Below are positions 1-64,000 of a stretch of DNA of 64,000 nt, one piece after another. The translations under genes were made by a program, and so were the position numbers. The stretch is from Micromonospora craterilacus. GTDB lineage: Bacteria; Actinomycetota; Actinomycetes; Mycobacteriales; Micromonosporaceae. Location of the stretch: contig NZ_POTY01000002.1 in assembly GCF_003236315.1 (NCBI RefSeq), positions 1 through 64,000 of the forward strand. The letters run 5' to 3'. Within the stretch, counting starts at the first letter, position 1, and the number at the start of each line of letters is the position of its first letter. The notes beneath the pieces are model-generated. The model made no database searches, was not told the origin of the DNA, and saw only the letters and a list, made by a program, of their open reading frames with translations.

Positions 1-558
1 ACCCCACCCGGCGCCGGCCCGTCCAGCCCGTCCGCCGGCCCGACCTCCGGCGCTTCCAGCCCGACCTCCGGAACGTCCAGTCCGCCGTCCGGTCCGCCGA
101 GCGCCGACGCGGTGCTGTCCGGGAAGCGCCAGGTCACCATCGTGCGGGTGTCGGACCAGGCGGCCGGGCTGGCGCTGCTCGACGACGGTCGGCTCGCCGA
201 GGTCGACGGCGACGAAGGCCGCCAGTTGTTCGTGTTCGCGCCGCAGGGGCCTGACACCTATCTGATCCGCACCGCGGAGCCGGGCACCGACGACCTGACC
301 GACACCTGCTGGGAGGTCCGGTCCTCGGGCAGTCAGCCGCTGCGGGTCGTCGCGGCCCCCTGTGCCCCGGAGGAGCCGAGGCAGCAGTTCTCGATCGTCC
401 GCGACGGGCAACGGAACGGCGCGCCGACGTACGCGATCAGCAACCACTCCGCCTATCTGCAGAACTCCGCGACCCGTGGCCTGATCCTCGAAGAACTCGG
501 CGACGCACCGCTGACGACCCGGTTCCGGTTCGTCGACAACGGTGCCGCACCGGGGTGA
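1..558 (+). CDS. C-terminal part of a secreted or surface protein (5' end outside window)
   Basis: The reading frame is open from base 1 and ends at TGA 556-558, giving 185 visible residues. The first 35 or so are a Pro/Ser/Gly/Thr-rich linker (repeated PSSP, PTSG and SSP units), typical of extracytoplasmic linkers in actinobacteria. After it comes a compact domain of about 145 residues with alternating hydrophobic strands (VTIVRVSD, FVFAPQG, YLIRTAE) and two cysteines, in TDTCWEV and VAAPCAP, that could pair. The layout resembles the outer domain of a membrane-anchored Ser/Thr kinase or a beta-trefoil-like module behind a linker, but I do not recognise the family. The upstream part that would settle its identity is missing. 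The GTG at 112 is only the first start-like codon in the fragment, not the real start. Confidence 0.6.
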   Translation, partial: TPPGAGPSSPSAGPTSGASSPTSGTSSPPSGPPSADAVLSGKRQVTIVRVSDQAAGLALLDDGRLAEVDGDEGRQLFVFAPQGPDTYLIRTAEPGTDDLTDTCWEVRSSGSQPLRVVAAPCAPEEPRQQFSIVRDGQRNGAPTYAISNHSAYLQNSATRGLILEELGDAPLTTRFRFVDNGAAPG

Positions 559-714
559 CGGATCGCGTGCCCGAGCGGGCGTCTCGGGTGGAGATCGGGC
601 AGACGGAACGGCCAAACGGGCGGCCGGTATGCGGGATATGCAGCGGATCACCCGTTCCCAACTGCCCGTTCGGGGCTGGCGCTCGGGCAGCAAAACCACC
701 AGATTGACCTGCAT

Positions 715-728
715 GTGACCGGGGTCAC
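715..728. promoter_or_regulatory. Palindrome upstream of the deoR-type gene
   Basis: GTGACCGGGGTCAC is an inverted repeat with perfect 6-bp arms, 52 bp upstream of the regulator start and just after a TTGACC hexamer at 704-709. A second, less regular inverted motif (GTTAACGGTGTTAC) follows at 733-746. Either could be the operator for the DeoR-type protein. The assignment rests on position and symmetry only. Confidence 0.35.
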
Positions 729-779
729 GCGCCGTTAACGGTGTTACAAAAAGACCCACGGGCCAGCAGGAGGTGCAAA

Positions 780-1541
780 GTGGACGCGACGGAGCGCAGA
801 CACCACATCCTCACCCTGGCGCGCCGTCAGGGCGACGTTGACGTGCGGAAGCTCGCCGCCGACCTGGCCGTCGCGCCGGAGACGATCCGACGCGACCTGA
901 GCCTGCTGGCCCAGCAGGGCCTGGTACGGCGGACGCACGGCGGCGCGTACCCGATGGAGACCGCCCGCTTCGAGACCACCCTGGAAACCCGGGCCACCAG
1001 GATGGTCGTGGAGAAGCGGCGGATCGCCACCGCGGCGGTGGAGCACCTCGGCGACGCGGAGTCGGTCTTCATCGACGAGGGCTACACCCCGCAACTGATC
1101 GCCGAGGCGTTGCCCACCCACCGGCCGCTGACCGTGGTGACCGCCTCGCTGCACACCGCGGCGGCGCTGGCCGCGTACCCGACCATCACCGTGCTGCTGC
1201 TCGGCGGCCGGGTCCGCGGACGCACCCTGGCCACCGTCGACCACTGGGCCACCCGCATGCTCGCCAGCTTCGTCATCGACCTGGCCTACGTCGGGGCGAA
1301 CGGCATCTCCCGCAAGCACGGGCTGACCACGCCGGACCCGGCGGTGGCGGCCGTCAAGGCCCAGGTGATGGCGGTGTCCCGGCGGGTGGTGTTCGCCGGG
1401 GTGCACACCAAGTTCGGTGGCCACAGCTTCTGCCGCTTCGCCGACGTCGCCGACGTCGACACCATCGTCACGGACACCGCGCTGCCGGCGTCCGAGGCAC
1501 ACCGTTACTCACTGCTCGGCCCGGTGGTGCTGCGCGTCTGA
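780..1541 (+). CDS. DeoR-family transcriptional regulator of the polyol operon
   Basis: This is a sugar-responsive repressor of 253 residues. The N-terminal winged helix-turn-helix (residues 5-60) has the DeoR signature VDVRKLAADLAVAPETIRRD followed by LVRRTHGGA. The rest is a DeoR-C sensor domain related to ribose-5-phosphate isomerase, with VFIDEGYT, LLGGRVRG and DLAYVGANGI, which in the family binds a phosphorylated sugar. I chose GTG 780 because AGGAGG at 768-773 lies 6 bases before it; the in-frame GTG at 741 has no ribosome-binding site. It sits 55 bp upstream of the binding-protein gene of a CUT1 importer with a zinc dehydrogenase, so it probably represses that operon and itself. The effector is unknown. 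Confidence 0.88.
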   Translation: MDATERRHHILTLARRQGDVDVRKLAADLAVAPETIRRDLSLLAQQGLVRRTHGGAYPMETARFETTLETRATRMVVEKRRIATAAVEHLGDAESVFIDEGYTPQLIAEALPTHRPLTVVTASLHTAAALAAYPTITVLLLGGRVRGRTLATVDHWATRMLASFVIDLAYVGANGISRKHGLTTPDPAVAAVKAQVMAVSRRVVFAGVHTKFGGHSFCRFADVADVDTIVTDTALPASEAHRYSLLGPVVLRV

Positions 1542-1596
1542 GCGCCCCGGCTGATCCCTCCTTTCACCCACCACACCACCACCATGGAGGTTTGCT

Positions 1597-2964
1597 GTGC
1601 CCAGAACACGATCTCCTCGCCGATGGCGCGGCACGCTCGCCGTCGCCCTCGCGGTCGGTCTGGCCTCGACCGCCTGCTCCGGAGCCGGCGGCGGCTCGTC
1701 CGGCGACGGCGACGGTACGGCCATCACCGTGTTGATGGTCGGCAACCCGCAGATGGAAGACCTGGCCAAGGTCACCGCCGACAACTTCACCAAGCAGACC
1801 GGGATCACGGTGCGGTTCACGATCCTGCCGGAGAACGAACTGCGCGACAAGGTGACCCAGGACGTCGCCACCCAGGGCGGACAGTACGACGTGGCGACCA
1901 TCGGCGCGTACGAGGCGCCCATCTGGGCGCAGAACGACTGGCTGCACGAACTCAGCTCGTACGCCGACGCCGACACCGGATACGACAAGGGTGACCTGCT
2001 CCAGCCGATGGTCGCCTCGCTCTCCGGCGCCGACGGCAAGCTCTACGCCGCGCCGTTCTACGGCGAGTCGTCCTTCCTGATGTACAACAAGGAACTCTTC
2101 GCGGCCAAGGGCATCACCATGCCCGAGCGGCCCACCTGGCAGCAGGTCGCCCAGTTCGCCGCCCAGCTCGACGACAAGAGCGCCGGCGTCGCCGGCATCT
2201 GCCTGCGCGGCCTGCCCGGCTGGGGAGAACTGTTCGCGCCGCTGACCACCGTGGTCAACACCTTCGGCGGCACCTGGTTCGAGAAGGACTGGACGCCCAA
2301 GGTGAACGCGCCCGAGTTCACCGAGGCGACGAAGTTCTACGTCGACCTGCTCCGGGCGCACGGCCAACCGGGCGCGCCGCAGGCCGGGTTCACCGAGTGC
2401 CTGAACACGTTCGGCCAGGGCAAGGCGGCCATGTGGTACGACGCCACCTCCGCCGCCGGCACGCTGGAGGACACCAACTCCAGCACCGTCGCCGGCAAGG
2501 TCGGCTACGCGTACGCGCCGGTCAACAAGACCGAATCCTCGGGCTGGCTGTGGGCCTGGGCCCTCGCCATGCCGAAGACCACCAAGAACGCCGACGCCGC
2601 CTGGAAGTTCATCTCCTGGGCCACCGGCAAGGAGTACGAGCAGCTGATCGGCTCCTCGCTCGGCTGGTCCCGGGTGCCGGCCGGCAAGCGCCAGTCCACC
2701 TACCAGATCGCCGAGTACCGCGACTCCGCCACCGCCTTCGCCGACATCACGCTCAAGTCGATCCAGGAGGCCGACCCGGTCAACCCCGGGGTGCAGCCGC
2801 GTCCCGCGCTCGGCGTGCAGTTCGTCGGCATCCCGGAGTTCGCCGACCTCGGCACGAAGGTGTCCCAGGAGGTGTCGGCCGCGATCGCCGGCCAGACCAC
2901 CGTCGACAAGGCGCTCGCCGACGGCCAGCGGCTGGCCGAGGACGTCGCGAACAAACACCGGTAG
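1597..2964 (+). CDS. CUT1 ABC importer substrate-binding lipoprotein (sugar alcohol type)
   Basis: This is an extracellular solute-binding protein, family 1, of 455 residues. The N-terminus has arginines, a hydrophobic stretch and a lipobox (ASTAC), so it is probably a lipid-anchored receptor on the outer face of the membrane. The body has typical family motifs: early TVLMVGNPQMEDL, hinge-region FYGESSFLMYNKELF, and C-terminal SWATGKEYEQLI. The start is GTG 1597 with GGAGG at 1586-1590. It is followed by a 13-bp stem-loop and two permeases, then a zinc dehydrogenase of the sorbitol/threonine dehydrogenase type, which suggests a polyol such as sorbitol, mannitol or arabitol. The substrate is inferred from context alone. 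Confidence 0.88.
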   Translation: MPRTRSPRRWRGTLAVALAVGLASTACSGAGGGSSGDGDGTAITVLMVGNPQMEDLAKVTADNFTKQTGITVRFTILPENELRDKVTQDVATQGGQYDVATIGAYEAPIWAQNDWLHELSSYADADTGYDKGDLLQPMVASLSGADGKLYAAPFYGESSFLMYNKELFAAKGITMPERPTWQQVAQFAAQLDDKSAGVAGICLRGLPGWGELFAPLTTVVNTFGGTWFEKDWTPKVNAPEFTEATKFYVDLLRAHGQPGAPQAGFTECLNTFGQGKAAMWYDATSAAGTLEDTNSSTVAGKVGYAYAPVNKTESSGWLWAWALAMPKTTKNADAAWKFISWATGKEYEQLIGSSLGWSRVPAGKRQSTYQIAEYRDSATAFADITLKSIQEADPVNPGVQPRPALGVQFVGIPEFADLGTKVSQEVSAAIAGQTTVDKALADGQRLAEDVANKHR

Positions 2965-2970
2965 TCGCGC

Positions 2971-2999
2971 GCCGGGGCCGGCCATCGGCCGGCCCCGGC
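2971..2999 (+). terminator. Intercistronic stem-loop after the binding-protein gene
   Basis: A perfect 13-bp stem (2971-2983 with 2987-2999) has a 3-base loop and lies between the binding-protein stop and the first permease. There is no U-run, so it more likely protects or attenuates the message than ends it, giving more receptor than permease. The same arrangement recurs in three other operons of this window. Confidence 0.6.
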
Positions 3000-3017
3000 C
3001 CTGCCCAAGGCGGATCG

Positions 3018-3950
3018 ATGACCACGACCATCACCACCGGTGCGGGCGCGACACCGCGCCCCACCGCACGACCCTCCCGTCCCGGCCGGGGGCAACGCTG
3101 GGCCCGCCGGGCCCCGCTGCTGCCGGCCCTCATCTTCGCCATCGTGGTGACCCAGCTGCCGTTCCTGTTCACCCTCTACCTGTCCACCCAGAGCTGGAAC
3201 GTGCTGCGGCCCGGCAGCCGTGAGTTCATCGGGCTGGCCAACTACGGGCGGGTGCTCACCGACGACCGGCTGCGCGCCGCGCTGGTGAACACGGTGGTGC
3301 TCACCGCCTCGTCGGTGATCCTGTCCGTGCTGCTCGGCCTCGGCCTGGCCATCCTGCTGGACCGCAAGTTCCCCGGCCGCGGCATCGTCCGTACCCTGCT
3401 CATCACGCCGTTCCTGGTGATGCCGATGGCGGCGGCGCTGCTCTGGAAACACGCCATCTACAACCCGTCGTACGGCCTGATCAACGGCATCCTCGGCGGC
3501 AGCACCGACTGGGTGTCGCAGTACCCGATGGTCTCCGTGGTCGCCGCGCTGGTCTGGCAGTGGACCCCGTTCATGATGCTGATCATCCTGGCCGGGTTGC
3601 AGGGCCAGTCGCTGGAGACCCTCGAAGCCGCCCGGGTGGACGGCGCCGGGCCCTGGCAGACCTTCACCCGGGTGACCCTGCCCTACCTGCGGCCCTACCT
3701 GGAACTGGGCGCGTTGCTCGGCTCCATCTACCTGGTGCAGACCTTCGACGCGGTATTCACCATCACCCAGGGCGGTCCCGGCCGGGCCACCACCAACCTG
3801 CCGTACGAGATCTACCTGACCACCTTCCGCAAGTTCGAGTACGGCGAGGCCGCCGCGGCCGGCGTCGTGGTGGTGATCGGCACCATCATCGTCGCCACCT
3901 TCGCGCTGCGGGTGATCTCCAGCCTGTTCCGGATGGAGGACACGCGATGA
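3018..3950 (+). CDS. CUT1 ABC importer permease, MalF-type
   Basis: This is an inner-membrane permease of 310 residues for the importer encoded by this operon. A basic, proline-rich N-terminus is followed by about six membrane segments (first LLPALIFAIVVTQLPFLF). The EAA loop that docks the ATPase is present as TLEAARVDGAGPWQTFTRVTLP, which keeps the EAARVDGA core. I placed the start at ATG 3018, just after the intercistronic hairpin; the open frame continues upstream only as a shadow of the binding-protein gene. Its stop overlaps the next start by 4 bases (ATGA at 3947-3950), indicating translational coupling. Confidence 0.88.
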   Translation: MTTTITTGAGATPRPTARPSRPGRGQRWARRAPLLPALIFAIVVTQLPFLFTLYLSTQSWNVLRPGSREFIGLANYGRVLTDDRLRAALVNTVVLTASSVILSVLLGLGLAILLDRKFPGRGIVRTLLITPFLVMPMAAALLWKHAIYNPSYGLINGILGGSTDWVSQYPMVSVVAALVWQWTPFMMLIILAGLQGQSLETLEAARVDGAGPWQTFTRVTLPYLRPYLELGALLGSIYLVQTFDAVFTITQGGPGRATTNLPYEIYLTTFRKFEYGEAAAAGVVVVIGTIIVATFALRVISSLFRMEDTR

Positions 3951-4825
3951 CCGCCCTACGTCAACGCGCCGCCGGCGCGACCCGCCGCAGCACCGCCAGT
4001 CCGGCCCGCCGCAGCACCGGCGTGACCGGGGCGGCCTGGACCGTGCTGGCCTGGCTCGCCGGGCTGCTGTTCTTCCTGCCGGTGCTGTGGATGGTGCTCA
4101 CCGGCTTCAAGCGCGAGGTCGACGCCGCCAGCAACCCGCCGTCCTGGTTCTCCACCCCGGTCCTCGACGGCTACCGGCAGGTCTTCGACCGGGACATCAC
4201 CCCGTACCTGCTCAACTCGATGATGGCCAGCCTGCTGTCCACCCTGCTGGTGCTGCTGCTGGCCACCCCGGCGGCGTACGCGTTGTCGATCCGGCCGGTC
4301 GCCAAGTGGCGCGACGTGCTGTTCTTCTTCATCAGCACGAAGATGCTGCCGGTGGTCGCCGCCCTGCTGCCGATCTACCTGCTGGTCAAGGAACTCGGCA
4401 TGCTGGACAACATCTGGACCATGGTCGTGCTCTACACGGCCATGAACCTGCCGCTCGCGGTGTGGATGATGCGTTCCTTCCTGCTCGAGGTGCCGGCGGC
4501 ACTGATCGAGGCGGCAGCCATGGACGGCGCCAACCTGATCGTCACCATCCGGCGCATCCTGTTGCCGATCGTCGCGCCCGGCTTGGCCGCCACCGCGCTG
4601 ATCTGCTTCATCTTCAGCTGGAACGAGTTCTTCTTCGCGGTCAACCTGACCGCCACCCGGGCCGGCACCTCGCCGATCTTCCTGGTCGGTTTCATCACCT
4701 CCGAAGGGCTGTTCCTGGCCCGGCTCTGCGCGGCCGCGACGATCGTGTCGCTGCCGGTCGTACTGGCCGGCTGGATCGCCCAGAAACAACTCGTCCGAGG
4801 ACTCTCCATGGGGGCGGTCAAGTGA
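3947..4825 (+). CDS. CUT1 ABC importer permease, MalG-type
   Basis: This is the second permease subunit, 292 residues. A basic N-terminus precedes six predicted membrane segments (first AAWTVLAWLAGLLFFLPVLW). The EAA loop is IEAAAMDGANLIVTIRRILLP and is followed by the family's FIFSWNEFFFA segment. The start ATG overlaps the upstream stop (ATGA) and its own stop overlaps the dehydrogenase start (GTGA at 4822-4825). No ATPase gene occurs in the operon, so the importer probably uses a shared MsiK-like ATPase encoded elsewhere, as is usual for CUT1 systems of streptomycetes and relatives. Confidence 0.88.
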   Translation: MTALRQRAAGATRRSTASPARRSTGVTGAAWTVLAWLAGLLFFLPVLWMVLTGFKREVDAASNPPSWFSTPVLDGYRQVFDRDITPYLLNSMMASLLSTLLVLLLATPAAYALSIRPVAKWRDVLFFFISTKMLPVVAALLPIYLLVKELGMLDNIWTMVVLYTAMNLPLAVWMMRSFLLEVPAALIEAAAMDGANLIVTIRRILLPIVAPGLAATALICFIFSWNEFFFAVNLTATRAGTSPIFLVGFITSEGLFLARLCAAATIVSLPVVLAGWIAQKQLVRGLSMGAVK

Positions 4826-5811
4826 AGGCAGCAGTCATCGTCACGCCGGGTCAGATCAGCGTGGAGTCCGTGCCGGACCCCACGCCCGGCCCGCGCGACG
4901 TGGTCGTCGAGGTGGCCGGGTGCGGGATCTGCGGCACCGACCTGCACATCATGGACGGCGAGTTCGCGCCCGCGTACCCGATCGTGCCGGGCCACGAGTT
5001 CGCCGGCACGGTGGTCACGGTCGGGCGGGACGTCACCGAGGTGCGGGTCGGCGACCCGGTCGCCGTCGACCCGTCGCTGCACTGCGGTGAGTGCTACCAG
5101 TGCCGGCGCGCCCGGGGCAACCTCTGCGAACGCTGGAACGCCATCGGGGTCACCGTCTCCGGCGGCGCGGCCGAGTACGCCCTCGCCCCGGTCCGCAACT
5201 GCATCACCCTGCCCGAGGGGGTCACGCCGGCCGACGCCGCCCTGATCGAGCCGCTCTCCTGCGCGGTGCGCGGCTTCGACGTGCTGCCCCGGCGGCTGGC
5301 CGACCACTACCTGATCTACGGTGCCGGCACCATGGGCCTGATGATGCTGGAGCTGGCCAAGCGCTGCGGCGCGGCCACCGTCAGCGTGGTCGACCTGAAC
5401 CCGGACCGGCTGGCCACCGCGGTCCAGCTCGGCTGCTCGGCGCACGCGGCCAGCGCCGACGAGTTCGACCGACCGCGCGGCTGGGACGTGGTGATCGACT
5501 GCACCGGGGTGCAGGCGGCCATCGAGGACGGCCTGCGCCGGGTCGCCCCGGCCGGCACATTCCTCCAGTTCGGCGTCTCCGAGTACGCCACCCGGGTGCC
5601 CGTCGAGCCGTACCGGATCTACAACCAGGAGATCAGCATCACCGGCTCGATGGCGGTGCTGCACAGCTTCGAGCGGGCCGGCGAGCTGTTCGCCGCCGGT
5701 GTGCTGGACCCGGCCGTCTTCATCAGCCACCGCTTCCCGCTCGACAAGTACGCCGAGGCCATGGCCCAGTTCCGCGCCGGCGTCGGCCGCAAGATCCAGA
5801 TCGCTGGCTGA
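4822..5811 (+). CDS. Zinc-dependent alcohol/polyol dehydrogenase (MDR family)
   Basis: This is a medium-chain dehydrogenase of 329 residues that probably oxidises the imported sugar alcohol with NAD. Catalytic zinc ligands fit Cys37 (CGICGTD) and His58-Glu59 (PGHEFAG). The structural-zinc lobe is HCGECYQCRRARGNLC. The Rossmann glycine motif is GAGTMGLMM, followed by VVDLNPDRL, whose Asp favours NAD over NADP. The family includes sorbitol, threonine and arabitol dehydrogenases, and sequence alone does not fix the substrate. GTG 4822 overlaps the permease stop. It is the last gene of the operon; inverted repeats follow within 60 bp. Confidence 0.85.
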   Translation: MKAAVIVTPGQISVESVPDPTPGPRDVVVEVAGCGICGTDLHIMDGEFAPAYPIVPGHEFAGTVVTVGRDVTEVRVGDPVAVDPSLHCGECYQCRRARGNLCERWNAIGVTVSGGAAEYALAPVRNCITLPEGVTPADAALIEPLSCAVRGFDVLPRRLADHYLIYGAGTMGLMMLELAKRCGAATVSVVDLNPDRLATAVQLGCSAHAASADEFDRPRGWDVVIDCTGVQAAIEDGLRRVAPAGTFLQFGVSEYATRVPVEPYRIYNQEISITGSMAVLHSFERAGELFAAGVLDPAVFISHRFPLDKYAEAMAQFRAGVGRKIQIAG

Positions 5812-5812
5812 G

Positions 5813-5870
5813 GTGTAAGGAGGGGCCCCTTCTTAACGCCTGAGGTAGAGAAAGGGCCCCTTCTTAACAC
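5813..5870. repeat. Interspersed GGGGCCCC hairpin repeat between convergent genes
   Basis: Two direct half-units, AAGGAGGGGCCCCTTCTTAAC-like and GAAAGGGCCCCTTCTTAAC, each contain a GGGCCC self-complementary core and can also pair with each other (GTGT-AAGGAGGGGCCC with GGGCCCCTTCTTAACAC). The unit lies between the plus-strand dehydrogenase and the minus-strand MFS gene, where it could act as a two-way terminator. A related copy is at 25211-25260 in this window. Confidence 0.6.
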
Positions 5871-5948
5871 GCTCACGGTGGCCGGCTGACCCGCCGGGAG
5901 TGGCCCCGGCATGCCGGGAGTGGCCCCGGCATGCCGGCCGGGCTGCTG

Positions 5949-7130
5949 TCAGCCGGCCTCGGCTCGGGTCGGCGTAGCGGTCACGTCGGGCAGCGGTGCC
6001 CGTTGCCGGGCGATGCCGGCCGCGACGACGGTCGCGGCCAGCACGGAGACGGCGGCGACCGGGCCGATCCAGGCCGGACCGAGCCCGACCGTGAGCACCG
6101 CGCCGCCGAGCGCGGCCCCGAGTGCTCCGGCGGCGCCGGCGACCGAGATGTTGACGGCCGCGACCAGCCCGGTGCTGCCCGCGTCGACCTGGCCCATCAG
6201 CCAGGTCTGGACCAGCGGTACGACCAGGAAGGCCGCCGCTCCCAGCAGGGCGAGCCCGGCCAGCGCTATCGGCGGGACGGGCAGCAGGACCGGCTGCGCC
6301 AGCAGGATCACGGCCAGGGCGCCGACCGCCGCCGGCAGTCGGCGGCTGATCGCGTCCGGGCGTACCCGGCCGGCGAGCAGGTTGCCGGCGATGGTGCCCA
6401 GGCCGTAGCCGACCAGCCCGACGCTGACCCAGCCCGGGCTCAACCCGGTGACCTCACGCAGCATCGGCGCGACGTAGGTGAACGCCGCCACGAAGCCGGT
6501 CAGCGCCAGCAGGGTCACCCCGAACCCGGCGAGGAGGGCGGGGCGGAACAGCCCGCCGACGCTCTCGCGTACCCCGGTCGGCGGCGGCGTGGCAACCCGG
6601 GGGCAGAACACGAGCACGCCGAGCAGCCCGGCGGCGGCCAGGACGGCCACCGCCACGAAGGTCACCGGCCAGCCGAACGCCTCGCCGACCAGGCTGCCCA
6701 ACGGCAGGCCGAGGACGGTGGCCAGCGCGAACCCGCCGAACAGCCGGGCCACCGCGGTGGTCTGCCGCTCGGCTGGCACCGAGGCCATGGCCACCTGGGA
6801 CGCCACCGCCATGAACAGGGCCTGGGCCAGCGCCGAGCCGAGCCGGGCGGAGAGCAGCATCGGGTACGAGGTGGCCATGGCGCTGGCCACCGCCGACACC
6901 GTGGCCAGCGCCATGGTGCCGGCCAGCAGCTCACGGCGGGGCAGCCGACGGGTCAGCACGGTGGCGACCGGCCCACCCACGGCGACCACCACCATGTACG
7001 CGGTGACCAGTTGCCCGGCGGCGGGTACCGACACACCCAGGTCGGCGGCGACCTGGGGGAGCAGGCCGACCAGCACGAACTCGGCGGTGGCCACGGCGAA
7101 CGAGCAGACGAGAAGGACGTAGATGATCAC
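5949..7130 (-). CDS. MFS transporter (DHA1-type drug or sugar efflux)
   Basis: This is a major facilitator of 393 residues with about twelve hydrophobic segments. The first, YVLLVCSFAVATAEFVLVGLLP, matches the AraJ/CmlA-type exporter start; RRLPRRELL after segment 2 stands in for the usual charged cytoplasmic loop motif. I chose GTG 7130 because the protein then begins at the first membrane segment; a longer in-frame extension upstream would run through the operator and the regulator gene and is unlikely. It is divergent from a MerR gene 42 bp away, and a MerR-type operator and long-spacer promoter lie between them. It is probably an efflux pump induced by the MerR ligand. Confidence 0.82.
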   Translation of the reverse strand: MIIYVLLVCSFAVATAEFVLVGLLPQVAADLGVSVPAAGQLVTAYMVVVAVGGPVATVLTRRLPRRELLAGTMALATVSAVASAMATSYPMLLSARLGSALAQALFMAVASQVAMASVPAERQTTAVARLFGGFALATVLGLPLGSLVGEAFGWPVTFVAVAVLAAAGLLGVLVFCPRVATPPPTGVRESVGGLFRPALLAGFGVTLLALTGFVAAFTYVAPMLREVTGLSPGWVSVGLVGYGLGTIAGNLLAGRVRPDAISRRLPAAVGALAVILLAQPVLLPVPPIALAGLALLGAAAFLVVPLVQTWLMGQVDAGSTGLVAAVNISVAGAAGALGAALGGAVLTVGLGPAWIGPVAAVSVLAATVVAAGIARQRAPLPDVTATPTRAEAG

Positions 7131-7140
7131 GAGGCCGACG

Positions 7141-7169
7141 CTAAAGCCTGACACTGACGTTAGAGTCAA
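7141..7169 (-). promoter_or_regulatory. MerR-type operator/promoter for the MFS gene
   Basis: TGACACTGACGTTAGAGTCA (7149-7168) is a 20-bp inverted repeat with 8 of 10 arm positions matching. On the minus strand it is preceded by -35 TTGACT (7169-7164) and followed, after the 18-19 bp spacer typical of MerR-activated promoters, by a weak -10 (TTTAGC). The dyad thus fills the spacer, the classical MerR geometry. It faces the MFS gene and also lies immediately before the merR-type start. Confidence 0.65.
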
Positions 7170-7172
7170 GGA

Positions 7173-7652
7173 ATGCAGATCGGGGAGTTGAGCAAGCGGA
7201 CCGGGGCCTCGGTGCGGATGCTGCGCTACTACGAGGAGCAGGGGCTGCTGGTGCCCACGCGGACCGACTCGGGATACCGGGTCTACCAGGACGCCGACGT
7301 CGACCGGGTGGCCCGCATCCGCTGCATGCTGTCGGCCGCGCTGCCCTCCGGGGTGGTCGGGCAGGCACTGAGGTTCCTGCTGGACGGGCGGGCGGTGATC
7401 CCCGACGAGCCCGCCGACCGTGCCCGGTTGGCCGAGACCTTGCAGGGTGAGCTGGACACGTTGACCGAGAAGATCGCGGCACTGCAACACAGTCGGGACC
7501 TGCTCGCCACCATCGTCGCCGACGTACGCGGGGAACTGGTCGGCCCCGGCCGGCCGGGTGACCCGGGCGGCGCGGTGGTACGCCGATCGGTGCGTAAGGC
7601 GGGGCCGGCGGTCGGGCGCGCTCGCGGCGCCGGCCGGGACACCGACCGCTGA
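7173..7652 (+). CDS. MerR-family transcriptional regulator
   Basis: This regulator of 159 residues has the MerR N-terminus MQIGELSKRTGASVRMLRYY (winged helix, residues 1-70), continuing GLLVPTRTDSGYRVY, then a dimerising helix around residues 80-118 (ARLAETLQGELDTLTEKIAALQ). The C-terminal tail is short and basic with no conserved cysteines, so it is not a metal or SoxR-type sensor. A small hydrophobic ligand or drug is more likely, but unproven. The ATG follows the operator by only 4 bases, so the transcript is probably leaderless or nearly so. It likely controls the divergent MFS exporter through the dyad at 7149-7168. Confidence 0.85.
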   Translation: MQIGELSKRTGASVRMLRYYEEQGLLVPTRTDSGYRVYQDADVDRVARIRCMLSAALPSGVVGQALRFLLDGRAVIPDEPADRARLAETLQGELDTLTEKIAALQHSRDLLATIVADVRGELVGPGRPGDPGGAVVRRSVRKAGPAVGRARGAGRDTDR

Positions 7653-8046
7653 CCGATCGCCTCCCGGCGTGGGCGCGCCGTGCGGGTCCACGGCGCGGCG
7701 GCGTCGCGCCCTGCCGCGAACCGATCCCGCCCAGCATCGCCTCGCCCGTCGCCCAGTCACCGTGTCGCAACGAGCTCGCTGATACGTCCGATGTCTATCA
7801 GTCCGTGGCGACGTCCACAAGGTCGCGACATCGATGCGCTGGTTTTGTCCGACCGATGCCGACGACCGAGCGGAAGGCTTTGTCGAGGTGGGAGCGCTCA
7901 CCGGGCGGAATCGACGATGTTGACTCCTTGTTTCTCGCTGATGTCCTTTGTAGCCTCGTGCTCAAACATCGGAGGTGAGCCGGCTTCCGCCGGTGACCCG
8001 GCCGGTCCGTTCCCCACCCCTGCCCTCGGACGACCCGGAGACATCG
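7653..8046. promoter_or_regulatory. Gene-free region with probable promoter of the GH95 gene
   Basis: No convincing coding frame lies here. An inverted repeat (CTGATA, 11 bp, TATCAG) is at 7779-7801. A candidate promoter is TTGTTT (7928-7933), 17 bp, TAGCCT (7951-7956), about 90 bp before the GH95 start; a TTGACT at 7920-7925 is too far from that -10. Nothing else stands out. Confidence 0.4.
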
Positions 8047-11000
8047 ATGGATGAGCCACGCCGGCGGCGATCTCTTCGTCGCTTGACGACCGCAGCCCTC
8101 GCGGCCAGCCTGGTGGCTGTGCTGCCCGCCTGGTCCGCCACCACCCCGGCGGAGGCCACCGCGGCCGCCGCTCAGGATCCCCTCACCCTCTGGTACGACG
8201 AACCGGCCGCCGACTGGGAAACCCAGGCGCTGCCGATCGGCAACGGCGCGCTCGGCGGCATGGTCTTCGGCCGGGTGGCGGCGGAGACCGTGCAGTTCAA
8301 CGAGAAGACCCTGTGGACCGGCGGCCCCGGCTCGGCCAACGGCTACAACTTCGGAAACTGGACCTCGCCACGGCCGGGCGCCATCGAGGAGGTGCAGCGG
8401 CTGATCAACGAGCGCGGCCGACTGTCACCCTCGGAGGTGGCGAACCGGCTCGGCCAGCCCAAGAGCGGATTCGGCTCGTACAACACCTTCGGTGACCTGT
8501 CGCTGCGACTCACCCGGGACCCCGGAACGGTCCAGGAGTACCGGCGGGAGCTGAACATCGGCACCGCGGTGGCCAAGGTTTCCTACCTCGACGGCGGGGT
8601 CCGCTACACCCGCGAGTACTTCGCCAGCTACCCCGACCACGTCCTGGTGGTCCGGATCAGCGCCGACCAGCCCGGCCGGATCGGCTTCACCGCCGGCGTC
8701 ACGGCGCCGAGCAACCGGTCCAGGACGGTCACCGCCAGCGGCGGCCGCATCACCTTGGCCGGCGCGCTCAACGACAACCGGCTCAGGTACGAGTCGCAGA
8801 TCCAGGTGAAGGCGGAGGGTGGCGCGGTCACCGACGGTGCCGACGGCACGGTCACCGTACGGGACGCCGACGCCGCCACGGTGATCCTGGCCGCCGGCAC
8901 CGACTACGCGCCCAGCTACCCCACCTATCGGGGCGCCGACCCGCACCCGGCCGTGACGGCCACCGTGAACGCCGCGGCGGGCAAGACGTACGCCCAACTG
9001 CTCGCCGCGCACACCGCCGACCACCGCGCGCTGTTCGACCGGGTCCGGCTGGACATCGGCCAGCAGATGCCCGACATTCCGACCGACGACCTGCTCCGCG
9101 GCTACACCGGCGGCGGCTCCCCGGCGGACCGCGCCCTGGAGGCGCTGTTCTTCCAGTACGGCCGCTACCTGCTGATCGCGTCGTCCCGGGCCGGGTCGCT
9201 GCCGGCGAACCTGCAGGGCGTCTGGAACAACGTGACCAACCCGCCCTGGGACGCCGACTACCACGTCAACATCAACCTCCAGATGAACTACTGGCCGGCC
9301 GAGGTCACCAACCTCTCCGAGACCACCGCGCCGCTGTTCGACTACGTCGACGCGATGGTGCCGCCGGGCCGGGTCAGCGCGCGGGAGATCTACGGCAGCC
9401 GGGGCTGGGTGGTGAACAACGAGACCAACATCTACGGCTTCACCGGCCTGCACAACTGGGCCAGTTCGTTCTGGTTCCCGGAGGCCGGCGCCTGGCTGGC
9501 CCAGCACTACTACCAGCACTACCAGTTCACCCGCGACGGCGCGTTCCTGCGCGACCGCGCGTACCCGGTGATGAAGGAGCTCGCCCAGTTCTGGCTGGAC
9601 GAACTGGTCGTCGACCCGCGCGACGGCAAGCTGGTGGTGTCGCCGAGCTACTCGCCCGAGCAGGGCGACTTCACCGCCGGCGCGTCGATGTCGCAGCAGA
9701 TCGTCTGGGAGTTGTTCACCAACACCGTCGAGGCCGCCGGGATCATCGGGGGCGACGACGCGTTCCGGCAGGAACTGCGGGCCGCGCTCGGCCGGCTCGA
9801 CCCGGGCATCCGGGTCGGGTCCTGGGGCCAGTTGCAGGAGTGGAAGGCGGACCTGGACGACCCGAGGAACGAGCACCGGCACGTCTCGCACCTGTTCGCC
9901 CTGCACCCGGGCGCGCAGGTCTCCGCACTGCGTGACCCCGAGCTGGCCGCCGCGGCCAAGGTCTCGCTGACCGCCCGGGGCGACGGTGGCACCGGCTGGA
10001 GCAAGGCCTGGAAGATCAACTTCTGGGCCCGGCTGCTCGACGGCGACCACGCCCACAAGATGCTCACCGAGCAACTGCGGCAGAGCACCCTCACCAACCT
10101 GTGGGACACCCACCCGCCGTTCCAGATCGACGGGAACTTCGGGGCCACCTCCGGGGTGGCGGAGATGCTGCTGCAGAGCCAGAGCGGCGAGGTGCACATC
10201 CTGCCGGCACTGCCCAGCGCCTGGGCCGACGGCTCGATCAGCGGGTTGCGCGCCCGCGGTGACCTCACCGTCGACACGGCGTGGTCGGCCGGCGCCGCGA
10301 CCGAGATCGCCGTCACCGCCGGCCGGACCGGTGCGGTGACGCTGCGCAGTCCGCTGTTCGCCGGGCCGTACCAACTGGTCGACACCACCACCGGCAAACG
10401 GGTCACGGCCCGGCCGCAGGGCGAACGGCTCACCTTCACCGCGCAGCAGGGGCACCGCTACGTCGCCACCGCACAGGTCGCCTTCGCCGTCGCCGCGCCG
10501 CAGACCCTGGAGGCGGACGAATCCGGGACGGTCGCGGTGACCGTCAACGCCGGGGTCAACCTCCCGCCGTCGACGTTGACGCTGGCCCTGCCGGCGGGCT
10601 GGAACGCGCAACCCGCCCGGTTCGAGGTGCCCCGGATGGGGCCGGGCAGCTCCCGGGTGTACCGGTTCACCGTCACCGCGACCCGGCAGGCCGCACCCGG
10701 CAAGAACCGGATCGAGGCGCGGCTGGTCACCAACAACGGGTGGCGGGCGTCCGGGTGGACGGCCGTCGCGTTGCCCGTACCGCCGCCCTGCGGCCGGCCG
10801 GACCCGGCCCACCCGCTGGTCGCCTGGGACCCCACCAGCGGGGACACGGTCGCCGACCGATCGCCGCACGGTCGCACCGGCACGGTGCACACCGGTGCCG
10901 GGTACGTCACGGACGGGCCCACCGGCAGTGCGCTGGCGCTCAACGGCACGCGGTACCTGCGGACCGCCCCCACCACGCTGGGATTCCTGGAGGCCGCCAC

Positions 11001-11424
11001 CTTCGCCGCCGAGGTCAAGGTGACCACCACCGGCAGCTACCGACGGCTGTTCGACTTCCAGCCCAGCGGTGATCCGGGCACCGACGGGGTGCTGATCGAC
11101 CTCACCCCCACCAACCAGGTGCGGTTCATCGGTTCGGGCGCCGGCGTCACCAGCAACGCCACCGTGCCCGTCGGCCGGTACGTCGACCTGGTCGTCACGA
11201 TGGACGACGGCGGCAACATCGTGGTCTATCTCGACGGCCAGCAGGCCGGCACGGCCAAGGTGCCGGACGGCGGCATCATCGGCTGTGCCACCCGCGAGCT
11301 GCGATTCGGAGCCGACCAGAACGGCGGCCAGCGGTTCACCGGTGAGGTGGACCGGATCGCCATCCTGCCCGAGGCGCTCCCGGCCAGCCAGGTCCGCACC
11401 TGGCAGGCGCGCGCCTTCGGCTGA
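8047..11424 (+). CDS. Secreted GH95 alpha-L-fucosidase/galactosidase with LamG-like C-terminus
   Basis: This is an exported glycoside hydrolase of 1125 residues. A basic signal peptide of about 40 residues ends near PAEATA. The GH95 body follows (about 50-790): [15 protein letters not shown] and [19 protein letters not shown] and [14 protein letters not shown] near 406, holding the paired catalytic-site Asn residues; SPSYSPEQG near 538, the likely general acid; and IDGNFG near 694, the conserved Asp. A beta-sandwich stretch of the NEW3 type (about 810-905) and a LamG/concanavalin-like domain (about 920-1125) complete it. The family cleaves alpha-1,2-linked L-fucose or alpha-L-galactose from glycans. 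I used ATG 8047 (GGAG 6 bases upstream). No transporter is adjacent. Confidence 0.9.
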
Positions 11425-11467
11425 CCCTGGCCCGCCGGTCGCCGCCGGCTGAGCGCCCGGCCGGTCA

Positions 11468-11510
11468 CGGTCCGGCCCGGTGGGACCCGCCGTCCCGCCG
11501 GGCCGGACCG
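11468..11510 (+). terminator. Stem-loop after the GH95 gene
   Basis: A perfect 13-bp stem (11468-11480 with 11498-11510) encloses a smaller 5-bp stem (GGGAC/GTCCC). It starts 43 bp after the GH95 stop and has no U-run, as is common for high-GC terminators. Confidence 0.6.
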
Positions 11511-11571
11511 TCGGCCACCGGTACGGCCACCGCACCGGCCTCCGCGGGACCGGGTGTTGCCGGGGTCTGCC

Positions 11572-12225
11572 ATGCTCTGGCTGGTGACGACCGGCCACCC
11601 CCGTTCCCACCGCCGTACCCGTAGCCGCAGGTTCCGGATCCTGCTCACGCTCGGTGCCGTGGCCGTCCTGGCCGTGGTCGCCGTGGTCGCGGTGCCGCTG
11701 CTGCGGCCGCCGGGCCCGCGCCCGTTGTTCCAGCTTCCGGTCGGCTGCGGCGAGACGTGGCAACTGAGCACCTACCCCGGCCATGACGACTACGACGTGG
11801 ACCTCTACCCGACCGAGGGCGAGGTGTGGGGCAGGCCGGTGCTCGCCTCCTCCGAAGGCACCGTCACGGTGGCCGGGATCAACGGCTCGCTGGGTGGTCG
11901 TACCCCGGAAAACCCGGACGGCCCACGGGGCCGCGGCGGCGGTTACTGGGTGAAGATCGATCATGGCGGCCGGTGGGAGACGCAGTACCTGCACCTGCTC
12001 GAACCGCCACTGGTGGAGGTCGGGCAGCGGGTCGCCCAGGGCGAACAGATCGGGCGGATCGGCAGCACCGGCAACTCCGGCGCGCCGCACCTGCACTACG
12101 AGCAGCGCCGGGGCTGGCAGAAGGTGGAGACCTGGTTCGACGGGTCGCCGTCGGGCATCACCCACGACGACGCCGAGTACACCCTGCGGCTGACCAGCAA
12201 CAACTGCGCTCCCGCACAGTCGTAG
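11572..12225 (+). CDS. Membrane-anchored M23-family peptidase
   Basis: This is a protein of 217 residues from ATG 11572 with a basic N-terminus and one membrane segment (ILLTLGAVAVLAVVAVVAVPLL), then an extracytoplasmic LytM/M23 domain. The metal-site pattern appears as GHDDYDVD (His and Asp ligands) and GAPHLHYE (HxH); QYLHLL and GEQIGRIGSTGNSG are the usual strands between them. Such enzymes cut peptidoglycan cross-links or act as non-catalytic wall-binding partners. Here the zinc ligands look intact. The start is uncertain: GTG 11554 and GTG 11584 are in frame and none has a strong ribosome-binding site. It has no obvious link to the neighbours. Confidence 0.75.
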   Translation: MLWLVTTGHPRSHRRTRSRRFRILLTLGAVAVLAVVAVVAVPLLRPPGPRPLFQLPVGCGETWQLSTYPGHDDYDVDLYPTEGEVWGRPVLASSEGTVTVAGINGSLGGRTPENPDGPRGRGGGYWVKIDHGGRWETQYLHLLEPPLVEVGQRVAQGEQIGRIGSTGNSGAPHLHYEQRRGWQKVETWFDGSPSGITHDDAEYTLRLTSNNCAPAQS

Positions 12226-12267
12226 CCGGCATCGCGGGAACCGCCTCCGGGCTGCGCCGGTGGCTCC

Positions 12268-12282
12268 TAGGATCGGCACATG
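12268..12282 (+). promoter_or_regulatory. -10 element of a leaderless gene
   Basis: TAGGAT (12268-12273) ends 6 bases before the ATG at 12280. That places transcription start at or next to the A of the start codon, the arrangement of leaderless actinobacterial genes. No ribosome-binding site is present and no clear -35 is visible. Confidence 0.5.
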
Positions 12283-12864
12283 GCCCAACCCGACGAGGGG
12301 GACGTGTCGGGTCGGCACGGCGACCCGATACCGGCGACGGTGCCCGACGGCGCGGAGACACACACCCGGGTGATCGTCGACCGGATCACGCTGACCTCCG
12401 CGCGGGCGTTCGACGACGTGCTGGCCGACGTCTACACCGGCATCTCGCGGCCCGACCTGGCGGCCGAGATGCACGAGTGGGCGTCGGCGCCGTCGTACGC
12501 CGACTACACGAGAAAGGTACGCGAGGCCAGTGGCCCGGCCGGCCTGATGCGCTTCCTGCACCTCGACCTGGACACCGCCCTGCGCGAGGACCCCGACATC
12601 ACGCCGTACCGGCTGGTCCGAATCATCGCCGGCAACCCGGTCACGATGAGTCGGATGACGCGCCACGTGCCCGACGCGGGCGCGTACGCCCCCGTCACCA
12701 TCCTGCTCTGGCAGGACGGCGACACCGTGCGGATCGCTTACGACACGGTGGCGAGCCTGATCACCCCGTACGGCGATCCGCGTGCGTTGGCGGTGGCCCG
12801 CGAACTGGATGCCGAGGTGCTGGACCTGCTCCGCCGCGCCGCCGCGGCCCCAGCCCGCGCCTGA
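12280..12864 (+). CDS. DUF302-like protein
   Basis: This is a protein of 194 residues without signal peptide or membrane segment. The pattern GNPVTMSRMTRHVPDAG..APVTILLWQDGDTVRIAYDTVASLI followed by ALAVARELDAEVLDLL resembles the DUF302 fold: a gene-product stretch, the strand pair LLWQDG/VRIAYD, and the final helix. Function in the family is not established. It is probably translated from a leaderless transcript (TAGGAT 6 bases before the start). The N-terminal 30 residues are polar and may be disordered. Confidence 0.6.
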   Translation: MAQPDEGDVSGRHGDPIPATVPDGAETHTRVIVDRITLTSARAFDDVLADVYTGISRPDLAAEMHEWASAPSYADYTRKVREASGPAGLMRFLHLDLDTALREDPDITPYRLVRIIAGNPVTMSRMTRHVPDAGAYAPVTILLWQDGDTVRIAYDTVASLITPYGDPRALAVARELDAEVLDLLRRAAAAPARA

Positions 12865-12925
12865 CGCCGGCCGCCCGGCGGTGCGGAGCGCGGGGATGTC
12901 GTACCCCTCTGCTGGAATGCCGGGC

Positions 12926-13387
12926 GTGGGTGTGTTGTATGACTACTTCCGGGCGGCGGACGACGCCGCGGCGGTGAAACTGATGGCGGATCTCGACGGC
13001 GGCCCGGTCGTCACGGCAGACGGGCGACCCGGGGTCGACGCGATCGACCTCAAGGGCATCGACCCCGGGGTGACGCTGGGTCAACTGGTGTCTCTCGCGC
13101 GTGGGGTGGCCTGGCAGGCCGGTCTGGTCGGAGAGCAGTTGCTGTGCAGCGGTGACCCGGACGGGCCCTGGCTGACCTCCCTCGACGACGCCACAAGGGA
13201 CACCCTGGCCTCGATCACCGCCGCCCAACTGCCCGAGCTGTCGGCCCGCTGGGGGCAGACCGAGGAACTCGCCTGGGACGGCCCGCTCCCCGCCGACCAG
13301 ATGCTGCCGGTGATCGAGGCGGTCGCCGCCCTCGCCCGGCGGGCCCGCGACGCCGGTGAACACCTCTACTGCTGGTGCTGCCTGTAG
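12926..13387 (+). CDS. Conserved small protein with CWCC tail, unknown function
   Basis: This is a protein of 153 residues from GTG 12926 (VGVLYDYFRA); ATG 12917 in the same frame is an alternative. It has no membrane segment. It begins with a short domain (YDYFRAADDAAAVKLM) reminiscent of small proteins of the YfbM kind, then acidic and hydrophobic helices, and ends in YCWCCL. A cysteine cluster at the extreme C-terminus is unusual and could bind metal or be modified. I do not recognise a function. Upstream are unrelated genes; downstream is the promoter of the peptide importer. Confidence 0.6.
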   Translation: MGVLYDYFRAADDAAAVKLMADLDGGPVVTADGRPGVDAIDLKGIDPGVTLGQLVSLARGVAWQAGLVGEQLLCSGDPDGPWLTSLDDATRDTLASITAAQLPELSARWGQTEELAWDGPLPADQMLPVIEAVAALARRARDAGEHLYCWCCL

Positions 13388-13506
13388 CTCCGGCGGGGCC
13401 AGCGGCCGAGCCTCCGTGTCCTGCCGGCAGGGCGGTTTGCGGCTAGCGTGGGGCGAGGAGGGGAGGCGGCGGCCCCGCGGAGCGGGCAATTTGCCACAGT
13501 TTGTGT

Positions 13507-13535
13507 TGACATTCGTCGGCCAGGGGGCCAGACTC
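13507..13535 (+). promoter_or_regulatory. Promoter of the peptide-importer operon
   Basis: TTGACA (13507-13512), a 17-bp spacer and CAGACT (13530-13535) lie 45 bp before the ATG at 13580. The leader carries GGGAGGA at 13571-13577 as ribosome-binding site. Confidence 0.65.
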
Positions 13536-13579
13536 GCCAAAATCTTTCATCTGCCGGGGAAGAATCCAGGGGGAGGACC

Positions 13580-15115
13580 ATGTCCAGCACCAGATTCCGG
13601 TTGGCCGGCGCCACATTCGCCCTGATGCTCGTCGCCGTCGCCGGATGCACCACCGGTGAGGGCGTCGACGTCGACGGGGCTGACGGGGCAGGCGCGGGCG
13701 GCGTCCTCAATGCCGCCATCGGCGGCGAGCCCGACCAGCTCGACCCGCACAAGACTTCCGCCTACTACAGCTTCCAGGTGCTGGAGAACGTCTACGACAC
13801 CCTCGTCGAGCCGGACGCGAACCTGGAGATGAAGCCCTCCCTGGCCACCGAGTGGACCACCAGCGACGACCAGCTGACCTGGACTTTCACCCTCCGCGAG
13901 GGGGTCAAGTTTTCCGACGGGTCGCCGCTGACCTCGGCGGACGTGGTCTACTCCTACACCCGGATCATCGACGGGAAACTGAACACCGCGTACAAGTTCG
14001 CCACCGTCAAGTCGGTGACCGCGCCCGATCCGACCACCGTGGTCGTCGCCCTCACCGCGCCCACCCCGAACCTGCTGGCCAACCTCGGCGGCTTCAAGGG
14101 CGTGGCGATCGTCCAGAAGTCCAACGTGGAATCCGGCGAGGTGACCACCAAGCCGGTCGGCAGCGGCCCGTTCGCCATCGGCAGCTACAGCTCCGGCGAC
14201 AACATCCGGCTGGTCCGTAACGACAATTACTGGGGCGACAAGCCCAAGCTCGACGGGGTGACCTTCACCTTCGTCAAGGATCCCACGGTGGCCCTGCAGA
14301 ACCTGCGCGGCGGCGAGGTGCAGTGGACCGACAACCTGCCACCCCAGCAGGTCCCGGCCCTGCTCGACGGCGACGACGTCAACGTGCGAACGGTGCCGTC
14401 CAGCGACTACTGGTACCTCGCCCTCAACCAGGCCCGCAAGCCGTACGACGACGTCAACGTGCGCCGGGCCGTCGCCTTCGCACTCGACCGGGAGGCGATC
14501 ACCAAGGCCGCCAAGTTCGGGCTGGCCACCGTCAACCAGGCGGCCATCCCGGAGAACAGCGCCTTCTACTACGAGTACGCGCCCTACCGGCACGACCCGA
14601 ACCAGGCGCGGCAGCTGCTCGACCAGGCCGGCGTCAGCGATCTGACCATGGATCTGATGGTCACCAGCGAGTACCCGGAGACCGTCACCGCCGCCCAGGT
14701 CATCGCGTCGCAGCTGGAGGCCATCGGCGTCAACATCAAGATCCGTACGCTGGACTTCGCGCAGTGGCTCGACGAGCAGGGCAAGGGCAACTTCGACTCG
14801 TTCATGCTCGGCTGGCTGGGCAACGTCGACCCCGACGAGTTCTACTACGCCCAGCACCACAGCGGCGGCACGTTCAACTTCCACAAGTACCGCAACCCCG
14901 CCGTGGACCAGCTGCTCGACCGGGCCCGGACGGAGACCGACCAGGCCGCCCGCAAGCAGCAGTACGAGCAGGTGGCCAAGCAGATCGTGGACGACGCCAG
15001 CTACATCTACCTGTACAACCCGGACGTGGCGCAGGGCTGGTCCAAGCAGGTCTCCGGTTACGAGGTACGCACCGACCGGGCGATCCGGTTCCGCGACGTG
15101 GCCCTCGCCCGGTGA
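13580..15115 (+). CDS. Peptide/oligopeptide-type ABC importer binding lipoprotein (SBP family 5)
   Basis: This is an extracytoplasmic receptor of 511 residues. The lipobox is VAGC near residue 24, after a short hydrophobic stretch, so it is probably lipid-anchored. Family 5 motifs follow: GGEPDQLDPHKTSAYYSFQVLENVYDT-like start, LREGVKFSDGSPLTSADVVYSY, the VGSGPFAIGSY turn, and NVRRAVAFALDREAI. It is the first gene of a five-gene dpp/opp-type operon with both permeases and both ATPases. Family members bind di- or oligopeptides, nickel or oligosaccharides; the substrate cannot be read here. ATG 13580 follows GGGAGGA. Confidence 0.9.
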   Translation: MSSTRFRLAGATFALMLVAVAGCTTGEGVDVDGADGAGAGGVLNAAIGGEPDQLDPHKTSAYYSFQVLENVYDTLVEPDANLEMKPSLATEWTTSDDQLTWTFTLREGVKFSDGSPLTSADVVYSYTRIIDGKLNTAYKFATVKSVTAPDPTTVVVALTAPTPNLLANLGGFKGVAIVQKSNVESGEVTTKPVGSGPFAIGSYSSGDNIRLVRNDNYWGDKPKLDGVTFTFVKDPTVALQNLRGGEVQWTDNLPPQQVPALLDGDDVNVRTVPSSDYWYLALNQARKPYDDVNVRRAVAFALDREAITKAAKFGLATVNQAAIPENSAFYYEYAPYRHDPNQARQLLDQAGVSDLTMDLMVTSEYPETVTAAQVIASQLEAIGVNIKIRTLDFAQWLDEQGKGNFDSFMLGWLGNVDPDEFYYAQHHSGGTFNFHKYRNPAVDQLLDRARTETDQAARKQQYEQVAKQIVDDASYIYLYNPDVAQGWSKQVSGYEVRTDRAIRFRDVALAR

Positions 15116-15133
15116 GCCGGCAGGGGACCTCAG

Positions 15134-16078
15134 GTGGCCCGCTTCGTCATCCGCCGGCTGTTGCAGTCCGGCGTCGTACTACTCGGCGTGACCCTCGTCG
15201 TGTTCCTGCTGCTCCAGTTGGTGCCGGGTGACCCCGTCCGGGTGGCCCTCGGCACCCGCTTCGACCCGCAGACGTACGAGGCGCTGCGGGCCCGGGCCGG
15301 GCTGGACCAGCCCCTCGTCGCGCAGTACTTCAACTATCTCGGTCGGGCGCTGACCGGCGACCTCGGCGTCAGCTTCCGCAGTGGACGGCCGGTCACCTCG
15401 ATCGTGCTGGAGCGGCTGCCCGCGACGCTGTCCCTGGCGGTCACCGCCGTCGTGTTCGCGATGCTGATCGCGTTCCCGTTGGGCGTGCTGTCGGCCATCC
15501 GCAGCGGCTCGTTCATCGACCATGCGGCGCGGGTGTTCAGCCAGTTCGGCGTCTCGGTGCCCGACTTCTGGATGGGCATCATGGGCATCCTGCTCTTCGC
15601 CGGGGTGCTCGGCTGGCTGCCACCGTCGGGCTATGTGGCCCTCACCGAGGATCCGGCCAGGTGGGCCTCGCACGTCGCCCTGCCGGCGGCGACGGTCGGC
15701 CTGGTGACCGCCTCGATCCTCACCCGGTTCATCCGATCCTCAATGCTGGAGGTGCTGTCGGAGGACTACGTCCGCACCGCCGAGGCGAAGGGGCTGCGGA
15801 CCCGGGTGGTGGTGCTGCGGCACGTGCTGCGTAACGCGCTCATCCCGGTGGTCACCGTCGTGGCGGTGCAGCTGGCGAGCCTGCTCGGCGGCGTGATCGT
15901 GATCGAGGTGCTGTTCGCCTGGCCCGGCATCGGCCGGCTCACCTACGACGCGGTGCAGGCCCGGGACTATCCGGTGCTGCAGGGGGCCGTCCTCCTGGTC
16001 GCCGCGTTGTTCCTCCTGGTCAACCTCCTGGTGGACATCCTCTACGCCCGCCTCGACCCGCGCATCACGGTCCGATGA
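15134..16078 (+). CDS. Peptide ABC importer permease, DppB-type
   Basis: This is an inner-membrane permease of 314 residues. It opens with ARFVIRRLLQSGVVLLGVTLVVFLLLQLVPGDPV, the standard DppB/OppB N-terminus (membrane segment 1 and the LVPGDP motif), and has about six segments. The conserved cytoplasmic loop is YVRTAEAKGLRTRVVVLRHVLRNALIPV. GTG 15134 lies 18 bp after the binding-protein stop with GGGGA upstream. The stop overlaps the next ATG by 4 bases. Confidence 0.9.
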   Translation: MARFVIRRLLQSGVVLLGVTLVVFLLLQLVPGDPVRVALGTRFDPQTYEALRARAGLDQPLVAQYFNYLGRALTGDLGVSFRSGRPVTSIVLERLPATLSLAVTAVVFAMLIAFPLGVLSAIRSGSFIDHAARVFSQFGVSVPDFWMGIMGILLFAGVLGWLPPSGYVALTEDPARWASHVALPAATVGLVTASILTRFIRSSMLEVLSEDYVRTAEAKGLRTRVVVLRHVLRNALIPVVTVVAVQLASLLGGVIVIEVLFAWPGIGRLTYDAVQARDYPVLQGAVLLVAALFLLVNLLVDILYARLDPRITVR

Positions 16079-16968
16079 GCGCGGGTGGAGAAGGCGGTGG
16101 GGACGGTCAGCTGCGCCGGGCCCTGTCGGCGTTGCGCCACGACCCGCTGGCCCTGACCGGCAGTGCGGTCCTCGCGCTGCTGGTCGTGGTGGGCGTGGCC
16201 GGGTCCTGGTTGGCGCCGTCGGGCGTCAACGACGTGGACGTCGACCGGATGCTGGAGTCGCCCAGCTGGTCGCATCCCTTCGGCACCGACGAACTCGGCC
16301 GCGACGTGCTCAGCCGGGTCATGGTCGCGGCCCGGGTGTCGCTCCAGGTCGGCCTGGTCAGCGTCGGGATCGCCCTGGTCGTGGGCGTGACCCTCGGACT
16401 GTTCGCCGGCTACTACCGGGGCTGGCTCGACAACGTGCTCATGCGCTGCATGGACGTGTTGTTCGCGTTCCCGGTCCTGCTGCTCGCGGTGGCCATCGTG
16501 GCGGTGCTCGGGCCGGGGCTGCTCACCGCGATGATCGCGATCGGGGTGGTCTACACCCCGATCTTCGCCCGGGTGACCCGGGCCGGGGTGCTCTCCGTCC
16601 GGGAGCAGGTCTTCGTCCGGGCGGCCGTCTCGATCGGCGCGTCCGACCTGCGCATCATGCGCCGGCACGTGCTGCCCAACATCGCGGCGCCGCTGATCGT
16701 GCAGACCTCACTGTCGCTGGCCTTCGCCATCCTGTCCGAGGCGGCGTTGTCCTTCCTCGGTCTCGGCGTCCAACCACCGGCGCCCGCCTGGGGCCGGATG
16801 CTGTACGACGGGCGCGGCTTCGTCACCGATGCGTGGTGGCTGGGCGTGTTCCCCGGCGCCGCGATCTTCCTCACCGTCCTCGCGTTCAACCTGGTCGGCG
16901 ACGCGCTGCGCGACGTGCTCGATCCCCGCCAGCTCACCGTCAGCGAAGCGAGGAGAAGCACCGCATGA
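16075..16968 (+). CDS. Peptide ABC importer permease, DppC-type
   Basis: This is the partner permease, 297 residues, with the DppC/OppC layout: a first membrane segment (LTGSAVLALLVVVGVAGSWL), then HPFGTDELGRDVLSRVM, which is diagnostic, and the loop FVRAAVSIGASDLRIMRRHVLPNI. ATGA overlaps occur at both ends. The last codons (GAAGCGAGGAGAAGCACCGCATGA) resemble the tail of the ATGA-linked elements seen elsewhere in the window, so its C-terminus may have been reshaped by one. Confidence 0.9.
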   Translation: MSAGGEGGGDGQLRRALSALRHDPLALTGSAVLALLVVVGVAGSWLAPSGVNDVDVDRMLESPSWSHPFGTDELGRDVLSRVMVAARVSLQVGLVSVGIALVVGVTLGLFAGYYRGWLDNVLMRCMDVLFAFPVLLLAVAIVAVLGPGLLTAMIAIGVVYTPIFARVTRAGVLSVREQVFVRAAVSIGASDLRIMRRHVLPNIAAPLIVQTSLSLAFAILSEAALSFLGLGVQPPAPAWGRMLYDGRGFVTDAWWLGVFPGAAIFLTVLAFNLVGDALRDVLDPRQLTVSEARRSTA

Positions 16969-17969
16969 GCGAGCGTCAGCGAGGCGATCGGCCGGTCCTG
17001 GCTGTCGAGGACCTCACCGTCACCATCGGCACCCGCCGGGGTCCGGCCCGGGCGGTCGCCGGCGTGGACTGGTCGGTCCGGGCGGGGGAGACCCTCGCGC
17101 TGGTGGGCGAGTCGGGCAGCGGCAAGAGCATGAGCGTGCTCGCCGCGACCGGCCTCGCGCCCCGGTCCGCCCGGGTGACCGGGCGCGTCCACCTGCTCGG
17201 TACGGAACTCACCGGGCTGCCGGCGGAACGCCGCCGACGGATGCGCGGGCGGCACGTGGGTTTCGTCTTCCAGGATCCGATGACCTCGCTCAACCCGGTG
17301 CTGACCGTGGGCCGGCAGGTGATCGAGGCCGCCGAGGAACACCTCGGGCTGACCCGGCGGGCCGCCCGGGCCCGCGCCGTCGAACTGCTCGACCTGGTCG
17401 GCATCCCGTCCGCCGCCGAGCGGGTGGACGCGTACCCGCATCAGTTCTCCGGCGGCATGCGCCAGCGGGTGGTGATCGCCATGGCGCTGGCCTGCGAGCC
17501 GGATCTGCTCATCGCCGACGAGCCGACGACCGCCCTCGACGTCACCACCCAGGCCCAGATCGTCGAGCTGGTCGCCGACCTGCAGCGGCGGCTGGGCACC
17601 GCGGTCGTCTGGATCACCCACGATCTCGGCGTCGTCGCCGGCATCGCGGACACGGTGGCCGTCATGTACGCCGGCCGCATTCTCGAACAGGGCCCGGTCG
17701 ACGCTGTTTTCGCCGACCCGTCGCATCCGTACACCGCGGCGCTGCTGGCGGCCCGACCTGACCCGGCCGCCGGCGGCGGTGATCTGGTCACCATCCAGGG
17801 TGCACCGCCGAGTCCGCTGGACCTGCCCGCCGGCTGTGCCTTCTGGCCCCGCTGCCCGGTACGCGGCGACGCCCGCTGCGAGCATGAACTGCCGCCGTTG
17901 GCCCCGGTGTCCGCGGACCACCACGTGCGTACGTTCTACCCGCACCAACCCGACGGGGGGAGCCGATGA
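16965..17969 (+). CDS. Peptide ABC importer ATPase, DppD-type
   Basis: This is a cytoplasmic ATPase of 334 residues. It has Walker [10 protein letters not shown]-loop [12 protein letters not shown], signature FSGGMRQR, Walker [13 protein letters not shown] and H-loop WITHDLG. A C-terminal oligopeptide/dipeptide extension contains the [15 protein letters not shown] cysteine pattern that binds an iron-sulfur cluster in some DppD proteins. It opens with [11 protein letters not shown], whose first six residues equal the peptide encoded by the ATGA-linked elements at 53406 and 54633, so its start region may derive from one. ATGA overlaps occur at both ends. Confidence 0.9.
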
Positions 17970-18049
17970 GCGAGCGCAACGCGAATCAGCGAACTCGGAG
18001 CTACGGTGCGTCATCTCGGCCCGGGGCGCAGCGGGGGAGTGCCGGCATG
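17966..18049 (+). repeat. ATGA-linked element, frame-fused copy, between dppD- and dppF-type genes
   Basis: This 81-bp unit begins at the ATGA that ends the DppD gene and finishes at GGCATGA where the DppF gene proper begins. It encodes [11 protein letters not shown]...GAQRGSAG, recognisably the same peptide as the copies at 49772, 53406 and 54633. Its length is a multiple of three and it has no stop, so it is in frame with the downstream gene. GGGGGAG at 18032-18038 provides a ribosome-binding site 8 bases before ATG 18047. Confidence 0.6.
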
Positions 18050-19048
18050 AGCCCCCAGCCGGAACCGGCCGAGGTGGTGGCCGCGCTCGACGACCTCACC
18101 GTGTGGTTCCCGACGCCGGCCGGCGTGGTTCGCGCCGTCGACGGGGTGTCGTTGCAGGTGCGCCGAGGCGAGACGCTGGGCCTGGTCGGCGAGTCCGGCA
18201 GCGGCAAGTCCACCACCGGCCTTGCGTTGCTGCGACTGGTCGACCCCACCTCCGGCAGCGTGTGGGTGGCTGGGCAGGAGGTGACCCGTTGGTCCCGGCG
18301 GCGGCTGCGCGCGCTACGCCGCCGGGTCGCCATGGTGTTCCAGGATCCGCAGGCATCTCTCGACCCGCGATGCACCATCGGGGCGAGCATCGCCGAGCCA
18401 TTGATCGTGCACCGGCTCACCGACGGCGGTGCTGCCCGTCGCCGCCGGGTCGAGGAACTGCTCGACCTGGTCGGCCTGCGCCGCGACCTCGCCGACCGGC
18501 ATCCGCACGAACTCTCCGGCGGCCAACGGCAGCGGGTGGGCATCGCCCGTGCGCTGGCCGGCGAGCCGGACCTGATCGTCCTGGACGAGCCGATCGCGTC
18601 ACTCGACCTGAGCGTGCAGGCGCAGATCATGAACCTGCTCCGCGGTCTGCAACGGGAGTTGGGACTGACCTACCTGTTCATCGCCCATGACCTCGCCGCC
18701 GTGGAGCACATGAGCGACCGGCTGGCCGTGATGTACCTCGGCCGGATCGTGGAGAGCGGCACCCCGGCGCAGATCTGGCGGGAGCCCGCTCATCCGTACA
18801 CTGCCGCCCTGTTGTCGGCGGTGCCGGTGGCCGATCCGCGAGTCGAGCGGCAGCGTCGGCGGATCATCCTCACCGGCGACATCCCCAGCCCGGTGGACCC
18901 GCCCGACGGCTGTCGGTTCCGGACCAGGTGTCCCCAGGCCCGGCCGGAGTGCGCCGGCACCGACCCGGTGCTGGTCGAGGTCGACGGCGAACACCGTGCG
19001 GCCTGTCTGTTCGCCGGGGAGGCCGTGCGGGCGATGCGGGCACCGTGA
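18047..19048 (+). CDS. Peptide ABC importer ATPase, DppF-type
   Basis: This is the second ATPase, 333 residues. It has Walker [13 protein letters not shown]-loop [13 protein letters not shown], signature [15 protein letters not shown], Walker [14 protein letters not shown]-loop [14 protein letters not shown], and the C-terminal extension [16 protein letters not shown] chose ATG 18047 (GGGGGAG 8 bases upstream). A 27-residue in-frame extension from ATG 17966 is encoded by the repeat element and would also be translatable, so both forms could be made. It is the last gene of the operon. Confidence 0.88.
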
Positions 19049-19280
19049 CCCCGCCTCATTAAGGCTTGAAAACCTGTCGAGTTAGTGGGATATTCGGTGC
19101 GCGGTCGGCACGGACGATCAGAGTCGCCGCGCCGGTGTGGAGCCGAGCGCGACGCCTGATCGCCGCCGTCGAGGGGTAGCCAGTCGGGCATCGAGGCCCG
19201 ATCCGCGACCGCACCCACCACTGTCTTCATGCCACCCCAACTCAAAACGGGCATATTCCCTATCTAATTGGTCGGATTTA

Positions 19281-19286
19281 TATAGT
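19281..19286 (+). promoter_or_regulatory. Probable -10 and AT-rich control region of the sulfate operon
   Basis: TATAGT lies 33 bp before the start in the most AT-rich stretch of the neighbourhood (about 19245-19290). Two related motifs in opposite orientation, TTAGTGGGATATTC (19082-19095) and GCATATTCCCTATCTAA (19251-19267), flank the gap between the peptide and sulfate operons and may bind a regulator. No clear -35 is visible; TTCCCT at 19256-19261 is the nearest candidate. Confidence 0.4.
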
Positions 19287-19319
19287 GCGGGCGCGCACTG
19301 GATGGAGGACGGCATTCCG

Positions 19320-20342
19320 ATGAGGCACCGGATCAGAGCGGCCATCGCCCTCGCCATGGTGACCGGCTTGGCGCTGTCGGGCTGCGGTGGCGGCGACGCG
19401 GCGGCGGGCGGCTCCGCCACGCTGAACATCGTCGGTTTCGCGGTGCCCGAGGCGGCGAACAAGGCCATCGCCGCGGAGTGGACCAAGACCGACGCGGGCA
19501 AGGGAGTCAGGTTCAAGACCTCCTACGGCGCCTCCGGCGACCAGAGCCGCGCCGTCGTGTCCGGCCTGAAGGCCGACTACGTCCACTTCTCCGTGACCAG
19601 CGACGTGACCCGCCTGGTCGACGCCGGGCTGGTCGACGAGAGCTGGGACGACGGCCCGAACAAGGGCATCGTGTCGTCCTCGGTGGTGGTGCTGGCGGTA
19701 CGCAAGGGCAACCCCAAGAACATCCAGGGGTGGGACGACCTGACCAAGCCCGGCATCGGCATCGTCACGCCCAACCCCGCGTCCTCCGGCGCCGCCCGGT
19801 GGAACGCCCTCGCCGCCTGGGGGCACATCGCCGCCAACGGCGGAACCGACGCCCAAGCGCAGGACTACCTCACCAAGCTCTTCGCCAACGTGGTGTCGCT
19901 GCCCAACAGCGGCCGCGACGCCACCACCACCTTCCTCGGCGGCACCGGTGACGTCCTGCTCGCGTACGAGAACGAGACGATCCTGGCCCGGCAGAACGGT
20001 GAGGAACTCGACTGGGTCCTGCCGGCGACCACGCTCCTGATCGAGAACCCGGGCGCGATCCTCAAGGCCGCCGACCCGAAGGCGAAGGACTGGCTCGACT
20101 TCGTGCTCGGCCCGCAGGGCCAGCGGCAGTTGGCGCGCACCGGCTTCCGGCCGATCATCGACGGGGTCGACACCAGCGGCATCGAGGGCGCGCTCGACCC
20201 GAACAACCCGTTCCCCGCCCCGCAGAAGCTGCTGACCGTGGAGAACGACTTCGAGAGCTGGTCCGCGCTGTCCAAGAAGTTCTTCGACGAGAAGGACGGC
20301 ATCGTCACCAAGGTCATCGCGGCGTCCGGGAAGGCGAAGTGA
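19320..20342 (+). CDS. Sulfate/thiosulfate ABC importer binding lipoprotein
   Basis: This is a sulfate-binding protein of 340 residues. The lipobox ALSGC comes after a short hydrophobic stretch. Family features are FKTSYGASGDQSRAVVSGLKADYVHFSVTSDV-like ligand-site segments, the early LNIVGFAVPEAANKAI, and GDVLLAYENETILA near the middle. It supplies the receptor for the two CysT/CysW permeases and the CysA ATPase that follow with overlapping frames. ATG 19320 has GGAGG at 19304-19308, a rather long 11-base spacing. The operon feeds sulfate assimilation for cysteine synthesis. Confidence 0.88.
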   Translation: MRHRIRAAIALAMVTGLALSGCGGGDAAAGGSATLNIVGFAVPEAANKAIAAEWTKTDAGKGVRFKTSYGASGDQSRAVVSGLKADYVHFSVTSDVTRLVDAGLVDESWDDGPNKGIVSSSVVVLAVRKGNPKNIQGWDDLTKPGIGIVTPNPASSGAARWNALAAWGHIAANGGTDAQAQDYLTKLFANVVSLPNSGRDATTTFLGGTGDVLLAYENETILARQNGEELDWVLPATTLLIENPGAILKAADPKAKDWLDFVLGPQGQRQLARTGFRPIIDGVDTSGIEGALDPNNPFPAPQKLLTVENDFESWSALSKKFFDEKDGIVTKVIAASGKAK

Positions 20343-21187
20343 CCTCGACCACCCTCGTCCCGGACCGGCCGGCGGGCAACCGCCGGTCGGCCCCGGGCGG
20401 CCTGCCGCTCACCCGGGTCTCCGGGCTGGGCCTCGGCGTGGCGATGGTGTGGTTCAGCCTGCTCGTCCTCATCCCGTTGGCGGCCGTGGCGGTGACCGCG
20501 TCGCAGGGCGGATGGAGCGGGTTCTGGCGGACGGTGACCAACGAACAGACCGCCGCCACGATCCGCCTGACCGTGGGCACCGCGCTGCTCGTCACGCTGG
20601 TCAACATCGTCATGGGCACCCTGATCGCCTGGGTGCTGGTGCGGGACCGGTTCTTCGGCAAGCGCGCGCTGGAGATCCTCATCGACGTCCCGTTCGCGCT
20701 GCCGACCATCGTCGCCGGTCTGGTGCTGCTGTCGCTGTACGGGCCGGGCAGCCCGCTCGGGGTCAACATCGCCAACACCCGGATCGCGGTGTTCCTCGCC
20801 TTCCTGTTCGTCACCCTGCCGTTCATCGTGCGGACCGTGCAGCCGGTGCTGGCCGAACTCGACCCGGAGGTCGAAGAGGCCGCGGCGTCGTTAGGATCCA
20901 GCCGGTACACCACCTTCCGGCGGATCGTCCTGCCGAGCCTCACCCCGGCCATCGCGGCCGGCGCCGCGCTGTCGTTCGCCCGTGCCGTCGGCGAGTACGG
21001 CTCACTGGTCCTGCTCTCCGGCAACCTGCCGATGCGTACCGAGGTGGCCTCGGTCCGCATCCTCAGCAGCATCGAGAACGACAACCCCGACAGCGCGGCA
21101 GCGGTCGCGGTGGTGCTGCTGGCCATCTCGTTGGCCGTCATCGTCGTACTCGACGCCATCCAGCGGAGGGTGATGCGCCGTGGCTGA
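20339..21187 (+). CDS. cysT: Sulfate ABC importer permease, CysT-type
   Basis: This is a membrane permease of 282 residues with about six segments. It has LPLTRVSGLGLGVAMVWFSLLVLIPLAAV at the start, the FALPTIVAGLVLLSLYG segment typical of CysT/CysU, and the EAA loop VEEAAASLGSSRYTTFRRIVLPSL. GTG 20339 overlaps the binding-protein stop (GTGA). Confidence 0.9.
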   Translation: MTSTTLVPDRPAGNRRSAPGGLPLTRVSGLGLGVAMVWFSLLVLIPLAAVAVTASQGGWSGFWRTVTNEQTAATIRLTVGTALLVTLVNIVMGTLIAWVLVRDRFFGKRALEILIDVPFALPTIVAGLVLLSLYGPGSPLGVNIANTRIAVFLAFLFVTLPFIVRTVQPVLAELDPEVEEAAASLGSSRYTTFRRIVLPSLTPAIAAGAALSFARAVGEYGSLVLLSGNLPMRTEVASVRILSSIENDNPDSAAAVAVVLLAISLAVIVVLDAIQRRVMRRG

Positions 21188-22016
21188 CCGTTCGATCGCC
21201 GCCCGTACCCAGGTCGGCCGCCGCCCCGGCCGGTACGTCCTGCGGGCCGTGGTCACGGCGTACCTGTTCTTCCTGGTGGCCTGGCCGCTGTACCTCGTCG
21301 GGCGGAACGCCTTCGCCGACGGGTTCACCAACCTCAACGACATCCTCGGCGATCCCGACGTGACCCACGCGCTGCGGCTCACCGTGGTCATCGCGGTGAC
21401 CGCCGTCGTCATCAACACGGTGTTCGGCGTCGGCATCTCGATCCTGCTGGTCCGCTACGACTTCCCCGGCAAGCGGGCGCTCAACGCCCTGCTCGACATG
21501 CCGCTGTCGGTATCGCCGATCGTCGTCGGCCTGGCCCTGATCCTGGTCTACGGCGGCCGGGACGGCTGGTTCGGTCCGACGCTGGAAGCGGCCGGTCTGC
21601 AGATCATCTTCGCCGTGCCGGGCATGGTGCTGGCCACCGTGTTCGTGGCGCTGCCGCTGGTCATCCGGGAGGTCGTACCGATTCTCCAGGAGGTGGGCGA
21701 CGAGCAGGAGCAGGCCGCCCGCAGCCTCGGTGCCAACGCGTTGCAGACGTTCCGCCGGATCACCCTGCCGTCGATCAAGTGGGGCGTGATCTACGGAGTC
21801 GTGCTCAGCCTCGCCCGTTCGCTCGGCGAGTTCGGCGCGGTCAAGGTCGTCTCCGGCAACGTGCTCGGTGAGACCCGTACGGCCACCCTGGTGGTCGAGG
21901 AGAAGTACCTGAACTTCGACAAGGGCGGCGCGTACGCCACCGCCTTCCTCCTCGCCCTCGTCGCCGTCGCCTGCATCATCGTCGTATCCGTCCTCAGGCC
22001 GAAGGAAGACCGTTGA
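21180..22016 (+). CDS. cysW: Sulfate ABC importer permease, CysW-type
   Basis: This is the second permease, 278 residues. It has [44 protein letters not shown] as the extended EAA region (core [10 protein letters not shown]) and [17 protein letters not shown], a hallmark of CysW. GTG 21180 lies 8 bases inside the cysT stop region, so translation is coupled. The stop overlaps the TTG start of cysA. Confidence 0.9.
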
Positions 22017-23023
22017 GCATCGAGATTGTCAACGTCGGCAAGCGTTTCGGAGATTTCGTCGCGCTGGACGAGGTGTCGGTGAGCATCCCGTCCGGCCGGC
22101 TCACCGCCCTGCTCGGCCCCTCCGGCGGCGGCAAGTCCACGCTGTTGCGGATCGTCGCGGGCTTGGAACGCGCCGACACCGGAAAGGTCGAGATCGAGGG
22201 CGTGGACGCGACCGGACTGCCGCCGCAGAAGCGCAACGTCGGTTTCGTGTTCCAGCAGTACGCGGCGTTCAAGCACCTGTCGGTGCGGCGCAACGTGGCC
22301 TTCGGCCTGGAGATCCGGAAGCGGCCCAAGGACGAGATCCGGCGTCGGGTCGACGAGCTGCTCGCCCTGGTCCACCTGGAACAGTTCGCCGACCGGCTGC
22401 CCGCGCAGCTCTCCGGCGGGCAGCGCCAGCGGATGGCCCTGGCCCGGGCGCTGGCCGTGGAGCCGACCGTGCTGCTGCTCGACGAGCCGTTCGGCGCCCT
22501 CGACGCCAAGGTCCGCAAGGAACTGCGGGACTGGCTGCGCCGGCTGCACGACGAGGTGCACGTCACCACCGTCTTCGTCACCCACGACCAGGAGGAGGCG
22601 CTCGAGGTCGCCGACGAGATCGTGGTGATCAACGACGGCCGGGTGGAACAGATCGGGTCACCCGACGAGCTGTACGACCGCCCGGCCAACGAGTTCGTCA
22701 TGCGCTTCCTCGGCCCGGTCACCCAGCTCGGCGACCAACTGGTGCGCCCGCACGACCTGCAGCTTTCCACCGAGGGCGGGGACCAGGCCGGTCTGCCCGG
22801 CCGGGTCACCCGGGTCACCCGGATCGGCTTCGAGATCCGGGTCGAGGTCACCGCCGACGACGGTCAGACCGTGACGGTGACCCTCACCCGCAACGAGTTC
22901 CTCGCCCTGGGCATCCAGGCCGACTCCGCAGTCCGGATCCGGCTAGCCCCGAACAGCCCCACCACCACTGCGACGTCCCCCGCACAACGGGCGGCGGCGC
23001 CCAGCCTCGCCGCAACCCATTAG
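22013..23023 (+). CDS. cysA: Sulfate ABC importer ATPase, CysA
   Basis: This is an ATPase of 336 residues. It has Walker [11 protein letters not shown]-loop [18 protein letters not shown], signature [15 protein letters not shown], Walker [20 protein letters not shown] and H-loop [13 protein letters not shown]-terminal TOBE-like domain starts at VRPHDLQLS. The start is TTG 22013, overlapping the cysW stop; the [14 protein letters not shown] opening matches CysA. It is the last gene of the operon and is followed by a large hairpin shared with the convergent operon. Confidence 0.92.
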
Positions 23024-23054
23024 TCGAACTCGCGCGCCGACGGCGCAAGATCGT

Positions 23055-23115
23055 GCTCGATCCCGGATCGAGTGGCCTCACGGTCGCTGGGATGCCACTC
23101 GATCCGGGATCGAGC
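23055..23115. terminator. 22-bp repeat hairpin between convergent operons (copy 1)
   Basis: Arms 23055-23076 and 23094-23115 are perfectly complementary over 22 bp with a 17-base loop. Each arm is itself a palindrome (CTCGATCC-C-GGATCGAG). It sits between the cysA stop and the convergent permease stop, a natural place for a two-way terminator. A second member of the family is at 40116-40170 and differs by a compensated base pair. Confidence 0.75.
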
Positions 23116-23164
23116 GTGACAGCTGCTGCACGCCCTCCATTGACACCTGGATGCTGGTCCGAAA

Positions 23165-24052
23165 TCAGCCCTTGTCGGAGCCGTCGTTGGCGTCTCGGAC
23201 GAAGTAGCGCTGGAAGACGACGAAGATGATCGCCACCGGGATGGTGGCGAGCAGCGCCGCGCCGAGCTTCAGCGGGTACTGGGTGCCCTTGCCGAGTGAC
23301 CCGCTGACCAGGTCGGCGAGGCCACGGGGCAGGGTGAACAGGCTGGGGTCCTGCACCGAGACCAGGCTGTGCGGGAACTCGTTCCAGGTGCCCTGGAAGG
23401 AGAGGATGGTGAGGGTGATCAGCGCCGGCTTCGCCATCGGCAGCACCACCGACCAGAAGGTGCGGAAGATGCTCGCGCCGTCGATGCGGGCCGCCTCCTC
23501 CACGCTGACCGGGATGGACTCGAAGAACTGCTTCATGATGAACACGCCGGCGGCGTCGGCGAGCAGGGGCACGATCAGCGCGGAGTAGCTGTTGTAGATG
23601 CCGAGCTGGTTGAGCACCAGGAACTTGGGGATCAGCAGCACCACACCCGGTACCGCCATCACGGCGATGACCGCCGCGAAGAGTCCCGACCGGCCGCGGA
23701 AGCGCAGCCGGGCCAGCGCGTACCCGGCGAGTGAGCAGAAGAAGACCCGGCCGGTGGTGGCCACCAACGTCACCAGCAGCGAGTTGCCGAGCCAGAGCGG
23801 GAAGTTGGTGCCGGTGAAGATCCGGATGAATCCGTCGAACACCAGCTGGTCGGGGATCGGCGAGAGCGGGTTGGCGGCGGCGTCGGGCTCGGTCTTGAGC
23901 GAGTTCCCGATCTGGATCACGAACGGGTACAGGAAGACCAGCGAGAAGAAGACCAGGACGGCGTACCCGAGAAACCGGCTGGCCAGGGTGCGGGCGCCCC
24001 GGTTGCCGCGTCGCCGGGTGGGCGTCGCCGGACGCTCGGCCAGTGCGGTCAC
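23165..24052 (-). CDS. CUT1 ABC importer permease, MalG-type
   Basis: This is a membrane permease of 295 residues with six segments (first FLGYAVLVFFSLVFLYPF). The EAA loop is VEEAARIDGASIFRTFWSVVLP, and SFQGTWNEFPH matches the NWNEF segment of the family. GTG 24052 overlaps the stop of the upstream permease. The operon (regulator, receptor, two permeases) has no ATPase gene. It faces a debranching-like enzyme across a shared operator region, suggesting alpha-glucan oligosaccharides. Confidence 0.88.
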   Translation of the reverse strand: MTALAERPATPTRRRGNRGARTLASRFLGYAVLVFFSLVFLYPFVIQIGNSLKTEPDAAANPLSPIPDQLVFDGFIRIFTGTNFPLWLGNSLLVTLVATTGRVFFCSLAGYALARLRFRGRSGLFAAVIAVMAVPGVVLLIPKFLVLNQLGIYNSYSALIVPLLADAAGVFIMKQFFESIPVSVEEAARIDGASIFRTFWSVVLPMAKPALITLTILSFQGTWNEFPHSLVSVQDPSLFTLPRGLADLVSGSLGKGTQYPLKLGAALLATIPVAIIFVVFQRYFVRDANDGSDKG

Positions 24053-25185
24053 TTCGCGGATCCTTCCGGTGTACGCCGGCGCCGCCGGCCCCAGCGGGGT
24101 CGGTCAGGGTCCCGGTCGGCCATCACCCAGCGCTGCACGAGGGTGAGCACGATGATGATCAGGAACAGGACGAACGAGATCGCCGCGCCGGAGCCGTAGT
24201 CGAAGTCCCGGAACGCGGTGCGGTACGAAAGGTAGGCCGGGGTGAGGGTGGTCTTGGCCGGGTCGCCCTGGCTCATCACGTACACCTGGTCGAAGACCTG
24301 CCAGGAGCCGATCAGACCAAGGGTGACCACCAGGAACATGGTCGGCTTGATCATCGGCAGGGTGACGTTGCGGAACCGCTGCCAGCGGCTCGCGCCGTCG
24401 AGGGTGCTCGCCTCCTCCAGCGCGACCGGCACGTTCTGCAGGGCGGCGAGGAACATCAGCATGAACGTGCCGGAGGTGGTCCAGATCACCAGCGTGATGA
24501 TGGACATCATCGCGACGCTGGGACCGGACAACCACTCCCACCAGGTCAGCCCGAGCGGTCCGCCCTGGGTCAACGCGGTGGGCGGGCTGTCCACGCCGAC
24601 CACGCCGAGCAGCAGGTGCAGCACGCCCCGGGAGTCGGCGAACCACTGCGGCCCGCTGATGCCGAACATCCGCAGCAGGCTGTTGACCGCGCCGGAGTTG
24701 GCGAACAGGAACAGGAAGACCACGCTGATCGCCACCGAGCTGGTGACCGACGGGAAGTAGAACGCGGTACGGAAGAAGCTCTTGCCCTTGAGCAGCCGGT
24801 TGTTGACCACCAGCGCCAGCCCGAGGGCGAGCACCGTCTGCGTCGGTACGACCAGCGCCACGTAGTAGATGTTGTTGCGGATGGCGGTCATGAAGTCCCG
24901 GCGGTCCAGGCCGTCTTCGGTGAACAGCCGGGTGTAGTTGTCGGTGCCGACGAACGGCACCTGACTGGTGAACGGGCTGCCCTGCCCGTTCCAGTCGGTC
25001 AGGCTCACCCACAGCGCCATCAGGATCGGCAGCAGCAGGAACAGCCCGAGGATGACGATCACCGGCGCGACGAACAGCCAGCCGGCGATGTTCTCGTTGG
25101 CGCGTACGCCGCGCCTGCCGCGCCGGCGGCGGTCGTCCGGCCCGCCGGTCGCAGTCGCCGCTGCCCTCAGCATGTTCGTCGCCAT
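24049..25185 (-). CDS. CUT1 ABC importer permease, MalF-type
   Basis: This is a permease of 378 residues, long for the family because of an extended periplasmic loop between segments 3 and 4 (about residues 150-250), a feature of MalF proteins of oligosaccharide importers. The EAA loop is LEEASTLDGASRWQRFRNVTLP. I chose ATG 25185 because GGGGAG lies 5 bases before it; the GTG at 25191 has no room for a ribosome-binding site. It is preceded by a 15-bp stem-loop that separates it from the binding-protein gene. Confidence 0.85.
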   Translation of the reverse strand: MATNMLRAAATATGGPDDRRRRGRRGVRANENIAGWLFVAPVIVILGLFLLLPILMALWVSLTDWNGQGSPFTSQVPFVGTDNYTRLFTEDGLDRRDFMTAIRNNIYYVALVVPTQTVLALGLALVVNNRLLKGKSFFRTAFYFPSVTSSVAISVVFLFLFANSGAVNSLLRMFGISGPQWFADSRGVLHLLLGVVGVDSPPTALTQGGPLGLTWWEWLSGPSVAMMSIITLVIWTTSGTFMLMFLAALQNVPVALEEASTLDGASRWQRFRNVTLPMIKPTMFLVVTLGLIGSWQVFDQVYVMSQGDPAKTTLTPAYLSYRTAFRDFDYGSGAAISFVLFLIIIVLTLVQRWVMADRDPDRPRWGRRRRRTPEGSAK

Positions 25186-25210
25186 CGTCACTCCCCTCTT
25201 AGGTCGAGAT

Positions 25211-25260
25211 GGGAAGGAGGGTCCCTTCCTGACGCGCCTGCGGCGGTCAGGAAGGGACCC
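25211..25260 (-). repeat. Interspersed hairpin repeat between binding-protein and permease genes
   Basis: A perfect 15-bp stem (25219-25233 with 25246-25260) has a 12-base loop. The left half (AAGGAGGGTCCCTTCCTGACGC) shares its pattern with the unit at 5813-5870 (AAGGAGGGGCCCCTTCTTAACGC), so both belong to one interspersed family. It may stabilise the receptor part of the message or attenuate the permease part. Confidence 0.6.
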
Positions 25261-25266
25261 CTGCGA

Positions 25267-26517
25267 TCAGCTACCGCCGAGCGCTGCCTTCGCGTTCTTG
25301 TCGAAGTTGGCCAGGATGCTCTTCGGGTCGCCGTTGGCCAGACCCTGCAGACCGGCCTCGAGGTCCTGCAGGACGCTGTCCATCTTCGGGGCGTTCACCG
25401 GGCCCTGGGCGTACGCGGCACCGTCGATGAACGGCTTGTCGGCGGGGAACTCCGCGGTGTACTGGTCGCGCACCGACTCGCGGGACGGCATGACCCCGAA
25501 CGCCTTGGCGAAGGCGATCTGCTGCTCGCCGCTGGTCATCGCCTCCACGAACTTGATCGCCTGCTCCTTGTACTTGCTCTTGGCCGCGATGCCCCAGCAC
25601 TGGGTGAAGGAGAGCGTACCCTTGCCCGCAGGTCCCGCCGGCAGCTCGACGACCTGGTACTTCACCTTCGGGAAGTCGTTCTGCAGGGCGCCCTTGATCC
25701 AGTTGCCCTCGATGGTCATCACCGCGGCGCCCTTGCCGAATGCCTCACCGGACCAGCCCGCGTCGAGCTGCTTCGGGAAGCGGACGAGCCCGTCGGTGAC
25801 CATCTGCTTGACGTGGGTCAGCGCGGCGACGTTCGCCGGGGTGTCGCCGGTGGCGGACTTGCCGTCCGCGCTGAGCAGCCAGCCGCCGTTCTGCACGAAG
25901 AACGCGCCGATCCGGTCCCGGGTGTCACCGAGCACCAGCGGCACCATGCCCTTGGCCTTGATCTTCTTCGCGGTGGCGGTGAGCTGCTCCCAGGTGGTCG
26001 GCACGTCGGCGTCGGTCAGACCGGCCTTCGACCACAGCTCGGTGTTGATCTGGAGGGCGAGGGTGGAGAAGTCCTTGGGCGCGCAGTACAGCTTGCCGTC
26101 GTAGGTGAAGGTGTTGCGCAGGCTCTCGTAGAAGTCGCCGACGTTGCTGATCTTGTCGCCGTACGGCTCCAGGGCGCCGACGCTGGCGTAGTCGGCGAAG
26201 CGGCTGGCGTCGACGTAGAACACGTCCGGCGGGTTGCCGCCGGCCAGGCCCTGGCCCAGCTGCTGCGTCAGGTCCTGCGCGGGAACCACGGTGGCCTGGT
26301 TGCCGGAGGAGGTGGCCCAGGCCGCCGCGGCGTCCTGCACGGCCTTGGTCTCGGCGTCGCCGGAGGAGCCGATCATGATCTGCAGGCTGGCCGGCCCGGT
26401 GGACTGGGTGGTCTCCGCGGCGGGGTCGTCGAAGCCGCTGCCGCAGGCGGTCGAGCCGAAGAGCGCGGCGGCGGTCAGGCCGGCCACGGCGGCGCGGGTG
26501 AGGACGCGGGGTGTCAT
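25267..26517 (-). CDS. CUT1 ABC importer substrate-binding lipoprotein
   Basis: This is a solute-binding protein, family 1, of 416 residues. The lipobox GSTAC lies near residue 25 after a hydrophobic stretch. Family features: LQIMIGSSGDAETKAVQDAAAAW at the start of the mature part, GGNPPDVFYVDASRFADYASVGALEPY in lobe 1, and IEGNWIKGAL in lobe 2. ATG 26517 has AGGAG upstream. It follows the lacI-type gene by 31 bp and is the receptor for the two permeases downstream. A maltooligosaccharide-like substrate is plausible from the divergent debranching-type enzyme but is not shown by the sequence. Confidence 0.88.
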   Translation of the reverse strand: MTPRVLTRAAVAGLTAAALFGSTACGSGFDDPAAETTQSTGPASLQIMIGSSGDAETKAVQDAAAAWATSSGNQATVVPAQDLTQQLGQGLAGGNPPDVFYVDASRFADYASVGALEPYGDKISNVGDFYESLRNTFTYDGKLYCAPKDFSTLALQINTELWSKAGLTDADVPTTWEQLTATAKKIKAKGMVPLVLGDTRDRIGAFFVQNGGWLLSADGKSATGDTPANVAALTHVKQMVTDGLVRFPKQLDAGWSGEAFGKGAAVMTIEGNWIKGALQNDFPKVKYQVVELPAGPAGKGTLSFTQCWGIAAKSKYKEQAIKFVEAMTSGEQQIAFAKAFGVMPSRESVRDQYTAEFPADKPFIDGAAYAQGPVNAPKMDSVLQDLEAGLQGLANGDPKSILANFDKNAKAALGGS

Positions 26518-26548
26518 CGTTCTTTCTCCTGAGGTGAGGGACGGGGTG

Positions 26549-27541
26549 TCAGGCGAGGTGCCGCAGGACCAACGCGGGTCGCAGCAGCACCTGCCTCGGG
26601 TCGCGGTGCGGCCCGTCGAGAAGGTCGGTGAGGAGGTCGACGCAGCGGGCGGCGGCGTCGCCGAGGGGTTGACTGATGCTGCTCAGGCCGACCGCGGCGG
26701 CGACCGGGGTGTCGTCGAAGCCGATCACCGGCATGGTGGTGCCGGCCGCGCGCAGGGCCTGGAGTGCGCCGAGGGCTAGGGAGTCGCTGGCGCAGACGAG
26801 GGCGGTGGGTGGGGCCGGCCGGCCGAGCATCTCCCGCGCCGTACGGGCGCCCTCGGCGATGCCGTCCTCGGTCTCCGCGTCGAGCCCGTCGGGGTCGACG
26901 CCCGCGCCGAGCAGGGCGCGATGCCAGCCCGCCCGCCGGTCGTCGCCGACGCCCGAGCCGGCCGGCCAGCCGATGAAGCCGATCCGGAGATGGCCGGCCG
27001 CGAGCAGGTGGGCGGTCGCCTCCCGGGTGCCGGCGGCCCCGTCGACGTCGACCCAGCTGTGGGCCTGCGGGTGGTCCCACGGCCGACCGAAGGTGACGAA
27101 CGGGATCTCCCGCTCGGCCAGCCAGGCGGTACGCGGGTCGCCGTGGTCGGTGCCGGTGATCACGAATCCGTCCAGGTCGTACGCGCTGAGCAGGTCCCCG
27201 TACGCGGAGATCTCGCGGTCGTCGTCGGTGGCGGTGTAGAGCATGACCCGGTAGCCGGCCGACTCGGCGGTCTCGGTGAGCCCGTGCAGGAAGCGGTCGA
27301 GCACCGAGCCGTTGATCCCGTCCCGGGTGGGTTCGATACGCACCGCGATCAACCGAGAACGGCCGGTGCGCATCTGTCGCGCGGCCTGGTTGGCTCGGTA
27401 GCCGAGGGTGACGATCGCCTCTTGCACCCGTTGCCGGGTCTCCGGCCGCACGATGTGCGGTGCGTTGATGACGTTGGACACGGTCTGCCGGCTGACCCGG
27501 GCGTGCCGGGCCACCGTGGCAATGGTCACCTTTTCCGCCAC
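26549..27541 (-). CDS. LacI-family regulator of the glucan-uptake cluster
   Basis: This is a repressor of 330 residues. It has an N-terminal LacI helix-turn-helix (VTIATVARHARVSRQTVSNVIN), hinge helix YRANQAARQMRTGRS, then a periplasmic-binding-protein-like effector domain with VIGFDDTPVAAAVGLSSISQPLG near the end. GTG 27541 lies after AAAGG. It is the first gene of the minus-strand importer operon and divergent from the debranching-type gene; two inverted copies of a 15-bp motif lie between. It probably represses both directions until a sugar binds. Confidence 0.9.
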   Translation of the reverse strand: MAEKVTIATVARHARVSRQTVSNVINAPHIVRPETRQRVQEAIVTLGYRANQAARQMRTGRSRLIAVRIEPTRDGINGSVLDRFLHGLTETAESAGYRVMLYTATDDDREISAYGDLLSAYDLDGFVITGTDHGDPRTAWLAEREIPFVTFGRPWDHPQAHSWVDVDGAAGTREATAHLLAAGHLRIGFIGWPAGSGVGDDRRAGWHRALLGAGVDPDGLDAETEDGIAEGARTAREMLGRPAPPTALVCASDSLALGALQALRAAGTTMPVIGFDDTPVAAAVGLSSISQPLGDAAARCVDLLTDLLDGPHRDPRQVLLRPALVLRHLA

Positions 27542-27559
27542 ATCACGCCTTTCGAGGGG

Positions 27560-27650
27560 CTTGAACGATCCAATTTGGATGGGGCAGGATTGGATCGTTC
27601 AAGTTGCTGGAGTGTTTCGGACTCTGCACCCTCTCGGAACCGCCTGTCAA
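27560..27650. promoter_or_regulatory. Divergent promoters with paired operator arms
   Basis: CTTGAACGATCCAAT (27560-27574) and its exact inverse ATTGGATCGTTCAAG (27589-27603) are separated by 14 bp; each contains the central CG usual in LacI operators. On the plus strand TTGAAC (27561-27566), 18 bp, CAGGAT (27585-27590) forms a promoter inside the arms, facing the debranching-type gene. On the minus strand TTGACA (27650-27645), 18 bp, CAGAGT (27626-27621) faces the lacI-type gene. Repressor binding would block one promoter and lie just after the start of the other. Confidence 0.75.
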
Positions 27651-27682
27651 GACGCCGTTCCATAACGAACCTGGAGCCGTAC

Positions 27683-29797
27683 GTGACCGCACGCCACCTG
27701 CAACCCTTGCTGCACGATCTGGTGGGGGTCGTCCTCGCTCCCACCAGTGCACTCGGGGACCCCGCCGGGCAGATTCGGCCGCTCGGAGTCCAGGGCGTCT
27801 TCCACGCCGACAGTCGTGTCCTGTCCCGCGCCGAACTGCGCATCGACGACCGCGAAGCCGAGGCGATCGGCCACGCGCCGGTCACCGCCCATGCCACCCG
27901 CTTCGTCGGGCTGGCCCGCTGGCTCGGCGATCCCGGGGCCGACCCGACCATCCGGGTCGAGCGGACCCGTCGCCTCGACCAGCACGGCCTCACCGAGGAG
28001 ATCCGCCTGGTCTCCACCGCCGCGGTGCCGGTGCAGGCCACCGTCACCGTCGACCTCGGCTGCGACCTCGCCCCGATCGAGCGGGTGAAGACCGGCTTCG
28101 CCATCGAGCCCCTGGCGGCGCAGGCGTCGGCGCCGGGCCAGCTCGGCTGGGCCGCCGACGGCACCACCGTCACCGTCACCGCCGAAGACGCGGAGGTCGA
28201 CCTCGCCGGCGACCGCGCCACCGCCCCCCGCCTGAGCTGGCCGGTGACCCTCGCTCCGCGGGCCAGCCGGACCCTGCGCTGGCGGCTCACCGTCACCGAC
28301 CCGCGCGCCGTCGTCGCGTACCCGCCGACCGAGCCGACCTGGGCCCAGCCGCAGGTGCAGGCCGACGACCGGCGGCTCGGTCGACTCCTGCACCGCTCCC
28401 TCGACGACCTGCACGCGCTGCGCCTGGCCGACCCCGAGGCACCCGGCGACGTCTTCCTCGCCGCCGGCGTGCCCTGGTTCCTCACCCTCTTCGGCCGCGA
28501 CAGCCTCTGGGCCGCCCGGATGATGCTGCCGCTCGGCACCGAGTTGGCCGCCGGCACGCTGCGGGTGCTGGCCCGGCGGCAGGGCCGGCGCACCGACCCG
28601 GCGACCGGCGAGCAGCCCGGCAAGATCCTGCACGAGCTGCGCCGGGGCGAGGTCAGCCTGCCCGACGTGGGGCTGCGGCTGCCGCCCGCCTACTACGGCA
28701 CGGTCGACGCGACCCTGCTCTGGGTCAACCTGCTGCACGACGCCTGGCGCTGGGGACTGCCCGCCGAGCGGATCGAACCCCTGCTCCCGCACCTCGACGC
28801 CGCGCTCGGCTGGCTCCGCGACCACGCCGACGCCGACGGCGACGGCCTGCTCGAGTACATCGACACCACCGGGCACGGGCTGTCCAACCAGGGTTGGAAG
28901 GACTCCGGCGACGCCATCCGGTTCCGCGACGGGAGCCTGGCCAACGCGCCGATCGCCCTCGCCGAGGTGCAGGGCTACGCCCACGAGGCCGCGATCAACG
29001 GGGCCGCCCTGCTCGACGCGTTCGACCGGCCGGGCGCCGACCGGTGGCGGGAGTGGGCCGCCCAACTCGCCGCCCGGTTCCGCGCCGCCTACTGGGTCGA
29101 CGGCCCGCACGGCCCGCAGCCGGCCCTCGCCCTGGACCGTGACAAGCGCCCGGTCAACTCGCTGACCAGCAACATCGGCCACCTGCTCGGCACCGGCCTG
29201 CTGGACGGCGAGGAGCAGGCCCAGGTCGCCCGGCTGCTCGGCACCGACGCGCTGGCCGGCGCGTTCGGGCTGCGGACGATGTCGACCCAGGACGCCGGCT
29301 TCAGTCCGCTGTCGTACCACTGCGGCTCGGTCTGGACCCACGACACCGCCATCGTGCTCGCCGGCCTGGCCCGCGCCGGGTTCCACGAGCCCGCCCTGCG
29401 CCTGGCCGACGGGCTGCTCGCCGCCGCCGAGGCGTTCGACTACCGGCTGCCGGAGCTGCATGCCGGTGACGACCGGGACGCGCTCGGCCGGCCCGTGCCG
29501 TACCCGGCGGCGTGCCGTCCCCAGGCCTGGTCGGCCGCCGCCGCGGTGTCGCTGCTGCACGTCGCCGCCGGCGTCTACCCCGACGTACCGGCCGGCACGG
29601 TACGCGTGGCGCCGCTGGCCGGCCCGCGCCTCGGTGGCCTGTCGGTGACCGGCCTGCGGGTCGGCGACGGTGAACTCGGCGTCACCGTCGACGCCGCCGG
29701 CCACGCCACGGTCTCGGGCCTGCCGGCCGGGCTGACGGTGACCACGACCGCGATCCCCGCCCAGCGCACCGCCTCGGTGGAGGCCGCCACCCGGTGA
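27683..29797 (+). CDS. Glycogen-debranching-like enzyme (amylo-alpha-1,6-glucosidase family)
   Basis: This is a cytoplasmic protein of 704 residues. The N-terminal beta domain (about 10-220) has the GDE_N-type start VGVQGVFHADSRVLSRAEL-like segment. A six-hairpin alpha/alpha barrel follows, with GVPWFLTLFGRDSLWAARMM, GKILHELRRGE, TVDATLLWVNLLHDAW, LSNQGWKDSGDAI and SVWTHDTAIVLAGL. Acidic residues in GRDS and WKDSGD are the likely catalytic ones. There is no signal peptide, so it works on an imported oligosaccharide or a storage polymer. GTG 27683 has GGAG at 27673-27676. The divergent LacI-type regulator and importer support an alpha-glucan-type substrate. Confidence 0.82.
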   Translation: MTARHLQPLLHDLVGVVLAPTSALGDPAGQIRPLGVQGVFHADSRVLSRAELRIDDREAEAIGHAPVTAHATRFVGLARWLGDPGADPTIRVERTRRLDQHGLTEEIRLVSTAAVPVQATVTVDLGCDLAPIERVKTGFAIEPLAAQASAPGQLGWAADGTTVTVTAEDAEVDLAGDRATAPRLSWPVTLAPRASRTLRWRLTVTDPRAVVAYPPTEPTWAQPQVQADDRRLGRLLHRSLDDLHALRLADPEAPGDVFLAAGVPWFLTLFGRDSLWAARMMLPLGTELAAGTLRVLARRQGRRTDPATGEQPGKILHELRRGEVSLPDVGLRLPPAYYGTVDATLLWVNLLHDAWRWGLPAERIEPLLPHLDAALGWLRDHADADGDGLLEYIDTTGHGLSNQGWKDSGDAIRFRDGSLANAPIALAEVQGYAHEAAINGAALLDAFDRPGADRWREWAAQLAARFRAAYWVDGPHGPQPALALDRDKRPVNSLTSNIGHLLGTGLLDGEEQAQVARLLGTDALAGAFGLRTMSTQDAGFSPLSYHCGSVWTHDTAIVLAGLARAGFHEPALRLADGLLAAAEAFDYRLPELHAGDDRDALGRPVPYPAACRPQAWSAAAAVSLLHVAAGVYPDVPAGTVRVAPLAGPRLGGLSVTGLRVGDGELGVTVDAAGHATVSGLPAGLTVTTTAIPAQRTASVEAATR

Positions 29798-29802
29798 ACG
29801 CC

Positions 29803-29888
29803 GGGAGCCGGACGGCGGGCCGCCTGCCGCCGGTCGGGCTCCCAGTGTCGGCCATGTCCGGCGGCGCGGCGTCTTCCGCGCCGCCGGA
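29803..29888. terminator. Two stem-loops between convergent genes
   Basis: The first stem pairs 29803-29809 with 29837-29843 (GGGAGCC/GGCTCCC). The second is a perfect 13-bp stem, 29857-29869 with 29876-29888, and a 6-base loop. They separate the debranching-type gene from the convergent TetR gene and can end transcription from both sides. Confidence 0.65.
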
Positions 29889-29933
29889 CGTGCCGCCGTA
29901 CCCGGGTCCGGGTCGACGCCGGGGCGGCGAGGT

Positions 29934-30590
29934 TCAGGACGTGCTGCCGGCGTGGTGGCGTTCGAGGCTGTCGAGAATGAGGTCGAGGCCGAACCCGAAC
30001 TCGTGGGCGTAGTTGTAGTCACGGCCGACGACCTGGTTGGTGATCATCTCTACCAGGTGTGGGTACTCGTCGGCCGGGAGCGCGTGCTGGATCTCGTCGA
30101 CGAACGTTTCGGCACCCTCGTCGGCGTCGAACGGGAGGTTCAGCTCGGTCAGCACGAAGCCGTACACGTAGGCGTCGATCGCCGAGAACGCGTGTGCCGC
30201 CAGGGTGATCGAGAAGCCGTTGCGGCGCAGGCAGCCGAGCACCGTGTCGTGGTGCCGCAGGAGTGCCGGCCCGGGGGAGCGGCGCGACTCGATCAGGCCC
30301 AGTGCCCAGGGATGCTGCGACAGGACGCGCCGGCTTGATTCGGCGCGGTCGACCATCGCCGGCCGCCAGAGCCGCTGCGGTTCGGGCAGCTCGATCTGCG
30401 CGAAGATCCAGTTAGCCAGACCGTCGAGCAACGCGTCCTTGCCGGCGAGGTGGTGGTAGAGCGACATCGCCTCGACACCGAGCTCCTTGCCGACGTTGCG
30501 CATGCTCACCTGGGCGACCCCGCCCCGGTCGGCGACCCGTACCGCCGCGTCGATGATGCGGTCGTGGGTGAGGGCAGGACGACGGGCCAT
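29934..30590 (-). CDS. TetR-family regulator
   Basis: This is a repressor of 218 residues with an N-terminal helix-turn-helix (ALTHDRIIDAAVRVADRGGVAQVSMRNVGKELGVEAMSLYHHLAGKDAL) and a C-terminal ligand domain of the TetR_C_1 type (HAFSAIDAYVYGFVLTE, then LDLILDSLERH at the end). ATG 30590 is preferred; GTG 30593 would add one residue. It is divergent from a quinone-oxidoreductase-like gene, with two palindromes in the 83-bp gap, a typical TetR/oxidoreductase pair in which the oxidoreductase removes or senses the ligand. Confidence 0.88.
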   Translation of the reverse strand: MARRPALTHDRIIDAAVRVADRGGVAQVSMRNVGKELGVEAMSLYHHLAGKDALLDGLANWIFAQIELPEPQRLWRPAMVDRAESSRRVLSQHPWALGLIESRRSPGPALLRHHDTVLGCLRRNGFSITLAAHAFSAIDAYVYGFVLTELNLPFDADEGAETFVDEIQHALPADEYPHLVEMITNQVVGRDYNYAHEFGFGLDLILDSLERHHAGSTS

Positions 30591-30612
30591 CACAAGGCAC
30601 TCTCCGAACCGA

Positions 30613-30664
30613 TTGCTGACTTACGGTCGTAAGGCTATCATCCAACGAAACTTACGGGTGTAAG
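30613..30664. promoter_or_regulatory. Promoter with twin TetR operators
   Basis: CTTACGGTCGTAAG (30620-30633) and CTTACGGGTGTAAG (30651-30664) are two 14-bp palindromes 31 bp apart centre to centre, about three helical turns. A plus-strand promoter, TTGCTG (30613-30618), 17 bp, TATCAT (30636-30641), has the first palindrome in its spacer and the second just after the start point. Confidence 0.75.
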
Positions 30665-30673
30665 GAGAGTGTC

Positions 30674-31621
30674 GTGCTGGCAGCAGTGATGGATCGGTAC
30701 GGGGCACCCGACGTGGTGCGCGTCGCCGAGGTCGCCCGGCCGCGACCGCGCGCCGGCGAGGTGCTGGTGCGGGTCCGGGCCGCCGCGGTGACCTCGGCCG
30801 ACTCGCGTATCCGGGGCGCTCGGTTCCCGGCCGGGTTCGGCGTCCCCGCGCGGCTGATGTTCGGCATCGTCCGGCCCCGCCGGCCAACCCTGGGCAGCTC
30901 CTTCTCCGGGGTCGTGGCGAGCGTCGGCGCGCGGGTCGGTGACTTCGCCGCCGGCGACGAGGTGTGCGGCATGACCGGCATCAGACTCGGCGCGCACGCC
31001 GAGTACGTCGCGGTGCCGGCGGACCGGCTCGCCCGCAAGCCCGCCGAGGTCACCCACGAGGCGGCCGCCGGGCTGCTGTTCGGTGGCACGACGGCATTGT
31101 TCTTCCTGCGCGACAAGGCGGGCGTCGGGCCCGGCACCTCGGTGCTGGTCAACGGCGCGTCCGGTGCGATCGGCACGAACGCCGTCCAGCTCGCCCGGCA
31201 CCTCGGCGCGACCGTCACTGCCGTGACCAGCTCGGCGAACGCCGAACTGGTCACCAAACTGGGTGCCGACCGGGTCATCGACTACACCGACGGCGGCCTG
31301 GGCGCCACCACCGAACGATTCGACGTGGTGCTGGACGCCGTCGGCAACCTGTCGATCGCCTCCGGTCGGCGGCTGCTCAGCACCCGAGGGGTACTGCTGC
31401 TCGTCGTCGCGAGCCTGGGCGAGACCATCCAGGCACGCGGCAACGTCGTGGCCGGAGCCGCGCCCGAACGCGTCGCCGACTTCGATGTCCTGCTCGATCT
31501 CGCCGCCCGAGGCGAGATCACCGTCGTGCTCGACCAGATCCACGACCTCCACGACATCGCCAACGCCCATCGTCGGGTCGACACCGGCCACAAGGTCGGC
31601 AACGTGGTGGTACGCCCATAG
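30674..31621 (+). CDS. Quinone-oxidoreductase-like MDR dehydrogenase
   Basis: This is a medium-chain reductase of 315 residues without zinc ligands. The N-terminal GroES-like half runs from LAAVMDRYGAPDVVRVAEV through GSSFSGVVASVGARVGDFAAGDEVCG. The nucleotide site is VNGASGAIGTNAVQLARHLGATVTAV, favouring NADPH, and VIDYTDGG follows. Family members reduce quinones or activated alkenes. GTG 30674 has AAGGAGA at 30662-30668. TetR control through the twin operators is likely. Confidence 0.85.
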   Translation: MLAAVMDRYGAPDVVRVAEVARPRPRAGEVLVRVRAAAVTSADSRIRGARFPAGFGVPARLMFGIVRPRRPTLGSSFSGVVASVGARVGDFAAGDEVCGMTGIRLGAHAEYVAVPADRLARKPAEVTHEAAAGLLFGGTTALFFLRDKAGVGPGTSVLVNGASGAIGTNAVQLARHLGATVTAVTSSANAELVTKLGADRVIDYTDGGLGATTERFDVVLDAVGNLSIASGRRLLSTRGVLLLVVASLGETIQARGNVVAGAAPERVADFDVLLDLAARGEITVVLDQIHDLHDIANAHRRVDTGHKVGNVVVRP

Positions 31622-31727
31622 CCCACCCGGTGCCGCCTGCTCGACCGGTGACGGTCGGCGGCCACCGCGCACAGCACGCCCACCCGGCCGATGCCGCCCG
31701 ACGGGCCCGCTGTGGCAGGCTGGAGCG

Positions 31728-32168
31728 GTGCGAGATGCCGAGCTGACCAGGGTGGCGGTGCTTGCCGGCGTACTGCTTGCGGCCACCGTCGTCGGCCTGT
31801 GGCACCGGCGCCGTAGTGGGCGGATCCGGTCCGTGTCGCCGACCCCGGGTCCGTCCGCCGCGCTCGCCGGTCTCGGCGTCACCGCCGGCGCGCCGACGCT
31901 GGTGCAGTTCTCCTCGGCGGTCTGCGCGCCCTGCCGGGCCACCCGTCGGGTCCTGGAGCGGGTCCGCGCCACCGTCGACGGGGTGCGCCTGGTGGAGGTG
32001 GACGCCGAGCAGCACCTGGACGCCGCCCGCGAGCTGGGCGTCTGGCGTACGCCGACGGTGCTGCTGGTCGACGGTGACGGCCGGGTCGCCCGGCGCGCGT
32101 CCGGGGTGCCGGACGCCGGGCAGCTGACCGAGGCCGTACGGGAGCTGTGCGCGGGAGTGACGCGGTGA
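31728..32168 (+). CDS. Membrane-anchored thioredoxin-like protein
   Basis: This is a protein of 146 residues with one N-terminal membrane segment (VAVLAGVLLAATVVGLW) and a thioredoxin fold. The active site is CAPC in FSSAVCAPCRATRRVL, and the cis-proline region is GVWRTPTVLLVDGDG. The site differs from CGPC and implies disulfide exchange. GTG 31728 is 6 bases after a CAGGCT box, possibly leaderless. The next gene encodes a DUF4395 membrane protein with its own CxxC, a recurring pair in actinobacteria, so the two may pass electrons. Confidence 0.75.
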   Translation: MRDAELTRVAVLAGVLLAATVVGLWHRRRSGRIRSVSPTPGPSAALAGLGVTAGAPTLVQFSSAVCAPCRATRRVLERVRATVDGVRLVEVDAEQHLDAARELGVWRTPTVLLVDGDGRVARRASGVPDAGQLTEAVRELCAGVTR

Positions 32169-32327
32169 AGGCCCTGGCGCTGACCCGTCGCCGGACGGTG
32201 GACCATGGCCGGCTGGCGGCCAGCCTCTGTCGTCCCGACCGCCGCCGCTGACCCGTCCTTCCGCGCCAATCCCTCCGTGCCGGTGCCCGGCAACCGATCC
32301 GCCCGGCCCAAGCCCCCAGGAACCGCC

Positions 32328-32765
32328 ATGCTTCTCGATCCTCGCGCGCCCCGGTTCGCCGCGGCCGTCACCACCGTCGTGCTCGCCGCCGCACTGCTCG
32401 GCGGCGGAACCCCGCTGCTGCTCGTCCAGGCCGTCGTCTTCGCGATCACCGCGGCGAACCCGCGGCTCGGCCCGTACGGGCTGCTCTACCGCACCCTCGT
32501 CGCCCCGCGCCTCGCCGCCCCGACCGAGCTGGAACCGGCCGCGCCGGTCCGGTTCGCCCAACTGGTCGGCCTGATCTTCGTCGGGGCGGCGCTGGTCGGC
32601 CAGCTCGCCGGGTTGCCGGTGCTCGCCCTGGTCGCGACCAGTGCGGCCCTGGCCGCGGCGTTCCTCAACGCCGCGTTCGACCTGTGCCTCGGCTGCGTGG
32701 GCTACCTGGCGCTGCGTCGGCTCGTCGGCCGGCCGCTCGCCGCCCGCGTCCCGGCCGGTTCCTGA
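32328..32765 (+). CDS. DUF4395 integral membrane protein with CLGC motif
   Basis: This is a protein of 145 residues with about four membrane segments (AAVTTVVLAAALLGGG, LLLVQAVVFAITAANP, LVGLIFVGAALVGQLAGL, LALVATSAALAAAFLNAA). LCLGCVGYLAL near the C-terminus holds a CxxC pair by the membrane. LLDPRAPRFAAAVT at the start is typical of DUF4395. ATG 32328 has AGGA upstream; longer in-frame starts add a polar stretch without a ribosome-binding site. Its role is probably linked to the thioredoxin-like gene 159 bp upstream. Confidence 0.75.
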   Translation: MLLDPRAPRFAAAVTTVVLAAALLGGGTPLLLVQAVVFAITAANPRLGPYGLLYRTLVAPRLAAPTELEPAAPVRFAQLVGLIFVGAALVGQLAGLPVLALVATSAALAAAFLNAAFDLCLGCVGYLALRRLVGRPLAARVPAGS

Positions 32766-32783
32766 CCAACCCGTACCGGCTGG

Positions 32784-33743
32784 TCACCCACCGCTGCCGG
32801 TGAGGGCCGTCGTCGGGGTGCCCGCGACCAGGCCGGTGGTGCGCTGGTAGCGGACCGGGACCGGGTCGCTGAGCTCGCCGACGAACTCGCCGTCGGCGTG
32901 GTCGACGAAGCCGATGAGCGCCCAGCCGTCGGCGTCGGGGACCAGCCGCGGCGCGTACAGGTGCGGCTGCGCGATCGGCTGGGCGGACGCCACGTCCCAG
33001 GGGCCCCGGACCGTCGGTGCGGTCGCCACCCAGAGCCGGTGCTCGGATTCCCGGCCGGCGGCGAAGGCGTTGGTGCAGAACAGCAGCAGGGGCTGGCCGT
33101 CCACGACAGCGACCTGTGGCACCTCGAGGTGACCGAAGCCGGCCGGCGTGGACAGCGGGGGCTGGACGGTCCAGTTCAGCAGGTCCGGGGAGGTCGCGTG
33201 GCCGACGACGCCGCGATCGTCGGCCGGCCCGTGGTTGGCCCGGGCGGTGATGAGCATGTGCCAGCCGTTGCCGTCCGGGTCGGGAAAGACCCAGGGATCG
33301 CGCCAGGCATGCTCGTACCACATCTCGCGGTCGAGCAACTCGTACCAGGTGGGGTCGGCGACCACGATCGGGCCGTCGCCGTGTCGGTGCCAGGTGACCA
33401 GGTCGTCGGAGACGGCCAGGCCGATGCGCTGCACCAGCCCGTCCTCCGCCCGCCCGACGCCGGTGTAGAACAGGTACCACCGCTGGTCCGGGCCGCGGAC
33501 GGTGCAGCCGGTCCAGGTGGCCAGGTCGTCCCAGCTCGGCGAGTCGGCCGGCACGAGCGCGTCGGCGAGCAGGCGCCAGGAGCGTAGGTCGGTGGAGACG
33601 GCGTGGCCGATCGAGGCGCGTCGGTGGCGGCGGTCCGGGTCGAGCAGGGCTCGGGAGGCGCGCAGGAAGAAGGCGTGCCGCAGACCGTCGTCGTCCTGGG
33701 CGTACCAGCTGTCCCACACCCAGTGGTCGGGCAGACGAAGCAT
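32784..33743 (-). CDS. GH-J clan (GH32/GH68-like) glycosidase, cytoplasmic
   Basis: This is a five-bladed beta-propeller-type hydrolase of 319 residues without signal peptide. The acidic triad of clan GH-J can be placed as WVWDSWY (nucleophile Asp11), WRDPWVFPD (transition-state Asp in RDP) and LEVPQV (acid/base Glu in place of the usual EC/EMP). STDLRSW and SDDLVTWHR repeats mark the blades. Possible substrates are fructosides such as sucrose or fructan fragments; a GH43-like role is the alternative. ATG 33743 is preferred over TTG 33752. It lies downstream of a lacI-type gene on the same strand, with the operator CTAAATCGGTTTAG between them. Confidence 0.75.
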   Translation of the reverse strand: MLRLPDHWVWDSWYAQDDDGLRHAFFLRASRALLDPDRRHRRASIGHAVSTDLRSWRLLADALVPADSPSWDDLATWTGCTVRGPDQRWYLFYTGVGRAEDGLVQRIGLAVSDDLVTWHRHGDGPIVVADPTWYELLDREMWYEHAWRDPWVFPDPDGNGWHMLITARANHGPADDRGVVGHATSPDLLNWTVQPPLSTPAGFGHLEVPQVAVVDGQPLLLFCTNAFAAGRESEHRLWVATAPTVRGPWDVASAQPIAQPHLYAPRLVPDADGWALIGFVDHADGEFVGELSDPVPVRYQRTTGLVAGTPTTALTGSGG

Positions 33744-33759
33744 GGCGGGCAACGTACCA

Positions 33760-33773
33760 CTAAATCGGTTTAG
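33760..33773. promoter_or_regulatory. CTAAA-type LacI operator before the GH-J gene
   Basis: CTAAATCGGTTTAG is a 14-bp dyad with central CG, 17 bp upstream of the glycosidase start and 47 bp after the regulator stop. It differs by one base from the sites at 35027 and 41620. No clear promoter precedes it on the minus strand. Confidence 0.75.
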
Positions 33774-33819
33774 CGGCGACGGCGGGTGCCGCGCCCCGCA
33801 CCCCGCGCCCGGGCGCTGT

Positions 33820-34851
33820 TCAGCCGGCCGGCGCGGCGACGGACCGGCGTCGGCGCAGCGGCATGGGCACGAACGACGGCCCGACGGCGTCGCCGTCGAG
33901 CAGGAGTTCCACCGCCCGGCGGCCCATCTGCTCGTGCGGCAGCGCGGCGGTGGACAGCCCCGGCCGAAGCCAGGAGGCGATCGGGTCGTCGTCGAAGGAG
34001 ATCACCGAGAGGTCGCCCGGGATGGTCAGCCCGGCCTCGCCGAGCGCCTGGTAGGCGCCGAAGGCGAGCCGGTCGTTCATGCAGATGATGGCGCTGGGAC
34101 GCGTCGGTCGGTCCAGCAGCCGACGCGTCGCGGCATAGCCGTGCTCCGGCAGCCACTCGGGGCAGAAGCCCTCGACCAGCAGCGTGACGCCGGTGGCGGC
34201 GAGGGTGCTCCGGATGCCGCGCAGTCGCGCCTCGGCGGCGAGGGAGATCTCCGGGTCGCTTTCCTTCTGCCGGTTGCGCCCGATTAGGGCGATCCGGTCC
34301 CGGTGACCCTGCGCCAGCAGCGTCTCGGCGACCATCGCGCCGGCCCGCTCGTCGTCGGGCAGCACGCAGGGCAACTGCAACTGCACCGGGCTGGTGGCGT
34401 TGAGCAGCACCACCGGGCCGCCGAGGATCGCCGGCGGCACCGCCAGCCGGCGGGTCGCCATGGCCGCGTAGATCACCCCGTCGACCTGGCGGTCCAGCAT
34501 CGCCTCGATGGCGTACTGCTCGAACGCCGCGTCGCCCTGGGTCTCGGTGATGAGCAGTACGTGGTCGCGCTCGCGGGCCGCGTCCAGCGCGCCACGGATG
34601 AGACCGCCGGCGAAACGGGTGGTGGCGACGATGTCGGAGACGAACGCGATGGTGGCCGTCTTGCGGGTCCGCAGGCTGCGTGCGGCGACGTTGGGCCGGT
34701 AGCCGAGTTCCTCCGCGGCCGCGAAGACCCGCTGGTGCGCCTCTGCGGACAGCCGGGTGCCCTCCCGCCCGTTGAGCACCATCGACGCGGCGGTCTTGGA
34801 CAGCCCGGCCAGGCGGGCGACATCGGCCAGGGTGGCTCTGTTGCGGCCCAT
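33820..34851 (-). CDS. LacI-family regulator of the CTAAA-box regulon
   Basis: This is a repressor of 343 residues. The helix-turn-helix RATLADVARLAGLSKTAASMVLNG is followed by hinge helix YRPNVAARSLRTRKT. The effector domain ends in VISFDDDPIASWLRPGLSTAALP. I chose ATG 34851 (GGAGGA just upstream); the longer frame adds 38 residues before the DNA-binding domain. It is divergent from a CUT1 importer operon and upstream of the GH-J glycosidase. Three matching operators (33760, 35027, 41620) sit at the genes it most likely controls. Confidence 0.9.
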   Translation of the reverse strand: MGRNRATLADVARLAGLSKTAASMVLNGREGTRLSAEAHQRVFAAAEELGYRPNVAARSLRTRKTATIAFVSDIVATTRFAGGLIRGALDAARERDHVLLITETQGDAAFEQYAIEAMLDRQVDGVIYAAMATRRLAVPPAILGGPVVLLNATSPVQLQLPCVLPDDERAGAMVAETLLAQGHRDRIALIGRNRQKESDPEISLAAEARLRGIRSTLAATGVTLLVEGFCPEWLPEHGYAATRRLLDRPTRPSAIICMNDRLAFGAYQALGEAGLTIPGDLSVISFDDDPIASWLRPGLSTAALPHEQMGRRAVELLLDGDAVGPSFVPMPLRRRRSVAAPAG

Positions 34852-34994
34852 GAGTCCTCCGATCGCGGCGGTCCGTCCGACGCCGCTGTTGACCATCATG
34901 ATGCGTCGAGTCGGGCCGTCGGTAACCGGCGCGGTCCGTACCTCGGCGGCCAGCGGCGTGAACAACCTGTTTCGAGGCCGTTGCCAAACCGTTC

Positions 34995-35040
34995 TTGACA
35001 GCCTCAGGCATCGCGCGCATGCTCTGCTAAATCAGTTTAG
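34995..35040 (+). promoter_or_regulatory. Promoter and CTAAA-type operator of the importer operon
   Basis: TTGACA (34995-35000), 17 bp, CATGCT (35018-35023), then the operator CTAAATCAGTTTAG (35027-35040), which covers the start point. Bases from ATGCT to GCG (24 bp) are identical to the minus-strand promoter at 41618-41642. A 187-nt leader follows, with a stem-loop at 35067-35090 (GACTT-TTCC paired with GGAA-AAGTC). The rest of the 34852-35227 gap shows nothing further. Confidence 0.8.
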
Positions 35041-35227
35041 CGACGTAGTTCCGCTGCTTGGGGGAGGACTTCTTCCCCTTGGAAAAAGTCATGTTGGTAC
35101 CGCGGGCCGCGAGCCGGAGAATCGGCATGCGACGGGCGACACGTGGCGGCCGGCGGCTGGGTCCGTGGCAGTCGCCACGCCCGCCGCCGACCGGCGAGGC
35201 GCGCGGATGAGTCAAGGAGCTATTGAG

Positions 35228-36589
35228 GTGCCGGAGTACTCGACGAGGTTCACCCGACGCCGGCTGGCACTGCTGGTGCCGCTACTGACCGCCGGCCTGA
35301 CAATCACCGCCTGTAGTCCGCCCGGTGCGGAGCAGACCCCGTCGGGGGACTCCGACGCCGCGGTCAGCACCGAGCTCGGGACGGACCCGATCACCCTGGA
35401 GATGTACGCCGAGACCGGCTTCCCACTGGCGAAGGCGCTCGCGGACGAGTTCACCAACCAGCACCCGAACGTCAAGTTCAACATCCGCGAGGACCAGTTC
35501 ACCGTCATCGTGGAGAACGCGCCCCGGGTGCTCGCCTCGGACAACGCGCCCGACATCATCCGGCTGCCCACCATGGTCGACCTGGTCAAGGACGGGCTGC
35601 TGAAGAACATGGACCCGTACTTCGACGCGTACGGCTGGGACAAGTTCCCCGCCTCGCAGCTGGTCCAGCTGCGGCTCGCCGACGGCGGCGCGGTCCGCGG
35701 CAGCGGCTCCCTGTACGGCATGGGGCTGGGCTACAGCGTGACCGGCGTGTTCTACAACAAGGAGCAGGCCGAGAAGATCGGCATGACCCAGCCGCCGGCC
35801 ACCATCGCCGAGTTCGAGGACCTGCTGGCCAAGGCCAAGACCGCCAACCTGCAGCCGATCATGCAGTTCAACAAGAACACCGCGGGCATCAACTTCCCGC
35901 ACCAGGCGCTGCAGAACCAGTACGGCGACCCGACCCAGATCGCGGACTGGATCTTCCAGAAGCCGGGTGCCACCTTCGACACCCCCGCCGCGCTCAAGGC
36001 CACCCAGACCATCCAGAAGTGGGCCCAGGCCGGCTACTTCCCGAAGGACGCGAACGCCATCGACTACACCGCGATGATGGGCGAGTTCATGAAGGGCAAC
36101 GGCACGTTCATGTTCAACGGCGACTGGGAGTCGGCGAACCTGGACAAGAACATGGCCGGCAAGGCCGGGTTCTTCCTCTTCCCGGGCGAGACCGCGGACG
36201 CCAAGAACGTGGCGATGTCGGCCCCGAACACCTTCGGTGTCGGCGCGCGGGCCAAGAACGCCGACGCTGCGGCCTACTTCCTGAACTGGGTGCACACCAA
36301 CGACAAGGCCCGGGAGATCTCGGTGAACGTCGGCGGTTCGCACCCGGGCGGCCCGGCCGACCTGCCGCTGCCGGCGGTGTCCGACGGCACCGTGCTGGCC
36401 GAGACCCTCAAGGCCTCCCAGCAGCTCGGTGCCGACAACGGCGCGGTCGACTTCACCGCGAACGCGACCGGCGGCATCTTCGCCTCCGCCATCACCCCCG
36501 AGATGCAGAAGTTGATCGCCGGTCAGCAGACCCCCGAGGGGTACGTGAAGGCGGTCCAGGCCGAGTACGAGAAGGAACTGTCCCGATGA
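35228..36589 (+). CDS. CUT1 ABC importer substrate-binding lipoprotein
   Basis: This is a solute-binding protein, family 1, of 453 residues. The basic start RFTRRRLALLVPLL and lipobox TITAC show export and lipid anchoring. Mature-part features are LEMYAETGFPLAKALADEFTNQHPNVKF, DIIRLPTMVDLVKDGLL, and FMFNGDWESANL in lobe 2. GTG 35228 has AAGGAG at 35214-35219; ATG 35207 in frame lacks a site. It is the first gene of an operon with two permeases and a serine hydrolase, under the CTAAA operator. The ligand is unknown; the linked esterases and GH-J enzyme hint at an esterified oligosaccharide. Confidence 0.88.
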   Translation: MPEYSTRFTRRRLALLVPLLTAGLTITACSPPGAEQTPSGDSDAAVSTELGTDPITLEMYAETGFPLAKALADEFTNQHPNVKFNIREDQFTVIVENAPRVLASDNAPDIIRLPTMVDLVKDGLLKNMDPYFDAYGWDKFPASQLVQLRLADGGAVRGSGSLYGMGLGYSVTGVFYNKEQAEKIGMTQPPATIAEFEDLLAKAKTANLQPIMQFNKNTAGINFPHQALQNQYGDPTQIADWIFQKPGATFDTPAALKATQTIQKWAQAGYFPKDANAIDYTAMMGEFMKGNGTFMFNGDWESANLDKNMAGKAGFFLFPGETADAKNVAMSAPNTFGVGARAKNADAAAYFLNWVHTNDKAREISVNVGGSHPGGPADLPLPAVSDGTVLAETLKASQQLGADNGAVDFTANATGGIFASAITPEMQKLIAGQQTPEGYVKAVQAEYEKELSR

Positions 36590-37557
36590 CGTCTGCCCTC
36601 GGCAGCGTCCCCGCCGGGTCGGGCACCGCGCCCCGGCCCGGCGGGGCGGACCCACAACTCCCCGTGCGGCCCCACCGGAAGCGGTGGGGCCGCACGGCCC
36701 GGTGGGTCGGGTGGCTGTGGGTCCTGCCCGCACTGATCATGTACGGCGTCTTCGTGCTGCGCCCGCTCGTGCTGACGGTGCAGTACTCCCTGTACCGCTG
36801 GAACGGCATCGGGACGGCCCAGTGGGTCGGGTTCGACAACTACCTGACCGTGTTCACCGACCGTGACCTGCTGAAGATCATCACCAACGCGTTCGTACTG
36901 ATCATCTTCTTCAGCTTCATCCCGGTCGCCCTCGGCCTGCTGGTGGCCAGCCTGGTCCGGCGGATCACCACCGGCCCCGGCGGCACCCTGGTCCGTACCG
37001 TGCTGTTCCTGCCCCAGGTGATCCCACTGGTGGCCGCCGGCATCGCCTGGAGCTGGGTGCTGTCCAGCAACGGCCTGGTCAACCAACTGCTCCGGACCGT
37101 CGGCCTGGAACGGGTCACCCGACCCTGGCTCGGCGAGTTCAGCACGGCGCTGCCGTCGGTCGGCGTGATCGGTACCTGGATCATGCTCGGCCTCTGCACC
37201 ATCCTCCTGGTCACCGGCATGAGCAAGATCGACCCGTCGCTCTACGAGGCGGCCCGGATGGACGGCGCCGGCCCGATCCGGGAGTTCTTCGCGGTCACCC
37301 TGCCCAGCCTCCGCCAGGAGATCGGTGTCTGCCTCACCGTGACCGTCATCGCGGCCCTGGCCAGCTTCGACATCGTCTACACCTCCACCAGCGGCGGCCC
37401 GGGCATCCAGACCACCGTGCCGGGCCTGGAGATCTACCGACTGGCCTTCTCCCAGCGGCAGGTCGGGCTCGCCTCCGCCCTCGGCGTGGTGCTGATGCTG
37501 CTGGTCCTGGTGTGCGTGCTGCCGATCCAGCGGCTGACCCGAGGAGAGAAGGCGTGA
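36586..37557 (+). CDS. CUT1 ABC importer permease, MalF-type
   Basis: This is a permease of 323 residues with a long polar N-terminus and six segments (first WVGWLWVLPALIMYGVFVLRPL). The EAA loop is LYEAARMDGAGPIREFFAVTLP. ATGA overlaps the binding-protein stop. An intact family core and coupling to the MalG-type gene (GTGA at 37554) support a functional pair. No ATPase is encoded nearby. Confidence 0.88.
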   Translation: MTSALGSVPAGSGTAPRPGGADPQLPVRPHRKRWGRTARWVGWLWVLPALIMYGVFVLRPLVLTVQYSLYRWNGIGTAQWVGFDNYLTVFTDRDLLKIITNAFVLIIFFSFIPVALGLLVASLVRRITTGPGGTLVRTVLFLPQVIPLVAAGIAWSWVLSSNGLVNQLLRTVGLERVTRPWLGEFSTALPSVGVIGTWIMLGLCTILLVTGMSKIDPSLYEAARMDGAGPIREFFAVTLPSLRQEIGVCLTVTVIAALASFDIVYTSTSGGPGIQTTVPGLEIYRLAFSQRQVGLASALGVVLMLLVLVCVLPIQRLTRGEKA

Positions 37558-38381
37558 ACCTGACCAGTCGCAGCGAACGCGTCAGCGGACGGATCTTCCT
37601 GATCGCGCTGGTCGTGGTCACCCTGCTGCCGTTCCTGAGCATGCTGTCGGCGGCCCTGCAACCCCGCGGCACCGTACCCACCGGCCTGGCCTGGCCGTCG
37701 GATCCGCAGTGGGGCAACTTCGTCGACGCGTTCACCGCCGCGAACATGGGCGCCCTGCTGAAGTCGAGCATGCTGATCGTGGCCGGGGTGGTGCCGATCG
37801 CCGTGCTCATCGCGACCATGGCCGGCTTCGGGCTCGGCCACCTGCGGGTGGCCGGCGGCCACCTCGCCTTCGGGCTGCTGCTGCTCGGCCTGACCCTGCC
37901 CTTCGAGGCGGTGGTCACCCCGCTGTACTACCAGATGCGGGACCTGGGTCTGCTCAACACCCGATGGGCGATCATCCTGCCGCTGATCGGCCTGTACATG
38001 CCGTTCGCGGTGTTCTGGATGCGGGCGCACTTCACCAACGTGCCACGGGAGTTGTCCGAGGCGGCGCGGGTCGACGGGAGCAACACCTGGCAGCTGTTCT
38101 GGCGGGTGCACGTGCCGCTGGCCCGACCGGCCATCGCCTCGCTGACCATCCTGCTGTTCCTCTGGACCTGGAACCAGTTCCTGCTGGCCATCGTCATGGT
38201 CGACGACGCCACGAAGCGAACCATGGCCGGTGCGCTCGGCGCGTTCCAGGGCCAGTGGGGGACCGACCTGGTGCTGCTGTGCGCCGGCTCGCTGCTCATC
38301 CTCACCCCGACCCTGATCGTGTTCGTGATCTTCCAGCGACAGTTCATCAAGGCCCTGCTCCAGGGCTCCGTGAAGGGATAG
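37554..38381 (+). CDS. CUT1 ABC importer permease, MalG-type
   Basis: This is a permease of 275 residues with six segments (first IFLIALVVVTLLPFLSMLSAAL). The EAA loop is LSEAARVDGSNTWQLFWRVHVP, followed by FLWTWNQFLLA, the family's NWNEF-like segment. GTG 37554 overlaps the upstream stop and has GAGGAG upstream. The serine hydrolase gene starts 5 bp after its stop. Confidence 0.88.
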   Translation: MNLTSRSERVSGRIFLIALVVVTLLPFLSMLSAALQPRGTVPTGLAWPSDPQWGNFVDAFTAANMGALLKSSMLIVAGVVPIAVLIATMAGFGLGHLRVAGGHLAFGLLLLGLTLPFEAVVTPLYYQMRDLGLLNTRWAIILPLIGLYMPFAVFWMRAHFTNVPRELSEAARVDGSNTWQLFWRVHVPLARPAIASLTILLFLWTWNQFLLAIVMVDDATKRTMAGALGAFQGQWGTDLVLLCAGSLLILTPTLIVFVIFQRQFIKALLQGSVKG

Positions 38382-38385
38382 CGAG

Positions 38386-39537
38386 TTGACCGAGACGCAG
38401 ATCCACGGTGACACCGACGACGGCTTCGGCCGGGTCGCCGACGTGTTCCGGGACAACTTCGCCACCCGCAGCGAGGTCGGCGCCGCAGTCGCCGTGTACG
38501 TGCGGGGCCGCAAGGTCGTCGACCTGTACGGCGGGCTGGCCGACCCCCGGTCGGGCCGCACCTGGACCGCCGGCACACCCGCGGTCGTCTTCTCCTGCAC
38601 CAAGGGGATCATGGCGATCTGCGCGTACCTGCTGGTGCAGCAGGGCCGGCTCGACCTGGACGCGCCGGTGACCCGCTACTGGCCCGAGTTCGGCCAGCAC
38701 GGCAAGGCGGAGATCCCGGTGCGCTGGCTGCTCACCCACCAGTCCGGCCTGTCGGCGTTGGACAAGCCGTTCAGCCGCGAGGAGGTGCTCGCCTGGCGAC
38801 CGGTGATCGAGGCGATCGAGGCGCAGGCACCGCTGTGGCGACCGGGCACCGCACACAGCTACCACCCGATGACCTACGGCTGGCTGATCGGCGAGGTGAT
38901 GCGCCGGATCACCGGCGAGCTGCCCGGTGCCTTCTTCGCCCGCTCCCTCGCCGACCCGCTCGGCCTGCGTACCTGGATCGGTCTGCCGGCGGCCGAGCGC
39001 GACGCGGTCGCCTGGACCCTGGCCCCGATCGGCGAACCCGGTCCGGCCATCGACCCGGTCGCGGAACGCGGGCTCACCATGGGCGGTGCCTTCGCCTTCC
39101 CGGCCGACGCCGACGGCCTGGTCAGCTTCAACGACCCGGCGATCCAGGCCGGCGGGATTCCGGGCGCGGGTGCGGTGAGTACGGCCGACGGGCTGGCCCG
39201 CCTCTACGCCGCCTGCGTGTCCGAGGTGGACGGCCCGCGCCTGCTCAGCTCCGCCTCGGTGACGGACGCGACCACGGAGCGCGTGGCCGGCCAGCAGGTC
39301 TACGGGGCGCCCGACGCCGGCCACCGGTGGGGCACCGGCTTCCTCCTGGACTCCGCCACCGCGCGGCCGATGCTCGGCGCGCGCAGCTTCGGTCACGACG
39401 GCGCCGGCGGCCACCTGGCCTTCGGCGACGACGCCCACCAGGTCGGCTTCGGCTACGTGGTCAACCAGATGGGCGGCGTCGACGACGAGCGCGCCAACCG
39501 GCTCGCCGTCGCGGTTCGGGCGTGCCTGACGGAGTAG
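38386..39537 (+). CDS. Beta-lactamase-fold serine hydrolase/esterase (SxxK)
   Basis: This is a class C beta-lactamase-like hydrolase of 383 residues without signal peptide, so cytoplasmic. The nucleophile motif is SCTK in VFSCTKGIMAICAYL. A tyrosine motif fits HSYHPMTYGWLIGEV, and GHDGAGGHLAFGD takes the place of the third conserved box. Such proteins include esterases (EstB type) and peptidases; in a sugar-import operon an esterase that deacylates the imported sugar is the most economical idea. The start is TTG 38386, 5 bp after the permease stop. It lies within the CTAAA-box regulon. Confidence 0.78.
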   Translation: MTETQIHGDTDDGFGRVADVFRDNFATRSEVGAAVAVYVRGRKVVDLYGGLADPRSGRTWTAGTPAVVFSCTKGIMAICAYLLVQQGRLDLDAPVTRYWPEFGQHGKAEIPVRWLLTHQSGLSALDKPFSREEVLAWRPVIEAIEAQAPLWRPGTAHSYHPMTYGWLIGEVMRRITGELPGAFFARSLADPLGLRTWIGLPAAERDAVAWTLAPIGEPGPAIDPVAERGLTMGGAFAFPADADGLVSFNDPAIQAGGIPGAGAVSTADGLARLYAACVSEVDGPRLLSSASVTDATTERVAGQQVYGAPDAGHRWGTGFLLDSATARPMLGARSFGHDGAGGHLAFGDDAHQVGFGYVVNQMGGVDDERANRLAVAVRACLTE

Positions 39538-39554
39538 GCGATGCTGGGTGCCGG

Positions 39555-40099
39555 TTGACGTTCGGGCAGCGGTTGAAGGCCTACCGGGAGCGGTCCGGGA
39601 AGACTCGTGCCGCCTCACGCTCTCCGGCGACGTGCCCACCGAGTCGTTGCCCAGCCTTAGGGGGCGTCTTGCGGCGGCGTGGCGGGCGCGCCATCAGGCG
39701 TCGGATCACCGTACGGTGCTGGGCGGGCTGCTGCCGGGGCTGCTGCGCGACGTGCAGCGCGCCGCGTTGACGTACGACGGTGACGAGCGTCGCCAGGCGC
39801 AGGCCCTGTTGGCCGAGACACTCGGGCTGGCGCAGATGTTCCTTGCCTACCAACCCGCTGCCGGGCTGCTGTGGCGGGTCGCCGACCGGGGCGATGGTGG
39901 CGGCGCAGGAGTCCGGAGATCCGGAGACGGCGGCCTGCGCGGGGTGGTTCCTGTGCCAGGTGCACCGGGACGCCGCATGTGTGTCGGCTGCCGGGCGTGG
40001 TGGTCGCGGCTGACGCCGTACCCGTGCTGGCAGGTGGAGTGGGCGACCAGCCGGCAGGCTCGGACGATCACCGATCGCTTCCTGAGTGGTGTCCGGTGA
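39555..40099 (+). pseudogene. Decayed XRE-family regulator
   Basis: Pieces of one helix-turn-helix regulator appear in two frames. Frame one at 39555 gives LTFGQRLKAYRERSGKTR, an XRE N-terminus. The other frame then gives RTVLGGLLPGLLRDVQRAALTYDGDERRQAQALLAETLGLAQMF, which matches the C-terminal repeat domain of this regulator class and runs on through LLWRVADRG. The first frame returns with AMVAAQESGDPETAACAGWFLCQVHRDA. The second half of the DNA-binding domain is missing. At least two frameshifts and a deletion make it non-functional. No role in the sugar regulon is implied. Confidence 0.7.
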
Positions 40100-40115
40100 C
40101 CAGCAGGGTCGTGCC

Positions 40116-40170
40116 CGATCCTGGATCGAGTGGCCTCATTCGGTTTGCCAGGCCACTCGATCCAGGATCG
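40116..40170. terminator. 20-bp repeat hairpin between convergent genes (copy 2)
   Basis: Arms 40116-40135 and 40151-40170 pair perfectly over 20 bp with a 15-base loop. The sequence matches copy 1 (23055) except that the centre of each half-palindrome is T/A instead of C/G, a change made in both arms so pairing is kept. It lies between the decayed regulator and the convergent esterase gene. Confidence 0.75.
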
Positions 40171-40221
40171 AGCGTGATCATGGGTGGGGTGACGGACCTC
40201 GTGCTCGAATCGCCGGAGTCG

Positions 40222-41532
40222 TCAGCCCTTCCGCTGGGCCAGCAACCACTGCAGGATGCTGCTGTCCTCGTACGTCGGGCCGTAGGCCGCGTGGTAGTCG
40301 GGCAGCGAGAACGCCTCGTTGCCGTACTCGGTGTAGTGCAGCAGGTCGGCGATCTGCTCGGGCGTCTTGCCCCGGGCCTCGTAGGCCGATCGCAGCGCGG
40401 CCTGCGAGCCACGGGCGAGCGAGATGTTGAGCAGGTGGTCGTTGAGCCCGTGGGTGATCCAGAGCGGCACCTCGCCGGCCGCGATGGCCGTGGCCTGGCC
40501 CGCGCTGATCTGGAAGCCACCGGTGACCAGACCGGCGGTGAACAGGTCGGGGCGCTTGGCGAACGCCTCCCACAGCAGTCGGGAGCCGTACGAGACGGTG
40601 GTGGCGTACACCCGCTTGGTGTCCACCGCGAAGTCCTTGCTGAACTGCTCGACCAGCCTGATCAGGAGGTCACCCTCGGCGGGCAGGCCGACCCGCTGGT
40701 TCTGCGGCGCCAGCACGATGACGTCCTCGTTGCTGCCGGTCCAGCTGGACTGCAACCAGGCGGTCGCCGGGATGTCGGCGGCGATCTGGACGCCGAGGTT
40801 GTCGCCGTCCCAGCCCATGCCGTGCCCGGGGAGGACGACCATCAGCGGGTACTTCTTGCCGGGCTGGTAGTTCTCCGGCAGGTGGTAGTGGTAGGGCAGC
40901 ACCATGCCGCCGCTGAGGTACGAGCCGTAGCGGAACTCGTCGACGAGCAGGTTGACCGGCTCCTCGGTGACCCCGTGTGAGGTCTTCGGCGCCGCCTTGG
41001 CCAGCACCGGGCCCTTGCCCTGGCCGTTGCCCGGCTGGGCGTGCACGTCCTTGCGCTGGACCACCTGGGTCGGCAGGTCGGTGTTCACCTTGACGTGGCA
41101 CAGGAAGGTCGGGCACTTCGAGAGGATGACCGTCCAACCGAGATTCTCGTCGGGGTCCAGCTCGACGATGACGTACCGGCCCGGCACCGATCGGCGGTCG
41201 GCGCGGGTCGTCGGCTCGCTGTTGGTGTAGGTGTGGGTGACCGTGCGGTCGGCCAGCTTGGGCAGGTCTTCGATGGGGTTGAAGCGGAAGTTGTACGTGG
41301 TGTCGGACACCGCGAAGGTCGAGTTGTCGAGGGTGCGGGGGTTCACCGTGGCCGCGTACTCCACGGCCACCGCGGTGACCTTCTGGCCGTAGGTCTGGAC
41401 GGTGGTGATCGGGGTGACGCCTCGGATGCCGCCGGTGGCGCCACCCTGGTCCTTCGTCGCGGCGTAGGCCGTGCCCGTCGAGGCCAGCGCCAGCACCGCG
41501 GCGAAGGCGATCAGCATCCTTCGCAGTCTCAT
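40222..41532 (-). CDS. Secreted alpha/beta-hydrolase (esterase) with N-terminal Ig-like domain
   Basis: This is an exported protein of 436 residues. The signal peptide is RLRRMLIAFAAVLALASTGTAYA with cleavage near AYA-AT. An N-terminal beta domain (about 30-180) is followed by an alpha/beta-hydrolase: YHYHLPENYQPGKKYPLMVVLPGHG (oxyanion region), VYATTVSYGSRLLWEA (nucleophile Ser in VSYGS; the first Gly of GxSxG is Thr here), HGLNDHL (acid Asp) and a late His. It resembles PHB-depolymerase/feruloyl-esterase-like proteins. Promoter and operator at 41620-41666 place it in the CTAAA-box regulon with the importer and GH-J enzyme. Confidence 0.8.
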   Translation of the reverse strand: MRLRRMLIAFAAVLALASTGTAYAATKDQGGATGGIRGVTPITTVQTYGQKVTAVAVEYAATVNPRTLDNSTFAVSDTTYNFRFNPIEDLPKLADRTVTHTYTNSEPTTRADRRSVPGRYVIVELDPDENLGWTVILSKCPTFLCHVKVNTDLPTQVVQRKDVHAQPGNGQGKGPVLAKAAPKTSHGVTEEPVNLLVDEFRYGSYLSGGMVLPYHYHLPENYQPGKKYPLMVVLPGHGMGWDGDNLGVQIAADIPATAWLQSSWTGSNEDVIVLAPQNQRVGLPAEGDLLIRLVEQFSKDFAVDTKRVYATTVSYGSRLLWEAFAKRPDLFTAGLVTGGFQISAGQATAIAAGEVPLWITHGLNDHLLNISLARGSQAALRSAYEARGKTPEQIADLLHYTEYGNEAFSLPDYHAAYGPTYEDSSILQWLLAQRKG

Positions 41533-41619
41533 TGGTCCTCCTTGTCGGACGCGGCCGGCTGGCCGGTCAACGCCGGGAGCGCGCCCGGTGCCGGCTGGGG
41601 TGCTGTAAGAAGACGGCCG

Positions 41620-41666
41620 CTAAACTGATTTAGCAGAGCATCTGCCGTGCCGGGTTCGGATGTCAA
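41620..41666 (-). promoter_or_regulatory. Promoter and CTAAA-type operator of the secreted esterase gene
   Basis: On the minus strand, TTGACA (41666-41661), 18 bp, GATGCT (41642-41637), then CTAAATCAGTTTAG (41633-41620) over the start point. The operator equals that at 35027, and 24 bp from ATGCT onward are identical. The remainder of the 41533-42040 gap (41670-41940) shows no gene or clear signal. Confidence 0.8.
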
Positions 41667-41950
41667 GGGGCCGCGGCAACAGGCCGGAAACGTCTGGTTC
41701 ACCTGGGCGGCCGGATTCGCCGGCCGAAGGTGGTCCAGAGTGGATGTTGCGGGGCGTGGCGGCTCGGCTGCGTTCCGCCGCCGACACTCGACGTGACGCA
41801 TCCCTCACCGTCGATGAGTGTCCCCGATTCGGTCCGCGTCGCCCGCTGGCGCCGCCGCGTGGACACCCGCCCTGACCTGCGGCAACCTGACCGATCGGAG
41901 GAGCGGCTCGTTCGTTACGAGACCGTGACCGCCGGATTTCGGGCGAGGTG

Positions 41951-41978
41951 TTGACCCGGGCTATGTGAGCGCTAACAC
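41951..41978 (+). promoter_or_regulatory. Promoter/operator of the chvE-mmsAB operon
   Basis: TTGACC (41951-41956) is followed after 16 bp by TAACAC (41973-41978). The LacI-type box TGTGAGCGCTAACA (41964-41977), fitting TGTNANCGNTNACA, covers spacer and -10. The same layout occurs before araB at 48033. Confidence 0.7.
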
Positions 41979-42040
41979 TTGGCGTCCAAGTGCGACCCGC
42001 GCAGCCGTCTGACGGCGCGAGTTCCAGATTGGGGAAGCCA

Positions 42041-43177
42041 GTGAACAGAAAGATCCTGGCCGCTCTCGGTAGCGCCGTACTGGCGCTCAGCATGGCGGCT
42101 TGCAGTGGTGAGGGTGCCGGCAGCGGCGGCAGCGGCGATAAGAAGCCCGCCGACCTGACCATCGGCGTCTCGATGCCGACCCAGACCTCCGAGCGGTGGA
42201 TCGCCGACGGCAAATCGGTCAAGGAGAAGCTAGAGGCCAAGGGCTACAAGGTGGACCTCCAGTACGCCGGCGACGACATTCCCACCCAGTCGCAGCAGGT
42301 CGACCAGATGATCACGCGCGGTGCCAACGTGCTGATCATCGCGGCCATCGACGGCACCGCACTGAGTGGACAGCTGCAGGCGGCGGCCGAGGCCAAGATC
42401 CCGGTCATCGCCTACGACCGGCTCATCCGGGAAAGCCCGAACGTCGACTTCTACGTCAGCTTCGACAACTACAAGGTCGGCGTCGCGCAGGCCAGCGCGC
42501 TGCTGGTCGGCCTCGGAGTGCAGAACAAGGACGGCTCGAAGGGCAGCGCGTCCGGACCGTTCAACATTGAGCTGTTCGCCGGATCGCTCGACGACAACAA
42601 CGCGCACTTCTTCTTCAACGGCGCGATGGACACGCTCAAGCCGTTCATCGACGACGGCACGCTGAAGGTGAAGTCCGGGCAGACCAAGATCGACCAGGTG
42701 GCGATCCTGCGCTGGCAGCAAGAGGGCGCGCAGAAGCGGATGGAGGACCTGCTGACGTCCAGCTACAACGACCGCAGCAAGGTCGACGGGGTGCTGTCGC
42801 CGTACGACGGCCTGTCGCGCGGCATCATCACCGCGCTGCAGAACGCCGGCTACGGCGGGGCCAACAAGATGCCGGTGGTGACCGGGCAGGACGCCGAGAT
42901 CGCCTCGGTCAAGCTGATCAACGACGGGGTGCAGAGCTCTACCATCTTCAAGGACACCCGTCTGCTCGCCGACCAGGCCGTGGTCGCCGCCGAGGCGTTC
43001 CTCCAGGACAAGACGCCGGAGGCCAACGACACCGACACCTACAACAACGGGGTCAAGGTCGTCCCGTCGTTCCTGCTGCCGGTGCAGACCGTCTACAAGG
43101 ACGAGATCAAGCCGATCCTGATCGACTCCGGGTACTACACCGCTGAGGAAGTCGCCGCCGGCCAGGCCAAGGGCTGA
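42041..43177 (+). CDS. chvE: ChvE-like multiple-monosaccharide binding lipoprotein
   Basis: This is a periplasmic-binding-type protein of 378 residues with lipobox SMAAC. Ligand-site segments are close to ChvE: GVSMPTQTSERWIADGKSV, LQYAGDDIPTQSQQVDQMI, VLIIAAIDGTALSGQL and VIAYDRLIRESPNVDFYVSFDN. ChvE binds several aldoses in pyranose form, including L-arabinose, galactose, xylose and glucose. GTG 42041 has GGGGA upstream. The MmsA-like ATPase and MmsB-like permease follow, then a ROK regulator and araB, so arabinose is a likely substrate. Confidence 0.87.
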   Translation: MNRKILAALGSAVLALSMAACSGEGAGSGGSGDKKPADLTIGVSMPTQTSERWIADGKSVKEKLEAKGYKVDLQYAGDDIPTQSQQVDQMITRGANVLIIAAIDGTALSGQLQAAAEAKIPVIAYDRLIRESPNVDFYVSFDNYKVGVAQASALLVGLGVQNKDGSKGSASGPFNIELFAGSLDDNNAHFFFNGAMDTLKPFIDDGTLKVKSGQTKIDQVAILRWQQEGAQKRMEDLLTSSYNDRSKVDGVLSPYDGLSRGIITALQNAGYGGANKMPVVTGQDAEIASVKLINDGVQSSTIFKDTRLLADQAVVAAEAFLQDKTPEANDTDTYNNGVKVVPSFLLPVQTVYKDEIKPILIDSGYYTAEEVAAGQAKG

Positions 43178-43185
43178 CGGTGCGG

Positions 43186-43224
43186 TACCGGGCTCGGCTG
43201 CGCTGTCCGTCGCCGAGCCCGGTA
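43186..43224 (+). terminator. Intercistronic stem-loop between chvE and mmsA
   Basis: A perfect 13-bp stem (43186-43198 with 43212-43224) has a 13-base loop. Lacking a U-run, it probably attenuates or protects rather than ends the message. Confidence 0.6.
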
Positions 43225-43282
43225 TCCGTCCCGGACTGACTACCCTCCAGACACGACGACCTAGACGCTCAGGACGGTGAGC

Positions 43283-44817
<1,535 letters not shown>

Positions 44818-44821
<4 letters not shown>

Positions 44822-46065
44822 CCAGCACCAAGCCCTCCTCGACGGCACCGAAGCCGACCGAGAGCGCTCCGGCTGCCGCACTGCACGTCGGCACCAGCGA
44901 CCCCCGTACGCTGATCATGAACAACCTGCGGCAGAGCGGCATCTTCGTCGCCCTCGTCGTCATCGTCGCGCTCTTCGCGTTCCTGACCGACGGGCTCTCG
45001 CTCAGCCCGGGCAACATCACCAACATCGTCCTGCAGTACTCCTACATCCTCGTGCTCGCGATCGGCATGGTCATCGTGATCATCGGCGGGCACATCGACC
45101 TGTCCGTCGGCTCGGTGGTCGCGTTGACCGGCGCGGTCTCCGCCGTGGTCGTCATCCGGCAGGGCCATCCGTGGTGGCTCGGCGTGCTGGCCGCCATCGC
45201 CGTCGGGCTCGCGGTCGGCGCCTGGCACGGCTTCTGGGTGGCGTACGTCGGCATCCCCGCCTTCATCGTGACCCTCGCGGGCATGCTGCTGTTCCGCGGC
45301 CTCACCCTCCGGGTGCTGGACAACATCTCGCTGTCGCCGTTCCCGGCCGAGTACAACCGGATCGCGGCCGGATTCCTCAACGGACTGATCGGCGGCGACG
45401 GCTACGACGCCTTCACCCTGCTCATTGGCGGCATCGCGGTGGCCGGCTACGTGGTGAGCTGCTTCCGCACCCGGGTGGCGCGCATCCGCTACCAGCAGCC
45501 CGTCGAGTCGTTCGCGCTGTTCGTCGCGCGGATGGCGCTGGTCGGCGCCGTGGTCATGTACTTCGCCTGGCAGTTGGCCAACGCCCGGGGCTTGCCGATC
45601 GTGCTGATCATCCTCGCCGTCCTGGTGCTGGTCTACGGCCTGCTCACCCGGCGTACCGTCTTCGGCCGGCAGGTGTACGCCATCGGCGGCAACCTCTCCG
45701 CGGCGATGCTGTCCGGCGTGAAGGTCCGCACCGTCAACTTCTGGATCTTCGTCAACATGGGTTTCCTGTCCGCCGTGGCGGGGATCATCTTCTCCTCGCG
45801 GTCCAACGGGGCCCAGCCGGCGGCCGGTAACATGTTCGAGCTGGACGCGATCGCCGCGGCGTTCATCGGCGGGGCGGCCGTCACCGGTGGTGTCGGCACC
45901 GTCGTAGGCGCCATGGTCGGCGGTCTCATCATGGCGGTGATGAGCAACGGCATGCAGCTGATGGGCGTGGACCAGTCGATGCAGTCGGTGGTGAAGGGCC
46001 TGGTGCTGCTCGTCGCCGTGGCCTTCGACGTCTACAACAAGCGGCGCGCCGGCGCGAACCGTTGA
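44818..46065 (+). CDS. mmsB: Sugar ABC importer permease, MmsB/GguB-like (CUT2)
   Basis: This is a permease of 415 residues, longer than RbsC-type proteins because of an inserted stretch between segments 5 and 7, as in GguB/XylH. It has [31 protein letters not shown], the diagnostic CUT2 segment, [18 protein letters not shown], and [35 protein letters not shown]. It forms the channel for the ChvE-like receptor. The ROK regulator gene begins 22 bp after its stop. Confidence 0.88.
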
Positions 46066-46087
46066 CGGTGCGGTGCCGGAGGTCGGA

Positions 46088-47302
46088 GTGGTCCAGGAGG
46101 AGATCCGCCGGCGCAACGCCGGTGCTCTGCTGCGGTACGTACACCTGCTCGGCGCGGTGTCCCGCGCCGAGCTGGCCGAGCGGATGGGACTGAACCGCAG
46201 CACCATCATGGCGCTGACCACCGAGTTGACCCGGGTGGGTCTGGTCCACGAGGAGCTGCCCACCGACACCGGGCGGGCCGGGCGGCCCTCGCTGCTGGTC
46301 CGGCCCGCGGCCGACCGGTTCTACGTGCTGGCCTTCGACGTCGCCGTGGACCGGCTGGTCGCCGCTCGGGTGGGGCTCGGCGGCTCCATCCTGGAGCGTC
46401 GGACGGCGGTGCGCCCGCGCGCCGGGCCCGATCTGCACGAGGTGGTCGAGGTCCTCGCCCGCTTCGGCCGCCAACTGCACCGCGCGGCACCGCCGGACGC
46501 GATCTGCGTGGGCGTGGGCGCCTCGTACTGCGGCATGATCCGGCCCGGGGACGGGATGGTGCGCTTCGGGCCCGACCTGGGCTGGGTGGACCAGGCGTTC
46601 GGGGCCGAACTCGGCCGCCGCCTCGGCCTCGGCCTGCCGGTGACGGTGGGCAACGAGGCGCATCTCGGCGCGCAGGCCGAGCAGCAGCGCGGTGCGGGCG
46701 TCGGCTTCCAGAACCTCATCTACCTGCATGGTGACGTGGGTGTCGGCGGTGGGATCATCGTCGGGGGCCGGTTGCTGGGCGGTGACGGCGGCTACGGCTG
46801 CGAGCTGGGGCACATGGTGGTGAACCCGCACGACGGGCGCCCCTGCGGCTGCGGCTCGTACGGCTGCCTGGAGGCGGAGGTCGGCGAGCGGGCCCTGCTC
46901 GACGTCGCCGGCCGACCCGCCGAACTGTTCGGCCGGGAGGCCATCCGGTCGGTGACGGACGACGCCGACCGCGGCGACCCCGCGGCCCGGGAGGCGCTGC
47001 GCCAGATCGGCGACTGGCTCGGCATCGGAGTGGCGAACCTGATCAACCTGTTCAACCCGGGCATGGTGGTCTTCGGCGGGATGCTGTGCGACCTGTACCC
47101 GGGTGCGGCGGCTCAGGTGCGCAGCCGGATCGCCCGCAACGTGCTGCCGGTCGCCCGGGAAAACGTACGGCTGCGCACCGCGGCGCTCGGTGACGACGCC
47201 ACCCTGGTGGGCGCCGCCGAACTCGGCTTCGCCCCGTTGCTCGCCGACCCGCTGGGCCGGCCCGCCGACACGGGGCGTCGCGCCGCCGGCAGCTGCCGTT
47301 GA
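46088..47302 (+). CDS. ROK-family transcriptional regulator
   Basis: This is a regulator of 404 residues. The N-terminal winged helix is RNAGALLRYVHLLGAVSRAELAERMGLNRSTIMALTTEL (NagC/XylR type). A ROK domain follows with sugar-kinase fold: VTVGNEAHLGAQAE, YLHGDVGVGGGIIVGG, and the zinc motif GRPCGCGSYGCLEAE. A conserved catalytic Asp is not evident at the phosphate site, as expected for a sensor. GTG 46088 has GGAGG 6 bases upstream. It is cotranscribed with the ChvE-type importer and probably senses an imported or derived sugar. Confidence 0.85.
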   Translation: MVQEEIRRRNAGALLRYVHLLGAVSRAELAERMGLNRSTIMALTTELTRVGLVHEELPTDTGRAGRPSLLVRPAADRFYVLAFDVAVDRLVAARVGLGGSILERRTAVRPRAGPDLHEVVEVLARFGRQLHRAAPPDAICVGVGASYCGMIRPGDGMVRFGPDLGWVDQAFGAELGRRLGLGLPVTVGNEAHLGAQAEQQRGAGVGFQNLIYLHGDVGVGGGIIVGGRLLGGDGGYGCELGHMVVNPHDGRPCGCGSYGCLEAEVGERALLDVAGRPAELFGREAIRSVTDDADRGDPAAREALRQIGDWLGIGVANLINLFNPGMVVFGGMLCDLYPGAAAQVRSRIARNVLPVARENVRLRTAALGDDATLVGAAELGFAPLLADPLGRPADTGRRAAGSCR

Positions 47303-48089
47303 CGGTCGTCGGTGCCGACGGTGTCGGCCATCCGGCTGCCAAACTGCATCGATATATGGCATGTTATCGCTGACATAAGCAGCCAGGCGATCGAGGCGGA
47401 TTCCATCGAATGAAATCGAGGTGCCCGGGTTGTTGTGGTGGGCCGGCGCCGGTCCCTGAACATGCATGTCAACGGCGAGGGAGGACCGCGATCGCGCCCC
47501 CGGCGCTGGTGCGTCCGGGTCTGCCTTCGGCTGTCGCTGATCTCGATTGCCGATCGATGGTGTTAACGCTCATTCAGCCAATTTTCCGGTGCCGAGGTCG
47601 GTGCCTGCGCTCGCGGTGGGTTGCCGGGCGCCGGCCGTCGCGCCGGTATCGAGCGGGCTGCCGGAGCGGCGATCCGGCCCTGCCGGCAACGGCGGTGGCG
47701 GTGTTTCGCTCCTTCGTGGGGTGCTGCGCGCAGCCGCCCGGTCGAGGCATGCGCGAGCCGACCGGCCGGAGCGTCGCCCGGTCGGCGGTGGCCCCGGCCG
47801 GCCGGGCCAGAGTCCCGATCGCTGGCCGGAGCCCCTGTTTCGTTGTCCGGCAAGCGTTTCGGCGGCACCGCACGGCAACGTGACGGTGTGCCTGGACGGT
47901 GGGCGGCGGCTACGATGCCGTCCGCGCTGAACTGGGCCGCAGGGGGCGTGGATCTGGGCCTGCCACCGGTTCCGCCGAGGGGTGACAGACCCGGCGGTGC
48001 GCTCCGTTACGGAGCTGTTGCCGGCAGGTGTCTTGACGGCATGGGATGTGAGCGTTAACACTGAGGTTCGTCATCGGCGGAGGTTGAAC
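47303..48089. other. 787-bp gene-free region with several LacI-type boxes
   Basis: No frame here has a ribosome-binding site and a believable product. TGTTATCGCTGACA (47362-47375) fits TGTNANCGNTNACA exactly and lies next to an AT-rich GATATATGG. TGTTAACGCTCATT (47561-47574) is a weaker match. A 15-bp palindrome, GCTCCGTTACGGAGC, is at 48001-48015. The araB promoter and box follow at 48033-48061. The region may hold a distant operator for looping, a leader or small RNA, or a worn-out gene. Confidence 0.5.
48033..48061 (+). promoter_or_regulatory. Promoter/operator of the araB operon
   Basis: TTGACG (48033-48038), 17 bp, TAACAC (48056-48061), with TGTGAGCGTTAACA (48047-48060) across spacer and -10. 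The arrangement matches the chvE promoter at 41951. The start of araB is 29 bp downstream. Confidence 0.7.
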
Positions 48090-49775
48090 ATGAGCGGTGT
48101 GGACGCAGCGGGCGATCGGTACGTCGTCGGGGTCGACTACGGCACCCTGTCGGGGCGGGCCCTGGTGGTCCGGGTTCGCGATGGTGCCGAGTTGGGGACG
48201 GCGGTGCACGAGTACCGCAACGCGGTCATCGACTCCGCTCTGCCGGACGGCGGAACGCCCCTGCCACCCGACTGGGCGTTGCAGGATCCTGAGGACTACC
48301 GCGACGTGCTGCGCTACGCCGTACCCGCCGCCGTGGCCGCCGCCGGGGTGGACCCGGGCGACGTCGTCGGCATCGGCATCGACTTCACCGCCTGCACCGT
48401 CCTGCCGACGCTCGCCGACGGCACCCCGCTGTGCGAGGTGCCGGAGCTGCGCCAGCGCCCGCACTCCTGGGTGAAGCTCTGGAAGCACCACGCCGCCCAG
48501 CCGCACGCCGACCGGATCAACGCGCTGGCCCACGAGCGCGGCGAGCCGTGGATCGGCCGCTACGGCGGCAAGATCTCCGCCGAGTGGCAGTTCGCCAAGG
48601 GCTTGCAGCTGCTGGAGGAGGACCCGGAGGTCTACCAGCGGGCCGAGCGCTTTATCGAGGCCGCGGACTGGATCGTGTGGCAGCTGTGCGGTGTCGAGAC
48701 CCGCAACGTCTGCACGGCCGGCTACAAGGGCATCCTGCAGGACGGCCGGTACCCGTCGACGGACTACCTGACCGCACTCAACCCCGGCTTCGGCGACTTC
48801 GTGGCCAAACTGGACGGTCCGCTGATGCCGCTGGGCGGCCGGGCCGGCGAGCTGACCGCCCGCGCCGCCGCGTGGACCGGCCTGCCAGAAGGGATCGCGG
48901 TGGCCGTCGGCAACGTCGACGCCCACGTCACCGCGGCCTCCGCCCAGGCGATCGCGCCGGGCCGGCTGGTGGCGATCATGGGTACCTCCACCTGCCACGT
49001 GGTCAACGGCACCCGGCCCGCCGAGGTGGCCGGGATGTGCGGCGTCGTCGACGGCGGCATCAGCGCCGGCGCGTGGGGCTACGAGGCCGGGCAGAGCGGC
49101 GTCGGCGACATCTTCGGCTGGTTCGTCAAGCACGCCGCCCCGACCGGGGCGGACTCGCACGAACGGCTCACCGAGCTGGCCGCGGCCCAGCCGGTCGGTG
49201 CCCACGGCCTGGTCGCGCTGGACTGGTGGAACGGCAACCGCTCACTCCTGGTCAACCACGACCTCAGTGGACTGATCGTCGGGCTGACCCTGGCCACCCG
49301 GCCGGAGGACATCTACCGGGCCCTGCTGGAGGCGACGGCGTACGGCACCAGGATGATCGTCGAGGCGTTCGTCGAGGCGGGGGTGCCGGTCGACGACCTG
49401 GTGATCGCGGGCGGCCTCACCTCGAACGAGCTGCTGATGCAGATCTACGCCGACGTGACCAACCGTCCGCTCGGCATCATCGGCTCGGCGCAGGGGCCGG
49501 CGCTCGGTTCGGCGATCCACGCCGCGGTCGCCGCCGGGGCGTACCCCTCGATCCAGGAGGCGTCGCAGGCGATGGGCCGGGTGCAGGAGGCGGTCTACCG
49601 GCCGGACCCGGATCGGGTACGCGCGTACGACGCCCTCTACGCCGAGTACCGGACCCTGCACGACCACTTCGGTCGGGGCGCCAACGACGTGATGCTGCGC
49701 CTGCGGGCGATCCGGAACGCGGCCGTCGAGTCGGCCGCGACGCAGAACGAGGCCCCGCTGGAGGTGGTCGCATGA
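48090..49775 (+). CDS. araB: L-ribulokinase AraB
   Basis: This is an FGGY kinase of 561 residues that phosphorylates L-ribulose to L-ribulose 5-phosphate. It has YVVGVDYGTLSGRALVVRV at the N-terminal phosphate loop, GIGIDFTACTVLPTLADGTPL (catalytic Asp region), KLWKHHAAQPHADRIN, typical of AraB, and VIAGGLTSNELLMQIYADVTNRPL in the FGGY C-terminal half. ATG 48090 has GGAGG 6 bases upstream. The stop lies in the ATGA that opens the repeat element before araD. Confidence 0.93.
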   Translation: MSGVDAAGDRYVVGVDYGTLSGRALVVRVRDGAELGTAVHEYRNAVIDSALPDGGTPLPPDWALQDPEDYRDVLRYAVPAAVAAAGVDPGDVVGIGIDFTACTVLPTLADGTPLCEVPELRQRPHSWVKLWKHHAAQPHADRINALAHERGEPWIGRYGGKISAEWQFAKGLQLLEEDPEVYQRAERFIEAADWIVWQLCGVETRNVCTAGYKGILQDGRYPSTDYLTALNPGFGDFVAKLDGPLMPLGGRAGELTARAAAWTGLPEGIAVAVGNVDAHVTAASAQAIAPGRLVAIMGTSTCHVVNGTRPAEVAGMCGVVDGGISAGAWGYEAGQSGVGDIFGWFVKHAAPTGADSHERLTELAAAQPVGAHGLVALDWWNGNRSLLVNHDLSGLIVGLTLATRPEDIYRALLEATAYGTRMIVEAFVEAGVPVDDLVIAGGLTSNELLMQIYADVTNRPLGIIGSAQGPALGSAIHAAVAAGAYPSIQEASQAMGRVQEAVYRPDPDRVRAYDALYAEYRTLHDHFGRGANDVMLRLRAIRNAAVESAATQNEAPLEVVA

Positions 49776-49855
49776 GCGAGTGTCAGCGAGCGAATCGGCA
49801 GTGCAGTGCGGTGAACGCCCAGGCCGGCGCCGAGCGGAGCGAGGGGACGGCATGA
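49772..49855 (+). repeat. ATGA-linked element encoding a 27-residue peptide, between araB and araD
   Basis: This 80-bp unit plus the shared ATGA begins on the araB stop and ends on the araD start. It reads MSECQRANRQC...GAERSEGTA and stop, 27 residues, and matches the copies at 53406, 53486 and 54633. GAGGGG lies 5 bases before the araD ATG. Whether the peptide is made is unknown; it could simply be a translational bridge. Confidence 0.65.
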
Positions 49856-50577
49856 GCGTCGAATCAACCCTTCAACTGACCGAGCTGCGCGAGACCGTCG
49901 CCCGCCTGCACGGCGAGCTGACCCGCTACGGCCTGGTGGCCTGGACGGCCGGCAACGTCTCCGCGCGGGTCCCCGGCCGTGACCTCATGGTGATCAAGCC
50001 CAGCGGCGTCGACTACGACGACCTCTCGGCCGACAACATGGTGCTCTGCGACCTCGAAGGCGTGCCGGTCGAGGGTGAGCTCTCCCCGTCGAGCGACACC
50101 GCCGCGCACGCGTACGTCTACCGCGCCATGCCCGAGGTCGGCGGCGTCGTGCACACCCACAGCACGTACGCCACCGCGTGGGCGGCGCGTGGCGAGTCGA
50201 TTCCCTGCCACCTGACCGCACAGGCCGACGAGTTCGGCGGGGAGATCCCGGTCGGCCCGTTCGCGCTGATCGGCGGCGACGACATCGGCAAGGGCATCGT
50301 CAGCACCCTGACCGGGCACCGCTCGCCCGCAGTGCTGATGCAGAACCACGGCGTCTTCACCATCGGGCGTAATGCCCGCGCTGCGGTCAAGGCCGCGGTG
50401 ATGTGCGAGGACGTCGCCCGCACCGCGCACCTGGCGCGGGCGCTCGGGCAACCGGTGCCGATGGCGCAGGCCGACATCGACGCCCTCTACGACCGCTACC
50501 AGAACGTCTACGGCCAACGCCCCTCGCCTCCGGCGAACTCCAGCCGGTCGCGGGTCGCCCCGGCGCCCCGCGACTGA
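49852..50577 (+). CDS. araD: L-ribulose-5-phosphate 4-epimerase AraD
   Basis: This is a class II aldolase-fold epimerase of 241 residues that converts L-ribulose 5-phosphate to D-xylulose 5-phosphate. Zinc ligands fit His101 and His103 (VHTHSTYA) and His166 (MQNHGVF). Substrate-site motifs are WTAGNVSARVPG and KPSGVDYDDL. The C-terminal DALYDRYQNVYGQ matches AraD. ATG 49852 overlaps the stop of the bridging element. Direct repeats follow the stop codon. Confidence 0.92.
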   Translation: MSVESTLQLTELRETVARLHGELTRYGLVAWTAGNVSARVPGRDLMVIKPSGVDYDDLSADNMVLCDLEGVPVEGELSPSSDTAAHAYVYRAMPEVGGVVHTHSTYATAWAARGESIPCHLTAQADEFGGEIPVGPFALIGGDDIGKGIVSTLTGHRSPAVLMQNHGVFTIGRNARAAVKAAVMCEDVARTAHLARALGQPVPMAQADIDALYDRYQNVYGQRPSPPANSSRSRVAPAPRD

Positions 50578-50628
50578 ATTCGCACCACCCACTGAATTCG
50601 CACCACCCACTGGATCCACACCACCAGC
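50575..50628 (+). repeat. Short direct repeats after araD
   Basis: Two exact copies of an 18-bp unit (core CTGAATTCGCACCACCCA) and a third changed copy (CTGGATCCACACCACCA) stand in tandem, the first overlapping the araD stop region. They precede the ytfQ-type leader and look like recent slippage or duplication. Confidence 0.6.
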
Positions 50629-50689
50629 TCAGGCCGCCCGCGCACGTCGGCGGGCGGCGTGGACACCCGCACCCACCTGAGGAGATCCG

Positions 50690-51679
50690 ATGAGAAACAT
50701 GCGAATGCCCCGGCGCGCGATCGGGGTCGTCGCCGCCGTCCTGCTGGCCGGCAGCGTGGCCGCCTGCGGTAACAGTGACACCGGAGGGGAAGGCGGCGAC
50801 GGCAAGATCGTCCTCGGCTTCTCCCAGGTCGGCGCCGAGAGTGGCTGGCGTACGGCCAACACCAACTCCATCAAGGAGGCCGCTGGGGAGGCGGGCATCG
50901 AGCTCAAGTTCGACGATGCCCAGCAGAAGCAGGAGAACCAGATCAAGGCCATCCGCAACTACATCCAGCAGAAGGTCGACGTGATCGCCTTCTCGCCGGT
51001 GGTGGAGTCCGGTTGGGACACCGTGCTCAAGGAGGCCAAGGACGCCGGCATCCCGGTCATCCTGACCGACCGCGCGGTGGACTCGGCCGACAAGTCCCTC
51101 TACAAGACCTTCCTCGGCTCGGACTTCGTCAAGGAAGGCCGGCTGTCGGGGGAGTGGCTGATCGAGAACAAGAAGGACGCGACCGGCGATGTGAACATCG
51201 TCGAGCTGCAGGGCACCACCGGCTCGGCCCCGGCCAACGACCGCAAGAAGGGCTTCGCCGAGGCGATCGCGGCCGACCCGAAGCTGAAGGTCATCGCCTC
51301 CCAGTCGGGTGACTTCACCCGCGCCGGCGGCAAGCAGGTCATGGAGCAGTTCCTGAAGGCCCACCCGAAGATCGACGTGCTCTTCGCGCACAACGACGAC
51401 ATGGGTCTCGGTGCCCTGGAGGCGATCACCGCGGCGGGCAAGGTGCCCGGCCAGGACATCACCATCATCACCATCGACGCGGTCAAGGACGGCATGCAGG
51501 CCCTGGCCGACGGTAAGTTCAACTTCATCGCCGAGTGCAGCCCGCTGCTCGGGCCACAGCTGATGGACCTGGCCAAGAAGGTGCACGCCGGTGAAGAGGT
51601 GCCGGCGCGGATCGAGACCGAGGAGACCACCTTCACCCAGGAGCAGGCCAAGGAGGCCCTGCCCAACCGCAAGTACTGA
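50690..51679 (+). CDS. ytfQ: YtfQ-like furanose-binding lipoprotein
   Basis: This is a sugar-binding protein of 329 residues with lipobox VAAC. It follows YtfQ closely: LGFSQVGAESGWRTANTNSIKEAA, DAQQKQENQIKAIRNYIQQKVDVIAFSPVVESGWD, VELQGTTGSAPANDRKKGFAEAI and ASQSGDFTRAGGKQVMEQF. YtfQ of Escherichia coli prefers galactofuranose and also binds arabinose. GAGGAG lies before ATG 50690. ATPase and two permeases follow. Confidence 0.88.
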   Translation: MRNMRMPRRAIGVVAAVLLAGSVAACGNSDTGGEGGDGKIVLGFSQVGAESGWRTANTNSIKEAAGEAGIELKFDDAQQKQENQIKAIRNYIQQKVDVIAFSPVVESGWDTVLKEAKDAGIPVILTDRAVDSADKSLYKTFLGSDFVKEGRLSGEWLIENKKDATGDVNIVELQGTTGSAPANDRKKGFAEAIAADPKLKVIASQSGDFTRAGGKQVMEQFLKAHPKIDVLFAHNDDMGLGALEAITAAGKVPGQDITIITIDAVKDGMQALADGKFNFIAECSPLLGPQLMDLAKKVHAGEEVPARIETEETTFTQEQAKEALPNRKY

Positions 51680-51688
51680 TCGACGCCC

Positions 51689-51818
51689 GGGGCCGCCGCT
51701 GACGTGGCGGCCCCGCCGCGTCGCTCACCTACCCGACGGACTGGGCGGCTGACCCGAAACCCCCGTGCCGTCTCCGCCCGGCCGACCTCCAGGGGCGGCC
51801 GGGCGGGACGCCACGGGG
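51689..51818 (+). terminator. Two stem-loops between ytfQ and ytfR
   Basis: The first is a 9-bp stem, 51689-51697 with 51706-51714, 8-base loop. The second is a larger structure: outer 7 bp (51761-51767 with 51812-51818) and inner 10 bp (51774-51783 with 51797-51806). They fill the 188-bp gap and probably set the receptor-to-ATPase ratio. Confidence 0.6.
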
Positions 51819-51867
51819 GCGCGGTGGCCCTTCCGTACCGCGAGAACCCAGAAGAAGGTCCGATGGG

Positions 51868-53409
51868 ATGACGGATAGCCGTCCGGTCCTCACGATGACC
51901 GGGATCAGCAAGTCCTTTCCGGGGGTGCGCGCACTCCACAATGTTGATTTCCGGCTCTTCCCCGGCGAGGTGCACGCCCTGATGGGCGAGAACGGTGCCG
52001 GCAAGTCGACCCTGATCAAGGTGTTGACCGGCGTCTACGGCATCGACGACGGCATCATCACCCTGGGCGGGGAGCAGGTGGCCTTCAGCGGGCCGATGCA
52101 AGCCGCCGCCGCCGGGGTCAGCACCGTCTACCAGGAGGTCAACCTCTGCCCCAACCTGTCGGTGGCGGAGAACATCTTCATCGGCCGCGAGCCGCGCCGC
52201 TTCGGGGCCGTCCGGTGGGGCGAGGTCCGGCGCCGGGCCCGGCAGCTGTTGGCCCGGCTGGACCTCGACATCGACGTCACCGCACCCGTGGCGTCGTACT
52301 CGCTCGCCGTCCAGCAGATGATCGCGATCGCCCGCGCGATCGACGTCCAGGCCCGGGTGCTGATCCTGGACGAGCCGACCTCCAGCCTGGACGCCGGTGA
52401 GGTCGAGCAGCTGTTTCGGATCATGCGCCAGCTGCGCGACGAGGGCATCGCCATCCTCTTCGTGACTCACTTCCTCGACCAGGTCTACGGGATCGCCGAC
52501 CGGATCACCGTGCTGCGCAACGGCACCCTGGTGGGGGAGCACCCGACCGCCGAGCTGCCCCAGCTGGCCCTGGTCGAGAAGATGATCGGCAAGGAACTCG
52601 ACGTTCTCGAACGGATCGAGGAGCATCCCCGGCGGGAGCTGGCGGCCCTGGAGGGCGGGACCCCGTTCGTGGAGGTGTCGGACCTCAGCCGTAAGGGCGC
52701 GGTCGCACCGTTCAGCCTGACCATCCACGCCGGCGAGGTGGTCGGCCTGGCCGGGCTGCTCGGCTCCGGCCGCACCGAGGTGGCGCGGCTGCTGTTCGGC
52801 GCCGACCGCGCCGACCGTGGCCAGGTCGCCGTGGGCGGCAAGCCGACCGGTCTGCGTACCCCGGTGCAGGCCATCGACCGCGGCATCGGGTTCTGCTCCG
52901 AGAACCGCCGCGCGGAAGGGATCATCGCCGACCTGTCGGTCCGCGAGAACATGATCCTCGCGATGCAGGCCGCCCGCGGCTGGCTGCGCCCGATCCCGCG
53001 CCGCCGCCAGGACGAACTCGTCGACAAGTACATCAAGGCGTTGAGCATCCGCCCCGCGAACCCCGACGTGCCGGTGCGCAACCTGTCCGGCGGCAACCAG
53101 CAGAAGGTCCTGCTGGCCCGGTGGCTGATCACCGAGCCCCGACTGCTCATCCTCGACGAACCCACCCGTGGCATCGACATCGGGGCCAAGGCCGAGATCC
53201 AGAAGCTCGTGGTGCAGCTCTCCGACGGCGGCATGGCGGTGCTGTTCATCTCCGCCGAACTCGAGGAGGTGCTGCGGCTGAGCCACAAGATCGCGGTGAT
53301 GCGCGACCGGGAGCTGGTCGCCCAACTCACCAACGACGACGCCGTCGACGCCGACCGTGTCATGCAGACCATCGCCAGCGGATCACAGCGGGAGGAGGCG
53401 AACCAATGA
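51868..53409 (+). CDS. ytfR: YtfR-like sugar ABC importer ATPase (CUT2)
   Basis: This is a double ATPase of 513 residues. Half one: [50 protein letters not shown] and LILDEPTSSLD. Half two: LLGSGRTEVARLLFG in place of Walker [16 protein letters not shown] and [25 protein letters not shown] instead of an intact LSGGQ in half one is usual in this branch. ATG 51868 is used. The stop overlaps the first of two tandem ATGA-linked elements. Confidence 0.88.
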   Translation: MTDSRPVLTMTGISKSFPGVRALHNVDFRLFPGEVHALMGENGAGKSTLIKVLTGVYGIDDGIITLGGEQVAFSGPMQAAAAGVSTVYQEVNLCPNLSVAENIFIGREPRRFGAVRWGEVRRRARQLLARLDLDIDVTAPVASYSLAVQQMIAIARAIDVQARVLILDEPTSSLDAGEVEQLFRIMRQLRDEGIAILFVTHFLDQVYGIADRITVLRNGTLVGEHPTAELPQLALVEKMIGKELDVLERIEEHPRRELAALEGGTPFVEVSDLSRKGAVAPFSLTIHAGEVVGLAGLLGSGRTEVARLLFGADRADRGQVAVGGKPTGLRTPVQAIDRGIGFCSENRRAEGIIADLSVRENMILAMQAARGWLRPIPRRRQDELVDKYIKALSIRPANPDVPVRNLSGGNQQKVLLARWLITEPRLLILDEPTRGIDIGAKAEIQKLVVQLSDGGMAVLFISAELEEVLRLSHKIAVMRDRELVAQLTNDDAVDADRVMQTIASGSQREEANQ

Positions 53410-53489
53410 GCGAGCGTCAGCGAGCGAATCATCGGCGCAGTGTGTTGGTGCCTCATGGCGGCGCGGAGCGAAGCGGAGCGCTGGCATGA
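53406..53489 (+). repeat. ATGA-linked element, tandem copy 1, after ytfR
   Basis: An 80-bp unit plus shared ATGA. It reads MSERQRANHRRSVLVPHGG...GALA and stop, 27 residues, beginning on the ytfR stop and ending on the start of copy 2. The two copies differ at only a few positions, so the duplication is recent. Confidence 0.65.
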
Positions 53490-53569
53490 GCGAGCGTCAG
53501 CGAGCGATTCATCGGCGCAGTGTGTTGGTGCCTCATGGCGGCGCGGAGCGAAGCGGAGCGCCGGCATGA
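53486..53569 (+). repeat. ATGA-linked element, tandem copy 2, before ytfT
   Basis: An exact 80-bp period from copy 1, reading MSERQRAIHRRSVLVPHGG...GAPA and stop. GGAG lies 7 bases before the ytfT ATG at 53566, so the element supplies the ribosome-binding site of the permease gene. Confidence 0.65.
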
Positions 53570-54636
53570 GTGACGCCAAGAACCGCTTCCAGGCCATGGT
53601 CGGCCACCGGCTGTTCTGGCCGGTCGCCGTGCTCGTGGTCATGCTGGCGGCGAACACCCTCTACCGCCCCGGCTTCCTGACCATCGAGGTCAAGGACGGC
53701 CACCTGTACGGCACCCCGATCGACATCCTCCGGCTGAGCGCGCCGCTGATCCTGGTCGCGTTGGGCATGACCCTGGTCATCTCCACCGGCGGCATCGACC
53801 TCTCGGTCGGCTCGGTCTGCGCCATCAGCGGCGCCATCGCCTGCCTCTACATCAGCAAGGCGCCGGACCAGAACGCCCTCGGCATGGTGCTGACCGCGCT
53901 CGCGATGGCGATCGGGGCCGCGCTGGTACTCGGCGCGTGGAACGGCATCCTGGTCTCCGTGATCGGCATCCAACCGATCATCGCCACGCTCATCCTGATG
54001 GTGGCCGGCCGGGGCCTCGCGCAGCTGATCACCGAGGGCCAGATCATCACCATCAACTCCGGCCCGTACCGGGCGATCGGTCTGGGCCACTTCCTGACCC
54101 TGCCGCTCGCGATCTTCATCGCGTTGGCCGCGGCCCTGCTCGTCGCGGCGTTCACCCGCCGCACCGCCCTCGGCATGATCATCGAGTCGGTGGGTGGCAA
54201 CCGGGAGGCCAGCCGCCTGGCCGGCATCCGGTCGGGCCGGGTGGTCTTCCTGGTGTACGTCGTCAGCGCCGTGTGCGCCGCGATCGCCGGGTTCATGATG
54301 ACCGCCAACGTCTCCAGCGCCGACGGCAACTCGGCCGGCCTCTGGGTGGAACTCGACGCGATCCTCGCGGTCGTCATCGGTGGTACGTCCCTGGCGGGCG
54401 GCCGGTTCTTCCTCAGCGGCACCATCCTCGGCGCGCTGATCATCCAGACCCTGACCACGACGGTGTACGCCATGAACATCTCACCGCAGACGGCACTGCT
54501 GTTCAAAGCGGTCGTCGTCATCGTCGTCTGCCTCGTCCAGGCGCCGGCCTTCCGGGCCAGGTTCAGCCGCCGCCGACCCGGTGCCGCGCCCCCCGAGGCG
54601 TCGCCGCAGCGGCAGAAGGAGCAGGTGCCGGCATGA
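53566..54636 (+). CDS. ytfT: YtfT-like sugar ABC importer permease (CUT2)
   Basis: This is a permease of 356 residues with about nine segments. [31 protein letters not shown] is the diagnostic CUT2 stretch; IESVGGNREASRLAGIRSGRVVFLVY and VIGGTSLAGGRFFLSGTILGALIIQTLTT follow. It pairs with the YjfF-like permease to form the furanose channel. ATG 53566 follows the tandem elements, and its stop opens another element. Confidence 0.88.
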   Translation: MSDAKNRFQAMVGHRLFWPVAVLVVMLAANTLYRPGFLTIEVKDGHLYGTPIDILRLSAPLILVALGMTLVISTGGIDLSVGSVCAISGAIACLYISKAPDQNALGMVLTALAMAIGAALVLGAWNGILVSVIGIQPIIATLILMVAGRGLAQLITEGQIITINSGPYRAIGLGHFLTLPLAIFIALAAALLVAAFTRRTALGMIIESVGGNREASRLAGIRSGRVVFLVYVVSAVCAAIAGFMMTANVSSADGNSAGLWVELDAILAVVIGGTSLAGGRFFLSGTILGALIIQTLTTTVYAMNISPQTALLFKAVVVIVVCLVQAPAFRARFSRRRPGAAPPEASPQRQKEQVPA

Positions 54637-54707
54637 GCGAGCGACAGCGAGCGAATCACCAGCGCCGGAAAGATGCCGGCCCGCAGCGAAGTGGAGGGGC
54701 GGCATGA
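54633..54707 (+). repeat. ATGA-linked element, 71-bp variant, between ytfT and yjfF
   Basis: Reads MSERQRANHQRRKDAG...RSGGAA and stop, 24 residues. It begins on the ytfT stop and ends on the yjfF start. The unit is 9 bp shorter than the 80-bp copies, so the ATGA overlap at both ends is kept. GGAGGGG lies 4 bases before the yjfF ATG. Confidence 0.65.
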
Positions 54708-55693
54708 CGATGAACTCGCTGACCACCGTTCCCACCTGGGCCCGGCTGCCACGGCGGCACGTGCCGGTGCTGGCCACCCTCGCCCTGCTGCTGGTCATGT
54801 ACGGCATCGGCGTCTCCCAGTACCGGGCGTTCTCCAACATCCAGGTCATCTTCAACGTCTTCATCGACAACGGGTTCCTGCTCGTGGTCGCCGTGGGGAT
54901 GACCTTCGTGATCCTCACCGGTGGCATCGACCTGTCGGTGGGCTCGGTGGTCGCGATGACCGCGATGGTCTCGGCATGGTTGCTCCAGTCAGGCCTGCCC
55001 GCGTTGCTGGTGCTGGTCATCGCGTTGCTCATCGGGCCGACCCTAGGCTTCCTGATGGGCTGCGCGATCCACTTCTTCGAGATTCAGCCGTTCATCGTCA
55101 CACTCGCCGGGATGTTCTTCGCCCGCGGCATGTGCACGTTCATCAGCGGCGCCTCGATCCCGATCACGGACGGCTTCTGGACCACGATGTCGCAGTACCG
55201 GATCGGGGACCCCCGGGGCAACTTCGTCTCGGTCAGCGTGCTGGTCGCGTTCGCCGTGGCCGCCGTCGCCGCCTACGTGCTGGCGTACACCCGGCTCGGC
55301 CGCAACGTCTACGCGATCGGTGGCAATCCGCAGTCGGCGCTGCTGATGGGCCTGCCGGTGGGGCGTACCCGGATCGCGGTCTACACCATCAGCGGGCTGT
55401 GCTCGGCGATCGGCGGAATCCTGCTGTCGTTCTACACGCTTTCCGGAGCGCCGCTGATCGCGGTCGGGATGGAACTCGACGTGATCGCGGCCGTCGTCAT
55501 CGGTGGCACCGTCCTCACCGGTGGCTCGGGCTACGTCTTCGGCACCGTGCTCGGCGTGCTGGTGCTCGGCGTGATCCAGACCCTGATCACCTTCGACGGA
55601 AGCCTCAACTCCTGGTGGACCAAGATCGTGATCGGCGGCCTGCTTTTCGCGTTCATCCTGCTCCAGCGCCTCATCGGCATCCGCTACAAGTAA
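54704..55693 (+). CDS. yjfF: YjfF-like sugar ABC importer permease (CUT2)
   Basis: This is a permease of 329 residues. [31 protein letters not shown] is the CUT2 signature; [31 protein letters not shown] and VYAIGGNPQSALLMGLPV match YjfF. VIGGTVLTGGSGYVFGTVLGVLVLGVIQTLITFDGSLNSWW is a typical YjfF C-terminus. It completes the YtfQ-YtfR-YtfT-YjfF system. araA begins 28 bp downstream. Confidence 0.88.
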   Translation: MTMNSLTTVPTWARLPRRHVPVLATLALLLVMYGIGVSQYRAFSNIQVIFNVFIDNGFLLVVAVGMTFVILTGGIDLSVGSVVAMTAMVSAWLLQSGLPALLVLVIALLIGPTLGFLMGCAIHFFEIQPFIVTLAGMFFARGMCTFISGASIPITDGFWTTMSQYRIGDPRGNFVSVSVLVAFAVAAVAAYVLAYTRLGRNVYAIGGNPQSALLMGLPVGRTRIAVYTISGLCSAIGGILLSFYTLSGAPLIAVGMELDVIAAVVIGGTVLTGGSGYVFGTVLGVLVLGVIQTLITFDGSLNSWWTKIVIGGLLFAFILLQRLIGIRYK

Positions 55694-55720
55694 CCCTCCC
55701 TCTCGCGGAAGGCAACGTCC

Positions 55721-57223
55721 ATGGCAACACACTCTGAACCCCAGGTCTGGTTTCTCACCGGAAGCCAGGCGATGTACGGCGAGGACACACTCCGGCAGGT
55801 GGCCGACCAGTCCCGTCAGATCGCCGCCCTGCTCGACGACTCGGCGCACATTCCCGCCCGGGTGGTCTGGAAGCCGGTCCTGACCACCAGCGCCGACATC
55901 CTGGAGGTCTGCCGGGATGCCGCCGTACAGGGGGCGGTCGGGGTCATCGCCTGGATGCACACCTTCTCGCCGGCGAAGATGTGGATCTCCGGCCTGGACG
56001 CGCTGCAGACACCGCTGCTGCACCTGCACACCCAGGCGAACCAGCAGTTGCCGTGGGCCGAGATCGACATGGACTTCATGAACCTGAACCAGGCCGCCCA
56101 CGGCGATCGGGAGTTCGGGTACATCCAGACCCGGCTCGGGGTGGCCCGCAAGACGGTCGCCGGGCACGTCACCGACCCACGGGTCGCCACCCGCGTCGGC
56201 GCCTGGACCCGGGCGGCGATCGGCTGGTCGGCGATGCGGTCGCTGCGCCTGGCACGCTTCGGCGACAACATGCGCGACGTCGCGGTGACCGAGGGGGACA
56301 AGGTCGAGGCGGAGCTGCGCTTCGGCGTCTCGGTGAACACCTACGGGGTGAACGACCTGGTGCGGGTGGTCGGCGAGGTGGCCGACGCGCAGGTGGACGA
56401 TCTGGTCAAGGAGTACGACGACACGTACCGCGTCGTCGCCGCGCTGCGGCCCGGCGGTGAGCGGCACGAATCGCTGCGGTACGCCGCCCGGCTGGAGCTG
56501 GGTCTGCGTACGTTCCTGGACAGTGGTGGGTTCCGCGCGTTCACCACGAACTTCGAGGATCTCGGCGGACTGCGGCAGCTGCCCGGTATCGCCGTGCAGC
56601 GGCTCATGGCCGACGGGTACGGCTTCGGCGGTGAGGGGGACTGGAAGACCTCCGTGCTGGTCCACACGCTGAAGGCGATGTCGGCCGGGGCCGAGGGCGG
56701 CACCTCGTTCATGGAGGACTACACCTACGACCTCACCCCCGGTGAGGAACTGGTCCTCGGTGCGCACATGCTCGAGGTGTGCCCGACGATCGCCGCCGGT
56801 GTGCCGAAGGTGGAGATCCACCCGTTGAGCATCGGCGGTCGGGAGGACCCGGTCCGACTCGTCTTCGACGCCGAACCCGGTCCCGCGGTGGTGCTCGGCC
56901 TGGCCGACATGGGCGAGCGCTTCCGGCTGGTGGCCAACGAGGTCGACGTGGTGACCCCACCGCAGCCGTTGCCGCGGCTGCCGGTGGCTCGGGCCGTCTG
57001 GCGGCCCCGCCCGCACCTGCCCGGTTCGGCCGAGGCGTGGATCACCGCGGGCGCGCCGCACCACACCGTGCTGTCCCAGGCGGTGGGCGTGGAGGAGCTA
57101 CACGACCTGGCCGAGATGAGCCGCACCGAACTCCTGGTCATCGACGCCGACACCGAACCTCGCCGATTCGCCGACGAGATCCGGTGGAATCAGGCGTACT
57201 ACCGGCTCGCCCGGGGATTCTGA
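55721..57223 (+). CDS. araA: L-arabinose isomerase AraA
   Basis: This is an isomerase of 500 residues that interconverts L-arabinose and L-ribulose. The metal and catalytic residues of the family fit Glu305 (GGEGDW), Glu332 (FMEDYTYDL), His349 ([10 protein letters not shown]) and His447 or His448 (PHHTVLSQ). [18 protein letters not shown] at the N-terminus is typical. Length and motifs are complete. It is the last structural gene of the araB-araD-ytfQRT-yjfF-araA run; a strong terminator follows. Confidence 0.95.
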
Positions 57224-57224
57224 C

Positions 57225-57256
57225 CGCGACACCGCGACACCGCGACACCGCGACAC
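57225..57256 (+). repeat. Tandem 8-bp repeat after araA
   Basis: Four perfect copies of CGCGACAC (then CGCG) begin 2 bp after the araA stop. The copy number is likely to vary between strains. It lies just before the terminator stem. Confidence 0.75.
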
Positions 57257-57262
57257 CGCGCC

Positions 57263-57309
57263 GGCGTGCCGGGTCTGCCCTTGTTGGAGGGCGGCCCGGC
57301 ACGCCTTTT
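57263..57309 (+). terminator. Rho-independent terminator after araA
   Basis: A perfect 11-bp GC-rich stem (57263-57273 with 57295-57305) carries an inner GCCC/GGGC pair and is followed directly by TTTT. It is the clearest intrinsic terminator in the window. Confidence 0.8.
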
Positions 57310-57440
57310 CGCGTCGAGCCGATTGGCGCGCTCCGCGGCGAACACCTCGATCCGGCCGGCGCGTACCTGCTCGGCGCCGGTCTCGGAGCACATCCGGCAT
57401 CCGCCCGTTGACCTTCCGTCAATCGGTGTCGGTGCTGGCG

Positions 57441-57468
57441 TAGACTGTGCTTGATCTAGCGCTATCCA
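57441..57468 (+). promoter_or_regulatory. -10 element and dyad before the araR-type gene
   Basis: TAGACT (57441-57446) is followed by GATCTAGCGCTATCC (57453-57467), whose core TAGCGCTA is a perfect 8-bp palindrome at the expected start point. It could mediate autoregulation, but it does not fit TGTNANCGNTNACA. No good -35 is seen. The rest of the 57310-57576 gap is featureless. Confidence 0.4.
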
Positions 57469-57576
57469 CCCCGGGCGGGCACGGGCCGGCGTGGCGCCGC
57501 GAGAGAGGATCGTGTTCCAAGCCGCTCCGGTCAGCGTCGACGGGTCGCGGCGACCCACGGCATGCGGGAGTGTGAG

Positions 57577-58593
57577 ATGGCCGTACGCGATCCTGCGATG
57601 ACCGATGTGGCTCGCCTCGCTGGTGTTTCCCACCAGACGGTTTCGCGAGTGCTCAACGGCCACCCGAACGTGCGTGAACAGACCCGGCTGCGGGTGCAGG
57701 CGGCGATCGCCGAACTCGGCTACCGCCCGAACCGGGCGGCCCGTGCGCTGGTCACCGGCCGTTCGCAGGTGATCGGCGTGGTCGCGCAGAACACCACCCT
57801 CTACGGCCCGGCGTCGCTGCTCGCCGCCCTGGAGCAGACGGCCGCCGAGGCGGGGTTCGCGGTCAGCGTGGGCAGCGTGCGCGACCTCGATCACCTGTCG
57901 ATCTCGGCGGTGGTCGAGCGGCATCTGGCCCACCGGGTCGCCGGCATCGTGGTGATCGCGCCGGTGGAGTCGGCCGGGGAGGCGCTGGAGCGCCTGCCGA
58001 AGGACGTGCCGCTGGTCACCGTCGACGGGGATCCCCGCCGGCCGATGCCGCTGGTGACGGTCGACCAGGCCGCCGGTGCCCGGGCCGCCACCGAGCACCT
58101 GCTCGCCGCCGGTCACCGTACGGTCTGGCACGTGTCCGGGCCGTCCGACTGGTTCGACAGCGCGGGACGCATCGAGGGCTGGCGGTCGGCGCTGCTCTCG
58201 GCGGGTGCCGAGATCCCGCCGCTGGTGCCGGCGGACTGGTCCGCGGCGGCCGGGTACCGGTGCGGGCAGATGCTGGCCCGGATGCCCGACGTCACTGCGG
58301 TCTTCACCGCCAACGACCATCTCGCCCTCGGTGTGCTGCGCGCCCTGCACGAGCACGGCCGCCGGGTGCCGGACGACATCAGCGTGGTCGGCTTCGACGA
58401 CGTGCCCGAGGCGGCGTACTTCATCCCGCCGCTGACCACCGTGCGACCGGACTTCGACGCGGTGGCCCGGGCCAGCCTGGAGATGCTGCTGGCCCAGATC
58501 GAGTCGGTCAGCGGTGGGGCGTTGCGCGAGACCATCGCGCCGGCGCTGGTCCCGCGGCAGAGCGTCGCCGCGCCGCCCCGTCGCCGAGCGTGA
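57577..58593 (+). CDS. LacI-family regulator of the arabinose locus (AraR-like)
   Basis: This is a repressor of 338 residues. The helix-turn-helix MTDVARLAGVSHQTVSRVLNG is followed by hinge YRPNRAARALVTGRS. The effector domain has VIGVVAQNTTLYGPASLLAAL and ends VVGFDDVPEAAYFIPPLTTVRPDF. I chose ATG 57577 (GGGAG 7 bases upstream) over ATG 57562. It sits between araA and the GH127 gene. Boxes of the LacI pattern before chvE, araB and the GH127 gene make it the best candidate for their regulator. Confidence 0.88.
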   Translation: MAVRDPAMTDVARLAGVSHQTVSRVLNGHPNVREQTRLRVQAAIAELGYRPNRAARALVTGRSQVIGVVAQNTTLYGPASLLAALEQTAAEAGFAVSVGSVRDLDHLSISAVVERHLAHRVAGIVVIAPVESAGEALERLPKDVPLVTVDGDPRRPMPLVTVDQAAGARAATEHLLAAGHRTVWHVSGPSDWFDSAGRIEGWRSALLSAGAEIPPLVPADWSAAAGYRCGQMLARMPDVTAVFTANDHLALGVLRALHEHGRRVPDDISVVGFDDVPEAAYFIPPLTTVRPDFDAVARASLEMLLAQIESVSGGALRETIAPALVPRQSVAAPPRRRA

Positions 58594-58718
58594 TGCCGGC
58601 AGCAGGCGAGGTGGCGGCGGGCGCGTCGCCTCAACGGGAGTGGTCCGTCACGACGAGTTGCTCGTCGCAGGTGACCGGCACCACGGGGCGCTGATCCGGG
58701 CACGGCGCGGCTAGCTTG

Positions 58719-58763
58719 TTATCGATAACATCCTCAAGGGGTGTCGATGGAATCAGTAGCGGA
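58719..58763 (+). promoter_or_regulatory. Orphan LacI-type operator with a truncated gene start
   Basis: TGTTATCGATAACA (58719-58732) is a perfect 14-bp palindrome of the AraR-type pattern. A ribosome-binding-like AAGGGG and ATG 58747 follow, but the frame ends after MESVAD. No intact gene lies downstream in this direction; the convergent GH127 gene ends here. It looks like the promoter end of a lost gene or a looping partner of the site at 61656. Confidence 0.6.
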
Positions 58764-61511
58764 CTAGACGAACCGCCACAGGTGGTCACCGGTGCCGTTG
58801 TCGTCCCAGATCACGATCTGGGCGCCCTGGGCGGAGGAGGCGCCGGAGACGCCGAGCACCCGCCCGCCGTTGCCGCACTGGATGCGGAAGTAGCCGTCCG
58901 TGCCGTAGCGCAACCGCCAGCGCTGGTCGGCCGCGCCGGTGTCGGCCCACTGCAGCACGCGGGCGCCGTTGGCGGTACCGCCGCCCTCCACCCCCAGCAC
59001 CTTGCCGCTGTTGGCGTTGCGCAACCGCAGGTAGCCGTTGGCGTCCACGATCGCGGTCCAGAGGTGGTCGGCGGTGCCGGTATCCCCCCACTGGATCACC
59101 AGGCCGCCGTCGGCCGTGGACATGTTCTGTACGCCGAGCACCAGCCCGCTGGCCCGGTTCTGGATCCGCCGCGCGCCGTTGGGTACGAACCGCCACTGGT
59201 TGTCCGGCGTGCCGTTGTCCGGGTCCTGCACGGCCCGGGCGCCCTGGGCGGTGGAGCCGTTGAGGATGGCCAGCAGCTTGCCGGTGTGGCCGTTGCGGAT
59301 CTTGTGGGAACCGTCGCCGACATCGACGATCGCCCAACGGTGGTCGGCCGTGCCGGTGTCCGACCATTGCAGGATCGGGGTGTTGTCGGCGGTGGACATG
59401 TTCTGTACGCCGAGCACCTTGCCGCTGTTGGCGTTGCGGAACTTGACCGCCGTACCGTCGACGACGAGCTGCCAGTCGTGGTCCGGGGTGCCGTTGTCGG
59501 CCCACTGCAACGCCGGGGCGCCGTCGGCGGTGGACATGTTCTCGATCCCCAGCACGAGGTTGCTGGCGGCGTTGACCAGCCGGAACGTGGCACCGCCGGG
59601 GCCGCTCTGGCCGTTCGCGCTCCAGTAGACGGTGTAGTTGTGCCCGTGCGCGTCGTAGAACGGGATCAGGTTGACGGTGGCGCCGTTGGCGGTGGCGGTG
59701 AAGGTGAGGGCCGTGCTGCTGGTCCGGGTGACCGAGGCGGTGGCCAACGCGGGCAGCGCCGAGAGCGCCGTGTTGCCGTAGTTGCCGGAGAGCACCGCCG
59801 GGCCGTAGGTGAGCGCCACGACGTTCGGGTCGTCGTTCGCGGGCTGCACCAGCACCCGCATCGGCAGGCGTACGGAGACGGTGTCGCCGGAGGCCCAGGA
59901 GCGGGTGAGGGTGGCGTAGCTGCCGGGCGTGGTGGCGATGCTCTGCACTGCGCCGTTGACGCTGACGGTGGCGCCCTCCGTCCAGCCGGGGATGCGGATC
60001 CGCATCGTCCACGACCCGCCGACGCTGCCGCTGACGGTGAGGGTCGTGGTGTCGCCGGCCGGGTAGCTGGTGGTCTGGGTGACCGTGATCCCGCGTTGCG
60101 ACCAGTTCAGCACCGACGGCATGAACAGGTTCACCGTCAGGGTGGTGCCGTTGTGGAAGTAGATCGAGTCCATCAGCGTGGTGTTGCTCTCCAGCCCGGT
60201 GCCCTGGCAGCACCAGAAGGAGTTGTAGTCGGTGCTCCAGGTGCCGCCGCCCCACGCCGGCCCGACCCCGCGCCGGCCGCCCGGGTTCAGCGGCGTGAAG
60301 TAGGTGATGTGCCCGTGGTTGTCGGCCGGGTTCTGCGCGCCGACGAGGTGGTTGAGCAGCGCCCGCTCGTAGAAGTCGAAGTACGCGGTCCGGTTCGGGT
60401 CGAGCAGCCACAGCTCCCGGGTCAGCTTGAGCATGTTGTACGTGTTGCACGCCTCGCAGGTGTCGTTGCGCAGGTAGCCGGCGATGGCGTTGGGAGCGCG
60501 GAAGTGTTCGGCCTGGCTGTTGCCGCCGATCACGTAGCTGTGCGCGTTGACGGTCATGTTCCACGCGTTGCTGGCGATGTCCCGGTAGCGGGTGGTGCCG
60601 GTGGCCTTGAACTCCCGGGCCGCGCCGATCCACTTGGGCACCTGGGTGTTGGCGTGCAGTCCGTTGAGTTGGTCCTGGTTGGCGGCGAGGGGGTTGAACA
60701 CGGCGCCGTGGTCGAACCGCTGGGCCGAGGTCAGCCAGCGCGCGTCACCGGTCTGCTGGTACAGGTCGGCCAGGACGGCGTTCATGCCGCCGAACTCGGT
60801 GCCCAGCATGGCCTGCATCTGGGTCGGGGTGAGCCGGCCGGTACGCCAGTCGACCCAGCCGGCGAGCGCCAGCAGGACGTCGCGGGCCTGGGTGTTGCCG
60901 ATGTGCCGCCAGACGTCGAGCAGACCGGCCAGCGTTTTGTGGATGCAGTAGTACGGCACGTTGCCGTTGTTCAGCGTGCGCGCCTCCACGGCGGTGAAGT
61001 CGGCCTCGGGGAACCCGGAGAGGTATCCGGTGTTGAATCCGGCGGTGCCGTTGTTGGCCTGGCACCTGGCCAACTCGGCCACCATCTGGTTGGCCTTGTC
61101 CCGGCAGGTGGTGTCGCCGAGCACCGCCCACCCGTGGGCCCAGGCGGACAGGAAGTGCCCCTGCATGTGGGTACGGAAGGGGAACGTCGGAGCGTCCCAG
61201 CCGCCGGCCACCGCGGCGCCGCCGGTGGAGAGGCGGTGGTTGGCGCGGAAGTTGTAGAGCAGCCGGTTGACGTCGACGAAGCGCAGGTAGTTCAGGGTGC
61301 GGTTCTGGTTGTCCAGCCAGCGGCTGGCGGTCAGCCGGACCTGTCCGAGGTCGAACGGGAAGGCGGCGACGCCGATGTCGGGCCGGGCCGGGGGAAGCGC
61401 CGCGCGGGCGGCGCCGGCGGCGAGGGTGGGGCCGACAGCGGTGGCCACGGCCGCCGCGCCGGCGGCCTGGAGTACGTGTCGGCGGTTGAGGGACGGTTTG
61501 CCCAGGACCAT
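58764..61511 (-). CDS. Tat-exported GH127 beta-L-arabinofuranosidase with two ricin-type modules
   Basis: This is a protein of 915 residues. It has a twin-arginine signal (NRRHVLQAAGAAAVATAVG) and a GH127/DUF1680 (alpha/alpha)6 barrel from about 45 to 560. The zinc-cysteine active site of the family is visible as CEACNTYNMLKLTREL near 350 and SFWCCQGTGLESN near 432. A beta region follows, then two ricin-type trefoils (about 635-915) with six WxDxGTxDHxW-type repeats. GH127 enzymes release beta-L-arabinofuranose, for example from plant hydroxyproline-rich glycoproteins. ATG 61511 has AAAGG upstream. The operator at 61656 ties it to the arabinose regulon. Confidence 0.88.
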   Translation of the reverse strand: MVLGKPSLNRRHVLQAAGAAAVATAVGPTLAAGAARAALPPARPDIGVAAFPFDLGQVRLTASRWLDNQNRTLNYLRFVDVNRLLYNFRANHRLSTGGAAVAGGWDAPTFPFRTHMQGHFLSAWAHGWAVLGDTTCRDKANQMVAELARCQANNGTAGFNTGYLSGFPEADFTAVEARTLNNGNVPYYCIHKTLAGLLDVWRHIGNTQARDVLLALAGWVDWRTGRLTPTQMQAMLGTEFGGMNAVLADLYQQTGDARWLTSAQRFDHGAVFNPLAANQDQLNGLHANTQVPKWIGAAREFKATGTTRYRDIASNAWNMTVNAHSYVIGGNSQAEHFRAPNAIAGYLRNDTCEACNTYNMLKLTRELWLLDPNRTAYFDFYERALLNHLVGAQNPADNHGHITYFTPLNPGGRRGVGPAWGGGTWSTDYNSFWCCQGTGLESNTTLMDSIYFHNGTTLTVNLFMPSVLNWSQRGITVTQTTSYPAGDTTTLTVSGSVGGSWTMRIRIPGWTEGATVSVNGAVQSIATTPGSYATLTRSWASGDTVSVRLPMRVLVQPANDDPNVVALTYGPAVLSGNYGNTALSALPALATASVTRTSSTALTFTATANGATVNLIPFYDAHGHNYTVYWSANGQSGPGGATFRLVNAASNLVLGIENMSTADGAPALQWADNGTPDHDWQLVVDGTAVKFRNANSGKVLGVQNMSTADNTPILQWSDTGTADHRWAIVDVGDGSHKIRNGHTGKLLAILNGSTAQGARAVQDPDNGTPDNQWRFVPNGARRIQNRASGLVLGVQNMSTADGGLVIQWGDTGTADHLWTAIVDANGYLRLRNANSGKVLGVEGGGTANGARVLQWADTGAADQRWRLRYGTDGYFRIQCGNGGRVLGVSGASSAQGAQIVIWDDNGTGDHLWRFV

Positions 61512-61655
61512 GGGGGTTGACCTTTCAGGTGGCGGGACGGCCTGCCGGAACGCCGCGGTGTGGTTGGCGTACGGGTGCTCGCCGGGTCGGTGGTGTACGC
61601 GCGGCGGGCGATCGTCCTGGGTCCGAGGCTTGATCGTCACATGCACCCATGTCGA

Positions 61656-61669
61656 TGTTATCGTTAACA
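61656..61669. promoter_or_regulatory. LacI-type operator before the GH127 gene
   Basis: TGTTATCGTTAACA fits TGTNANCGNTNACA and lies 145 bp upstream of the GH127 start, in the 362-bp gap shared with the divergent glycosyltransferase gene. The rest of that gap shows no gene and no other clear element. Confidence 0.65.
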
Positions 61670-61873
61670 ATCAGGGGCGCGCAAGCCCCGTCGGGAGGTC
61701 GGTGAGGGCGGGCCGACACCATAGCGGGGGCCGGGGGCGGTCACCCCGGATTGTTGCCGGTTCTCGACGGCAAATAGCGGTCTGGTGGCTTTTGCGGCGT
61801 ATCGCCTGTCGTGGTGAACTTTGCTCAATATGCTCCAGGGGCGACGGGAACCCACGGAGATGCGTGAGACACG

Positions 61874-63400
61874 ATGAAGGACGCCGTAACCATGGTGCTG
61901 CCCCGGCTCGGGTCGCCGGAGGCCAGCGACGAGGACCCCTGGGGAGAAGGCCACGGCACCGCCCCGGCCCCCGGCCATCCGGTGACCGACACCCACCGGT
62001 GGCGGGCCGCCGCATGGCTGGTGCCGGCGCTGCTGATGGGCGCGCTCGGCATCGCCGGGGCCGGCGCGCCCGGGCTGCGCCTGGAAGAACTCGCGACCTG
62101 GGGCAGGGTCGCCTCATCCTGGCCGGGCACCTGGTCGACGCTCGGCTGGGGCGAGGCCGCCGTCACGCCGTACCACCTGCTGATGCGCGCCTGGGCGGAG
62201 GTCTTCGGCACCTCGGACCTCGCGCTGCGCGGACCTTCCATCCTGGCCATGACCGTTGCGGCGGCGCTCGTCGGAGCGCTGGCCTCCCGGATGTTCGCGC
62301 CGGGCACCGGCCTCCTGGCCGGCCTGCTCTTCGCCCTGCTGCCGACGTCGGCACGGTACGCGCAGGAGGCCCAACCGCACGCGCTGACCCTGCTCGCCGC
62401 GGTGCTCGCCACGTGGCTGCTCCGGTCGGCCGTCGACCGGCCGAGGCCCTGGCGCTTCGCCGTGTACGGCGCTTCGGTGCTGGTGCTGGGCCTGTCCAGC
62501 GTCGTCGGGCTGCTGCTGCTCGTCGGCCACGGCTGGACCGTGTTCGCATTCCGGCGCGCGGTGGCCGGCCGGTGGCTGGTCGCCGGGGGCCTGGGCGCGT
62601 TGCCGGCGGCCGGGTTGCTCTGGCGCACCGGGCAGCAGGGCGGGCGGCTCGCGCAGGTGTCCGATCTGAGCCTGAACGCGCTGGCCGCGACGCCGAGGGA
62701 GCTGTTCGGCGTCACCGCGCTGGGGGTGGCGCTGCTCGCGCTGGCGCTGTTCAGCCTCCCGCTGCGCTACCCCGCCGCCCTGTACACCGCCTGGGCGGTG
62801 GTGCCGCCGCTCGTGCTGCTGCTCGTCGCGCAGGCGACGCCGATCTGGCTGCCGCAGCTCATGCTCTTCACGCTTCCGGCGTGGGCGACACTCGGCGCGG
62901 CCGCCCTCACCCGGGTCCGCGCCCGCTGGTCCGTGGGTGTGCTGGCGGCGATCGCCGTGCTCGGTGCGCCGATGCATATCGCCGTCCGGGAACCGGGCGG
63001 GCATCAGCAGGCCACCCGGCAGCTCGCGGAGATCATCGAACGCCGGCTGCAACCCGGCGACGGCGTCGTCTACGGCTCGGCCGACCCGGCGGGCGGATGG
63101 GGCGGCCGGAGCGTAGTCGCCCACTACCTGCCGGCCGACCGTCGCCCCAGGGACGTGCTCGCCACCGGGCCGCAACCCGTCGACGGGCGGCTCCCGGTCA
63201 CCGAATGTGCCGACGTGGCCGGGTGCCTGGGGGACACCCGGCGACTGTGGGTCGTGCGGCTCGGCGAGCAGGCGGACCCGGTGCAGGCCATCGGTGGCGC
63301 GAAGGAGCGGCTGCTGCGCACTCGGTATCAGGTGGCGCAGGTCTGGCGACCGAACGGGCTCACGCTGGCCCTGCTGGTGGACGAACGGGCGGATCTCTGA
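61874..63400 (+). CDS. GT39-like membrane glycosyltransferase (ArnT/PMT type)
   Basis: This is an integral membrane protein of 508 residues with about ten hydrophobic segments. The first outer loop carries LRLEELATWGRVASSW, where GT-C enzymes of this type have an acidic DE pair (here EE). LPTSARYAQEAQPHALTLLAAVLATWLL is a typical luminal-to-membrane region. A soluble C-terminal part (about 375-508) includes RRLQPGDGVVYGSADP. Such enzymes move sugars from polyprenyl-phosphate donors to lipids, glycans or proteins outside the membrane. ATG 61874 is used; ATG 61892 is possible. The acceptor is unknown. Confidence 0.75.
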   Translation: MKDAVTMVLPRLGSPEASDEDPWGEGHGTAPAPGHPVTDTHRWRAAAWLVPALLMGALGIAGAGAPGLRLEELATWGRVASSWPGTWSTLGWGEAAVTPYHLLMRAWAEVFGTSDLALRGPSILAMTVAAALVGALASRMFAPGTGLLAGLLFALLPTSARYAQEAQPHALTLLAAVLATWLLRSAVDRPRPWRFAVYGASVLVLGLSSVVGLLLLVGHGWTVFAFRRAVAGRWLVAGGLGALPAAGLLWRTGQQGGRLAQVSDLSLNALAATPRELFGVTALGVALLALALFSLPLRYPAALYTAWAVVPPLVLLLVAQATPIWLPQLMLFTLPAWATLGAAALTRVRARWSVGVLAAIAVLGAPMHIAVREPGGHQQATRQLAEIIERRLQPGDGVVYGSADPAGGWGGRSVVAHYLPADRRPRDVLATGPQPVDGRLPVTECADVAGCLGDTRRLWVVRLGEQADPVQAIGGAKERLLRTRYQVAQVWRPNGLTLALLVDERADL

Positions 63401-63518
63401 GCGGGTGCGGGGTCGGGAGTGCTTTGGTCTAGATTCCGCCGGTTTGACTGGTTCGGCGACCTAGGATCAGCCGTATCCGTGTTCGTGGCGAGCAGGATCC
63501 AGACCCTTGGGGGGCAAC

Positions 63519-64000
63519 GTGGGCGTCGCGGCCGATACCCGCGCTGACCGTCGTCAGCTGAACATCCGGGCCCGCCTCGCGTACGCGAAGTGCGGGGCGA
63601 CCGCCGGTCCCCTGGTCGCGCCGCGGCATCCGCAGGCGGCGGTCGAGTTTCGCCACGTCCTCTCGCCCGCCGCCCGGCTGACCCTGGCGCTGCTCGTGCT
63701 CGCGAACAGCGCGGCCGGGCTGCTGCTCGTCGGCTGGCTGCTGCTCCCCGACCACGTACCCGGATCCGGGGTGACCGGGCTCGGCAACTGGCAGACCACG
63801 GCGGCTCGGCTCGGCTTCTGCGTGGTCGTCGGTGTCGAGCTGATCCGCCTCGCGCAGAACGCGGTCGTCTGGGTGTTCGCGTACCACGCCCGGGACCCGG
63901 TGCCGGTCGATCCTCCGGTCGGCCTGCGGGTGGCCCTGCTCACCACGATCGTGCCGAGCAAGGAGCCGATCGACGTCGTCGAGCGGACGCTGCGGCGGCT
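63519..64000 (+). CDS. N-terminal part of a membrane GT2 glycosyltransferase (cut by window end)
   Basis: The frame from GTG 63519 (GGGGGG just upstream) runs off the window after about 160 residues. A polar start (AADTRADRRQLNIRARLAYAKCG) is followed by two membrane segments (LTLALLVLANSAAGLLLVGWLLL and LGFCVVVGVELIRLAQNAVVWVFAY). Then VALLTTIVPSKEPIDVVERTLRR is the opening strand and helix of a GT2 domain of the cellulose-synthase-like type. It could extend a polysaccharide with the GT39-like neighbour. TAGGAT at 63462-63467 may be its -10. Confidence 0.7.
   Translation, partial: MGVAADTRADRRQLNIRARLAYAKCGATAGPLVAPRHPQAAVEFRHVLSPAARLTLALLVLANSAAGLLLVGWLLLPDHVPGSGVTGLGNWQTTAARLGFCVVVGVELIRLAQNAVVWVFAYHARDPVPVDPPVGLRVALLTTIVPSKEPIDVVERTLRR

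Follow-up and report, generated by a model that had tools for sequence, protein, structure and literature searches.

Why would a perfect operator stand in a place where there is no gene for it to control? This question is raised by the window analyzed here, a 64,000-nucleotide stretch of DNA from Micromonospora craterilacus, in which an araB-like kinase gene, araD, an ABC sugar transporter, araA and a LacI-family regulator gene are followed by a convergent GH127 gene, with a perfect 14-bp palindrome, TGTTATCGATAACA, located between the two convergent genes (Table 1). The kinase gene is named by its likeness to L065 (Pfam FGGY), araD and araA produced NCBIfam matches above the cut-off, and the transporter between them is recognizable, with the best matches of its ATPase below the cut-off. 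The regulator, for which the NCBIfam search gave no model above its own cut-off, is called araR by context only. As argued below, the palindrome is very probably the surviving operator of a lost GH10-CBM2 xylanase gene.

Table 1. Coordinates of the features of the araR-GH127 region in the window
Feature	Position	Strand	Evidence
LacI-family regulator gene (araR) adjoining araA, presumed binder of the site	57562..58593	+	Pfam LacI, Peripla_BP_3
Rest of the araR-site interval, without convincing xylanase sequence	58594..58692	.	sequence comparison with relatives
Probable xylanase 5' leader remnant, ~20 bp	58693..58712	-	alignments and leader profile
Damaged -10-like TAGCCG, putative function	58708..58713	-	alignment with 12 xylanase-bearing genomes
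Perfect palindromic LacI-family operator TGTTATCGATAACA, apparent xylanase promoter relict	58717..58730	.	same 14 bases upstream of GH10 xylanase in 11 relatives
Retained -35-like TTGAGG of leftward promoter, putative function	58732..58737	-	promoter alignments
MESVAD frame, most likely fortuitous	58747..58767	+	absent in 15 other site-bearing genomes
GH127 beta-L-arabinofuranosidase gene with an open frame and ricin-type lectin domains, convergent to araR	58764..61511	-	Pfam PF07944, PF20736, PF14200
Operator TGTTATCGTTAACA upstream of the GH127 gene	61656..61669	.	box search

The palindrome is genuine and beyond chance. It is of even length with a central CG, as is characteristic of LacI-family operators, it occurs as a single exact copy in the whole 7.3-Mb draft genome (609 contigs), and it never appeared when the araR-GH127 interval was shuffled 200 times; furthermore, the window harbors five boxes with at most 3 mismatches to it, against a mean of 0.14 and never five in 100 shuffles. 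The initial annotation, which called it the most symmetric box in the window, was right about the box but placed its start at 58719, two bases to the right of the true one; the symmetry is indeed perfect, the comparison being with the five boxes within 3 mismatches only.

The regulator that recognizes this sequence is, by the pattern of co-occurrence, likely to be the product of the neighboring gene. Among the 160 genomes of the genus that we sampled, 119 contain a close match to araR, and exact TGTTATCGATAACA is present in 71 of these versus 1 of the 41 genomes without such a match (Fisher p 9e-12, kinship ignored). With a LacI-domain protein (Pfam) encoded nearby and co-occurring in this manner, we infer that it binds the site. 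Among the sites listed (75 of 149), 33 are located within 20 kb of araR and 42 lie more than 20 kb away or on other contigs, and therefore some could be targets of a different LacI protein. In G104, which has no close araR, the site precedes a GH62 gene. At the loci that we chose, the exact site precedes araB-like, permease, GH43, GH62, GH10 and GH127 genes, and ten site-adjoining proteins selected from 29 loci comprised a sugar permease, an FGGY kinase, GH10, GH43, two GH62 (one of them that of G104), GH127, an AbfB-domain protein, a protein with a weak esterase match and a GDSL protein. This set of neighbors appears to fit an arabinose/arabinoxylan regulon of the neighboring regulator. The window also contains other boxes. 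A frame identified by eye as a ROK-type regulator (46073-47302, plus strand) is located between two sets of sugar ABC transporter genes, with a box, TGTTATCGCTGACA, at 47362, just past it, and two related boxes, TGTGAGCGCTAACA (41964-41977) and TGTGAGCGTTAACA (48047-48060), precede a gene that by eye resembles one for a sugar-binding protein and the araB-like gene, respectively; the TGTGAGCG half may be the mark of a second operator class.

The nature of the lone site becomes apparent from the organization of the same locus in other members of the genus. We oriented on araR 72 loci from 69 of the 119 genomes, chosen by relatedness and rank (G140 and G068 were skipped). In 11 of the 69 genomes examined (G006, G003, G035, G030, G130, G120, G126, G112, G139, G150 and G157), exact TGTTATCGATAACA is present between araR and the GH127 side, upstream of a minus-strand xylanase gene that directly follows araR; the xylanase of G035, the one of the 11 that was scanned with Pfam, combines GH10 and CBM2 domains. 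The remaining loci include a variant (G076) in which the xylanase follows araR and the site lies 1.95 kb upstream of the matched stretch, four loci with the site and without an intact xylanase, 16 with GH127 near araR and neither of the two, and 40 others in which a convergent GH127 gene is missing from the 700 bp next to araR and the araR-proximal interval contains no exact copy of the site. Among these 40, the locus of G001 ends at a contig end, in G095 a GH127 gene 4 kb away has the exact site as its operator, and G011 has a 70%-identical xylanase at a distance of 5 kb. In addition, we compared 80 named araR loci with 1.5-kb flanks, several of which overlap the 69-genome sample and are not independent of it. 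The xylanase adjoins araR in M. zingiberis, M. radicis, M. andamanensis, M. sonchi, M. phaseoli, two 'Verrucosispora' records and strain C95; M. gifhornensis has the site and no xylanase beside araR, and M. lutea, M. humi and strains C31 and CP22 have GH127 beside araR and no site.

The position and the flanks of the window site match the intact xylanase promoter of the relatives. On the minus strand, the relatives show TTGAGC (or TTGAnn), an 18-bp spacer filled by the operator, and then TAGCTT; the -35-like element takes the forms TTGAGC, TTGAAC, TTGAGA or TTGATG, and the -10-like element conforms to TAnnTT in all 12 aligned xylanase-bearing genomes. In the window, TTGAGG is followed by 18 bp with the intact operator and then by TAGCCG. 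Thus, the flanks are conserved in the manner of a promoter, and the window retains the -35 and the spacer, not the -10. A LacI-family operator is expected in the promoter of a regulated gene, as the site is in the 11 relatives; in the window, the gene is absent and the -10 is broken. The claim of the initial annotation that nothing downstream of the box is intact accordingly applies to the plus strand and overlooks the relict elements on the other one. The promoter scanner, which accepted only elements with T as the final base of the -10 and 9 of 12 positions matching, found no consensus sigma-70 promoter between 58560 and 58900, and no terminator was detected in the same segment. As a separate observation, inspection by eye of the aligned xylanase promoters (L033, L032 and others) revealed a short inverted repeat, GGAGC-n9-GCTCC, around GGGCAC after the -10, in which one pair occurs both as C-G and as T-A and which has no counterpart in the window; it might form a hairpin in the 5' RNA or else be bound by a second protein.

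Beyond the promoter elements, what remains of the xylanase gene in the window is a probable ~20-bp piece of its leader. The segment matches the leader of G030, G126 and G130 at a distance of 273-276 bp from their site, with none of 100 shuffles as good in each case, and aligns at the same place in G006, G035, G112 and G150, where 5-10 of 100 shuffles reach the score; the other seven of the 14 relatives compared gave no leader match to it beyond chance. A leader profile has its best match in the window at exactly these positions, with an E-value of 0.0012 for the interval and of 0.37, that is, not significant, for the whole window. The piece was probably brought next to the promoter through a ~250-bp deletion. 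Of the xylanase coding sequence itself, we found no convincing trace in the window; near 58594-58625, a stretch resembling a signal peptide has a score at the edge of chance.

Several other genomes show further states of the locus. G067 has kept the promoter, and its gene is reduced to a CBM2 fragment (detected with tblastn) and a signal-peptide-like part (recognized by eye), with the catalytic domain missing. G155 and G088 retain the operator and parts of the leader, the xylanase gene being gone, and the -10 is broken in the former (TAGGGG) and intact in the latter. The window has kept the operator, the -35 and the leader piece, and lacks the xylanase, most of the leader and the right part of the -10. 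Finally, in 16 genomes GH127 follows araR without xylanase or site; in the more distant of these, both may never have been present. A scan of the 16 empty intervals for a decayed operator yielded best matches with 5-7 mismatches, of which 14 were reached by at least 43 of 200 shuffles, that of G134 by 24 and that of G024 by 6. The 5-mismatch match of G024 is possibly a decayed copy, and gradual decay of the operator in the 16 intervals was rejected as a general account, with most of the best matches at the chance level.

We built three trees for 29 genomes (from the rpoB region, with araR added and with GH127 added), in which several nodes are weak. Presence and absence of the gene are interleaved on these trees, which counts in favor of a lost gene. 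Under Fitch parsimony, the xylanase requires 9, 10 and 8 changes and the site 8 in each tree; under Dollo parsimony, the xylanase is lost 14, 14 and 13 times and the site 11 times in each tree. In G143, however, the closest genome by the rpoB region, the locus contains neither the xylanase nor the site, and therefore the loss is not placeable on a single short branch. The xylanase tree shares the groups {G030, G150, G126} and {G003, G120} with the rpoB tree and places G112, G139 and G035 differently, with the grouping of G130 and G035 contradicting a node of support 100. Given this conflict, the gene is likely to have been exchanged to some extent between species, and it may have been gained repeatedly, which would affect the count of events more than the view of where the site came from. 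We also considered the possibility that the xylanase had moved elsewhere in the draft genome. The five GH10 genes of this genome are 33-71% identical to four of the neighbors' xylanases, which are 80-87% identical among themselves; therefore, the gene has not simply moved, and the five, which look like paralogs, were rejected as its relocated copy.

These observations suggest the following evolutionary scenario. In the ancestor, araR would have been followed by a leftward GH10-CBM2 xylanase gene and then by GH127, and the xylanase promoter would have had the form TTGAGC, 18 bp, TAGCTT (minus strand), with the operator filling the spacer, such that an arabinose-linked LacI repressor bound to the operator would block RNA polymerase. 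Deletions in the window lineage would then have taken the xylanase and most of the leader, together with the right part of the -10; sequence that lay between the site and the stop of GH127 was probably deleted too. The repressor probably is still able to bind the lone operator, where there would be no transcription unit left to control. That the operator is perfect in four genomes without an intact xylanase may have a simple explanation in recent loss, the operator scan having favored near-perfect copies.

The initial annotation also supposed that a gene had been lost, and in outline this appears to be correct, but the gene that it had in mind was a rightward one starting with MESVAD and replaced by GH127, whereas the gene that seems to have been lost is the minus-strand xylanase to the left of the site. 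The elements that suggested the MESVAD gene all exist, namely, the ATG at 58747, 16 bp to the right of the site, the purine-rich AAGGGG (58736-58741) and a frame with its stop at 58765-58767, which overlaps the GH127 stop (58764-58766, minus strand) by two bases. However, a search for a gene starting with MESVAD in 15 other site-bearing genomes turned up no such frame (G088 has the same ATG with the frame VSMD), AAGGGG shares two bases with the relict -35, and the promoter-like elements face left, MESVAD being on the other strand. Moreover, GH127 adjoins the xylanase in 9 of the 11 relatives with xylanase and site (the exceptions are G139 and G157), and its coexistence with both speaks against a replacement. 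We regard such a rightward gene as extremely improbable. Conversely, the lone operator could be ancestral, and other lineages could have acquired the xylanase next to it by insertion or exchange, as might be suggested by the lack of xylanase in the nearest genome and by the partial discord of the xylanase and rpoB trees. Against this stand the -35, the spacer and the probable leader remnant of a xylanase promoter in the window, the truncated xylanase of G067 and the distant G157, which too has gene and site in place, and we consider this direction of change very unlikely.

A different kind of alternative assigns the site a present function, that of an auxiliary operator contributing to the repression of GH127, either by looping to the second box, which the initial annotation correctly reported at 61656, or by acting as a roadblock between the convergent genes. 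The perfection of the site in the four genomes without an intact xylanase, two of which have a broken -10, and the lack of a clear decayed copy in the 16 empty intervals, with G024 the best candidate, are compatible with this possibility. However, short-term retention of a perfect site needs no selection, and the scan sought near-perfect copies only. A box is present upstream of GH127 in all 21 genomes chosen, including the window (at 1.7-1.9 kb in G067, G003 and G120), and all eight close relatives without the intergenic site (G163, G170, G119, G098, G167, G147, G151 and G024) keep both GH127 and its TGTTATCGCTAACA operator; the pair is therefore not needed for the GH127 operator to persist. 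The other eight of the 16 site-less genomes, which are more distant, have GH127 boxes with 3 mismatches only, 0.2-1.7 kb upstream. The LacI-type repressor has a tetramerisation tail; the regulator of the window ends at residue 343 with a proline-arginine tail, and reading its sequence for a tetramerisation helix or tail of the LacI type revealed none, which seems to count against looping as well. An auxiliary role is, in our assessment, very unlikely, and the looping pair was rejected on its distribution, the two operators not being jointly conserved. It is similarly improbable that the operator came under selection of its own after the loss of the gene, as a repressor sink or a roadblock between araR and GH127; if it did, operators would outlive their genes as independent elements. 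As for the GH127 promoter itself, in the relatives TTGC starts 25-26 bp before the operator (20 of 20) and TA directly precedes it (19 of 20; -10-like TATGTT), and in the window (61656-61700) the promoter looks altered, with 15 bp from TTGC to the operator and AT before it; a new promoter, TTGCGC-N16-GATAAC, may have formed there.

The lone site is thus most likely an ordinary but neatly documented genetic fossil, an operator that records the loss of a gene. A single locus in a single genus presents intact, truncated, promoter-only, operator-only and empty states, and serves as a caution for genome scans that a perfect regulator site may control nothing. It also suggests a testable regulon in Micromonospora, namely, the arabinose-locus repressor and the arabinoxylan-degrading enzymes.

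No description of this regulator, site or locus was found in the literature searched, as far as the accessible portions of the papers extend. The closest parallels come from excerpts of three reports. In bifidobacteria, the LacI-family AraQ has sites at araBDA, and the BauR1 regulon includes a gene of the GH127 family (PMC5928203, in the part available); the present system resembles AraQ/BauR in the LacI-type regulator, the link to arabinose or arabino-oligosaccharides and GH127, and differs in the bacteria and regulators involved, in that the sites chosen here also precede GH10, GH43 and GH62 genes and in that the window site has lost its gene. The xylan-linked BxlR of Streptomyces, with the reported motif CGAANNTTTCG (PMC12772271, in the part available), is likewise a LacI-like regulator linked to GH10 xylanase promoters, but the GH10 promoter here carries TGTTATCGATAACA, not CGAANNTTTCG, and is linked to an arabinose-locus regulator. 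More generally, the site shares with LacI-family motifs the even palindrome and the central CG; however, according to the accessible sections of PMC4052901, more than 75% of the LacI-family sites are located 30-140 bp before a start codon, whereas the site in the window now precedes no gene.
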